Source: a virus
Length of the DNA stretch: 37,880 bases
IMG/VR virus record: IMGVR_UViG_3300035681_000062
Location: 1 to 37,880 of that record
Direction: 5' to 3' (one strand)
The notes beneath the pieces were generated by a model that ran no database searches, was not told the DNA's origin, and saw only the letters and a list, made by a program, of their open reading frames with translations. The translations under genes and the position numbers were made by a program. Shown here one piece after another: positions 1 through 37,880 of this stretch (position 1 is the stretch's first letter; the number at the start of each line of letters is the position of its first letter).

Positions 1-16
1 GTCGTACTTCGACCAT
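1..16 (-). CDS. 5' end of a gene leaving the left edge (probable lipoprotein start)
   Basis: An ATG at 16 on the minus strand opens five codons (MVEVR) before the window ends. It lies 5 nt behind the TGA of the 22-699 gene, with AAGG about 11 nt upstream as a possible ribosome site. If the window is circular and its first and last G are the same base, this start continues in frame into the lipoprotein frame at 37880-37395. That would supply the missing N-terminal region of the signal peptide. The join is inference; the fragment alone is too short to identify. Confidence 0.4.
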
Positions 17-21
17 GTGGA

Positions 22-699
22 TCAGCCTTGACGGTCAGCGTAGGGCATGGCGTAGCTCGAGCCCTTCGGCTTCGACCCGCCGCCGAACGCCGACGTGAGC
101 CCGTAGATGAGCTGCCCGATGTTCGCACCCTGCGGCGTGTACTGCGACGGCTGGCTGCCGATCGCGCTGGCGATGTTGCCGCCGATGTTCGAGGTCGTGG
201 CGAAGTTCTGGACGATCTGCGACGCGATGTCGCCGCGCGCGCCGCCGATGGCCGCACCGCGCTGCATCTGGATGCCCGCTTGTTGCTGGCCCACGCTCTC
301 GCGGATCGCGCCGAGCACGCGCCCCAGGTCGCTGGAGATCCCGCGCTGCGCCCACGCCAAGCCCTGCGGGTCGTAGTTCCCCGAGTTCAGCAGGTCCTGC
401 TGCGCCAGCCCGCGAGCTCGCACAGCCTCGTCACGCGCCGCCGTCTCCGCAGACATGCCCGCGCCCGCCGTGGACGCCAGCGCGCTGTCGAAGCCGCCCT
501 GCACGTCCTCCAGCGCCTTGCGCCGCTCCTGCAACGCCTTGGCCCCCACCACGCCCGACTCGGCCTGCAGCCCGCGCAGGATGTTGAGGATCTTCTTGAG
601 GTTCGCCGCGTTCTGCTTGTTGGCGCTGCGGCTGCCGAACAGGTCGGTGAGACCGCCGGCAAGGCCCGCTCCAGCAAGTCCCAAAGAAATCGGGTCCAT
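22..699 (-). CDS. Putative virion protein, Gly/Ala/Gln-rich C-terminal part
   Basis: 225 residues starting MDPISLGLAGAGLAGG, at an ATG 2 nt behind the stop of the 702-1679 gene. The N-terminus (residues 1-20) is a hydrophobic Gly/Ala stretch that could insert in or cross a membrane. Residues 30-150 look helical and charged. The C-terminal third is rich in Gly, Ser, Gln and Ala. That pattern is common in internal or ejected podovirus proteins, but no family motif was recognised. Its position at the distal end of the tail genes suggests a virion component. The longer frame open to 867 only shadows the upstream gene. Confidence 0.75.
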   Translation of the reverse strand: MDPISLGLAGAGLAGGLTDLFGSRSANKQNAANLKKILNILRGLQAESGVVGAKALQERRKALEDVQGGFDSALASTAGAGMSAETAARDEAVRARGLAQQDLLNSGNYDPQGLAWAQRGISSDLGRVLGAIRESVGQQQAGIQMQRGAAIGGARGDIASQIVQNFATTSNIGGNIASAIGSQPSQYTPQGANIGQLIYGLTSAFGGGSKPKGSSYAMPYADRQG

Positions 700-701
700 A
701 G

Positions 702-1679
702 TCAGCTCCAGTCTCCCCGCGTCTCGTCGCCCGGTTCGCCCATCTCCCACATGAAGAAGAACGTTTCGGCTGCGATCGTTCCAGCGCCCGGCGCGGCCGA
801 GAACTGGAACTCTGGCGTCAGCGTGCCAGCATCCGCGAAACTGACGATGCCCTCCACCGTGACCCACACGCTATTCGCCGTGCTCGCGGGCGCGGCCAGG
901 AGGATCGTGACGTCGTTGCGCCTGCTGGATTGCTGGACGTTGCCCGCCGTGCCGACCGCTTGCGCTTGACCGATCGCGGTGTAGTCGATCGTGGTGATCG
1001 TCGCCGTGGTCGAGAAGCCGACGCCAACGCTCGCCGAGGTCGAGCCGCGATTGAGCGCCAAGCGACCACGGAAGTAGTACACGCGATCCGCAGCGACCGC
1101 GACGCTCCCAAACGTGGGGAACCAGTCCTGCACCGCGTTCGAGTTCGTGTACGAGGTGTCCACCTGCAGGCGGCGAAGCATGGACGGCCCGATGTACGTC
1201 GATCCGCCCACGATGCCGCTCGCAGGAACCGACGCGAACACGACGGGCTGGCGTCCAGCGGGAACCGGCGTCGCCGTGCTCTCGAAGTTTGGCTCGTCAA
1301 CGCGCACGCCCTCGGCGAACACGTAGGGCGGGCCACCGGGGAGCGCGAGGCGTAGCTCGGACAGCAGCGCGTCGTAGTCCACGTCGAGCGCGCCATCCTG
1401 GCTCACCACGAGGTACGCGCCCGCGAGTTGCGCAGCCGTGACCGCCGCGTCGCTCGACAGGTTCAGGTCGCGCTGGAGCTGATCGCGCAGCGCGTCGTAG
1501 TCGACCGTGACGCGCCCCTGCTCGTCGAGACGCACGTACGCGCCCGTGAGTTCCGAAGTCAAGCGCGCCTGAGCCGAGCGCCGTGTGCGCGGGTCGTTTG
1601 CGCCCAGCGACGGCGACACGCGCCCTTGCTGGTACAGCGCGCCTTTCGACTTGCGCCTGGTCTCGCGCGGATCGGTCAC
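702..1679 (-). CDS. Tail-associated virion protein with beta-rich C-terminal domain
   Basis: 325 residues with a GTG start that overlaps the TGA of the gp12-like gene (GTGA), so translation is probably coupled. Residues 45-110 contain two related short segments (LTGAYVRLDEQGRVTVDYDA and LAGAYLVVSQDGALDVDYDA), an internal duplication. Residues 170-318 form a Thr/Ser/Val-rich beta domain with YYFRGRLALNRG, VEGIVSF and FQFSAAPG. This resembles a domain that recurs in phage tail and fibre proteins. A fibre or capsid-surface role is inferred from that resemblance and from position. Confidence 0.7.
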   Translation of the reverse strand: MTDPRETRRKSKGALYQQGRVSPSLGANDPRTRRSAQARLTSELTGAYVRLDEQGRVTVDYDALRDQLQRDLNLSSDAAVTAAQLAGAYLVVSQDGALDVDYDALLSELRLALPGGPPYVFAEGVRVDEPNFESTATPVPAGRQPVVFASVPASGIVGGSTYIGPSMLRRLQVDTSYTNSNAVQDWFPTFGSVAVAADRVYYFRGRLALNRGSTSASVGVGFSTTATITTIDYTAIGQAQAVGTAGNVQQSSRRNDVTILLAAPASTANSVWVTVEGIVSFADAGTLTPEFQFSAAPGAGTIAAETFFFMWEMGEPGDETRGDWS

Positions 1680-4600
1680 GCAAGCCTCCCAGCGCGTCGC
1701 TGGCCGCCCGCCTCGATCACCGCGAGCATGAATTCAAAGCCCCAGCCGCCCACGCCGCGCAGCACGAGCCACACGTAGTTCCCCCGCACGCGAGGCAGCT
1801 TCGCACCGGAGACGCCTGGGGCAATCTTGAACTGGCGGCGAGCCTTGCCGAAGTCGCGCGCCGTGTCGCTGGAGTAGACCTCGACGATGCACCCATCGCC
1901 GCGCGCGTCCAAGGCCACTTGAAGCTCGGTCAGCATCATGTCGAGCCGCGCATCGTCCCACGTGAGCGGTCCGAATCGGCACTTCGAGTAGATCGGCACG
2001 TCAACGTCCTTCGTCGCCGCGGCGTCCAGCTTGCGCACTTGGCCGTCGCCGAATCCGATCACAACCGCCGCATCCGAAGGCTTGTCGCCGTCCACCGTGA
2101 TCGCGTCGGTCACTATGCGCCCCGCAAACTCGTGCTCCTGCAGCGCGTCGACACTGCGCTCCCACGAGAACCAGCGGCTTGAGCCCGCCTCGGTGCCGTA
2201 CGGACACGCGAAGATGTCGAGCCGGTCGGCGCGGTAGTTCCACGCCATGCGGATGAAGTTCTTCGACAGGTCCACGGAGCGGAACACCTCACGCATCCGC
2301 GCGCCGCTCAAGACCTCGATCTGTTGCCCGCCGCGCACGACGGCAAGCTCGCCCTCGTTCGTCCAGAAGTACAGCTCGCCGCTCGGACCCACGCACCATG
2401 CGCGCCCGAACGCCCCGCCCATTGAGCGCGTCAGCACGTCGTACACGCCGTTCCCACCGGGACCGGGATCGCCCGTGAGCCGCCAGATCGAGTGATCGCC
2501 GAACACGATGGCGAAGTCGTCCGTGATCGGCGCGAACCCGTTGAGCACGTCGTCGACGTCGAAGCTCGGCGGGAGCCCTGAGTTCCACGCCTGCGCGGGC
2601 GAGACGACCTCGGGCGCGTAGTCCCAGTCGAACGGGTTGCCCGTGGCCGAGTAGAACGCGCGCGAGCCGGCAAGCGCCACGAGGCGAGCGCGATACGCCT
2701 CAAAGATGGGGGCCGCGACCGGCACCTCGCCCGCCGTGGTCGCCGTGAACAAGCTGGTCTCGCGCGTGCGGATGTCGGTCTTGAACGAGCGCACGCCGTC
2801 CGTGGTGAACACGAAGCGCCCCAACGCCTGCGAGTGCCAGTAGCGCGCCGCCGCCGCGGTCACCTGCGAGCCGCCCGAGGTCACTTGCTGGTAGTCCGTG
2901 CCGAACACCACGATGTTGCGATCGACGACCGCCACGCGCTGACGCAAGCGCCCCTCGCCCGTCTCGGCCACGAGCGCCACGAGTTGAGAGCGCGCGATCC
3001 CGCCCGTGCCGACCTTGAAGTCGCTGGAGCTGAACGTGATCGACGCCGCACCCGAGGACGCCGTGGTCGCGTTCTGGTTGCGCGCGACGATCGTGAGCGT
3101 GCTCGTCGTGAGCCCGACCGCAGACACAAGCTCGGAGCGCGTGGTGCTCGCCGCGTACAGCGTGCCCGAGCCCGTCTCCAAGTTGATCGCGGCCTTGAGG
3201 TTCGTGAGGCACGCATCGACCGTCGTGCCGATGTCCACCTCACGCGGATTCGTGGGCGTGGCGACGAACGTGTAGGTCTCCAGCGTCGCCGTCGTTCCCA
3301 CCGTACCGTTGAACGTGACCGTCGTGCCCGCTGACGGGATCGACAGCATGGTGAGCGTGACCGTGTTCTCGCGGCGCAGGCCGAGCACGATCGACTCCGC
3401 GCGCGTGATCGTCTCGTCACCGTACGCGGGCCGAGGTTGCTGGAGCGCGATCGAGTAGCACGCCTGCGCACGCGGCGCGGTCGGCTGGAGCAAGACCACC
3501 CCGTCCTTGTCGAGAACCACGTACTGCGGCGGCGCGTTGGCGATCGTCGCGCGCTCGGCGTGCCACGGAACGTAGGCGTTGTCGAACTCGTCCACGGCCA
3601 TCTCAAGGCCCGCGAACGAGAACGCATCGTTCGCCACCGGGGACGCGCCCCCGATGCTGTACGTCCACGCGCCCGTGAGCGAGAAGTCGTCGCCCCGGTC
3701 GAAGATCAGGCGCACGCTCTCGAACGTGCCAGTCGCGCTGGCGATCGGCCCCAGGCTCACAAGGTTGCCGTCCGTGCGCCACGCGATCCCGCCGCCGAGC
3801 GCGCTGGTCGTGCCCACGCCCGTCTCGGGGCTGGCGACGATGTACGCGATGTCCTGCGTGTCGCCGTCAAGCACCGTCACGTTGCCGAACGGGCTCAGCG
3901 CTTGCCGCGATCGGTGGAAGTCCGCGACCGTGCCGTCCGCAGGCGGGGGCGGCGTGGAGTAGTACGGGTGCGACGTGGGAAGCTTCGCTTGCTCGCCGTA
4001 GTACCACGCGATTGCGCCCTCCACGAGTTGACGCTCGGCGGTCGTGATTACGTCCGTGCCCGAGCGCTGGATCGCCACGATCAAGCCGACCTCGCCGCTC
4101 CAAAAGCTGTCGAAGGGCGAGAAGTTGGACGCGGGGAAGAACGAGGTTTGCCCGATGCGCGTGGGGAACGGCGAATCGCTCGCGGCGGCGGTGCCCGTGT
4201 GAACTGGTGACCCCGCTCCGTTGAGCATGGGCTCGCCGTTGAAGTAGATCTCGTACGCGCTTCCTGTGGTCTGCGGATTCGACACCCACGAGATCAGCGA
4301 CCACTTGGACCCGCTCGGCGTCGCAACGTGGTAGCGCGTGGTCGTGGTGTCGCGGTCCACAACGGCCAGCGTGTCCGCAGAGAACGCGCCCGCCGTGCTC
4401 ATGTTCGAGCAGATCGCGCGCGTGAACTGGTTGTTCGATGCGTCCACGAAGCGCTGAGAGAGCAGCGTGCTGCCAGCCGCAGCGGGCTCAGGACGGCACG
4501 CCACGAACACGGCCCAGCGCGCACTACTCGCCAGCGCGCCCGCAGCACCGAAGCCGGGGATCAGCGCGGTCATGATCTCGCTGGCGTTCGCGTCGATCGT

Positions 4601-6058
4601 CGGGTTCGCGGGCGATGCGAGCAGCGTGCTCTTGCCGTCAAACACCATGACGGGGCGACCGCTCATGCCCTCCGCGCGGAACTTGGGCGCGGTCGTGGTG
4701 ACCACGCGGCCCGCGCGCAGCATCCCCGTGGTCGCAGGACTGCTCGTGCCCTGAGGCGTGAAGCGGAACGTGGCCGACGTGATCGTGATGGTCAGCTCGG
4801 GCTGCGGCTCAGTCGGCGACCCGATGAGCGCGCGCACGCGATCCGTGTCGTCCATGAACACGAGCGCGCTACCCGCCGAGACGTTCAAGATGCCGTTGTT
4901 GATGATCGCGCGCAGGTTGGCGATCGTGAGCGTCGCGCTCGCGCCAATGGCCACCTCGTACGCCGCCGTCGCGCTTGACTTGAACGTCCACGTCTCGCTC
5001 GCGCCCCCATCGCGGCGCGCGATCACCAGCGTGTCGTTGTTGCTCGGCTGGCCGCTGAATCGACCCTGGCGCTCAATCACCGTGACGCTCTCGCCCGTCG
5101 TCACCAGACGGCGCTCGGACCCCTCGCTGTCGAAGAACTCGAACACTTGGTCGCCCGTGTCGAGGTCAAGCTCCGCGGGGTCGAACACGCACCACTTGCG
5201 CGTGTCCCACGAGCCCAAGTTGTTGAGCCACCACGAGCGGAACGAGTCGTCGAGGCGCTGGCCCGCGTTGGGGAAGCGAGGATCGAACCCGCGCTTGGAG
5301 TTGAGCGTCGAGCACACCGCCACGCGCCCGCTCGCGTTGACCGACAGCCCGCTCACCGGCGAAGGCACCTGCGACCGCGACAGTTCGCGCGCGAGCGTGC
5401 TGATGTTCTCGTAACGCACGACGTACGACCGCCCGCGCACCGTGTCGTCGAGGCCCGCGTACAAGAGCCCCGCGTGGACCGCGAGCTTCGCCACGAACGC
5501 GCCGGGCTCGATCTCCCACACAATGCGCCAGCCCGAGAACGTGTCCTTCTGGTAGGCCCACAGACGCGACCGTCCCGCGCTGCCGCCTTCGCTCGTGCCC
5601 ACGTAGAACGCGCGCACCAAAGGGTCGATGGCGAGCGCGTAGCACTTCTGCCCGCTCGACTGCACCGGGAGCACGATCGTGTCGATCTCCACGCCTTGCG
5701 AGTTGCGCACGACCACGTGCGTCCCGCCTTCGAGCGCGTAGCTGTTCCCGTCCGCGTCCACGCGCACCGCACGCGTCTCGCGCGCGCCGCCTTGCCACAA
5801 CTCCACCGGCGTCGCCAGTTCGTCGTAGTTGCTCGTGCGCGTGTCCACCACGCAGTCGGCCATCGCGCGCACGCCGGTCGCCCCGAGCGCCGCAGAGCAG
5901 AACGCGCTCAGGCCCTCGCGCGAGCCGCCCCCGTAGCGCCCCGTGCGCGGGTTGCGCGTGAGGACGTTGAGGGACTCGGGGGTCGTGCCTCGCGCCTGGT
6001 CCGGCCCCGGCATCGAGTCGTCACGCCCGCCCGAGGGCCAGTCAAGGCGGATGTTCAC
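1676..6058 (-). CDS. Giant T7 gp12-like tail nozzle protein with lectin-like and beta-domain insertions
   Basis: 1460 residues from a GTG at 6058 that overlaps the stop of the adaptor gene (GTGA). T7 gp12 is roughly half this size. The N-terminus (residues 20-50, ARGTTPESLNV ... GGGSREGL) and the C-terminal third (about 1090-1460, VFGDHSIWRLTGDP and RSMGGAFGRAWC) resemble tubular tail protein B. Inserted between them are a concanavalin/LamG-like domain at about 460-700, ending in the typical EGAIAWYYGEQ ... LPTSHPY pattern, and two copies of a phage beta module (about 340-430 and 905-1015, each with TWTF/TYTF followed by IG and a NL..AIN segment). The likely role is the tail nozzle with built-in glycan-binding lobes. 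Confidence 0.72.
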   Translation of the reverse strand: MNIRLDWPSGGRDDSMPGPDQARGTTPESLNVLTRNPRTGRYGGGSREGLSAFCSAALGATGVRAMADCVVDTRTSNYDELATPVELWQGGARETRAVRVDADGNSYALEGGTHVVVRNSQGVEIDTIVLPVQSSGQKCYALAIDPLVRAFYVGTSEGGSAGRSRLWAYQKDTFSGWRIVWEIEPGAFVAKLAVHAGLLYAGLDDTVRGRSYVVRYENISTLARELSRSQVPSPVSGLSVNASGRVAVCSTLNSKRGFDPRFPNAGQRLDDSFRSWWLNNLGSWDTRKWCVFDPAELDLDTGDQVFEFFDSEGSERRLVTTGESVTVIERQGRFSGQPSNNDTLVIARRDGGASETWTFKSSATAAYEVAIGASATLTIANLRAIINNGILNVSAGSALVFMDDTDRVRALIGSPTEPQPELTITITSATFRFTPQGTSSPATTGMLRAGRVVTTTAPKFRAEGMSGRPVMVFDGKSTLLASPANPTIDANASEIMTALIPGFGAAGALASSARWAVFVACRPEPAAAGSTLLSQRFVDASNNQFTRAICSNMSTAGAFSADTLAVVDRDTTTTRYHVATPSGSKWSLISWVSNPQTTGSAYEIYFNGEPMLNGAGSPVHTGTAAASDSPFPTRIGQTSFFPASNFSPFDSFWSGEVGLIVAIQRSGTDVITTAERQLVEGAIAWYYGEQAKLPTSHPYYSTPPPPADGTVADFHRSRQALSPFGNVTVLDGDTQDIAYIVASPETGVGTTSALGGGIAWRTDGNLVSLGPIASATGTFESVRLIFDRGDDFSLTGAWTYSIGGASPVANDAFSFAGLEMAVDEFDNAYVPWHAERATIANAPPQYVVLDKDGVVLLQPTAPRAQACYSIALQQPRPAYGDETITRAESIVLGLRRENTVTLTMLSIPSAGTTVTFNGTVGTTATLETYTFVATPTNPREVDIGTTVDACLTNLKAAINLETGSGTLYAASTTRSELVSAVGLTTSTLTIVARNQNATTASSGAASITFSSSDFKVGTGGIARSQLVALVAETGEGRLRQRVAVVDRNIVVFGTDYQQVTSGGSQVTAAAARYWHSQALGRFVFTTDGVRSFKTDIRTRETSLFTATTAGEVPVAAPIFEAYRARLVALAGSRAFYSATGNPFDWDYAPEVVSPAQAWNSGLPPSFDVDDVLNGFAPITDDFAIVFGDHSIWRLTGDPGPGGNGVYDVLTRSMGGAFGRAWCVGPSGELYFWTNEGELAVVRGGQQIEVLSGARMREVFRSVDLSKNFIRMAWNYRADRLDIFACPYGTEAGSSRWFSWERSVDALQEHEFAGRIVTDAITVDGDKPSDAAVVIGFGDGQVRKLDAAATKDVDVPIYSKCRFGPLTWDDARLDMMLTELQVALDARGDGCIVEVYSSDTARDFGKARRQFKIAPGVSGAKLPRVRGNYVWLVLRGVGGWGFEFMLAVIEAGGQRRAGRLA

Positions 6059-6804
6059 TGGAGCGTCACCACGGGGTCGCCGCCGTAGTAGTCGTTCATG
6101 ATCCCGCGCGCCATTTGCACGCTCGTATTGCGAGGCCGCTCCATGTACTGGAAGGCGCGCATGTCGGCGTTGACGGCCATCTGCCACACCGGGCCAGCCT
6201 GGATGCGGTCGATCTCGGCCTGCACGTCGGTGCGCCCGTCGTTAGACCAGCCGGCCGCGTAGGCGCGCACGAGCTCGAGGAACAGCGTCTCCAGCAGCGG
6301 CAGGTGCGTGGGGAGCGGGACGTTCGTGGTCGGGTTGCACTCGCGGTCAACCATGTTGACCCACTTCATCGACCCGAAGGCGAGCAGTGCGTTCGCTCGC
6401 GGCGCGGTGTGGGTGGGCCAGAAGGCAAGGTGCGGCCGCACTTCACCCGCATCCGTGAGGTCGGTGTACGGCGCGAGGACGATCGAGTAGCCGTCGCTCG
6501 TGCTGCCGTACTGCGCCCGGGTGCGCACGACGTCGCCGTAGTCGCGCGAGTAGACCACGCGCAGCCCGCTCGCATCCGCGGCCGCAACGTCGTTCAGTTG
6601 CGCCATGTCGGCCGGCAGGCAGAGCTTGTCGGTGTTCGCCGGGATCGTCAGCGCCCAGCGCCGCGCTTCGAGCCAGCGCCACGGGTGCGCGTAGAGGATC
6701 GTCCCCGCCGCGTCCACGATGCTCAGCCGATCGAGCGGCTCGTCGTCGTCCACGCCCAGCTTGTGATTGATCGCTTCGTAGCAGCGCTTGAGGGTGAGGA
6801 CCAT
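6055..6804 (-). CDS. Tail tubular protein A-like adaptor (T7 gp11-like)
   Basis: 249 residues; ATG at 6804 with a good ribosome site (GCAGGAG, 6 nt upstream). The start LKRCYEAINHKLGV and the helical tail segment LFLELVRAYAAGWSND followed by EIDRIQA fit the gatekeeper/adaptor family that docks on the portal and receives the nozzle protein. T7 gp11 is somewhat shorter. The gene lies directly before the gp12-like gene and overlaps it by 4 nt, which is the expected podovirus order. The assignment rests on gene order plus weak sequence resemblance. Confidence 0.6.
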   Translation of the reverse strand: MVLTLKRCYEAINHKLGVDDDEPLDRLSIVDAAGTILYAHPWRWLEARRWALTIPANTDKLCLPADMAQLNDVAAADASGLRVVYSRDYGDVVRTRAQYGSTSDGYSIVLAPYTDLTDAGEVRPHLAFWPTHTAPRANALLAFGSMKWVNMVDRECNPTTNVPLPTHLPLLETLFLELVRAYAAGWSNDGRTDVQAEIDRIQAGPVWQMAVNADMRAFQYMERPRNTSVQMARGIMNDYYGGDPVVTLQ

Positions 6805-6829
6805 GACGACTCCTGCGGGGAAAGGAAGG

Positions 6830-6864
6830 GCCGGGCGGTCTGCGTGCTGTGCAGACCGCCCGGC
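6830..6864 (-). terminator. Strong hairpin between head and tail genes (terminator or attenuator)
   Basis: A perfect 14-bp inverted repeat (6830-6843 with 6851-6864) closes a 7-nt loop in the 66-nt gap between the 188-residue gene and the adaptor gene. Read on the minus strand it is followed by CCTTCCTTTCCCC, a broken pyrimidine tract rather than a clean T-run. It may therefore attenuate transcription, or mark an RNA end, so that capsid genes are expressed above tail genes. Confidence 0.7.
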
Positions 6865-6870
6865 GTCAGA

Positions 6871-7437
6871 TCAGCTGTCAGCGTCGACCGCGTAGTTGCA
6901 GAACGACCAGCCCCAGCCGAGGCCGTTGAAGTGGCCATTGGCGCGCGTGGCCGACACGTCCGCGCCCACCTGCTTGAAGATCACCTTGCGGTTGCGAGCC
7001 CCGGCGACCAGCGTGGTCGGCGTGGTGCGCTGGTGGGCCAGCGAACCGACCGCGCTCATCGACGGCGTGTAACCCTGGCCCGTCGCGCCGGTGGCGCTGA
7101 GCTTGGTCATGCCGGTGACGTAGCCACAGACGGTCACGCTGCCCTTCGCGCCGGCCGCGACAGCCGCGTCCGCGACGCAGTAGATGTCCACCTCGGAGTG
7201 ATGCAGGGACACCGTGTCGACGTCGTAGTCGCGCACGTAGGCCCACGCCGAAGTGCCCTGACCGGAGGCGGTCGGGGGAGACAGCGGGTTGTAGCTCGTC
7301 GCCACAGCCAGGGCCATGTCGAAGCACATCACCTTCTTGGCGGTCGCAACCTCCGAGAACGTGACGTCGGTGACGGACAGTTCCGCCATCACGGGGAGCT
7401 GACCAGGGAACGCGGTGTAGTAGGGAATCAGAATCAT
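6871..7437 (-). CDS. Small virion protein downstream of the capsid gene, possible decoration or head protein
   Basis: 188 residues, ATG at 7437 with GAGAGG about 8 nt upstream. The gene begins 11 nt after the major capsid gene and is followed by the strong hairpin at 6830-6864, so it is probably expressed at capsid level. The protein is rich in Val, Ala, Thr and Gly, with beta-strand-like stretches (VMCFDMALAVATSY, SVTVCGYVTGM) and no enzyme motif. Genes in this place often encode capsid cement, spike or head-completion proteins. That role is inferred from position only. Confidence 0.7.
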   Translation of the reverse strand: MILIPYYTAFPGQLPVMAELSVTDVTFSEVATAKKVMCFDMALAVATSYNPLSPPTASGQGTSAWAYVRDYDVDTVSLHHSEVDIYCVADAAVAAGAKGSVTVCGYVTGMTKLSATGATGQGYTPSMSAVGSLAHQRTTPTTLVAGARNRKVIFKQVGADVSATRANGHFNGLGWGWSFCNYAVDADS

Positions 7438-7448
7438 GGGTCAGCCTC

Positions 7449-8738
7449 TCAGTAGGCGCTAATGCCGGAGGGGGTGGCGGACGGGAACACGATGGCTTGA
7501 CGACGCAGGTCGGTCGCAGCCCAGTTCCACTCCACGTCGAGGTACGACCCGTACACGTCCGGGGTGTTCCACGCGGGAGTGATCTTGCGCTCGCGGAACC
7601 AGTTGAGCTTGTGCGCAACCGGGAACAGCGAGTCGCGGCGGTGCAGGATCGCGCGCGGACCCTTGGCGTCGCCTTGGCCTTCGGTGACGAGAGTGGTGTT
7701 CGTCGCGCCGGCATAGCCAGCGTACGTGTCCATCTCAGGCCACCACTCGACCGGCACGCCGCCCACGATGGGATTCGTGACGTTCGGATCGCGGCGGTCG
7801 GGAGCGACCCAGATGTGCTGGGTGTTCACGACGGCCTGGATCAGGTCGAGCAGCTTGCCCGACGCGTACCACACGCTGTCCGCCGTGTTGCCCTTGTACT
7901 CGAAGCCCGAGAGCATCGTGTTCGGGATCGACGTCGGCACTTGGAACGACGTCTCGCGCAGCGCACGCAGCATCGCGTTGAAGAAGCCGGTGCCGGTGTT
8001 GTCGATCGTGCTGTAGCTCACTTGGCGAGGCACGAGCACGTTGCGACCGTTCGGAGCCACGAGGCCCGCGTCGTTCACGTTCAGGCCGAACTTGGTCGTC
8101 CAGCGGCCGTTCACGATGCCCGCGGTGTTGTAGTCCGTGCCGGCCGAGCCAGCGGTCAGACCCGTCGCGGTGGTGATGCCGAAGCACGCATTGAACCACT
8201 CGTTCACGAGCGCCATCAGCGACGTGACTTGCGTCGGCTTCGACTGCGTGCGGTCCTCCATCGTGGTGAAGTTCGGGACCGCCGACGTCATCTTCTCCAG
8301 CTTGTTGGCGAGAGTGACGGCGCGTTCGGCTTCCTTGTTCTTCTTCGTGCTGGAGAGGCGATCGTAGAAGAGGTCCCAGCGACCGGCTTCCGCCAGCGAC
8401 GTCAGGCCCTCGTTCTTCTCGATCTCGGCGTCGACCCACGCCATGTCCTGATACATCAGGATGATGCGTTGCGAGCCGATGCGGATGTTGTCGGTGCGCG
8501 ACAGCGAGCGCAGGCCGCCGGGGTTGATGACCTTGAGGTCGTTCCCCTCCTTCGGGTTGAACTGGAAGTCGAACTTGTCGCCCCCCACCATCCCGAGTCG
8601 GTACGCGGCAGCGTCCGTGAAAACGTACTTGTTGAGGCCCTGCATCGGCAGGGGCTGGTCGCCCTTGACGATGTGGGTAGTGCCAGTTACGGCGTTGAAG
8701 TTCAGCAGTGCAGACTGGATCAGGCCATCGACGGCCAT
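7449..8738 (-). CDS. Major capsid protein
   Basis: 429 residues, ATG at 8738 behind the strongest ribosome site of the operon (AGGAGGTG, 4 nt before the ATG), as expected for the most abundant virion protein. The N-terminal arm is followed by mixed alpha/beta sequence with GTGFFNAMLRALRET, then a C-terminal part with VEWWPEMDTYAGYAGA and VYGSYLDVEWNWAATDLRRQ. This pattern is familiar from phage capsid proteins. It directly follows the scaffold gene and is followed by head and tail genes. The assignment combines resemblance and order; the fold (HK97 type) is assumed. Confidence 0.82.
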   Translation of the reverse strand: MAVDGLIQSALLNFNAVTGTTHIVKGDQPLPMQGLNKYVFTDAAAYRLGMVGGDKFDFQFNPKEGNDLKVINPGGLRSLSRTDNIRIGSQRIILMYQDMAWVDAEIEKNEGLTSLAEAGRWDLFYDRLSSTKKNKEAERAVTLANKLEKMTSAVPNFTTMEDRTQSKPTQVTSLMALVNEWFNACFGITTATGLTAGSAGTDYNTAGIVNGRWTTKFGLNVNDAGLVAPNGRNVLVPRQVSYSTIDNTGTGFFNAMLRALRETSFQVPTSIPNTMLSGFEYKGNTADSVWYASGKLLDLIQAVVNTQHIWVAPDRRDPNVTNPIVGGVPVEWWPEMDTYAGYAGATNTTLVTEGQGDAKGPRAILHRRDSLFPVAHKLNWFRERKITPAWNTPDVYGSYLDVEWNWAATDLRRQAIVFPSATPSGISAY

Positions 8739-8748
8739 CGCTCACCTC

Positions 8749-9822
8749 CTAGTTGTGCGAGGCCGCGAAGCCGTTGCGCTGCGACTCCATCATCCGCGCC
8801 ACGAACTGCTCACGAGCGGCAGCGTGCGGGTTGGTTGGGGCCGCAGGGCGCGCAGGATTGCGGCCCGACATGTCGACCATCCCGCGCTGCGCAGCACCAT
8901 GCGGCGCAACCGGGGCGGTCTGAGCGCGCTCTCCGACATCGAGGGCAATCGTGGCAGCGTCCAAGAGCAGCGTGCGGAGGACAGCCTTGTCGGTGTCCCA
9001 GCCCACGTACTTCGGCAGGTCGCCGATCTTGTCCACCACCATCAACGTGTCCTGCCAATTGTCGTTGTCGCCGAGTTCCTCAACGGATTTGGTCAACTCG
9101 GCGCGGACGTCGAGCACTCGCTGCACCTGAGTCACGTCAGAGCCTTGGCTCCTCTGGTCGAGCTCGGCGCGCAGGCGCTCTTGCTCGGCCAGGACGGGGG
9201 ACAGGGCAGCCTCGATCGCCGCTTTGACTTTCGGATTCGCCGCGATTTCGGGACGCGCAAGGAGTTCGGCCAGACCGTTCGGCGCTGCGGGGGCTTGCAC
9301 GTTGCTCGACGTGCTCGCCGCGGCTGCGGAAGGTGAGCTCTGGACTTTCCCTGCGTCGCCTCTCTTCGCGGCTGCGTAATCCGCAGCCTGGCGGTCCTGG
9401 CCACGGGCAAGCTTGACACCCCGCCGAAGGATGCCTTCCTTGTCTTGCCCGACCTTCTCCAGGAACTCGCCTTCCGTCCAACCGATCCGAAGGAATGCCC
9501 GGCGAGCGCGCTCGTAGCGGGTGTCCAGCGGATCGGGGTTGCTCTGCTCCGGCAGCGCCGGGGCTTGCTCTTGTGTGGGCGCGGGGGCCTCAGCGGGCGC
9601 ACTCTTGGCCGCCGGCTCGGGCTCAGCCTTCGCGCCCGTCATGCGGGCCACGAACGCCTCCTGCGCCGTCATCATCCCAGCCGGCCGCTCGCCCTTGAAC
9701 GGCAGCGGCGGCGCGGCCTCACTCGCGGTGGGCGTAGTGGAGGGGGTTTCCGTCTGCGGCTGCGGCGTGCTCGATGCGGCGGATTTGCTGAGCGTTTCGG
9801 ATGAGGGGAACTTTGCGGCCAT
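8749..9822 (-). CDS. Scaffolding protein
   Basis: 357 residues of low-complexity and helical sequence. Residues 1-100 are Pro/Ala/Ser/Glu-rich and probably disordered. Residues 105-140 contain RYERARRAFLRIGWTEGEFL. Residues 180-250 are helical and charged, and the C-terminus is basic and Ala-rich with REQFVARMMESQRNG. This composition and the position between portal and major capsid genes are typical of assembly scaffolds that are lost during maturation. The first 104 nt overlap the end of the FmdB-like gene in another frame. No protease gene was seen. Confidence 0.75.
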   Translation of the reverse strand: MAAKFPSSETLSKSAASSTPQPQTETPSTTPTASEAAPPLPFKGERPAGMMTAQEAFVARMTGAKAEPEPAAKSAPAEAPAPTQEQAPALPEQSNPDPLDTRYERARRAFLRIGWTEGEFLEKVGQDKEGILRRGVKLARGQDRQAADYAAAKRGDAGKVQSSPSAAAASTSSNVQAPAAPNGLAELLARPEIAANPKVKAAIEAALSPVLAEQERLRAELDQRSQGSDVTQVQRVLDVRAELTKSVEELGDNDNWQDTLMVVDKIGDLPKYVGWDTDKAVLRTLLLDAATIALDVGERAQTAPVAPHGAAQRGMVDMSGRNPARPAAPTNPHAAAREQFVARMMESQRNGFAASHN

Positions 9823-10036
9823 CTCGGATCACCGTGTCGCCCTTGTGGTACTTGACGTGGCTGTCGGGGAAGTTGGTGGCGATGTGCCCAACGTCCCGAG
9901 CGATCGAGATGCGCGGGGCCGCGATGACCCGCTTGCAGCGCTTCCCGTCGACCACGATGGTTTGCGGAGCCCGGCCCATCCGGTACTCCCGCTCGATCAC
10001 GTCGCCGTTCGGCGACTCGTAGACGTACACGCTCAC
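9719..10036 (-). CDS. Small FmdB-like phage protein without cysteines in the ribbon
   Basis: 105 residues from a GTG at 10036 that overlaps the portal TGA (GTGA). The start VSVYVYESPNGDVIEREYRM followed by GRAPQTIVVDGKRCKRVI resembles small phage proteins of the FmdB/zinc-ribbon type (normally YxYxCxxCG ... MxxAP). The Cys pairs of that ribbon are missing and only one Cys remains, so metal binding is doubtful. The last 35 codons overlap the scaffold gene in another frame. The role is unknown; the position between portal and scaffold is common for such proteins. Confidence 0.65.
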   Translation of the reverse strand: MSVYVYESPNGDVIEREYRMGRAPQTIVVDGKRCKRVIAAPRISIARDVGHIATNFPDSHVKYHKGDTVIRDGRKVPLIRNAQQIRRIEHAAAADGNPLHYAHRE

Positions 10037-11847
10037 AGCTTCTGCACCTTGGCTTTCGACTTGGGCGGCGGCGCTTCGATTTGCTGGGGCTTCGGCCCGC
10101 CCGACGGCGCGGTCTTGACGCCCATGCCAGGATCGAACGCGAGCTGCGCGCCCGGCCTCGAGGTCGACTGCGGGCGCTGGGGCTGGCCCTGCTGACCAAG
10201 CTGCAGCGCCGCGATCGTGCGGAACATCTGCGCGTCGACCAGCTTCAAGGCCCACTGCGACCCGTAGGCCCGCGCGTGCTGGCGGACGATCGTGTCGATG
10301 TCGACCGCAACCGCGTGAGGCCCAAGCCCCACGAGCCACTGGATGAGCCCCTGTGTCGCCAGAAGCTCCTGCTTCAGCGTGATGTCGTTCTTCGGGCGGC
10401 CGCTCATGGTGTCGACGGCCAGGGCCAGCTCGCGGTGCGATTTCGCACCCTGCGGCGTCCCACGCGTCTCGACCATCGCCGCGCCGTAGACCTCCTGAAG
10501 CTCAGGCGGCAGCGGCCCGATGCGCGTGGAGACCTCGGGATGCACGTCGTACCAGTAGGCGAACTTCGCGCCCACCTGCCGCCACAGGTCGTTGTAGCCG
10601 TTGACGTAGAGCCCCATCGTCGACGAGTAGCCGAGCTGCGCGTTCTGCACAGCCGTCGCCGTCGCTTGCGAGTCCACGTCGCCGAGGCGCGAGTGGATGC
10701 CGCTCGAGCGCTGCATCTGCTCGAACGCCCACTGGAACGCCGCCATGTGCTGCGGCTGCATCCCGCCGCTCTCAAGCTGCCCGAACATCTCGCCCAGCGC
10801 GCGGCCCTGCGGAAGCGTGATGACCGCGCCATTCGGGGCGTTGCGGATCGAGGCCGCCGTGACGTTGTCCTGCGTGACCGCGAGCTGCTTGTAGGTCTCG
10901 ATCGCGTCGCGGATCGCCCGGGCGATGTCGTTGACGAACCCGCCCTGCGACGACGAGGCCACCAGCGGCGCGAGCTCGACCGGCAGCTCGCCGATCTTGA
11001 AGCCCGCCACGAAGGCATAGGGGCCGCAGGGAGACCCAAACCAGGGCTCCGGCTTGCGCACGTTCACGCCGCGGGTCGGAGGCCCGATGGTGGGATCGAG
11101 AACGTAGCGAACAACGCCGTGAAAGCCCTGGTCGGGGCCGTGCTCGTCGTCCAACTGGTCCGTGGGGAACCACATCGGCCAGTAGACGAGTTCGTGTCGC
11201 GTGACGCCGGAAGGGACTTCCTGCGCGCGCTTGGGGTCGCGGGAGAGTCCCTGCGCCACCTGCTTGAGCGACGCCACGTCCCAGCCCAGCCCCGGCTGAG
11301 CCTCGGCCTCGGCGATCACCTCGTCGATCGGACGCGACACGCGATGCGCCCACCACTGAGCGCGCGAGCGGTCATGCTGGCCCGGATCGGTCAGGAACTC
11401 GTCGAAGGCTAGGCGCTCGGCGAACGGCTCGAGCTGCCCGTAGCGGCTGCGGATGCCGCACACCAGGCGTGCAGACCGGAAGCCGTAGTCGATGGCGCAG
11501 CGCTCGGCCAGCGCCCGCAGGTTCAGCCGGCGAGCCTGCGCGTTCGCAGCCAGCTCGATGAGGTTGGCGCGCTCCGGGGGCCACTCCAGCCCGCCGGCCT
11601 CGATGATCCACTGCGGCAGGTAGCCGACCTCGGCCAAAAACGAGCGCAGCCACGTGTGCCGCCAGTTCTCGGGGTCGTCCTTGACCTCGGGGATGTCCGC
11701 GTTGCCGCCGTACGACTTGCCGCACGCACGCCGGTACTCGTACTCCAGTGCAGCGCTGTGCGGCTGAAGCTGCGAGCGAGCTTGGACGATCTCGTCCTGA
11801 AGCTCGCCGTAGTCGCGGCGATCGGGCTGCTGGAGCGTTTCGGCCAT
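10033..11847 (-). CDS. Portal protein
   Basis: 604 residues from the ATG at 11847 (MAETLQQPDRR). A GTG at 11880 would add 11 residues but has no ribosome site. The central part has LPVELAPLVASSSQGGFVNDIARAIRDAIETYKQLAV, and the helical stretch QWAFEQMQRSSGIHSRLGDVDSQATATAVQNA with a later NDLWRQVGAKFAYWYDV is typical of podovirus portals. The length fits this class (about 500-700 residues). The C-terminal 60 residues are Pro/Gln/Lys-rich. It forms the DNA entry ring and docks terminase. The order terminase, small protein, portal, scaffold, capsid supports the call. Confidence 0.8.
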   Translation of the reverse strand: MAETLQQPDRRDYGELQDEIVQARSQLQPHSAALEYEYRRACGKSYGGNADIPEVKDDPENWRHTWLRSFLAEVGYLPQWIIEAGGLEWPPERANLIELAANAQARRLNLRALAERCAIDYGFRSARLVCGIRSRYGQLEPFAERLAFDEFLTDPGQHDRSRAQWWAHRVSRPIDEVIAEAEAQPGLGWDVASLKQVAQGLSRDPKRAQEVPSGVTRHELVYWPMWFPTDQLDDEHGPDQGFHGVVRYVLDPTIGPPTRGVNVRKPEPWFGSPCGPYAFVAGFKIGELPVELAPLVASSSQGGFVNDIARAIRDAIETYKQLAVTQDNVTAASIRNAPNGAVITLPQGRALGEMFGQLESGGMQPQHMAAFQWAFEQMQRSSGIHSRLGDVDSQATATAVQNAQLGYSSTMGLYVNGYNDLWRQVGAKFAYWYDVHPEVSTRIGPLPPELQEVYGAAMVETRGTPQGAKSHRELALAVDTMSGRPKNDITLKQELLATQGLIQWLVGLGPHAVAVDIDTIVRQHARAYGSQWALKLVDAQMFRTIAALQLGQQGQPQRPQSTSRPGAQLAFDPGMGVKTAPSGGPKPQQIEAPPPKSKAKVQKL

Positions 11848-11980
11848 TCGGTGGAAACCGAGCTGGCCGGCACGAGACACGAAGGAGGCTGGCGGCCCCT
11901 CAGGTCCGTGCCAGCCACTTGCGGCAGGGGATCAGCCCGCGCTCGTGTGCGTTCAAGTCAAGCACCCACGGAGGGGCGCG

Positions 11981-12376
11981 TCAAGGGACGGGCGCGTGCG
12001 CGATCGAGACCGCGTGATGCACCACCACGGGATTCTTCCCCGCGCGGTGGAGGAAGTAGTACACGTCCACGACGCAGCCGGCGGGCGGCTCGAAGGCCAC
12101 CCCGCGCTCGTCGGTCGCGCCCCACGCGATGCGGTGCTCGAAGTTGTAGCCCGCGGCGTCCAAGTCCCAGGCGCTCGGCGGGTCGCGGAACACGCCCGTC
12201 AGCCCGTGGTCGACCCACAGCGGCGCATCGTCGTCGAACGTGATCTTGCGGCGCTCGGCCACCACGTCGACCTTCTCGAAGTTGCCCTCGACCAGCGCCA
12301 CGCCGTTCTCGTCGCGCGGGGTGAACTGCGTCAGCGGACCTTGGCCCACGTAGTAGGTCGTCTCGATGTGCGCCAT
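11981..12376 (-). CDS. Conserved-looking small phage protein between terminase and portal
   Basis: 131 residues, ATG at 12376, only 2 nt after the terminase stop. It contains DAPLWVDHGLTGVFRDPPSAWDLDAAGYNFEHRIAW and VVDVYYFLHRAGKNPVVVHH. The Trp-, Asp- and His-rich sequence looks like a compact beta fold. No family was recognised. Its location suggests a head-assembly or packaging accessory. It is followed by a 133-nt gap (11848-11980) in which no gene or clear signal was found. Confidence 0.7.
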   Translation of the reverse strand: MAHIETTYYVGQGPLTQFTPRDENGVALVEGNFEKVDVVAERRKITFDDDAPLWVDHGLTGVFRDPPSAWDLDAAGYNFEHRIAWGATDERGVAFEPPAGCVVDVYYFLHRAGKNPVVVHHAVSIAHAPVP

Positions 12377-12378
12377 GC

Positions 12379-14163
12379 CTAGTAGTACCTCGCGCGTTGC
12401 GTTCCCTGGCCCTGGTCCATGATGGCCCTCAGCCGCTCCTCATCCGCCCCGCTCATTGCGATGTGCGGCGACACCGAGCGGATCAGGTTCTGCGCCGGCC
12501 GCATGTCGCGGTCGATCTTGAACACGTCCATGCACAGGTAGCGTAGCGCGTCGCAGCCGTCGTCGAAGCCGCGCTTCTTGTCGGGGACTGGCAGGAAGCC
12601 CTCGGGCCGATTCGGGTCGGGCGCGAACTGGTAGGTGAGGATCTCCTCGTGCAGGCCGATCGGTGCGCGCTTGTGCCGCAGCGCCTCGTCGGTCGGGCCG
12701 TAGTGCACGTCGCCGAACAGGAACAGCCGATCTTGCGCGAACATCGTGTTCACGAGGTCGATGCCACCCTGAACCCAGTCCTTCGTCTGGCGCGTGTTGT
12801 CGGCCGCTTGGCAGATTTGCCCGACCTTGCGGCCCTGCGCGCGATGGCCCAGCCGCTCGTTGAACAGCTCCCAGATCGCCCGCGCGCTCGGGTCGCACAG
12901 GATCGCCTCGATGCGGTACAGGTCGACCAGTTCCTTGACCTTCTCGGCCCACCAGTCGATCCCGCGGTCGTGGAAGTGGACCTCGGCGATGCGGAACAGC
13001 TTGCCGCACGCTGACACCGCACCGACTTGCAGCGAGCCCGCGTGGCCGATGGCCCAGTCGAAGCCCGCGACGACGGACTTCACACCGAGGCGCTGCGGTT
13101 GCCCGCTCGGCGTGCGCCAACTGTCGATGACCAGCGTCGCGCCGCCCGTCGCCGAGTCGCGCTCGAACAACCCGCGCACGATGTGGCGCTTCGGGTCGTA
13201 TGCCTTCCAGCACCGGCCCTGCACGCTCATCCACTTGCCCTCGTAGTACACCGAGCGGTAGGGCTCAGGCAGCGAGCGCAGGCCCTCGAGGTACTCGTGG
13301 TCGATGGCGGGGTTGTCGCGGTGCGTCGCGGTCACGCGCACCATCTGCCCGCGGCTCTGCTCAAAGCGGCGCACGAGCCAATGGTTCTCGCCGTGCACGA
13401 TGGACGGATTGCACTCGGCGACCATCTGACGCCAGAACAGAGGCGTCCCGTAGTCGTCCTCGCCGTCGTGGACGTGCAGCACGACCCCGTTGCGGCGCAC
13501 GTCGCGCTCGCTGAACCGCTCCGTCATCGTGAGCACTTCGCTCACGGTCTTCCCCGCGTGCTCGCCGTCCGTGACGATGCCGTCGGGATACTGACAGTGC
13601 GGGTGAGGGATGCCGCGCCCACGCATGCGGGTCTTGATCGTGTTCCAGTGGTGCTCGGCGATGCGCTCGTTCGTCGCCTCAAGGAACAGCACCAGATCCC
13701 AGTCGGTCGACAGGTAGAGCTCGATGCGGTCGACGCCGCCGAGCTTGATGTGCGCGCCGTTCGTGCGCTCGCCGTTCGCGCTGACCGGGCCGTTCAGGTA
13801 GTCGTAGGTCGTGCGGTGATCGCGCGAGCCGCCGCGCTGAAGGATCTCGCTGTCGAGCCCGATGACGAACGACTCGAACAACGGCTGGAACGACTCGCGC
13901 AGCGACTCGCGGGTCTCGCGCAGGATCAGCATGCGCGCCTGCGGGTACTTCGTGCCGATCGCATGCACGCGCACGCTGTCGGCGAACGTCTTGCCCGTGC
14001 CCGCCGCGCCTTCGTACAGGACTTCCTGGAAGCCCCACAGGCACTGCGGGTCGCGCTCGCCGTCGTAGACCGTGCCCGATGGCCCGCGCGTGCACGTGCA
14101 GCGCAGCAGGAGCTTCCCAGTGCCAACGAGCCGCAGCTTGCGGCGCTGCTCGATGGCGACCAT
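12379..14163 (-). CDS. terL: Terminase large subunit (packaging ATPase and nuclease)
   Basis: 594 residues. The ATPase half has Walker A GAAGTGKT at residues 52-59 and a Walker B strand at 155-162 (WDLVLFLE, with E162 as catalytic carboxylate). The C-terminal RNase H-like nuclease shows FDW (D369), CDPSA (D424) and FDDGCDAL (D534, D535, D538). It pumps DNA through the portal and cuts it. ATG at 14163 overlaps the previous stop (ATGA). The N-terminal RCTCTRG motif is unusual; otherwise length and motif order are normal. Confidence 0.93.
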   Translation of the reverse strand: MVAIEQRRKLRLVGTGKLLLRCTCTRGPSGTVYDGERDPQCLWGFQEVLYEGAAGTGKTFADSVRVHAIGTKYPQARMLILRETRESLRESFQPLFESFVIGLDSEILQRGGSRDHRTTYDYLNGPVSANGERTNGAHIKLGGVDRIELYLSTDWDLVLFLEATNERIAEHHWNTIKTRMRGRGIPHPHCQYPDGIVTDGEHAGKTVSEVLTMTERFSERDVRRNGVVLHVHDGEDDYGTPLFWRQMVAECNPSIVHGENHWLVRRFEQSRGQMVRVTATHRDNPAIDHEYLEGLRSLPEPYRSVYYEGKWMSVQGRCWKAYDPKRHIVRGLFERDSATGGATLVIDSWRTPSGQPQRLGVKSVVAGFDWAIGHAGSLQVGAVSACGKLFRIAEVHFHDRGIDWWAEKVKELVDLYRIEAILCDPSARAIWELFNERLGHRAQGRKVGQICQAADNTRQTKDWVQGGIDLVNTMFAQDRLFLFGDVHYGPTDEALRHKRAPIGLHEEILTYQFAPDPNRPEGFLPVPDKKRGFDDGCDALRYLCMDVFKIDRDMRPAQNLIRSVSPHIAMSGADEERLRAIMDQGQGTQRARYY

Positions 14164-14456
14164 CAGCCGCCTCTCCCGGTCACCCTCGGTTTCGCGCCTC
14201 GACCGCGGAACGGGCCGTCAGGGATGCCGGCCTGCACAGTCGGGATGACGCCTGCGCCGGGGTCCACGGGGGGAGTCGTGCCGCCGCCGCTGGGGGGCGG
14301 GGCGACTGGCGCGACGGTCTGCGTGAACGTCGATGAAACCTCGAACTGGCACGCGCCAAACGCGTTGCTTGTCGTGCTCGCGGGCGTCGCCTGCACGAAG
14401 CGGGACGCCACAACGAACTGGCAAACACCGAAGGCGTCTGAGGTGAATGTCGGCAC
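14163..14456 (-). CDS. Short virion-like protein with duplicated AFG-CQF motif
   Basis: 97 residues from a GTG at 14456 (TAGTG overlap with the previous stop). The N-terminal half carries two related units, TSDAFGVCQFVVASRFVQA and TSNAFGACQFEVSSTFTQT. The C-terminal half is Pro/Gly/Thr-rich and probably disordered. The preceding 193-residue protein has a similar TTDAFGV segment, so these neighbours may share an ancestral element. The two Cys sit at equal positions in the repeat. Function unknown; it belongs to the virion/host-recognition block by position. Confidence 0.65.
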   Translation of the reverse strand: MPTFTSDAFGVCQFVVASRFVQATPASTTSNAFGACQFEVSSTFTQTVAPVAPPPSGGGTTPPVDPGAGVIPTVQAGIPDGPFRGRGAKPRVTGRGG

Positions 14457-15037
14457 TAGAGGGCTCGGAAGCGCAGATTCTGCGCGGTCGCTGGCACCGT
14501 GATGTCCGTCCCCGAAGGCTGCGCGTCGAGGCTTGAGTCGAAGGCCGCAATGGCGAGCGCGTAGAGCTCAACGAGACTCGTGGCCGTGTTGAAGCGGGGC
14601 AGGCAGAGAACCGCGTGCGTGATGGTGCACCCCGCGTCCGAGCCTCCGGGGGCGGCGAACGTCAGCGTCACGCCGGTTTTTGTCCGCACGCACCAGTTGC
14701 CGCTACCGATGTCGGCCGCTTCGAGTTGTCCAAGCGACGCGCTGACCAGCCGGCGCGCCGTAGCGCCAACGCTGTAGGTGCCAGTGCCCCACTCGGCAAT
14801 TGTCGGCTCGCCCACTCCGCGCACACCGAAGGCATCGGTGGTGAACGGCGTGGGGTAGGCGGGAATCGTGGAGCGCACGTCCGACTTGAGCAGGCGGATG
14901 TACGCCTTACTCGCCTCGATGTTCGGCGCGGTCACCATGCCCGGCAGGCCCGACGTGTACCCGCTCGTTCCGCCATACGCGAGGTACCTGCAGAGCGACT
15001 CCTCGAACGAACTGAACGCAGCCGCGAAAGTTGCCAT
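14456..15037 (-). CDS. Putative virion protein of the host-recognition block
   Basis: 193 residues, ATG at 15037, overlapping the stop of the upstream gene by one base. The first 60 residues are helical (FEESLCRYLAYGG, IEASKAYIRLLKS). The remainder is Thr/Ala/Gly-rich beta-type sequence with FTTDAFGVRGVGEP and VTLTFAAPGGSDAGCTITHAVL. No known motif was found. Operon position and composition suggest a tail or receptor-binding accessory. Confidence 0.68.
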   Translation of the reverse strand: MATFAAAFSSFEESLCRYLAYGGTSGYTSGLPGMVTAPNIEASKAYIRLLKSDVRSTIPAYPTPFTTDAFGVRGVGEPTIAEWGTGTYSVGATARRLVSASLGQLEAADIGSGNWCVRTKTGVTLTFAAPGGSDAGCTITHAVLCLPRFNTATSLVELYALAIAAFDSSLDAQPSGTDITVPATAQNLRFRAL

Positions 15038-15516
15038 CAGCGGAACCTGAACTCGAAAGCGCCAACCTGAAGTGAATCGAAGCTGCCCGCCGCCGTGTCG
15101 AACGTCGGAGACGCGGGCGGCGTTCCGCTGAATGCGTCGCGCAGGATGCCGTGGTTTGTCGTGCCCTCACGAATCGCGATCGATAGCGCGTGGATCGTCT
15201 GCACCGCCGTCGCCGTTCCGAAGCCGACCACCACGGCGTTGCTCACTCGCGCGTTGGCCGTTCCGCCACCGGCCAGCGTCCACGAAGCAGTGTTGCGCGG
15301 GACGGCGACGGGGCCAGCGTAGCCCGCAAAGTCCGCCTGATTCGTGCTGAACGATCCGCCTTCGCCCGGGTCCGCCGTCTTGTGCAAGTTGAGCCGGAAC
15401 TCCGTCGGCGTCCACTGGTAGCCGGACTCCTCCCACGGCGGGCGCTCGTTGAAGAACAGCATGCGCAAGAACATCTCGCGCCAGTAGTACGTCGTGCAGT
15501 CGGTCAGCTCAGCCAT
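15037..15516 (-). CDS. Small tail or decoration-type protein (LHxADPGE pattern)
   Basis: 159 residues, ATG at 15516, overlapping the hydrolase gene end by 8 nt. The stretch FRLNLHKTADPGEGGSFST, followed by FAGYAGPVAVPR and later AVQTIHALSIAIREG, matches the layout of a widespread phage family. In that family an N-terminal helix precedes L.LHTADPGE.G, a GYAR-like element and a final beta sheet; members are usually annotated as tail or hypothetical proteins. I infer a trimeric or decorating structural role. Confidence 0.68.
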   Translation of the reverse strand: MAELTDCTTYYWREMFLRMLFFNERPPWEESGYQWTPTEFRLNLHKTADPGEGGSFSTNQADFAGYAGPVAVPRNTASWTLAGGGTANARVSNAVVVGFGTATAVQTIHALSIAIREGTTNHGILRDAFSGTPPASPTFDTAAGSFDSLQVGAFEFRFR

Positions 15517-16735
15517 TCGGATACCCCGCGTGTGCGACCGCCGCGTTGAACACTTGCTCGGCCCACGGCTTCATGAGCGGGCGAGCGCCGCCAGGATTGG
15601 CAAACGCGCCAGAGCTCGAGTTGACGCCCCAGCGCACTTCGCTCTTGCGGATCAACGCGCCCGCACTCGACCCGTAGGACAGCAGCGCATCGCGCCACGC
15701 ACGCGCTTGGAACGGGTTGTGCGGATCGCGCCACGCCTTGCCCGCAGTGCGCAGCGCCGCAGTCGGCAAGCGGCCCGGAACGAAGTCGTCGGGCGTGATG
15801 TTCGCTTCCTCGGGGATCACTTGGTTGGGCGGCGTCGTGCTGTTGCCTGAGTTCACGAGACCTGCAGGCCAGCGACACATGAACAACACGTCGGCCGTCT
15901 CGGGATAGTTGCGCTTGAGCATCCGCCACGGGTTCATGCGCTTCTCGGCGCTCGGCGTCGTGCTCCACTTGTCGCGCGAGTCAACGCGGTGCAACCACTG
16001 TGCGCGATCGCTCATGTAGATCTCGCCGAGCAAATAGCCCGGCTTCTGCGATGGCGTGAGCGGCTCAATGTCGAACTGCTCCAAGTCGGTCTGCGCCTCG
16101 TTCGTCGCCACGACCTTCATGCGGTGCGAGCTGCGCGGGACGTTGCCTGCGCGCCCGACGTACGGCGAGGCGAAGCGCGCCATCAGCGAGTCGGGCATGC
16201 ACGCGAGCATCAGCCCGATCGTGCCGCCCCACGAGTTGCCCAGGTACACGCCGAAGTTCGGGTTAATCGAGTTGCCCGCGCCGAGCAGCGTCGCGCCCAG
16301 CGTAGTCGTCGAGTCCGCGTTGTCCTTGATCTCCTGGATGCAGCGCCCCACCCAGAACACCGCATCCGGCCACATGGCCAGCGGGCGCAGGTCGTTCATG
16401 GGCGCGGTGCCCGAGAGGTTGCTCGCGTTGCCCGGGTAGTCGATCGAGAACACGACGTAGCCGCGCGCGATGAAGTGTTCGAGGAAGTCGTCGAACGCGC
16501 TCGCGTCGTACGCGCCGCGCTCGCCGGGATTGAAGCCCAGCCCGCCGCGCACGTGCAGCACCCAGCCCGCGCCAGTGAAGCTCGCGCTTGGACGCCAACA
16601 CGCGATCGAGCACTGGCCCGCCATGCCGCCAGACCAGAACACGCGGCGATTCGGCCCAGTCGCCGTGATTGCGCCGGGCGCGTCGCTCGTTGCGCGCGTG
16701 AAGGTGAACGCCGGGGGGCCAGGTGTGTAGACCAT
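15509..16735 (-). CDS. Alpha/beta-hydrolase-fold protein encoded among virion genes
   Basis: 408 residues, ATG at 16735 overlapping the previous TAA. An oxyanion-type HVRGG motif (61-65) precedes GFNPGERGAYDASAFDDFLE and a strand-turn YVVFSIDYPG. The nucleophile elbow is GNSWGG at 166-171, with S168 as the probable nucleophile (GxSxG). Candidate His and acid residues near 282-339 (DVLFMCRWPAG, DPHNPF) are less certain. The layout resembles prolyl-oligopeptidase or esterase-like enzymes. Being co-transcribed with structural genes, it may be a virion enzyme attacking surface esters or peptides; an alternative is a lysis esterase. No signal peptide was seen. Confidence 0.72.
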   Translation of the reverse strand: MVYTPGPPAFTFTRATSDAPGAITATGPNRRVFWSGGMAGQCSIACWRPSASFTGAGWVLHVRGGLGFNPGERGAYDASAFDDFLEHFIARGYVVFSIDYPGNASNLSGTAPMNDLRPLAMWPDAVFWVGRCIQEIKDNADSTTTLGATLLGAGNSINPNFGVYLGNSWGGTIGLMLACMPDSLMARFASPYVGRAGNVPRSSHRMKVVATNEAQTDLEQFDIEPLTPSQKPGYLLGEIYMSDRAQWLHRVDSRDKWSTTPSAEKRMNPWRMLKRNYPETADVLFMCRWPAGLVNSGNSTTPPNQVIPEEANITPDDFVPGRLPTAALRTAGKAWRDPHNPFQARAWRDALLSYGSSAGALIRKSEVRWGVNSSSGAFANPGGARPLMKPWAEQVFNAAVAHAGYPNG

Positions 16736-18693
16736 TACTTGTTCTGCGACCCGTTGTAGATGAACTCCCACTCGCGCGGGCGAAGCAGCACGGCGTTCTC
16801 AGTGCTCGCCGTCGCGATCGTCTGGTACACGTTCGACGAGTTGAAGCGCAGCGGCCAGCCCATGCCGTTCTTGGGGTTGTAGGGCGAGCGCGGATACCAG
16901 CCGTGGACGCCGGGAATGTTGATGTCGCCCGTGCCCGACGAGCCTTCGACCGCGCGCATCAGAACCGTAATGCCCAGGTGCTCCGTGAACAGGTTCACGA
17001 TGTCGCGCGCAACACTGTGCGAGCACGAGCGGAACGTGCGGTTCACGTAGGCCGAGCCCGCGGTGCCCGTGTGCGTCGCGCCACCGCCGCCGATGGTGAA
17101 GGTCGCCTCGACGTTGAACGTGTGCGTGCCCGTCGCGCCGTCGCCCAGCGGTTGCGAGATGTGCGTGATCTTGACCTCGAGCGAGAAGTTGACCGCGCCC
17201 GCGCCCGACACTGGATCGGATTGCAGGATCAGCACGGGGCCGACCGCGCCGTCGTTGTTGAGCTTGCCGCTGATCCACGTCTCGTCCTTGACCGTGGTGG
17301 CGATGCCGCCCACGAAGCCCGAGATGTTCGTCTGTCCGTTCGCCCCAGCGCCGATCGACGTGAGCAGCACGAGGTCGTCGCCGCTGCTGTTGTCCAAGTC
17401 GATCAGCACCGGCGTGATGGTTGCGCCAGTGCCTCCCGTCACCCACAAACACGCCGCGCCCAAGTCGCCGAGCCCGCTGCCCGCCTTCGTGAGCGTCTTG
17501 GTGCTCTCGGTGTAGGTCGCGCCCGTGAACGCTTGGTACGGGCCTTTCTCGAACCAGTGCGCAACGCTCGCGTTCCAGCCTGCAGACTCGTGCGCCCAGG
17601 GATCCCAGCCGTTCTTCTCGGCGTTGCAGAAGAACATCAGCAGCTCGATGCCGAGCGTTGCCGCGCCCCACGAGAGGTTCCCCGTCTCGCGGAACGTCAC
17701 GGTTTGCCCGTTCGTCCACGTGCCCGGCGGGATCGTGACCGAGGGCGTCAGGTACCAGTTCTGCTCCGTGTTGCTGCGCGCGCTCGGGAACGGCGCGTCG
17801 ATCGACACGAGCTGCGGCGCGTTGCACAGCCCGCCCGCGCTCTGGAGGCTCACGTACGGCCACCAGATGCCTCGTGAGCCAGCGGCCCCGCGCGTGCCCG
17901 TGTACGTCAGCTCGTGCGCGTCGCCGCGCTGGTCCGTGAGCATGTACACGCCGTCGGCGTAGTCCACGATGAACACGAGGTCGCCAGCCGCAGGCGTCTC
18001 AACGAACGTCGAGTACCCCGCGAGCGTGGGCGACGAGACAAGGTCGAGCGGGATGAACGGCGACTCGTTGTTCACGTCGTTCGCCGTACCCGCCGCGTTT
18101 CGACCGCCGTAGTAGTTGATCTCGGCGTGCGTCGTGTCCGTCGCGTTCACGCGGTAGATGAAGCACCCGGCCAAATCCTCGGGCGCAGGCAACGCCTTCC
18201 CGCCCGACGCGATCGCCTGCGTGTGCGGCCACACGATCACGCGGTACTCCACGTCTTCGGCAAGCGTGATGCGCTGGCGCGTGGCGTTAATCTCCGCCGC
18301 GGTTCCGCTGCCGCCAGATCCGCGCAGCGAAACGCGCATCTGCCGATTGCCCGTGTGCGATCCGCTGAGGTTGTACGCCGTGATGAACCCCTGGTATGCA
18401 GGCCCAACGTCATCGGCGTTCGTGTTGCCCAGCCGCAAGCCCACCGGCCCGCCGCTGCCCGCGTACGTCGTGCTCCCGCGCGTGACCGTGTCCGCAGTCC
18501 CGTTGAAGGGCGCGAGGCGCGTGTTGCCCCCGAAGAACACCACGTTCGCTGTGCCCGACGCGAGCACCACCGGGCGCGGGTCGTTCACGTCGGGGACGCT
18601 CATGTTCACGCGGTTCGCGGACGCGAGCAACGCCTCCTGCTCGCTCGTGCTCGTGCCGCCGTAGACCTCGGACTGCGAAACGGGACCGCTCAT
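16735..18693 (-). CDS. Large putative receptor-binding or fibre-type virion protein
   Basis: 652 residues from the ATG at 18693 (ATGA overlap with the previous stop). The sequence is almost entirely Gly/Thr/Asn/Ser-rich beta-type with aromatic patches: WWPYVSLQSAGGLCN, GTWTNGQTVTFRETG, NSSGDDLVLLTSIG, HTFNVEATFTIGGG. The C-terminus has GWYPRSPYNPKNGMG. There is no catalytic motif or collagen repeat. Size, composition and position next to a hydrolase and a BppU-N-like gene suggest a host-recognition or surface protein of the particle, but no family was recognised. Confidence 0.7.
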   Translation of the reverse strand: MSGPVSQSEVYGGTSTSEQEALLASANRVNMSVPDVNDPRPVVLASGTANVVFFGGNTRLAPFNGTADTVTRGSTTYAGSGGPVGLRLGNTNADDVGPAYQGFITAYNLSGSHTGNRQMRVSLRGSGGSGTAAEINATRQRITLAEDVEYRVIVWPHTQAIASGGKALPAPEDLAGCFIYRVNATDTTHAEINYYGGRNAAGTANDVNNESPFIPLDLVSSPTLAGYSTFVETPAAGDLVFIVDYADGVYMLTDQRGDAHELTYTGTRGAAGSRGIWWPYVSLQSAGGLCNAPQLVSIDAPFPSARSNTEQNWYLTPSVTIPPGTWTNGQTVTFRETGNLSWGAATLGIELLMFFCNAEKNGWDPWAHESAGWNASVAHWFEKGPYQAFTGATYTESTKTLTKAGSGLGDLGAACLWVTGGTGATITPVLIDLDNSSGDDLVLLTSIGAGANGQTNISGFVGGIATTVKDETWISGKLNNDGAVGPVLILQSDPVSGAGAVNFSLEVKITHISQPLGDGATGTHTFNVEATFTIGGGGATHTGTAGSAYVNRTFRSCSHSVARDIVNLFTEHLGITVLMRAVEGSSGTGDINIPGVHGWYPRSPYNPKNGMGWPLRFNSSNVYQTIATASTENAVLLRPREWEFIYNGSQNK

Positions 18694-19085
18694 GCTCGTG
18701 TGACCTCTTGCGAAAGTTCCCAGCGGCCCTGAACGAAGCGCGCGGTGTCGGTCTCGGTGCCCTCGGTGTCGAAGCGGTAGAGCTCCGCGTCCCATCGCCC
18801 GGCGCAGCACTGAGCCGGAAGCGTGCGCGTCACCGCGGCCGGGATGCGGAAGCGAACCGTGCGCGCCACCGGGTCGATGATCGTGCAGTTGATCTCGGCG
18901 AGGAATCCGTTCGTCGCGTCGGCGAAGTCGTTGCGCAACTGCGCGCGAACGAGGAAGCCCGTCCAGTTGATCGCGATGCCGCCCGTGACCGGGAACGTCA
19001 CCACATCAACGAAGTCAGAGCCCTGGAGAATCGCCCGACGCTTGCGCCGCGTCCACTCGTGCGCGTACGGGACGATGGGGCTCAT
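18690..19085 (-). CDS. BppU N-terminal-like small structural protein
   Basis: 131 residues, ATG at 19085 (ATGA overlap). The layout is a basic start, a GSDFVDVVTFPVTGG strand, then INWTGFLVRAQLRNDF, TVRFRIPAAVTRTLPAQ and a final RFVQGRWELSQEVTR. This follows the pattern of the phage beta-sandwich family related to BppU N-terminal domains (GD.F...V.F ... LTG..ARAQ.R ... LTA.QT..L..G.Y ... G...V...VTR). Such domains are small baseplate or fibre-attachment pieces. Here it probably joins the large neighbouring protein to the particle. Confidence 0.68.
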   Translation of the reverse strand: MSPIVPYAHEWTRRKRRAILQGSDFVDVVTFPVTGGIAINWTGFLVRAQLRNDFADATNGFLAEINCTIIDPVARTVRFRIPAAVTRTLPAQCCAGRWDAELYRFDTEGTETDTARFVQGRWELSQEVTRA

Positions 19086-19324
19086 CGCTCGAAGTACAGC
19101 GCGGTCAAGGTGCCGGAGGAGATGACCGTGACGTGCGATGGACTGATCGGCAGCACGCCAGGCGCGACGCTCGTGATCGTCACGTCCGAGCCGCCGGCGA
19201 ACTTGCACGTGAACGTCGCGGTCGCGTTGACCAGCACGGCATCAGGCACGATCGCAAGCGGGCTCGCCGATGCGCTGATCGCAGCCGCGGTCTTGAGCCC
19301 GCTGCGGAGTACGGTTTGGCTCAT
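19082..19324 (-). CDS. 80-residue beta-rich phage protein
   Basis: ATG at 19324 with ATGA overlaps on both sides. The chain is Ala/Ser/Val/Thr-rich (AAAISASASPLAIVPDAVLV, TFTCKFAGGSDVTITSVAP), ending YFER. It looks like a single small beta-sandwich such as those found as capsid or fibre accessories. The frame remains open further upstream, but the coupled ATG fits the operon pattern best. Function unknown. Confidence 0.62.
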   Translation of the reverse strand: MSQTVLRSGLKTAAAISASASPLAIVPDAVLVNATATFTCKFAGGSDVTITSVAPGVLPISPSHVTVISSGTLTALYFER

Positions 19325-19581
19325 TTGGGCCTCGAAAATCGAATGGGCAGCCAGAGGTTCCACAGTCCGGGCGGGCGCGTTTCTTCGCCGTCCATGACGA
19401 ACTTCGATCGGCACTTGAGGCAGCCCGAGAACCAGCGCTGAAGCGCGAGCGGGCCGGAGCCCGTGGGCAGCGCCATCGTGCGCCACTGCCACCAGCTCAT
19501 GCGATGCTGGCACCCTGCCGGCTCGGGAGCGGGGGCGGCCTCGGGCGGGTCGATCATCGCAGCCTGCGGGTCTTCGCTCAC
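19321..19581 (-). CDS. 86-residue protein with possible zinc-binding Cys/His
   Basis: GTG at 19581 overlapping the TGA of the small-terminase candidate (GTGA). A Pro/Ala/Glu-rich start is followed by GCQHRMSWWQWRT and then GCLKCRSKFV. This supplies one C-x2-H pair and one C-x2-C pair that could hold a metal ion. Trp-rich C-terminus (GLWNLWLPIRF). No family was recognised; position between a terminase-like gene and virion genes. Confidence 0.62.
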   Translation of the reverse strand: MSEDPQAAMIDPPEAAPAPEPAGCQHRMSWWQWRTMALPTGSGPLALQRWFSGCLKCRSKFVMDGEETRPPGLWNLWLPIRFSRPK

Positions 19582-20027
19582 AGCTCGACCTCGATTGCGT
19601 CGTCGCCGCTGCTCGAGCTGACCGACGCCCCGCCGCCCGTGGACGTGCTCACGCTGCGCACTTCAATCTTCGGGCGCGAGCCATCGGGGCGATCGCAGAC
19701 CTCGATCTCGGTCGTGACCACGACTTGCTGCGGCTTCTCGGGCTCGACCAGGCCGAGGATGCGCGACGTGTGCGTGATGGCGTGCGCCCAGTGCTGGTGC
19801 GCCGGGTTCGCAGCAACGCCAGCCACAGCCTGCGCCACTTCGGCCGATGTCTTGTCGTCGAACGCGCGCTCGAACGCTGCACGCAGGCGGGCTTTCGCGG
19901 AATACCCCGCTGGATTGCCCGATTGCCCCTTCTTGAAGCGATACGGAGCCGTCCTCGCCTTTGACTCGGCGTAGGGGTCCTGCTGCTCGGCCTCCTGCTC
20001 GTGATCTTGCTCGGGCGCTTCGCTCAC
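19578..20027 (-). CDS. DUF5681-containing protein, small terminase subunit candidate
   Basis: 149 residues from a GTG at 20027 (VSEAPEQDHEQ). An acidic Gln/Glu-rich start is followed by YRFKKGQSGNPAGYSAKARL at about residues 30-49, the hallmark of DUF5681 (FkpGQSGNPaGr). A helical region (AFERAFDDKTSAEVAQAVAG) and an acidic Ser/Gly tail follow. DUF5681 proteins are often encoded near phage packaging genes, so a DNA-recognition role in packaging is plausible. It is separated from the large terminase by about 5 kb of virion genes. The gap 20028-20146 holds a 6-bp hairpin but no gene. Confidence 0.7.
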   Translation of the reverse strand: MSEAPEQDHEQEAEQQDPYAESKARTAPYRFKKGQSGNPAGYSAKARLRAAFERAFDDKTSAEVAQAVAGVAANPAHQHWAHAITHTSRILGLVEPEKPQQVVVTTEIEVCDRPDGSRPKIEVRSVSTSTGGGASVSSSSGDDAIEVEL

Positions 20028-20146
20028 GCCCCCTGGTCTATCCCCCCGCGCGTCGCGCTGCAAGCCCCGCCCCTGCACGATCGCGCGCCAGCTTGACCCG
20101 GCGGGCTACCGGACGCCCGGCGCGAGCCTGAGCGATCCTGGGAGGC

Positions 20147-20461
20147 TCAGTCCCACAGCTCGCCGCCGCGGGGCTCGTGGAAGTCCCGCACTTCGGGCCG
20201 TTCCGTAGCCATCGGAGCGCTCGGCGCGGGCTTTTCCAGCCCCACGCTGACCCAGCCCAGCGTGCGGTTGGGCGCTGCGGTGCCACGCCCATTCGCCGCG
20301 GTGTCTCCGCGCACGATTGCCGCCGTGATCGCGTAGAACTCCTCGACGCGAACGGCAGCCGTTTCGTCGCCACGGGCGCGGCGCTCTGCGGCCATTTTCG
20401 CGCTCACCCGGGCGATGATCTCGAGCCGGCGCTCGCGCGACAGGAAGGGCTGGAAGCTCAT
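20147..20461 (-). CDS. Hypothetical 104-residue protein
   Basis: ATG at 20461 with ATGA overlap to the loader-like gene. The N-terminal half is helical and basic (LSRERRLEIIARVSAKMAAERRARG, VEEFYAITAAIVRG). The C-terminal half is Pro/Glu-rich and probably flexible, ending FHEPRGGELWD. No motif was recognised. It is the last member of the repressor/replication cluster before a 119-nt gap that may contain a promoter for the late genes, though no convincing one was seen. Confidence 0.65.
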   Translation of the reverse strand: MSFQPFLSRERRLEIIARVSAKMAAERRARGDETAAVRVEEFYAITAAIVRGDTAANGRGTAAPNRTLGWVSVGLEKPAPSAPMATERPEVRDFHEPRGGELWD

Positions 20462-20820
20462 CGCAGCTTGCGCTGGTCGGATCGCGGGTTGAACGCGGGC
20501 TCGATCGGCGTGTCGAGGTTCGCGCCGGGACCGGACCGCATGGCGCGCTGAACGGCGCGGCGATGGCAAGCGGAGCACTTCCCACAGCGGCACAGACGCG
20601 GAACTCGGCCACGAATGTCGGCAATCGTCGGGGGCCACTTCTCGCTCGCAATCCACTGCGCGACGGCGGTTTCGAGCTCGGCGGCCTCAACGTCGTGCAG
20701 CATTTCGAGCCACAGCGGCAGGGTCGCAGGGGCGACGTGGAAGCGGTCGGGGTACGCGAGGGCCAGCTTGGCGAGTGCGCGCACAGCGGCGGCTTCGAGG
20801 GGCGATGCGAGGTTGCTCAT
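20458..20820 (-). CDS. Putative helicase-loader-type replication protein with Cys cluster
   Basis: 120 residues, ATG at 20820 (ATGA overlap). Residues 15-75 (LAKLALAYPDRF, LPLWLEMLHDVEAAELETAV, WPPTIADIRGRV) follow the pattern of phage helicase loader/inhibitor proteins of the G39P type (LW..ML.d...e....A...w......PPTiadIR). A Cys cluster at 77-86 (CRCGKCSACH) could bind zinc. The neighbouring DUF1376 protein supports a replication role: recruiting the host replicative helicase to the phage origin. Confidence 0.62.
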   Translation of the reverse strand: MSNLASPLEAAAVRALAKLALAYPDRFHVAPATLPLWLEMLHDVEAAELETAVAQWIASEKWPPTIADIRGRVPRLCRCGKCSACHRRAVQRAMRSGPGANLDTPIEPAFNPRSDQRKLR

Positions 20821-21668
20821 GGGAGGTCCAGGGCTGACTGTCGGAGGATGCGCAGGCTTTGCTCTGCCGAGCCCGCAGCCTGCGAAGTGCGGCGCTCGTC
20901 GGGGTAGTGGATGCCCTGCCAGTTGCCGGCGATCGAGGCCTCGACGGCAGCGGCGAATCGGTCGGGGCCTTCGCGCAGTGCGCGGTTGAGGATCGCGGCG
21001 GCGGCAAGCGCTGACGGCGGGCGGGCTTTAGCTCCAGCCGTGCCCGTGTGCTCGATCCAGACCGCCCAGGCTCGCGCGAAGGTCGGGTGCGTGGACATAC
21101 GGGCGTACTCGGGGCGGGCGAGCACGGACTCCCAGCCCTCGTCGGGCTTGCGGCGTGGAGCGCGCTTCGCAGGTTGGGGGGCGGGGTCACCCCCTGGAAG
21201 GGGGGTAAGGGGGGTTTGTACTTCCCTTCCCTTCTCCATCCCAATCCCAATCCCTTCAGAAGGCATAGCCGCGGCAGTGCCGTGGGAGTGCCGCGGCATA
21301 GCGTTGGCATCGGACCCCTGTTTTTCGGCCCGCCAGCGGGTCCAGCGGGTTGTTGCCCGGGCCGATTGGCGCTGCGACTGCTCGTCGGCGAGCTTGCGCT
21401 CGAACTCCAGGCGGGGATTGCGACGCCTCCCATCGGGGTCCACCGGGAACTGTCCGAGCACGCGCTCAAGGTCTGCGGCATCTGCGCCGGCAATGCGCTG
21501 GCAGAGCCGCCGCACTGCCGCGGCATCGGGCGGCAAGCTGCCGGTCTCCCACTGGCGGCACAGCAGGAACAGGTACACGCCGACGTCAGCCGCAGTCATC
21601 AGCTCCACGGCCTCCGCTGACCAGAAGTCGCGGGAGTAGAACAGGAACGCGGGCCGAGGGTCGTTCAC
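20817..21668 (-). CDS. DUF1376-domain replication initiation protein
   Basis: 283 residues from a GTG at 21668 (GTGA overlap). Residues 6-60 (RPAFLFYSRDFWSAEAVELM ... GVYLFLLCRQWETGSLP) are a clear DUF1376 signature, a winged-helix-like domain common in phage and prophage replication proteins. A Pro/Gly-rich linker (120-165) is followed by a helical C-terminal domain (PTFARAWAVWIEHTG, NRALREGPDRFAAAVEASIAGNWQGIHYP), the typical second half. It probably binds the phage origin and works with the loader-like protein downstream. Confidence 0.75.
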   Translation of the reverse strand: MNDPRPAFLFYSRDFWSAEAVELMTAADVGVYLFLLCRQWETGSLPPDAAAVRRLCQRIAGADAADLERVLGQFPVDPDGRRRNPRLEFERKLADEQSQRQSARATTRWTRWRAEKQGSDANAMPRHSHGTAAAMPSEGIGIGMEKGREVQTPLTPLPGGDPAPQPAKRAPRRKPDEGWESVLARPEYARMSTHPTFARAWAVWIEHTGTAGAKARPPSALAAAAILNRALREGPDRFAAAVEASIAGNWQGIHYPDERRTSQAAGSAEQSLRILRQSALDLP

Positions 21669-21925
21669 TGGACCGTCTCCCCTTCGAACTTGAACAGCTT
21701 CCGCACGCTCACCAGCTCCCAGTCGGACGGACCGTCAAGGAGCGCATCCCGAAACTGCTCCGCAACCAAGGCAAGCAGCCGGCTCGAAGCCACGTGCACC
21801 GCCTGCGTGCGGGTGACCGCGGCGTGCGCGCCAACGTCCACCGTGATGGAAAGCCACTCCCACGAGCAGCGCGACATGGGCCGGTAGGTCACCGCCCACC
21901 CCACCACCGTCCGCGTGGGCCTCAT
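21665..21925 (-). CDS. Hypothetical 86-residue protein
   Basis: ATG at 21925, ATGA-coupled to the repressor-like gene and GTGA-coupled to the DUF1376 gene. The sequence (WAVTYRPMSRCSWEWLSITVDVGAHAAV, LLALVAEQFRDALLDGPSDWELVSVRKLFKF) suggests a mixed alpha/beta fold. No motif was recognised. Position suggests a role in the early regulatory/replication cluster. Confidence 0.62.
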   Translation of the reverse strand: MRPTRTVVGWAVTYRPMSRCSWEWLSITVDVGAHAAVTRTQAVHVASSRLLALVAEQFRDALLDGPSDWELVSVRKLFKFEGETVQ

Positions 21926-22182
21926 GGCCGCACCGCCAGGCGCACGCGAAGCACCTGCTCGAGCGCCTCGACGAGCTCGCGGGGCGGGGGCGCGATCCCT
22001 CGCTCGTAGCGCTGCAGCGCCGAGTGTGAGACGGCAAACCCAGCTTCGTCGCGCAGCCGGGCCACCAGATCCCACAGCGACAAGTCGGCGTCCACGCGGG
22101 CCGCACGCAACGCCTCGCAGTTAATCGGTGGGCGAGGCCGGATCGCAGGCCCCATGCGAATCTTGCGGATCTTCTCGGTCAT
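21922..22182 (-). CDS. XRE-family HTH regulator, probable repressor
   Basis: 86 residues from the ATG at 22182. A basic start (MTEKIRKIRMGP) precedes a helix-turn-helix of the lambda Cro/CI type: LRAARVDADLSLWDLVARLR, GFAVSHSALQRYERGIAPPP and a closing helix. It has no protease or dimerisation domain, so it is Cro-sized. It is the first gene of the leftward array and lies beside the divergent control region, the classic place for an autoregulated switch protein. There is no clear ribosome site, and a promoter-like element ends 7 nt before the ATG, so its message may be leaderless. Confidence 0.75.
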   Translation of the reverse strand: MTEKIRKIRMGPAIRPRPPINCEALRAARVDADLSLWDLVARLRDEAGFAVSHSALQRYERGIAPPPRELVEALEQVLRVRLAVRP

Positions 22183-22189
22183 GGCGCGG

Positions 22190-22218
22190 ATGGTAGCCCG
22201 CCACCCAGATAGATGCAA
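22190..22218 (-). promoter_or_regulatory. Possible leftward promoter giving a leaderless repressor message
   Basis: On the minus strand TTGCAT (22218-22213) and TACCAT (22195-22190) are spaced 17 nt apart, a sigma70-like arrangement with moderate matches. The ATG of the XRE gene follows after 7 nt, so transcription would begin at or next to the start codon. This fits the missing ribosome site. Confidence 0.4.
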
Positions 22219-22286
22219 CAGCCGACCTAGTTTCGAGCGCACCGGCCTAACACTGCAGCCCGACGAGACTTACGCCACCCCATCCA

Positions 22287-22334
22287 TTTTCTACCGTTTA
22301 GCGTTGACCGCCAGCGCTAGAGCGTCGATAGTAC
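22287..22334 (+). promoter_or_regulatory. Rightward promoter box, copy 1
   Basis: The segment contains TTTTCTAC, then TTAGCGTTGAC, then AGCG, then GCGT at fixed distances, all shared with a second copy at 27545-27592. TTGACC (22304-22309) and GATAGT (22327-22332) are 17 nt apart, so a sigma70-type promoter with a start near 22339 is likely. TAGCG and CGCTA flank the -35 as an inverted repeat and could be an operator for the adjacent XRE protein. The leader that follows has a 6-bp hairpin at 22350-22370 (GCCCCG/CGGGGC). Confidence 0.62.
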
Positions 22335-22399
22335 CTCCATCGCCGCGACGCCCCGACGAGTGACCGGGGCCGGACGGCGCGACACACGAGGGTTTGACT

Positions 22400-22924
22400 A
22401 TGAAGCGCTTCTACTATCGCTGCTCGGACTGCTGCTCGGTTGCTGCGATCGAGGCCGAGCGCGCACCCGTGGATCTGCGCGGTTCGTGCGGCGGCACGAT
22501 GGAACTAATGGGCGAGGTCCGACGCTTCATGGTTTGGAACGTGGAGCAACACGCCGCCTGCGACTCGCGTTGCACTGGGGCGGGGGGGCCGTCCTGCAAT
22601 TGCTCGTGCGGTGGCGCAAACCACGGCACGGGCGCGGTCCGCGAAGTGCTGCGCAACGGGCAAGGCATCCCAACGGTCTCGGCTTGCGATGTTGCTCGCG
22701 GCGAAGCCTTTCGGTCTGCTCTTGAGTTCGCGCGCGCGCGCTACAAGCTCCAACACGGCCGCGCGATTGAGCTTAGGGCTAGCGGCTCTTGGGTTGACTC
22801 TGACAGCTATTGGGCGATGGAGTCGGATAGAGCCGCGATCTCGCACGCTCGCGGTCTCAAGTCGTACTCGGGACGCATGAAGGCGCTGGCGAATGTGTGC
22901 GCCGCAAAGGCGGTGCAGCCGTGA
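22400..22924 (+). CDS. First gene of the rightward array: Cys/His-rich putative metal-binding protein
   Basis: 174 residues from the ATG at 22400, with GAGGG 7 nt upstream (an in-frame TTG at 22394 is less likely). Residues 8-30 (C8, C11, C12, C30) form a zinc-ribbon-like start. A second cluster at 51-76 has H51, C54, C58, C66, C68, C70 and H75 in the order CDSRCTGAGGPSCNCSCGG followed by NHG. A compact Cys motif ending in CSCGG-x-NHG recurs in unrelated phages as far as I recall. The C-terminal 80 residues are helical. Being first behind the promoter, it is expected to be expressed earliest. Confidence 0.72.
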   Translation: MKRFYYRCSDCCSVAAIEAERAPVDLRGSCGGTMELMGEVRRFMVWNVEQHAACDSRCTGAGGPSCNCSCGGANHGTGAVREVLRNGQGIPTVSACDVARGEAFRSALEFARARYKLQHGRAIELRASGSWVDSDSYWAMESDRAAISHARGLKSYSGRMKALANVCAAKAVQP

Positions 22925-22926
22925 GC
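22909..22926 (+). repeat. Junction repeat A, copy 1
   Basis: 18 nt (GGCGGTGCAGCCGTGAGC) identical to 23130-23147. Both copies span the end of one gene, the ribosome site and the GTG of the next gene. The 74-residue gene lies exactly between them. Confidence 0.85.
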
Positions 22927-23145
22927 ACGCGCGGCATTGTTGGCCCCCGCGCCGCCCGACTGCTCAACACATCCGAGCTTGTGCGGTCTTGGTTTGAGGA
23001 CTCCGACGGACTTTGGGTGTCGCTGGCCGACGGATACGAATTGGATGGCCTGCGATGTCTCCACATTGAGCCGAGCGACTACAGCGAAAATCGTCTGCGA
23101 GCGGAGCTAAGCGAAGTGGCGCGCGCCCCGGCGGTGCAGCCGTGA
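22921..23145 (+). CDS. Hypothetical 74-residue protein bracketed by an 18-nt direct repeat
   Basis: GTG at 22921 overlapping the previous stop (GTGA). An acidic protein (SWFEDSDGLWVSLADGYELD, LHIEPSDYSENRLRAELSEV) ending AVQP, the same tail as the gene before it, because an 18-nt repeat covers the end of each. No family was recognised. The GGCGGTG in the repeat serves as ribosome site for the following GTG. Confidence 0.65.
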   Translation: MSTRGIVGPRAARLLNTSELVRSWFEDSDGLWVSLADGYELDGLRCLHIEPSDYSENRLRAELSEVARAPAVQP

Positions 23146-23147
23146 GC
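23130..23147 (+). repeat. Junction repeat A, copy 2
   Basis: Second identical copy of the 18-nt gene-junction sequence. It joins the end of the 74-residue gene to the GTG at 23142. Confidence 0.85.
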
Positions 23148-23447
23148 GCGCCGAAGTTCACGCCGGGGCCGTGGCGGTACGACGATCTTTCGATCTACAC
23201 GGACGATGCCAATGCACGGGATCGCGTCATCATCGCAGAACTCTGCGGCCCTGGAGTCACAGCCGAAAAGCGCGCGGAGTATCGCGCTAACGGTGCGTTG
23301 ATCGCGGCTGCGCCCGCGCTGTACTCGGCGCTGCGCATGATCGTGGAATCTCACGACGCGACTTGTCCCGGCGAGTCGTGCGGCATCATGGGCATCGACC
23401 TAGCTCGCGCTGCACTAGAGCGCGCACGCGGCGAGGTTCGCCCGTGA
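23142..23447 (+). CDS. Small conserved phage protein (PGPW ... ALIAAAP type)
   Basis: 101 residues from a GTG (GTGA overlap). KFTPGPWRYDD near the start, a central VIIAELCGPG, and NGALIAAAPALYSALRMIVE match a very common phage family of unknown function with the layout PGPW ... IA ... NA.LIAAAP.LL.AL. The C-terminal part adds a CPGESCG loop. Function is not known for the family. Confidence 0.72.
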   Translation: MSAPKFTPGPWRYDDLSIYTDDANARDRVIIAELCGPGVTAEKRAEYRANGALIAAAPALYSALRMIVESHDATCPGESCGIMGIDLARAALERARGEVRP

Positions 23448-23713
23448 ACAAGCGCCAACGCTCAAAGGCTCGCCGCTCCAACAAGATGCGCCGCGAGCAA
23501 GACCGCGCTGCACTGCGCGAGCAGAAGGCCCGCATCGTCGCGGATCTGCGCGCTCGCGGCCTGACGCACGACCCGCGGTTCACGGTGTCGGCACTGTCCT
23601 TGGGCTACTCGGAGACTCCGCCGCAGGAGCCGCGCGAGGTCGACGGCATCGTGCGCCTTCACGGCGGCTACCGCTTCAACGTGGCCCGCGCGCGCCGGGT
23701 GGTGCGCCAATGA
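23444..23713 (+). CDS. Hypothetical basic 89-residue protein
   Basis: GTG at 23444 (GTGA overlap). The first 40 residues are highly basic and helical (NKRQRSKARRSNKMRREQDR), suitable for nucleic-acid contact. The rest (ALSLGYSETPPQEPREVDG, GGYRFNVARARRVVRQ) is short beta sequence. No family was recognised. Confidence 0.62.
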   Translation: MNKRQRSKARRSNKMRREQDRAALREQKARIVADLRARGLTHDPRFTVSALSLGYSETPPQEPREVDGIVRLHGGYRFNVARARRVVRQ

Positions 23714-23838
23714 CCAACCGCGACGACTACGACTGCGAAGGCGAAAGCCTCGCGGACTTCTGGAAGGGCGTCGGGATCTTCCTCGCGCTCGGCATTCTTC
23801 TCTTCTACGCGCTCCCTTTGGCGCTCAAGCACCTATGA
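23710..23838 (+). CDS. 42-residue single-pass membrane protein
   Basis: ATG at 23710 and TGA at 23838, with ATGA overlaps at both ends. The acidic N-terminal segment (TNRDDYDCEGESLADFW) precedes one hydrophobic helix (VGIFLALGILLFYALPLAL) and a short KHL end. Coupling on both sides makes it a convincing small gene. A membrane role such as holin-like, superinfection-exclusion or anchor is possible but unproven. Confidence 0.65.
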   Translation: MTNRDDYDCEGESLADFWKGVGIFLALGILLFYALPLALKHL

Positions 23839-24107
23839 AACGCAAGACCACGAAACGCCCCAGGTCCGCACTGGCCCGCCACGTCGCCGACGAGTTGAAA
23901 CGCCTCAAGCTGCGCCGCGAGGAGGCGTGCGTGCGCGCCGGCATCGGCATCGCGTCGCTCAACAACTTGCTCTCCGACTACCGCGGCAAGATCCCCGGCG
24001 AGCTCGTGTGCGACAAGCTCGACCGACTGTTCGGCACGACCGTTGACCGTCGCGTGTGGAGCCTCGCGCTCGACCAACGGCGAAAGGCGGCTGCCCGTGC
24101 GCGCTGA
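23835..24107 (+). CDS. Putative HTH DNA-binding protein
   Basis: 90 residues, ATGA-coupled to the membrane protein gene. After a Lys/Arg-rich start (MKRKTTKRPRSA), residues 16-50 (VADELKRLKLRREEACVRAG, IGIASLNNLLSDYRGKIP) read as an XRE-like helix-turn-helix. A closing helix and a basic end follow. It may regulate the recombination genes that follow. The HTH call is by pattern only. Confidence 0.58.
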   Translation: MKRKTTKRPRSALARHVADELKRLKLRREEACVRAGIGIASLNNLLSDYRGKIPGELVCDKLDRLFGTTVDRRVWSLALDQRRKAAARAR

Positions 24108-25122
24108 GTTGAACCGCGAGCAATGGCTCGCACTGCGCACCGGCTCGATCGGCGCGAGTGAAGCGGCGGCAGCGTGCGGCGAGTCGAAATACTGCTCGGC
24201 GCTGCGACTGTGGGCCGAAAAGAGCGGCAAGCAGGAGCGCGAGCACGTCTCCACGTTCGCCACGCGCCGCGGTCTGGCCCTCGAAGCGTTCGGGCTCGAA
24301 GAGTACGCCTACGCCACCGGCTACCGCTTGCTGCCCACGGCGACGCCCGAGGATCGCGCGGCGTTCGAGCAACGGCTGGAGGCTCTCGGCGCGTGCAAGG
24401 TCGAGGGCTGGGTCCACGAGCGCGGCCGCTGGCAACCGTTCGTGCGTTCAACGAAGTGGCCGTGGATGACGGCGACGTTGGACGGTCTCGCCGAAAGGCC
24501 CGACGGCACGCTCGAAGTGGTCGAGATCAAGACCGTGGGGATGAACGCGGCGCGCGACTGGGGCGGCGACGAAAGCGGCATGGCCCCCACCATCTACCGC
24601 TTCCAGGTGCTTCACTCGCTCGCCGTCACTGGCGTTGAGAGCGCGTGCCTCGGCGCGGTCATCGGCATGGACGCCTTGCGCATGGTGATCGAGAGCGCCC
24701 ACGCGCCGAGCATCCCCATTCACTCGATTGTCGCGCTCGAAGGCTCGTTCGCGCGATGCCTGCGCGAAGGTGTCGAGCCCGACTGGGACTCGGCTGCGGC
24801 CGGCGACGCGCGCAAGGTGCGATCGGCGCTGCACCCCGACGACAGTGGGCGCACGATCATCCTGCCCGCCGACGTGATGACGATTCACGTGGAGTTGCAG
24901 GCGTGGCGCACCGAGCGACTCAAGCTGAAGAAGCGCGTCAAGGACTTGGAGACGCTCGAAGAACAGGCCGCGACGCGCATCGAGGCGCTTCTCGACGGCG
25001 CGACCTACGGCAGCTTGCCCGATGGATCGGGCGAGTACGTGAGAAAGACCGTGAGCCGCGCTGGCTACACGGTGGGACCGACAACCTACCCCCAACTGAC
25101 ATTCAAGGAGAACGGCAAGTGA
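24097..25122 (+). CDS. YqaJ-type viral exonuclease
   Basis: 341 residues from a GTG at 24097 (AAAGG and GGCGG upstream; overlaps the previous gene by 11 nt). RTGSIGASEAAAACG at 14-28 is the typical YqaJ start. Catalytic candidates follow in order: E63 (ALE), D129 (TLDG), E143-x-K145 (VEIKT) and Q170 in FQVLHSLAVTG. A C-terminal helical coil (290-320) matches longer members. It should resect double-stranded DNA ends to give single strands for the RecT protein encoded next. Confidence 0.85.
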   Translation: MRAELNREQWLALRTGSIGASEAAAACGESKYCSALRLWAEKSGKQEREHVSTFATRRGLALEAFGLEEYAYATGYRLLPTATPEDRAAFEQRLEALGACKVEGWVHERGRWQPFVRSTKWPWMTATLDGLAERPDGTLEVVEIKTVGMNAARDWGGDESGMAPTIYRFQVLHSLAVTGVESACLGAVIGMDALRMVIESAHAPSIPIHSIVALEGSFARCLREGVEPDWDSAAAGDARKVRSALHPDDSGRTIILPADVMTIHVELQAWRTERLKLKKRVKDLETLEEQAATRIEALLDGATYGSLPDGSGEYVRKTVSRAGYTVGPTTYPQLTFKENGK

Positions 25123-26039
25123 GCGAACACACGCAAGCAGTGCAGGCCCAAGCGCCGCCGCAGCGCAGCATCAAGGCGCTGCTGACGACCGACGATTTCA
25201 AGCAGCAGCTCGGAATGGCGCTCCCGCGTCACATCCGGCCCGACCGAATGCTGCGCACGATTCTGACGAGCGTGCGCAAGACGCCGAAGCTGCTCCAGTG
25301 CACGCCAGAGTCCTTCTTCTCGTCGGTGCTCACGCTCGCGCAGCTTGGGCTCGAGCCCGACGACCCGCGCGGACAGGCGCACCTCGTGCCGTTCAACAAG
25401 AAGGACCGCAACACGGGCCAATGGGTTCCCGAGTGCCAAGTGATCATCGGCTACCGGGGCTACATCGACCTCGCGCGCCGCACCGGCGAAGTGGCCACGA
25501 TTCGCGCCGAGGTCGTCTACGAGCGCGACGAGTTCAGCTACGAAACGGGCCTCACGACGAAGCTCGTGCACAAGCCGACCGAGGCGATGGACCCGGGCAA
25601 GGTGCGCGCGGCCTACGCCGTGGCCACGATGCGCGACGGGACGCAGGTCGAGAAGGTCTTGTGGGCGCGCGACATCGAACGCGCTCGCATGTCGAGCAAG
25701 GAGGGCGCGCAGGGGCGCGGGCCGTGGCACGACTGGTATCCCGAAATGGCCGCCAAGACCGCCGTGCGCCGCCTCATGAAGACGCTGCCGAGCTCGGCCG
25801 AGTTCTCGCTTGCCGAGTCCATCGACGACGCGCCCGTGCTGCCGATCGACATGAAGACGCTGGAGATCGACACGTCGGCCGCCGTCGCGCGCCTGCCCGA
25901 GCAGACCGAGGCCGAAGAGCAGACCACCCCCGTCGCCGACCGCATGGCCGCGAAGGCCGCGAAGGCCGCGCCCGCAACTCCCGCCGCGAACGTCGAGCTC
26001 GACGAGAACGGCAACCCCCTCCCGTCCGCCAAGTTCTGA
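25119..26039 (+). CDS. recT: RecT-family single-strand annealing protein
   Basis: 306 residues from a GTG at 25119 with AAGGAG 8 nt upstream, coupled to the exonuclease (GTGA). The core (about 15-235) has LPRHIRPDRMLRTILTSVRK, SFFSSVLTLAQLGLEPDD, GQAHLVPFNKKDR, CQVIIGYRGYIDLARR and PWHDWYPEMAAKTAVRRLMK. These are all RecT landmarks. The Ala/Pro-rich acidic C-terminus is variable. It anneals complementary single strands produced by the exonuclease, for phage recombination and end repair. Confidence 0.92.
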   Translation: MSEHTQAVQAQAPPQRSIKALLTTDDFKQQLGMALPRHIRPDRMLRTILTSVRKTPKLLQCTPESFFSSVLTLAQLGLEPDDPRGQAHLVPFNKKDRNTGQWVPECQVIIGYRGYIDLARRTGEVATIRAEVVYERDEFSYETGLTTKLVHKPTEAMDPGKVRAAYAVATMRDGTQVEKVLWARDIERARMSSKEGAQGRGPWHDWYPEMAAKTAVRRLMKTLPSSAEFSLAESIDDAPVLPIDMKTLEIDTSAAVARLPEQTEAEEQTTPVADRMAAKAAKAAPATPAANVELDENGNPLPSAKF

Positions 26040-26046
26040 GGCCACC

Positions 26047-27471
26047 ATGAGCGAATCCCTCACCATCAACAACGTCGGCGCCCTTGCGGCGCTTTCCATC
26101 CCCATCCCCGCCGGCGGGGGCGTCGTCGTGCTGCGCGGGGCCAACGGCGCAGGCAAGAGCACGGCGCTCGAATCGGTGCGCGCGCTGGCCGGCGAAGATG
26201 CCGCGCTCGAGCCGCGCCGCCCCTTGGACCGCGGTACCGTCGAGGGCCTCGGCGCGAAGCTGACCGTCACGGCCCGGCGCACCCAACGCGGGGGCGAGCT
26301 CGTCGCCACGATGATCGAGGGCGCGCACGTCGAGACGTTCGTTGACCCCGGCCTCGCCGACCCCGAGCGCGCCGATTCCGCCCGCATCGTGGCCCTCTGT
26401 CGCATGGTGGGGGCCGCGAGCGACCTGCCGACCTTCGCCGCCGCCGTTGGCGTCGACCATCGGGCCGCCAGCGCAAAGACCGTGAGCGCCTCGACGCTGC
26501 CCGACCTCGCCGCGGGCCTGCGCCGCGACCTGCAGGCGGCGGCGCGCGAGTTCGAGACGAAGGCCGAGGCCGAGGGCGGCGCGCTCAGCGCGGCTCTGGC
26601 GCTGTCTGGAGGGGCCGGGCCGGAGGACGTGGCCGACGTGGGGGCCGCGCAGTCGGCGCTTGCGTCCGCGACGGTCGAGCACGCCCGGCTGGTCGAACGT
26701 GCGAAGGGCGAGGCGCTGGCTGCGAGCCGGGCCGAGCAGGCACGCCAGGCGCTCGAGAAGGCCGAAGCGGAGCACAGCGGCCCGCCGGCAGCGCAGGCCG
26801 AGGCGGCGTTGCGGCTGGTCGAGCGCGCCGTGGCCGACCTCGAGGCGCAGTTGGCCGAGGCCCGCGCCGAGCTTGCGACCGCGAAGGCCGCGCACGTCCG
26901 CGCCCTGGACCACGAGCGCACCATCGCCACGCTGCGGGCCGCCATCATGCTGCCCGCCGAAACCGTGACGCCGGATCAGGTGCGCGAAGCCGCCCTCGCC
27001 GTGGACGCCGCACGCGCGACGCTGGAAGGCGCACAGGCTCTCACGCAGCGAGTCGCCGCGCGCAAGAAGGCCGACAAGCACGCCGCCGCGAAGGATGCCG
27101 CCACGCTCGAAGCGAAGCGACTGCGCGACGCGGCCGAGAAGTGCGACGAGGTGCTCCAGTCGATGCTCGCGCGCGCGATGCCGGCGGGCCTCACGATCGC
27201 CGAGGGCCGGCTCGTCTACCAGCGCGGCGCGAAGGTCGAGCGGTTCGGCAAGCTGAGCCACGGCGAACGCTGGAAGCTCGCCATCGACATCGCGCTCGAC
27301 GCCATGCCCGCGGTCGAAGGGCGCGTGAAGCTCGTTGTGATCGCTCAGGAGGCGTGGGAGGGCCTCGATCCCGCGAACCGCGTGGACATCGCCGAGCACG
27401 CCCGCAAGCGCGAGTGCGTGATCTTGACGGCCGAGGCTGACTCCGGCGACGTGCGCGCCGAGGTTCTCTAG
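26047..27471 (+). CDS. SbcC/RecN-like coiled-coil ATPase of the recombination cassette
   Basis: 474 residues. Walker A GANGAGKS sits at 31-38. Two long Ala/Glu/Arg helices (about 170-290 and 325-385) would form a coiled coil. The signature LSHGERW lies near 403-409 and the final ATPase strand is KLVVIAQEAWEGLDP near 428-442. In this Walker B the usual Asp before the catalytic Glu is Gln (AQE). It follows exonuclease and RecT directly, like SMC-type partners in other phage recombination cassettes. The role, handling of DNA ends, is inferred. Confidence 0.78.
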   Translation: MSESLTINNVGALAALSIPIPAGGGVVVLRGANGAGKSTALESVRALAGEDAALEPRRPLDRGTVEGLGAKLTVTARRTQRGGELVATMIEGAHVETFVDPGLADPERADSARIVALCRMVGAASDLPTFAAAVGVDHRAASAKTVSASTLPDLAAGLRRDLQAAAREFETKAEAEGGALSAALALSGGAGPEDVADVGAAQSALASATVEHARLVERAKGEALAASRAEQARQALEKAEAEHSGPPAAQAEAALRLVERAVADLEAQLAEARAELATAKAAHVRALDHERTIATLRAAIMLPAETVTPDQVREAALAVDAARATLEGAQALTQRVAARKKADKHAAAKDAATLEAKRLRDAAEKCDEVLQSMLARAMPAGLTIAEGRLVYQRGAKVERFGKLSHGERWKLAIDIALDAMPAVEGRVKLVVIAQEAWEGLDPANRVDIAEHARKRECVILTAEADSGDVRAEVL

Positions 27472-27476
27472 TGACT

Positions 27477-27550
27477 GGCCCCGTCGAACACATGGAGAGG
27501 GGCGCGCTGGATCAGTACGGCGCGCTGTTCGGCGGGGCCTTTTCTTTTCT
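27477..27550 (+). terminator. Large intrinsic terminator after the recombination cassette
   Basis: A 13-nt inverted repeat with one mismatch (27477-27489 GGCCCCGTCGAAC; 27527-27539 GTTCGGCGGGGCC) is followed at once by TTTTCTTTT. The loop contains two GCGCGC blocks that can pair as an inner stem. It ends the first rightward operon six bases behind the ATPase gene, just before the second promoter box. Confidence 0.82.
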
Positions 27551-27592
27551 ACGGATTAGCGTTGACGGGTAGCGACATGGCGTACATTCTGG
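27545..27592 (+). promoter_or_regulatory. Rightward promoter box, copy 2
   Basis: Matches the box at 22287-22334 over the same fixed elements. TTGACG (27562-27567) lies 17 nt before CATTCT (27585-27590, a weaker -10). Placed right after a terminator, it should restart transcription of the distal genes. AGCG-N9-AGCG-N4-GGCG spacing is the same as in copy 1, suggesting a shared regulator. Confidence 0.6.
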
Positions 27593-27681
27593 ACGCAGCT
27601 TTGATCTACCTCGCGTGGTGCTCGCTGGTGAGCGCCGCGGCTGGGGTGAGCTACTGGGCATTCACAAGGAGAACGCGATGA
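27577..27681 (+). CDS. 34-residue hydrophobic peptide, uncertain start
   Basis: An ATG at 27577 reads to a TGA that overlaps the next ATG (ATGA). The peptide AYILDAALIYLAWCSLVSAA followed by AGVSYWAF is a single membrane helix with a basic RRTR end. The problem is that the ATG lies within the promoter-like box, upstream of the expected transcript start, and no ribosome site is visible. A later TTG (27601) or GTG (27628) start is possible. Length and coupling favour a gene; the promoter reading argues against this start. Confidence 0.4.
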   Translation: MAYILDAALIYLAWCSLVSAAAGVSYWAFTRRTR

Positions 27682-28682
27682 ACGAAGCTGAGAAGAAACT
27701 GCGGGAGCGCGCCGCTGCGTTGCCGCTTGACGAGTGGGCCGCGTGCGTTGGCCGTAGCGGAGAAGATCGCGGCAGCAACACGCGGGCTCGCTTCCACGAA
27801 GCGCTCGCGGACTTCCTGCGCAGCGAGCCGTCCTCCCCCGCCGTGGTCGAGCCCGAGGCGCTGCGGCGCGTGCGGGATGCGTGGAATGCGCTACCGAAGA
27901 GCCCGCGCGGCCAAGATCTTGCCGAGTGGCGTCACGAGCACGCCTTTGCGATGTCGCCGTGGTACATCGCGTTCCGCAAAGCCCTCGCCGACCTCCTCGA
28001 AAGCGCGCCGGTGGAGGGGGGCGACGTGGAACTCTTGCGCGTCACGCTGGACAGCACGCGGCGTCAGCTTGACCAGACGACCGAGCTACTCAAGGCGCAG
28101 GGCATCACGCTCGCCGCCGCCGAGAAGGCCCGCGACGAGGCCAAGCGCGAGGCGGAAGCGATGCGCGACCTTGCGACTCGCAACGCGAACGAGCTGAACG
28201 CGGCGGTCAAGGAGCGGGACGAGGCAATCTCTCAGCGCAAGCACATCGCAGCCGAGAACGGCGAGCTGTACCGCAAGATTGCTGCGCTGGAGGCCAAGCT
28301 CGCCGCGCCGCTCCAGCCCGACGAGTACACGCGCGCTGCGGTGGCGTACGCGGAGGGGCTGCATGACATGCGGGTTGACGCCGACGAGTTTCGCACGATC
28401 GCCGACACGTGGAAAGCGCTCTACGCCGCCCGCCAACGCGGCGAGCCGAGCGCGCCCAAGCCGCCGCCGGGGTCTGTCAACCTGCCTCACGTCATCCCCG
28501 CGCCCGTGTCCTCGCAGCCGACCGCGCGCGTGCTGGAGTGCTGGGTGCGCGAGTACGACGACCGCTCGTACGTCTACGGGTACGCGAGCGAGAACGACGC
28601 TCTTAGCCATAGTGGCATCGGCATTGTCCGCGCCCACAAGGTCGCCCTGCCGGTCATCGAGACCGTGGAGCGCGGGGCGTGA
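27678..28682 (+). CDS. 334-residue coiled-coil protein of unknown function
   Basis: ATG at 27678 with AAGGAG 7 nt upstream. Residues 1-110 are helical and Trp-containing. About 118-215 is a heptad-rich coiled coil (LRVTLDSTRRQLDQTTELLK through ENGELYRKIAALEAKL). A linker (SAPKPPPGSVNLPHVIP) leads to a C-terminal domain with WVREYDDRSYVYGYASENDA. It heads the second rightward operon and is the largest protein there apart from the beta-helix protein's class. No family was recognised. Confidence 0.7.
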   Translation: MNEAEKKLRERAAALPLDEWAACVGRSGEDRGSNTRARFHEALADFLRSEPSSPAVVEPEALRRVRDAWNALPKSPRGQDLAEWRHEHAFAMSPWYIAFRKALADLLESAPVEGGDVELLRVTLDSTRRQLDQTTELLKAQGITLAAAEKARDEAKREAEAMRDLATRNANELNAAVKERDEAISQRKHIAAENGELYRKIAALEAKLAAPLQPDEYTRAAVAYAEGLHDMRVDADEFRTIADTWKALYAARQRGEPSAPKPPPGSVNLPHVIPAPVSSQPTARVLECWVREYDDRSYVYGYASENDALSHSGIGIVRAHKVALPVIETVERGA

Positions 28683-29035
28683 GCTTCAACGTGGGTGACA
28701 AGGTCACCGTGTGGCTTGACAGCGAGCCGCAAGAGGTCCGCAAGATCGTGCGCGTCGCTGGCCGCAAGGTCGTTGACGACAAGGGCGGTGAGTGGCTTGC
28801 GCGCAACGGATGCGCGTGGGGAAGCACGGACCGCCTATGGGGCGTGCAGCGAATTCGCGCCACGAATGAGTCTGATGTCGAGCGCGTCGAAGTCCTGAGC
28901 CTTCAACGTACGTGTGGGCGCGGACTTCGATCAGCGGAGGGGCTCGTTAAGTCTTGCAACAGCTTGAGCGATCTGCGGGCGATCCAAGACTCGCTTAGGA
29001 CCATCCTGAGCATTATCGGCGAGGTGCACCAATGA
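28679..29035 (+). CDS. Hypothetical 118-residue protein
   Basis: GTG start, GTGA-coupled. The N-terminal half (FNVGDKVTVWLDSEPQEVRK, DDKGGEWLARNG) resembles a small SH3-like beta barrel. The C-terminal half (SCNSLSDLRAIQDSLRTILS) is helical. No family was recognised. Confidence 0.62.
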   Translation: MSFNVGDKVTVWLDSEPQEVRKIVRVAGRKVVDDKGGEWLARNGCAWGSTDRLWGVQRIRATNESDVERVEVLSLQRTCGRGLRSAEGLVKSCNSLSDLRAIQDSLRTILSIIGEVHQ

Positions 29036-29406
29036 CCGCGTGGACGAGCGAGCCGCCGCGCGAGGGGGCGGGATACGACCCGAAGGTGTACACGAGCGAC
29101 CTTCCCAGCACGCCCGGCTGGTACGTGGTCAACGGTAGCGGCCCGATGGAGTTCCAGATCGACAGGAACGGCGTCGTCAGCTTTGGGCCAGACGAGCGGC
29201 AGATGCTTTGGAGCTACGCGGCGTCGCACGGTGCAGCGCGCTCGATCTTGCCGATCCCGAGCGCGGAAGTGCTCGCGGCGATGGAGGCGCTGGCCGAGGC
29301 GTGCGCCCACGCGGATCGTGACGCTCGGATGCTGAGAAGCGAATACCTTTGGCGTTCACGGATTTCCGCCGCCCTACGCGCGCTTGAGGAGGCGAGACGT
29401 GGCTGA
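29032..29406 (+). CDS. Hypothetical 124-residue protein
   Basis: ATG start, ATGA-coupled. The first half has GWYVVNGSGPMEFQIDRNGV and FGPDERQMLW, a small beta domain. The second half is helical with an Arg/Glu-rich end (RISAALRALEEARRG). Its last codons and the next GTG form copy 1 of junction repeat B. Function unknown. Confidence 0.62.
   Translation: MTAWTSEPPREGAGYDPKVYTSDLPSTPGWYVVNGSGPMEFQIDRNGVVSFGPDERQMLWSYAASHGAARSILPIPSAEVLAAMEALAEACAHADRDARMLRSEYLWRSRISAALRALEEARRG
29388..29404 (+). repeat. Junction repeat B, copy 1
   Basis: GGAGGCGAGACGTGGCT carries the ribosome site (GGAGG) and the GTG of the next gene. It differs by one base from copy 3 and by two from copy 2. Confidence 0.8.
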
Positions 29407-29725
29407 CACCTCAAACAACATCATCGGCACCATCACCGTGAGCGCGCCGTTCGAGCGCGATGGGCGACGCTACGACGCGACCGTCACGTTCGACTTGCAC
29501 GCGGACGGCCAACGCTCGTTGCGCAAACAGGAAGTCACGAGCGGCGTCTACATCGTCCACGACCAAGACTTCGAGGAGGACGCCTACGCGCTCATGCACG
29601 CCTGGAACACGCGCGAGCTTGAGCTGACCGTCGCGGCATTGGAGCGCGAGAACGCGGCGATTCGAGTTGACCGTGACGAATGGAAGCTGGCCGCCCGCGC
29701 CGCGATGGAGGCGAGCCGTGGGTGA
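29399..29725 (+). CDS. Hypothetical 108-residue protein
   Basis: GTG at 29399 with GAGGAGG upstream. A beta-rich first part (IIGTITVSAPFERDGRRYDA, TVTFDLHADGQRS) is followed by YALMHAWNTRELELTVAALE and a coil ending AAMEASRG. The gene lies exactly between copies 1 and 2 of junction repeat B. No family was recognised. Confidence 0.62.
   Translation: MADTSNNIIGTITVSAPFERDGRRYDATVTFDLHADGQRSLRKQEVTSGVYIVHDQDFEEDAYALMHAWNTRELELTVAALERENAAIRVDRDEWKLAARAAMEASRG
29707..29723 (+). repeat. Junction repeat B, copy 2
   Basis: GGAGGCGAGCCGTGGGT at the start of the first Lar-like gene; same position relative to GTG as in copies 1 and 3. Confidence 0.8.
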
Positions 29726-29978
29726 CATCACCTTGAAGCCGTGCCCGTTCTGCTCCGGCGCTGGAAGGCTGACTGGACGAGGCGACGACCAGCACGGATA
29801 CCAAGCGGTCGAGTGCGTTGCGTGCGGAGTGCGTACGCGATCGTTCTACTTCGGCGTGGCGAATCGCGCGTACGGCGGGGCCATGTTCGATTGCGTGCCG
29901 CATTACTTGGACGTGGCGGCCGCTGGGCGTGCTGTGGCGAAGGCGTGGAACCAACGGCAGGAGGCGAGCCGTGGCTAG
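29718..29978 (+). CDS. Lar-like zinc-ribbon protein 1 (restriction-alleviation family)
   Basis: 86 residues from a GTG at 29718. LKPCPFCSGAGRL at the start (C9, C12) and VECVACGVRT (C33, C36) form a zinc ribbon. The AKAWNQR end completes the Lar pattern (LKPCPFCG ... C..C ... A...WN.R). Members include the Rac prophage Lar protein, which modulates type I restriction-modification, but many phage copies are untested. The gene sits between copies 2 and 3 of junction repeat B. Confidence 0.75.
   Translation: MGDITLKPCPFCSGAGRLTGRGDDQHGYQAVECVACGVRTRSFYFGVANRAYGGAMFDCVPHYLDVAAAGRAVAKAWNQRQEASRG
29960..29976 (+). repeat. Junction repeat B, copy 3
   Basis: GGAGGCGAGCCGTGGCT at the end of the Lar-like gene and the GTG at 29971. 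Together with copies 1 and 2 it brackets two consecutive single genes. Confidence 0.8.
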
Positions 29979-30252
29979 CGACGCAGCAGACATGTGGCGC
30001 GAAGTGAAGAAGGCCGCGCAGGTCAAGCGCGCGAGCAATCGCGCAATGAGCGCCGGATTTCTCCGCGGCGAAGGCATCGCGTTCGAGACTCGCAACGACG
30101 GCGCGCACCTGATCGTCAGCGTGGGCGAGCGCGTGGCTGATTTCTGGCCGGGCACGGGGCTGTTCCAAGTGCGCGGCGGGAAGCGTGGGCGTGGCGTGTG
30201 CAACCTAGTGAAGCAACTTCGCGCACTTGAGCGCGGCGAGGAGATCAAGTGA
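29971..30252 (+). CDS. Conserved small phage protein (HLIV ... DFWPGTG type)
   Basis: 93 residues from a GTG in the third B repeat. The core GIAFETRNDGAHLIVSVGER followed by VADFWPGTGLFQVRGGKRGRG matches a small phage family with the pattern N.G.HL.V ... DFWPtTG.w. A function is not established. The chain ends EEIK because of junction repeat C. Confidence 0.7.
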   Translation: MASDAADMWREVKKAAQVKRASNRAMSAGFLRGEGIAFETRNDGAHLIVSVGERVADFWPGTGLFQVRGGKRGRGVCNLVKQLRALERGEEIK

Positions 30253-30254
30253 GC
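30242..30254 (+). repeat. Junction repeat C, copy 1
   Basis: AGATCAAGTGAGC spans the end of the DFWPGTG-type gene and the GTG of the second Lar-like gene. An identical copy lies at 30625-30637. Confidence 0.7.
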
Positions 30255-30635
30255 AAGCAACTACTGCCGTGCCCGTTCTGTGGAGCGCCCGCCCGAATCG
30301 TGCACCGCGCATCCGAAATGGTCGCCGTGTACGTCCACGTTGAATGCTCAGTTTGTGGCGCGCGAAAGCCCGAGCAGTACGGCGTGGGCTGGATCAGCGA
30401 GGAGCCCAAGCTGCGGCGCACCCCATCGCCAGAGGAGGCCGTGGTCATTGTGTCGGCCGCGTGGAACCGCCGCCCCGAGCTGCATCGAATCAAGCTCGCC
30501 GCGTACCGCGCTGGCGTGGAGGCGGCGGCGAAGCGATTCGACGGCGCTGTGTGGGCCTACGATTACCGTCAGATCGCCGAATCCTTGCGCGCCCTGCCCG
30601 ACCCCACCCCCGAGACACTGGAGAAGATCAAGTGA
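30249..30635 (+). CDS. Lar-like zinc-ribbon protein 2
   Basis: 128 residues from a GTG. LLPCPFCGAPARI (C8, C11) and VECSVCGARK (C33, C36) form a zinc ribbon, followed by VIVSAAWNRRP, the Lar ending. About 50 extra helical residues (LAAYRAGVEAAAKRF, YRQIAESLRAL) follow, unlike the first copy, so the two are diverged paralogues rather than a recent duplication. The gene is bracketed by junction repeat C. Confidence 0.72.
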   Translation: MSKQLLPCPFCGAPARIVHRASEMVAVYVHVECSVCGARKPEQYGVGWISEEPKLRRTPSPEEAVVIVSAAWNRRPELHRIKLAAYRAGVEAAAKRFDGAVWAYDYRQIAESLRALPDPTPETLEKIK

Positions 30636-30637
30636 GC
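30625..30637 (+). repeat. Junction repeat C, copy 2
   Basis: Second AGATCAAGTGAGC, covering the end of the second Lar-like gene and the GTG at 30632. Confidence 0.7.
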
Positions 30638-30847
30638 GACGGATGGAAATGCCCCGGATGCGGGCGCTGCTACGCTCCGAGCGTTGCGAAGTGCTCTGCG
30701 TGCGACCCGTCAAACTACGTCACAGGTGGAAGCCTGCGCGTGATGATGGACCAGCATCCGCGCTGCTGTGCGTGCTGCGAAGTTACATATTTGACGATCA
30801 ACGGTCTGTGCCAAACGTGCTTCATGAGAAAGCAGGTGACGATGTGA
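30632..30847 (+). CDS. 71-residue double zinc-ribbon protein
   Basis: GTG start in junction repeat C. KCPGCGRCYAPSVAKCSACD (C7, C10, C21, C24) is a clear four-Cys ribbon. A second group CCACC (45-49) with CQTC (60-63) gives another. Thirteen Cys in 71 residues is unusually dense. It ends with a basic KQVTM. Likely a nucleic-acid or protein adaptor; the target is unknown. Confidence 0.68.
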   Translation: MSDGWKCPGCGRCYAPSVAKCSACDPSNYVTGGSLRVMMDQHPRCCACCEVTYLTINGLCQTCFMRKQVTM

Positions 30848-31236
30848 GCAACACCGAACTGGACCTGGGCGCGCTGCGGACTCTCGCCGACGTGTCCGCG
30901 AAGATGGGGTACAAAGTGCGCCTCACGCCCGCCGAGCTATCCGCCCTCCTCGCCGCCGCCGGTGAGCGGGAGGCGCTGCGCAAGCTGATCCCGGTCGTGT
31001 GCTGCGAAGGCGCGAACCCGAACTGCTACGGCCCGCGCGCGTGCCTTGTGCGCGCACAGAAAGCGGACTCGACGCCATCCGACAAGCTCGTGGACGAGAT
31101 CGCCGCGCTCCAGGCCGAGGTCGAGCGGCTGCGGGCGGCGTGTCTCGTGGAGCACGGCGGCAAGCATCACGAGCCCGAGTGCCCGATTTGCGCCGCCCTC
31201 GCCCCCGCCGCCGCGAAGGAGGTGCGCCGTGTCTGA
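30844..31236 (+). CDS. Hypothetical 130-residue protein with Cys/His groups
   Basis: GTG, GTGA-coupled. A helical first third (LGALRTLADVSAKMGYKVRL) leads to VVCCEGANPNCYGPRACLV. A short coil (DEIAALQAEVERLRAACLVE) and a terminal HHEPECPICAAL follow. It could bind metal. No family was recognised. Confidence 0.62.
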   Translation: MSNTELDLGALRTLADVSAKMGYKVRLTPAELSALLAAAGEREALRKLIPVVCCEGANPNCYGPRACLVRAQKADSTPSDKLVDEIAALQAEVERLRAACLVEHGGKHHEPECPICAALAPAAAKEVRRV

Positions 31237-31645
31237 TCCCAAAACGTGGCGCATGGACGCCTACTACTACGGCTTCACTCGCACTGGCGTCGATGCCGTT
31301 GACCTCGTGCTGAGCGCCGTCGCGTGCGCCGGTAAAGCGTTCCACCACACGGAAAGCTGGATGGATCAATCGCGCCCATACAACGACGAGCATCGCGGTG
31401 AGACTCCGGCCGAGTGGATTCAGAACGCCGCGAGCGATCTCGCTCAGCGCCACGCCGCGCTCGAAGCTGAGAACGCGAGGCTGCGGGCGGCGCTGGTGGA
31501 TGCCGCCATGCGCGCTGAATCGCTAAAGCGCCCGTGCGACGATGGGCCAGATGGCTGGCAGGTGAAGCGCAACTTGGAGTACATGGCAATCAGCGACGCC
31601 GCCCGCGCCGCCCTCGCCGCCCAGGAGCCCCGCGATGCCCGCTAG
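31229..31645 (+). CDS. Hypothetical 138-residue protein
   Basis: GTG at 31229 with AAGGAGG upstream. The N-terminal half (MDAYYYGFTRTGVDAVDLVL, HHTESWMDQSRPYNDE, TPAEWIQNAASDLA) is Tyr/Trp-rich, and a coil (HAALEAENARLRAALVDAAM) follows. The C-terminus ends DAARAALAAQEPRDAR. No family was recognised. Confidence 0.62.
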   Translation: MSDPKTWRMDAYYYGFTRTGVDAVDLVLSAVACAGKAFHHTESWMDQSRPYNDEHRGETPAEWIQNAASDLAQRHAALEAENARLRAALVDAAMRAESLKRPCDDGPDGWQVKRNLEYMAISDAARAALAAQEPRDAR

Positions 31646-31895
31646 GGACTGGGCGGACGACATGGCGCTCAACGTGCGACACGGGATGGCGCTGGCGGAT
31701 TGCCATGCTGAGGTGCTTCGCGTCATCGCACGCGCCCTTCGCGCCGCCGACGCACGCGGGTACCAGCGCGCGCAGGACGAGTTCAAGCGCATCACGGACG
31801 CGGTGTGGCCGATGGTGGAGAAGGACGCGAGCCAGCGCCCCATCGTGATCGAGGACGAGCGACGGCACGCGAAGAAACACGGGAGGAAGTCATGA
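31635..31895 (+). CDS. Hypothetical 86-residue helical protein
   Basis: ATG at 31635 inside the previous gene end, with CAGGAG about 9 nt upstream. Nearly all helical: DWADDMALNVRHGMALADCH, VIARALRAADARGYQRAQDE. Basic end (RRHAKKHGRKS). No motif was recognised. Confidence 0.62.
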   Translation: MPARDWADDMALNVRHGMALADCHAEVLRVIARALRAADARGYQRAQDEFKRITDAVWPMVEKDASQRPIVIEDERRHAKKHGRKS

Positions 31896-32182
31896 GCAAG
31901 CACGAACGTGACGAGGACGGATTTCGCTACGCCAACAGAGACGAGCGGCTTCGCGCTATCGCGGCCCTGCCTAACCGACCTGGGCGCGCCGAGTGCGATC
32001 CATTGGACGTGCGATCTCAAACGCTGCGGGAGGTTCACGACGCGCTGTACGCCATTCGTCACATCATGGCGCTGCACCGCAGCCACCACTACGGCGTCGA
32101 ACTGTGCATGCACGAGGTTCAAGCGAAGCTGCACGAAGCGATCAAGGAGCACCAATTGAAGGAGAAGCAGGGATGGGCATGA
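31892..32182 (+). CDS. Hypothetical 96-residue helical protein
   Basis: ATG, ATGA-coupled, with GGAGG upstream. Charged start (SKHERDEDGFRYANRDER) and a His-rich helical end (LYAIRHIMALHRSHHYGVEL, EVQAKLHEAIKEHQLKE). The His/Cys-rich core could bind metal, but no pattern is decisive. Function unknown. Confidence 0.62.
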   Translation: MSKHERDEDGFRYANRDERLRAIAALPNRPGRAECDPLDVRSQTLREVHDALYAIRHIMALHRSHHYGVELCMHEVQAKLHEAIKEHQLKEKQGWA

Positions 32183-32469
32183 CCCACGACCGCATCGAGC
32201 AGGCGGCGCGCTTTGTTTCGTGCTCGCACTGCAACGGCCTTGGGCTTGCGCCCGACAGCCACGGCCTTGGACGGCGACATCGAGCGATGCGGGTCGCGCG
32301 CGGCGCTTCGCTGCGCTCTTACGCCGCCACGCTTGGGATTAGCGCCGCCTACCTGTGCGACCTTGAAAGCGGCCGCCGAGCGTGGAATGGATTGGCCGCA
32401 AAGGAGGCGTGGGCTCGTTTGCTCGATTGGGAGATAGCACTGAGTGGATCTGTGGGGCCAAAGCCATGA
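32173..32469 (+). CDS. XRE-type HTH protein with N-terminal CxxC
   Basis: 98 residues from the ATG at 32173, overlapping the previous gene. After an N-terminal helix, C17-x2-C20 is followed by GLGLAPDSHGLG. The helix-turn-helix occupies about 37-80: RRHRAMRVARGASLRSYAAT, LGISAAYLCDLESGRRAWNG. The CxxC may pair with another protein's or a disulphide, as no second pair is present. It may be a second regulator besides the repressor at 21922. Confidence 0.68.
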   Translation: MGMTHDRIEQAARFVSCSHCNGLGLAPDSHGLGRRHRAMRVARGASLRSYAATLGISAAYLCDLESGRRAWNGLAAKEAWARLLDWEIALSGSVGPKP

Positions 32470-32762
32470 CACAAGATAGAATCAAGCAGGCGGCGCGCGA
32501 TGCGTCCGCGACCGCAGACGGCTGGATGCCCGCGAACGTGCGCGACGTGCTCATTGAGCGCATCACCGCCCTGATCCGCCGCGAGCGCGAGGATGCGGCG
32601 CGGGAAGCAAGGTCACGCGAGCGACTTGGCCCGAATCACAAGTGCGCATCGTGGAGCTACTCCGGCGAAGGCTACAACCGCGTGCGCCTGTGCGCGTGCG
32701 GAGCCGAGGACCACGCGCCCGAGATCGCCCCCTCCGCCATTCCCGCCCGAGGCCCCCAATGA
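32466..32762 (+). CDS. Hypothetical 98-residue protein
   Basis: ATG, ATGA-coupled. The helical first half (QDRIKQAARDASATADGWMP, VLIERITALIRREREDA) shares the DRI.QAAR start with the preceding HTH protein, a possible small internal duplication. The second half has HKCASWSYSGEGYNRVRLCA followed by CG, a Cys-containing beta segment. No family was recognised. Confidence 0.62.
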   Translation: MTQDRIKQAARDASATADGWMPANVRDVLIERITALIRREREDAAREARSRERLGPNHKCASWSYSGEGYNRVRLCACGAEDHAPEIAPSAIPARGPQ

Positions 32763-32956
32763 CCCCGCGAGACTTGGAGAGGGCGCGGGAGATCGTGTCC
32801 CTGTACGTCAAGGAAGCGTTCTGGCCCGACTACGAAACGCTCACGACCGCCATCGCCGCCGCCATCGCTGACGAGCGCGAGGCGAATGCGAAGGCGTGCG
32901 ACGACTGCTACCAATGCGGGTGCGCATCGGCCATCCGCGCGCGAGGTGGGGCGTGA
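32759..32956 (+). CDS. Hypothetical 65-residue protein with C-terminal Cys group
   Basis: ATG, ATGA-coupled. Two helices (DLERAREIVSLYVKEAFWPD, LTTAIAAAIADEREANAKA) precede CDDCYQCGCAS, four Cys within eight residues. Possibly metal binding. Function unknown. Confidence 0.6.
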   Translation: MTPRDLERAREIVSLYVKEAFWPDYETLTTAIAAAIADEREANAKACDDCYQCGCASAIRARGGA

Positions 32957-33621
32957 AGGAATCCGACCTCGGAGCGCTTGTCGTGGAGTGGCTCCACCGC
33001 GACGGCTGGGAGGTTTGGCAAGAGGTGCAGGTATCGGCCGGCTGCCCGCGCGCCGATATCGTGGCGAAGCGTGGGCCGGCGCTTGCGGTTGTCGAGTGCA
33101 AGATGTCGCTCTCATTCGACGTGCTAGACCAAGCGTCCGCGTGGGCAAGCGCTGCGAACGTGTGCTACGCCGCGGTGCCGTTTTCAAAGCGCCCGCACGT
33201 TGTTGGGCGCGTCCTTCGGCACCTAGGCATCGGGTTGATAACGGTTGCGCGGCCTGACTATCGCGAGTCAACGGTTGACGACGTGCGGCTTTCGGAGCAA
33301 GCAGAGTTTCGCCGCAGGACGCCAAGCCGCGACAGGTTGCTTGCCGCGCTGCGCGAAGAGCACAAAACATGGCTTGCTGCTGGCAGCAAGGCCGGAGGTC
33401 ACTACACGCCGTTCACTGCGACGTGCGCGGAAGTGCTCGCAAGAGTCAAGGCAAGCCCTGGAATCCAAACGAAGGCGCTCATGGACGGGATCTCTCACCA
33501 CTACAGATCCGACGCGACCGCTCGAAGCGCGCTAACGAAGTGGGCGCAGCAGGGCTCGATTCGAGGCGTGACGGTGAAGCGCGAAGGCAAGCACCTAACT
33601 TGGTGGCCGCAGGGGGCGTGA
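32953..33621 (+). CDS. PD-(D/E)XK nuclease-like protein with C-terminal winged helix
   Basis: 222 residues from a GTG. Residues 7-62 give the nuclease core: EWLHRDGWEVWQEVQV (E24), CPRADIVAKRG (D35), ALAVVECKMSLSFDVLDQA (E48-x-K50, Q60). This is the layout of restriction-endonuclease-like folds. Residues 160-215 (ASPGIQTKALMDGISHHYRS, ARSALTKWAQQGSIRGVTVK) look like a winged helix that could guide DNA binding. It lies two genes before RusA. It may process branched or foreign DNA; the exact substrate is unknown. Confidence 0.72.
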   Translation: MKESDLGALVVEWLHRDGWEVWQEVQVSAGCPRADIVAKRGPALAVVECKMSLSFDVLDQASAWASAANVCYAAVPFSKRPHVVGRVLRHLGIGLITVARPDYRESTVDDVRLSEQAEFRRRTPSRDRLLAALREEHKTWLAAGSKAGGHYTPFTATCAEVLARVKASPGIQTKALMDGISHHYRSDATARSALTKWAQQGSIRGVTVKREGKHLTWWPQGA

Positions 33622-33624
33622 GGC

Positions 33625-33816
33625 ATGGCAAACCTCCTCTACCGCTGGCTCGACCGCAGAGGCCGCATCCCGCCCTGGGTCCGCTGGATCTACAAGGACG
33701 CCCACTGGTGCGAGGGGCAAGACCACGCGCTCGTTCTCGACTTGGCGCACTGCGCTTGCGAGCGGCGCAATGGCACGACCGACCACGACTACACGAACGA
33801 GAGGAAGCCGTTTTGA
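33625..33816 (+). CDS. Hypothetical 63-residue protein
   Basis: ATG at 33625, 3 nt after the nuclease stop, with a GTGAGG ribosome site. Trp/Arg-rich first half (YRWLDRRGRIPPWVRWIYKD) and a small Cys/His group (HWCEGQDH, LAHCACERRNG). It ends inside the TTG of the RusA gene. No family was recognised. Confidence 0.6.
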   Translation: MANLLYRWLDRRGRIPPWVRWIYKDAHWCEGQDHALVLDLAHCACERRNGTTDHDYTNERKPF

Positions 33817-34325
33817 GCGCCCCCGAACTCACCATCTGGATTCCCGGCACGCCCGCGCCCCAGGGCTCGCTCAAGGCCGTGCGACGTGGAGCGCACGCGC
33901 GCCTCGTCAGCGACAACAAGCGCACGATGCCGTGGCGCGAGACGATTCGCGCCGTGCTGCGCGCCAACGGTCGCGGGCACGAGCTTCTCGACTGCCCCGT
34001 CTACGTCTCGCTCGCGTTCTACTTCGAGCGCCTCAAGTCGCACTACGGCAAGCGCGGTCTGAGTCCGAGCGCGCCCTTCGCGCCCACGGCCAAGCCCGAC
34101 CTCGACAAGCTCGTGCGCGCAGTTGGCGACGCGCTCACTGGCGTCGTGCTGTGGGACGATTCGCGCATCGTGGACGTGAGAGCGCGGAAGCACTACGTAG
34201 ACGGCACCGTGCGCACTGAGCCCGGCCTGCTCTTGAGCATTGAGCCGCTTGACCGCACGGGATGCCCGGTTCGCTGGGATCGCGCAGGCCGCCGCGACGC
34301 GCGCACGGGGAGCGTGGTGCAGTGA
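33813..34325 (+). CDS. rusA: RusA-family Holliday-junction resolvase
   Basis: 170 residues from a TTG at 33813 that overlaps the previous stop (TTGA), with GAGGAAG upstream. The motif set is complete: IPGTPAPQGSLKAVR, PWRETIR, VYVSLAFYFERLKSHY, KPDLDKLVRAVGDALTGVV (D96, D98) and LWDDSRIVDVRARKHY (D115, D116, K126). The enzyme cuts Holliday junctions made by the YqaJ/RecT system or during replication. It has about 30 basic residues beyond the usual C-terminus. Confidence 0.9.
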   Translation: MSAPELTIWIPGTPAPQGSLKAVRRGAHARLVSDNKRTMPWRETIRAVLRANGRGHELLDCPVYVSLAFYFERLKSHYGKRGLSPSAPFAPTAKPDLDKLVRAVGDALTGVVLWDDSRIVDVRARKHYVDGTVRTEPGLLLSIEPLDRTGCPVRWDRAGRRDARTGSVVQ

Positions 34326-34471
34326 GCAAGCGCGACGATCGAGAATACGAGGCTTGGTACGCCTACATGCGCAGCATGTACACGCCCGACCAGATCGAGC
34401 AGCTGGGACGCGACACGTGGATTGGTTGCGGGCTGTTCGTCCTACTCTTCGTCTGGATCGCGCTCGCCTAG
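34322..34471 (+). CDS. 49-residue single-pass membrane protein
   Basis: GTG, GTGA-coupled to rusA. The charged N-terminal part (KRDDREYEAWYAYMRSMYTP, DQIEQLGRDTW) is followed by one membrane helix at the C-terminus (IGCGLFVLLFVWIALA). Tail-anchored topology is likely. It could be a holin-like or membrane-anchor protein; nothing in the sequence decides. Confidence 0.6.
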   Translation: MSKRDDREYEAWYAYMRSMYTPDQIEQLGRDTWIGCGLFVLLFVWIALA

Positions 34472-34473
34472 CC

Positions 34474-34815
34474 ATGACCTTCCACCTCATCCCCGAGAAC
34501 GACGAGCACGAACACGTCGAAGATCCCGGCGGCATGTGCCCGTGTCTGCCCGTGCGCGACGCGACGCCAGGGCTCGCCGATACGCTGTGGCTCCACAACT
34601 CCTACGACGGCCGCGAGCTACGCGAGGTTGTCGAGCGGGCGCTGACCATGCTCGGCTGCGCGTTGACCGAGCACGGACACCATTGGAGCCCGAAGCTACG
34701 CCAGCAATTCGAGATCGCGTCCGACCTGATCGCGCGCCACATGCCTAACCTCGTCGGATACGAACGGCTCAGCGACGATGACCGCGCGGCGTGCAAGAGC
34801 GCTGTGCGAGAATGA
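34474..34815 (+). CDS. Hypothetical 113-residue protein
   Basis: ATG at 34474, 2 nt after the membrane-protein gene. Acidic, His-rich start (FHLIPENDEHEHVEDPGGMC) with CPC, and a helical remainder (ELREVVERALTMLGCALTEH, QFEIASDLIARHM). The early His/Cys group could bind metal. No family was recognised. Confidence 0.62.
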   Translation: MTFHLIPENDEHEHVEDPGGMCPCLPVRDATPGLADTLWLHNSYDGRELREVVERALTMLGCALTEHGHHWSPKLRQQFEIASDLIARHMPNLVGYERLSDDDRAACKSAVRE

Positions 34816-34871
34816 CCACGCCCACCCCCGCCGCGTCTGGCGTGGGGCCAACAACGCAGGAGAACCAATGA
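34812..34871 (+). CDS. Possible 19-residue coupled micro-ORF
   Basis: ATG at 34812 overlaps the previous TGA, and its own TGA (34869-34871) overlaps the next ATG, both as ATGA. The peptide MTTPTPAASGVGPTTQENQ is Thr/Pro-rich. It may only carry ribosomes across the 52-nt gap to the next start, which also has its own AGGAG. Too short to judge by coding statistics. Confidence 0.35.
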   Translation: MTTPTPAASGVGPTTQENQ

Positions 34872-35158
34872 CCGCAACACCGTCCCGTCGTCAACTCAAG
34901 ATCGCCCAACGTCAACACGCACGCGCCACCGCGCCCGGCCGCGAACTGATCGCTGTCTACGCGGACGCCGTGCAGCCGATCCCGTCCTACGGGGCGAAGC
35001 GAGACGAGGTGCTCAAGTTCCGCCAGTCGCTCAACAACCTGCGCGGCGTCGTCAAGGCGCACGCGCTGAGCATCCCCTCGCCCGTGCATCCCTCGGGACT
35101 GTCTCGCGTTGGCCGTCGTCGCGCGAAGGCTCAGGCGCGGAAGGCGGTGGCGCAGTGA
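34868..35158 (+). CDS. Hypothetical basic 96-residue protein
   Basis: ATG at 34868 with CAGGAG 7 nt upstream. Basic at both ends (PSRRQLKIAQRQHARAT; RVGRRRAKAQARKAVAQ) with a central IAVYADAVQPIPSYGAKRDE. Possibly nucleic-acid-binding. No family was recognised. Confidence 0.62.
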   Translation: MTATPSRRQLKIAQRQHARATAPGRELIAVYADAVQPIPSYGAKRDEVLKFRQSLNNLRGVVKAHALSIPSPVHPSGLSRVGRRRAKAQARKAVAQ

Positions 35159-36099
35159 GTGGACCCAACTTCGCCCCGCCCAAGATCAAGGGACCGCTCA
35201 AGGCGAGCGGCGCGATCTTCATTCCCAAGGGCACCAAGAACTACGAGCTACGCAAGACGCACATCCGCTACCAGGGCTACTGGGCGGCGCTCATCGACCA
35301 CAACGAGCCGCACGACAACGACGTGCTGGAGGACGTGCGCATCGAGTGCTTGCCGCCCACGACGCCCACGGACAATGACACGATGAGCAAGTGGGGCATC
35401 CGCCGCTACAAGTGCTCGGGCGTGCGCCGTCGCGTCTACGTCTCGGGCGCGTGGATGGAACACTCCGACTACGAGAGCACGGGGGTGAGCGACCTCACCT
35501 ACGAGGACTGCCTGTTCGAGAACTGCGGCGCGCAGGGACTTCAGTTGCGCCACACGGGCAACCGCGCGGACCCCATGTGGAACGTCAAGCGCACGCTGCG
35601 ATTCACCGACGTGCGCATCAGCGAGTGCGGCCAGGCGCGAGGCGTGGGACGCGCTGGCTTCTCGTTCACGATCTTCGACCAAGGACCGCTCACGGACGTG
35701 CGCATCCGTGGCCTCAACGTGCGCACGAAGGACGCGGGCGTGGTCGTGGTCAAGAACGGACGCCCCTACAACTCGTTCGGCGGCGTGCTCGTGGGCTACT
35801 GCCGCTCGCTCAAGTGGAACGGGGGCTACGTGGGGATGCTCAACCCCGATCGCAACCCCGTGCAGATCTACCAGCCCGAGATCAAGGACGCGCCGACGAG
35901 CGGTCCCGAGCACATCGAGATCGCGGGCGTCCACCTCGACTACGGGAACAACCTCGCCATCACGCGCCACCACGACACCGTGGACATCCGGCGCATGAAG
36001 GGCGACGGGCGCATCCTCGTGTACGAGCGCATCAGCCCGACCAAGTGGATCCTCGCCGAGAACGTGCCGCTGGCGAACGGGTACAGGAGGGGCGTGTGA
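35155..36099 (+). CDS. Right-handed parallel beta-helix protein
   Basis: 314 residues from a GTG (GTGA-coupled). Short coils repeat through about 55-280 with alternating strands and turns: LEDVRIECL, IRRYKCSGVRRRVYVSG, LTYEDCLFENCGAQGLQLRH, LRFTDVRISECGQ, LTDVRIRGLNVRTKDAGVVV, HIEIAGVHLDYGNNLAI. This is the pectate-lyase-like fold of many tail spikes and depolymerases. It lacks a capping head-binding domain and is encoded far from the virion genes. A spike attached by another protein, a released glycan enzyme, or a non-virion role are all open. Confidence 0.68.
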   Translation: MSGPNFAPPKIKGPLKASGAIFIPKGTKNYELRKTHIRYQGYWAALIDHNEPHDNDVLEDVRIECLPPTTPTDNDTMSKWGIRRYKCSGVRRRVYVSGAWMEHSDYESTGVSDLTYEDCLFENCGAQGLQLRHTGNRADPMWNVKRTLRFTDVRISECGQARGVGRAGFSFTIFDQGPLTDVRIRGLNVRTKDAGVVVVKNGRPYNSFGGVLVGYCRSLKWNGGYVGMLNPDRNPVQIYQPEIKDAPTSGPEHIEIAGVHLDYGNNLAITRHHDTVDIRRMKGDGRILVYERISPTKWILAENVPLANGYRRGV

Positions 36100-36344
36100 G
36101 CGATCCCAGCCGCCCCCTCTTGCTCGCGCACGGCGGGCTCATGTTCAACCCCGGCGAGCAGTACTCGTCCACAGACTACGAGGACTGCTACGTCAGCGAC
36201 CTAGCGTCCTGGCTTTTCTCCCGCTCCCGCATGGGCATCGTCGCGCCGCCGGGCACACCGCTCCGACACCGCCACAACCGCGCCCACGCCAACAAGCTCG
36301 CCCGCCACTCCAAGCGCCCCAACGGCAGACCGAAGCACCGATGA
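36096..36344 (+). CDS. Hypothetical 82-residue protein
   Basis: GTG with CAGGAGG upstream, coupled to the beta-helix gene. It begins SDPSRPLLLAHGGLMFNPGE, continues with an acidic Tyr-rich part (YSSTDYEDCYVSDLASWLFS) and ends in a basic tail (RHRHNRAHANKLARHSKRPN). The basic tail suggests nucleic-acid or surface binding. Function unknown. Confidence 0.62.
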   Translation: MSDPSRPLLLAHGGLMFNPGEQYSSTDYEDCYVSDLASWLFSRSRMGIVAPPGTPLRHRHNRAHANKLARHSKRPNGRPKHR

Positions 36345-36613
36345 TCTCCACCATCCAAGAATCCACCTCCGCCAAGCGCGAGCGCGTGATCCAGCGCATG
36401 AAGGAGCGGCACCGCACGCTAGACGGGCAGACCGTGATCGGCGTGCAGGTGTTTCAGCGTGTGCGTCCCACATACGGGCGCGGCAGCACGTGGCTTGAGC
36501 ACTGGCACGTCATCTACTCGGGCGGCGACGTGCGCACGTACGAGCGGCTGGAGCCCGACGACTACAAGACCGTGCCGTGCGGGTACGTGATCGGGGGCGC
36601 GCGTGGAAACTGA
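36341..36613 (+). CDS. Hypothetical 90-residue protein
   Basis: ATG, ATGA-coupled. A basic helical start (SAKRERVIQRMKERHRTLDG) is followed by a compact beta part (VIGVQVFQRVRPTYGRGSTW, HVIYSGGDVRTYERLEPDDY). No family was recognised. Confidence 0.62.
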   Translation: MISTIQESTSAKRERVIQRMKERHRTLDGQTVIGVQVFQRVRPTYGRGSTWLEHWHVIYSGGDVRTYERLEPDDYKTVPCGYVIGGARGN

Positions 36614-37166
36614 CCCGATGACCGTGGAGCGTGCGCCGCACTACTGCCAGGACGGTCACGCGCCAGTCCGTTTTTGGCGCGACACGGAACCGGAAGAGCT
36701 GGCGTGTCCCGCGTGTGACATTGCAAGCCAGCTTGAGCGGGCGCAAGGCGAAGGCGAAAACCTGCGCGCCCGCGTGGCCGAGCTTGAGCGCGAGCTAGCT
36801 CAATGGACGCTTCGCTGCGCCGAGGCCCGCTCCGTCGCGCGCGAGTGGGAAGTGAAGTGCGGCGAGCTTGAGAGCGAAAACGCGAAGCTGCGTGATGCTT
36901 TGACCGCGCTGCTACCGCTCGCGGACTGGGCGCTGCTGGAGCAGTCGCCGCCGGGCGCGGACGACGCGCTCGTCGATGCTGCACGTGCTGCGCTACGCAA
37001 AAAGGTCAGCGCGCCCCGTATGCGCTACCCACTCGCGCCGATCAAGGTCGAGTGCGCGCATGGCTATCCCGTCGCGGAGATCTTCGACTGCCGCTTGTGC
37101 GCCGCCGCCCTCGCCGCGCAAACGAAAGCGCCCCAGCCAGGAGAGCCGGGGCGCAACGAGGGCTAA
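36603..37166 (+). CDS. Zinc-ribbon and coiled-coil protein, last gene of the rightward array
   Basis: 187 residues from a GTG at 36603 (an ATG at 36618 would remove five). HYCQDGHAPVRFWRDT and LACPACDIAS give Cys/His pairs at the start. About 45-100 is a coiled coil (LRARVAELERELAQWTLRCA, CGELESENAKLRDALTALLP). A C-terminal CAHGYPVAEIFDCRLCAAAL forms a second possible zinc site. A 7-bp hairpin (37128-37154) lies over its stop region. Function unknown. Confidence 0.65.
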   Translation: METDPMTVERAPHYCQDGHAPVRFWRDTEPEELACPACDIASQLERAQGEGENLRARVAELERELAQWTLRCAEARSVAREWEVKCGELESENAKLRDALTALLPLADWALLEQSPPGADDALVDAARAALRKKVSAPRMRYPLAPIKVECAHGYPVAEIFDCRLCAAALAAQTKAPQPGEPGRNEG

Positions 37167-37229
37167 TCCAAGGGCGTACGCCCCCAGGCGATCCCCCGTG
37201 CGGTGGCGCGAGCCCGCCGCGCGATTGTC

Positions 37230-37284
37230 AAAAAAGGGGCCGAGCTAGGTCGCCAACCTTCTAGAGCGACAACCTAGCCCGGCC
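37230..37284 (-). terminator. Intrinsic terminator of the leftward array
   Basis: The inverted repeat GGCCGAGCTAGGT (37238-37250) with ACCTAGCCCGGCC (37272-37284) pairs over 13 bp with one mismatch. On the minus strand it is followed by TTTTTT (37235-37230). It lies 111 nt past the lipoprotein stop, so it should end transcripts entering from the right edge. Confidence 0.78.
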
Positions 37285-37290
37285 ATGTGG

Positions 37291-37386
37291 CCCACGTATG
37301 CGGCCGGAGACGTGGGGGCTTTACGCGCTCAGTCTAGCCCGCCGCGCCATGACGGGGCTACTTGCAGCCCTTGCCCTTCTTTTTCT
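37291..37386 (+). terminator. Possible plus-strand terminator elements in the convergent gap
   Basis: Two short hairpins follow the last rightward gene: CCCACGT/ACGTGGG (37291-37297, 37110 offset to 37310-37316) trailed by GGCTTT, and GGGCT/AGCCC (37355-37370) trailed by TTGCCCTTCTTTTTCTT. Either could end rightward transcription; neither is strong. The 228-nt gap 37167-37394 also has a 12-bp palindrome GGGCGTACGCCC at 37172-37183 and no credible gene. Confidence 0.4.
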
Positions 37387-37394
37387 TCAAGCGA

Positions 37395-37880
37395 TCACCC
37401 CCTTTCCGTGCGTGCAACCTCAGCCATCGCCGCGCCCTGCACGAACGCATTCGCCGCGCGCAGCAAGAACTCGATGCCCCTAGGACCGCCTGGGAGCCCG
37501 CCGCGCGCGTCCAAGAGCGCCTGGGCCTCGACGGTCAAGATCAGCGCCAACGTGGGCGAGACGCCAGCGCGCACGGCCACGGAGTACAGGTCCACGCGCG
37601 CGGGGTCCTCGATTGCGGTCAACGCCTGCGCGACCTCCAAGACCTTGTCCGCGTCCATGCCGTGCTCGACGGCGACGGCCCCGCACGCGGTTGCGATGAA
37701 CTCGACGCGGCCGAGGTACGCCTGCCACGTGGGCTCGTCCATGCTGGCAAGCTCGGTCGGCGTGGGCGGGCGGCGGGTGCCGTCGGGGGTGGTCACGCAG
37801 CCCGAGACCAGGCTGGCGACGAGGGCCACGCCCGCGACCAGAGCGACGGTGCTTAGGACGCGGGGGAGCCAGAACTTGTG
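37395..37880 (-). CDS. Lipoprotein of the leftward array, open at the right edge
   Basis: At least 161 residues in frame to the window end. KFWLPR precedes a hydrophobic run (VLSTVALVAGVALVA) and a lipobox LVSGC, so the protein should be exported and lipid-anchored at Cys. The mature part has PDGTRRPPTPTELASMDEPT and helical Ala-rich sequence to the end. A GTG at 37829 would leave too short a signal, so the true start lies outside or, if the genome is circular, at position 16. A late lipoprotein may act in lysis (outer-membrane spanin-like) or in exclusion; no spanin signature was seen. Confidence 0.7.
   Translation of the reverse strand, partial: HKFWLPRVLSTVALVAGVALVASLVSGCVTTPDGTRRPPTPTELASMDEPTWQAYLGRVEFIATACGAVAVEHGMDADKVLEVAQALTAIEDPARVDLYSVAVRAGVSPTLALILTVEAQALLDARGGLPGGPRGIEFLLRAANAFVQGAAMAEVARTERG

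Follow-up and report, generated by a model that had tools for sequence, protein, structure and literature searches.

When a phage genome encodes a beta-helix protein, the usual assumption is a tailspike or an auxiliary metabolic gene. The window, by which we mean the whole stretch of virus DNA analysed here (37,880 bases, GC 67.8%), encodes a protein of tailspike-like fold at 35155-36099 on the plus strand, opposite the strand of its terminase gene, and the locus raises the question of where such a protein works and on what. A preliminary description had suggested a secreted or late-attached depolymerase, or a beta-helix used inside the cell. The reading preferred here, to which we give a probability of about 45%, is that the gene encodes a single-chain beta-helix that is not part of the virion and works from the infected cell by binding or cutting host glycans, being membrane-anchored in one lineage and probably released by lysis in the others.

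The gene, its neighbours and its relatives

The open reading frame at 35155-36099 (plus strand, GTG start, 314 aa) is exactly as the preliminary description gave it. It is under purifying selection, and its dN/dS of 0.14 against a relative of 96% identity (L001, on contig G001) identifies it as a real gene. The two copies differ by 25 silent codon changes and 13 others, one of the 13 being the start codon (GTG in the window, ATG in L001).

Relatives were found by pattern scans of IMG/VR viral contigs, the last of which added no further contig. Besides L001 they are L021 and L022 on contigs G007 and G008 (56% identity each), L026 on G009 (51%) and L031 on G010 (40%). Between the L021 and L022 proteins, where one residue differs, the identity rounds to 100%, and the window and the five contigs represent about five lineages; G001 (22 kb) and G009 are fragments. 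A tblastn search of 50,697 annotated phage records with the window, L031 and L026 copies found no relative, giving two chance matches at E 9, and tblastn of plasmids found no relative of the beta-helix protein either. Back-translated patterns run against species genomes yielded none that was confirmed, in a search that required near-exact 8-mers and that distant cellular homologues could escape.

The window is divided between two strands. A minus-strand block reaches to about 22.2 kb and contains the terminase large subunit (TerL, 12379-14163, minus strand, phrog_2), which is the one virion gene that a family match identifies in the window and serves as the strand marker for the structural genes; the remaining large minus-strand ORFs, including those for portal and major capsid, are called structural from their position. 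On the plus strand, beginning at about 23.4 kb, come RecE-like and RecT-like genes, a RusA-like Holliday junction resolvase (33813-34325, plus), small ORFs and the beta-helix gene, so that the nuclease company described earlier is indeed there, with three small ORFs between the resolvase and the beta-helix gene. The last of these, a 96-aa ORF (34868-35158, plus), follows a leader with a stem-loop at 34826-34847 (plus), and its stop is overlapped by the GTG of the beta-helix gene. The stop of the beta-helix gene is overlapped in turn by an 82-aa ORF (36096-36344, plus), which is followed by a 90-aa ORF (36341-36613, plus) whose identity is 98% in G007 and G008, falling to 43% (over 69 residues) in G001. 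The third small ORF (36603-37166, plus), with weak coiled-coil-type matches only, is the final one ahead of a convergent junction at about 37.2 kb. At this junction lies a terminator-like hairpin with a T-rich tail (37128-37154, minus), a kind of site that is no commoner here than in shuffled sequence.

Overlapping starts and stops, together with the RecE, RecT and RusA genes, are the basis on which the plus-strand genes would form one 'early' operon. No sigma-70-like promoter was seen in 33600-37880. The GC3 of the beta-helix gene (0.93) is as close to that of the structural genes as to that of the early ones, and late or high expression of the gene is therefore possible.

Beyond the junction, the convergent neighbour at 37395-37829 (minus) encodes a lipoprotein-like protein that is kept at 90-99% identity in G001, G007 and G008 despite their differing virion genes, and it is possibly a lysis protein. 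Its G001 and G007 copies pass a home-made lipobox pattern; its window and G008 copies fail it.

The predicted fold and its conserved centre

In sequence searches the window copy has no match in Pfam, PHROGs, NCBIfam or PADLOC, and none in Pfam even at E up to 10; no catalytic motif, enzyme family, polysaccharide lyase family or glycoside hydrolase family is recognised in it. One of the six family members touches Pfam Beta_helix (E 0.0039), and full-length L031 scores E 0.0085 and 16.2 bits against the same family, below its cut-off of 25.9. The other Pfam match among the six, Trehalase_Ca-bi at E 0.033, is at chance level. Searching PDB sequences with a profile of the six members gave nothing at E up to 10, and searching them with the window copy alone gave two chance rows.

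Structure prediction is more informative. The best AlphaFold2 model built with the six sequences has a pLDDT of 86 and a pTM of 0.89, the five models spanning 71.9 to 86.0 in pLDDT; a model built from two near-identical copies (pLDDT 29) was discarded. Foldseek E-values for the model are weak, the best being 0.018 in the PDB and 0.0036 in BFVD, and nearly all of the best 50 of the 269 PDB rows are beta-helices to judge from their titles. VIA-align, run on 443 of the 445 chains that Foldseek ranked highest, gave Z-scores of 17.8-20.4 across its best 50 entries, covering model residues ~11-311, on a scale where the usual best Z is 7-8 for models without a clear match. The highest are the epimerase AlgE4 (2pyg_A; Z 20.4, rmsd 3.0, 238 residues aligned), PfbA (20.3) and the DpK2 tailspike (20.1); rows 1-13 lie within 1 Z of the top and count as tied, and RbmB and an alginate lyase come next, both at 19.2. 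Other matches among those listed are AlgE6, several tailspikes, phi29 gp12, DFA-IIIase and NosD. On the AlphaFold2 model and these alignments, the prediction of a right-handed parallel beta-helix (pectin-lyase-like) fold is firm. It is the fold that had been claimed from the sequence, and no other fold was predicted.

Since 13 rows are tied, the fold gives no specific hint of a substrate. The mannuronan C-5 epimerases and alginate lyases (AlgE4, AlgE6, 6kfn) are among the top matches, with Z of 19.2-20.4, but are 10-12% identical to the window protein. The protein shares the beta-helix fold of the AlgE A-module, a likeness that is unspecific because other beta-helices tie with it. The motif YG(F/I)DPH is the catalytic motif of AlgE-type epimerases; this AlgE/AlgG motif is not found in the window protein, which has no DPH.

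In the model the helix starts at about residue 11-15 and extends to about residue 311 of 314. A helix filling residues ~11-311 leaves no room for a head-binding or a trimerisation domain. Both the N-terminal head-binding or anchor domain and the C-terminal trimerisation or chaperone domain expected of a tailspike are absent from the model, and the earlier remark that the head-binding domain is missing is thus confirmed.

Conservation is concentrated in the middle of the chain. Across the six sequences 91 of the 314 positions are invariant, with 56 of 141 in residues 100-240 and 35 of 173 elsewhere (p 0.00017). The invariant residues include R132, H133, N136, R137, D139, W142, N143 and E157, and further R162, R166, D175, N230, D232, R233 and Q237. 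This central cluster, whose residues are placed by sequence and not by coordinates, looks like a ligand site. A separate enrichment of invariant residues outside the strands is not significant (28 of 58 non-strand against 28 of 84 strand positions in residues 99-240, p 0.08).

Position relative to the virion genes

In all six contigs the identified virion genes are on one strand and the beta-helix gene is on the other. The strand of the virion genes is marked by TerL in the window, G007 and G008, by tail genes in G001, by TerL, connector and tail genes in G009, and by portal and major head protein genes in G010. The preliminary description had the gene opposite all structural genes; this holds for TerL, and the minus-strand block, which includes a primosomal-like gene at 20817-21668 (minus), is not purely structural. 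The beta-helix gene stands near the end of its own strand's block, three ORFs before the junction in the window and as the last gene before the junction in G009. Upstream of it the window, G001 and G010 have a RusA gene and G009 has another endonuclease; a search of G007 and G008 at E 1e-4 detected no RusA.

The genes around it are far less constant than the gene itself. Among 56 window ORFs, a few of which are alternative starts of one another, it alone was detected in all five other contigs (tblastn, E 1e-4). TerL and the putative portal and major capsid proteins, assigned by position, have 25-28% identity in G007 and G008 and were undetected by tblastn in G001, G009 and G010, and of the window ORFs in 22-22182 only a hydrolase-like one was detected in any of these three contigs (in G010, 25%). 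G001, a 22-kb fragment, is the clearest single example, with a beta-helix protein 96% identical to that of the window and nothing of the minus-strand block that the window carries up to 22182. The virion genes of G001 are of long-tail type (Phage-tail_3, Rcc01698_C), whereas G009 carries a PF12236 head-tail connector and G010 a phrog_156 portal; the virion genes of G009 and others we take to be T7-type or short-tailed. Only G001 clearly has a different tail type; short tails combined with diverged genes may be common to the window, G007/G008, G009 and G010.

These arrangements bear most directly on the alternative that the protein belongs to the virion as a receptor-binding spike or a depolymerase, is encoded by a displaced gene and docks on a tail adaptor through a short N-terminal peptide. 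Secondary spikes of some podophages do dock by short peptides, and the peptide ahead of the helix contains a PP pair that is invariant in all six copies. The fold is common to many tailspikes: DpK2, Sf6, CBA120 TSP2 and phi29 gp12 are, like the window protein, phage-encoded right-handed parallel beta-helices, and they match its model at Z ~18-20. The GC3 value, which resembles that of the structural genes, would also suit a virion protein, and spikes do move between short-tailed phages, to which four of the five lineages may belong. Against a spike stand the opposite strand in six of six contigs and the 96% copy in a contig with long-tail virion genes, since a spike fitted to an adaptor is not expected to travel between such dissimilar phages. 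Unlike the tailspikes, moreover, the modelled protein has no anchor domain and no C-terminal trimerisation domain, and one homologue, L031, bears a predicted lipoprotein signal, which favours a role in the envelope over attachment to the virion. We consider a displaced spike rather unlikely.

Three observations concern the surroundings of the gene on single contigs. Upstream of L026 and on its strand, the genes at 130-642 and 639-1436 look by eye like possible virion or binding proteins, with no significant family match, and tell against the reading preferred here. In G010, a small HNH-endonuclease-like gene (L031:10040-10315; phrog_4590, Pfam HNH just below its cut-off) separates the beta-helix gene from the structural genes. 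Downstream of the beta-helix gene of L001, from ~11994 on the plus strand, a frame that is absent from the gene caller's list resembles a DNA cytosine methyltransferase by eye (GFPCQD).

Leader, export signal and site of action

In L001, L021 and L022 a common leader, with a stem-loop and AGGAG, stands just ahead of the ATG of the beta-helix gene. The window has the leader too, but there it precedes the 96-aa ORF 34868-35158, for which tblastn gave no match in any of the five other contigs and which now occupies the leader and start region that serves the beta-helix gene in the three relatives. From this arrangement of sequences, an insertion probably separated the leader from the beta-helix gene in the window. 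The leader hairpin was rejected as a strong RNA structure, its folding energy being not below that of shuffles in three of three cases.

Secretion by a signal peptide, which the preliminary description had allowed for, is not borne out for the window copy: no signal peptide was seen by eye in the protein or in its upstream open frame, and the lipobox pattern does not match it. A visible signal peptide is absent from five of the six copies, so that reaching a glycan would require lysis or another route. The exception is the L031 copy, of 387 aa, in which a basic start, a hydrophobic run and LAGC are followed by a linker of ~55 residues and then by the helix, and which is thereby predicted to bear a lipoprotein signal. 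Of 7,721 starts tested across the six contigs the lipobox pattern matches 9, lying in 5 ORFs that include the L031 beta-helix gene; the pattern is imperfect, matching a probably chance ORF in G009 and missing the G008 copy of a lipoprotein that it matches in G007. The L031 extension has a coding-like GC content by codon position. No Shine-Dalgarno-like site precedes its ATG, and translation from either of two in-frame starts further on, at 8656 and 8683, would yield a leaderless protein, for which reasons export of L031 stays a prediction.

The five leaderless copies agree with a second alternative, an intracellular beta-helix that is expressed with the recombination genes and has a job unrelated to glycans, for example blocking a host defence or binding nucleic acid. 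Its neighbours, nucleases and small ORFs, would fit such a role, as would its charge, which is basic in all six copies (pI 9.0-9.4; 9.2 in the window). The L031 copy, predicted to be exported and lipidated, speaks against it; so, to a small degree, does the missing PADLOC match of the window copy, in a library of defence proteins that has little bearing on anti-defence. A version acting as a DNA mimic is contradicted by the basic charge. All in all we judge a non-glycan role inside the cell unlikely.

The third alternative is a superinfection-exclusion protein, whose envelope-anchored form would mask or alter a receptor as Llp of T5 and Ltp of TP-J34 do. Llp and Ltp are smaller, of other folds and not known to be beta-helices. 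The predicted signal of L031 would make this homologue a phage-encoded lipoprotein like them, and phage-encoded exclusion lipoproteins are described (PMC3952083; PMC9586334). The window copy, in contrast, has no lipoprotein signal, five of six copies have no leader, and we judge superinfection exclusion very unlikely. Exclusion by a lysogen was set aside, as a tyrosine integrase (PF00589), the one integrase type searched for, is absent from all six records, which are possibly incomplete.

A pentapeptide-repeat DNA mimic, a class characterised by an acidic surface and successive A(D/N)LXX repeats, was rejected, the window protein having no such Pfam match at E up to 10 and a pI of 9.2; 6fls matches the window copy at chance level (phmmer E 2.6, Foldseek E 0.57).

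The preferred reading, a beta-helix outside the virion that acts on host glycans, is favoured by what the fold usually does, by the missing spike domains, by the location of the gene away from the virion genes and by the anchor predicted for one homologue. The conserved centre (residues ~100-240) would form the groove in which a host glycan is bound and probably cleaved or modified, and as the protein is basic this glycan is possibly anionic. The L031 form would work from a membrane. In the window and the other relatives the protein would be made in the cytosol and would most likely act once lysis opens the cell, release by lysis being the simplest route for a leaderless form to a glycan. Trimming of surface glycans could then free progeny from debris or prevent their waste on a dying cell, and a change of the receptor while infection is under way would be a further possible effect of the anchored form. 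The more specific proposal, that the protein is a glycan-modifying enzyme for receptor trimming or progeny release, comparable to the neuraminidase of influenza virus, existing in cytosolic and lipid-anchored versions and kept beside recombination genes by phages with dissimilar particle genes, is tentative, and we would not yet lean on it. As a whole, then, the earlier interpretation keeps its fold, its missing head-binding domain and its location, all of which hold in the relatives, and loses signal-peptide secretion of the window copy.

There is precedent among bacteria for such helices as free glycan enzymes. According to PMC7949094, WceF of Pantoea stewartii is a Tat-exported EPS hydrolase of tailspike-like fold and VexL of Achromobacter denitrificans is a monomeric beta-helix hydrolase of capsule. 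Both are non-virion beta-helix glycan enzymes, and WceF matches the window model at Z 17.8. However, WceF is bacterial, a Tat-exported trimer that has head, neck and C-terminal domains, whereas the window protein is phage-encoded and leaderless and has one domain. No report of a comparable non-virion phage beta-helix appeared among titles and the opening lines of abstracts in open-access literature, of which coverage was partial. In the present family the fold stands apart from the virion genes through its position in six of six contigs, through the dissimilar particle genes that accompany it and through the predicted anchor in one lineage. If host glycans are indeed cut from inside the infection, searches for depolymerases that concentrate on virion proteins would overlook phage enzymes of this kind.

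Some minor observations concern the structural strand. The window ORF 15509-16735 (minus) encodes an alpha/beta-hydrolase-like protein, with GNSWGG recognised by eye and Pfam matches at E 0.063-0.077 only; its G010 homologue matches BD-FAE at E 2.1e-5, below the cut-off. The hydrolase-like protein is on the structural strand in the window, G007/G008 and G010 and was not detected in G001 or G009, both of which are fragments. A de-esterifying protein on the virion and a beta-helix glycan enzyme would fit together, by association only. Within 15509-19085 (minus), the fibre-like, hydrolase-like and third proteins have 46-59% identity in G007/G008, against 25-28% for TerL and the putative portal and capsid; by this comparison the region seems to be a host-contact module, exchanged or conserved separately. 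Finally, in the near-identical contig G003 a very long frame (L015:1-3258) extends the structural strand past the left end of the window and perhaps encodes a large internal virion protein.
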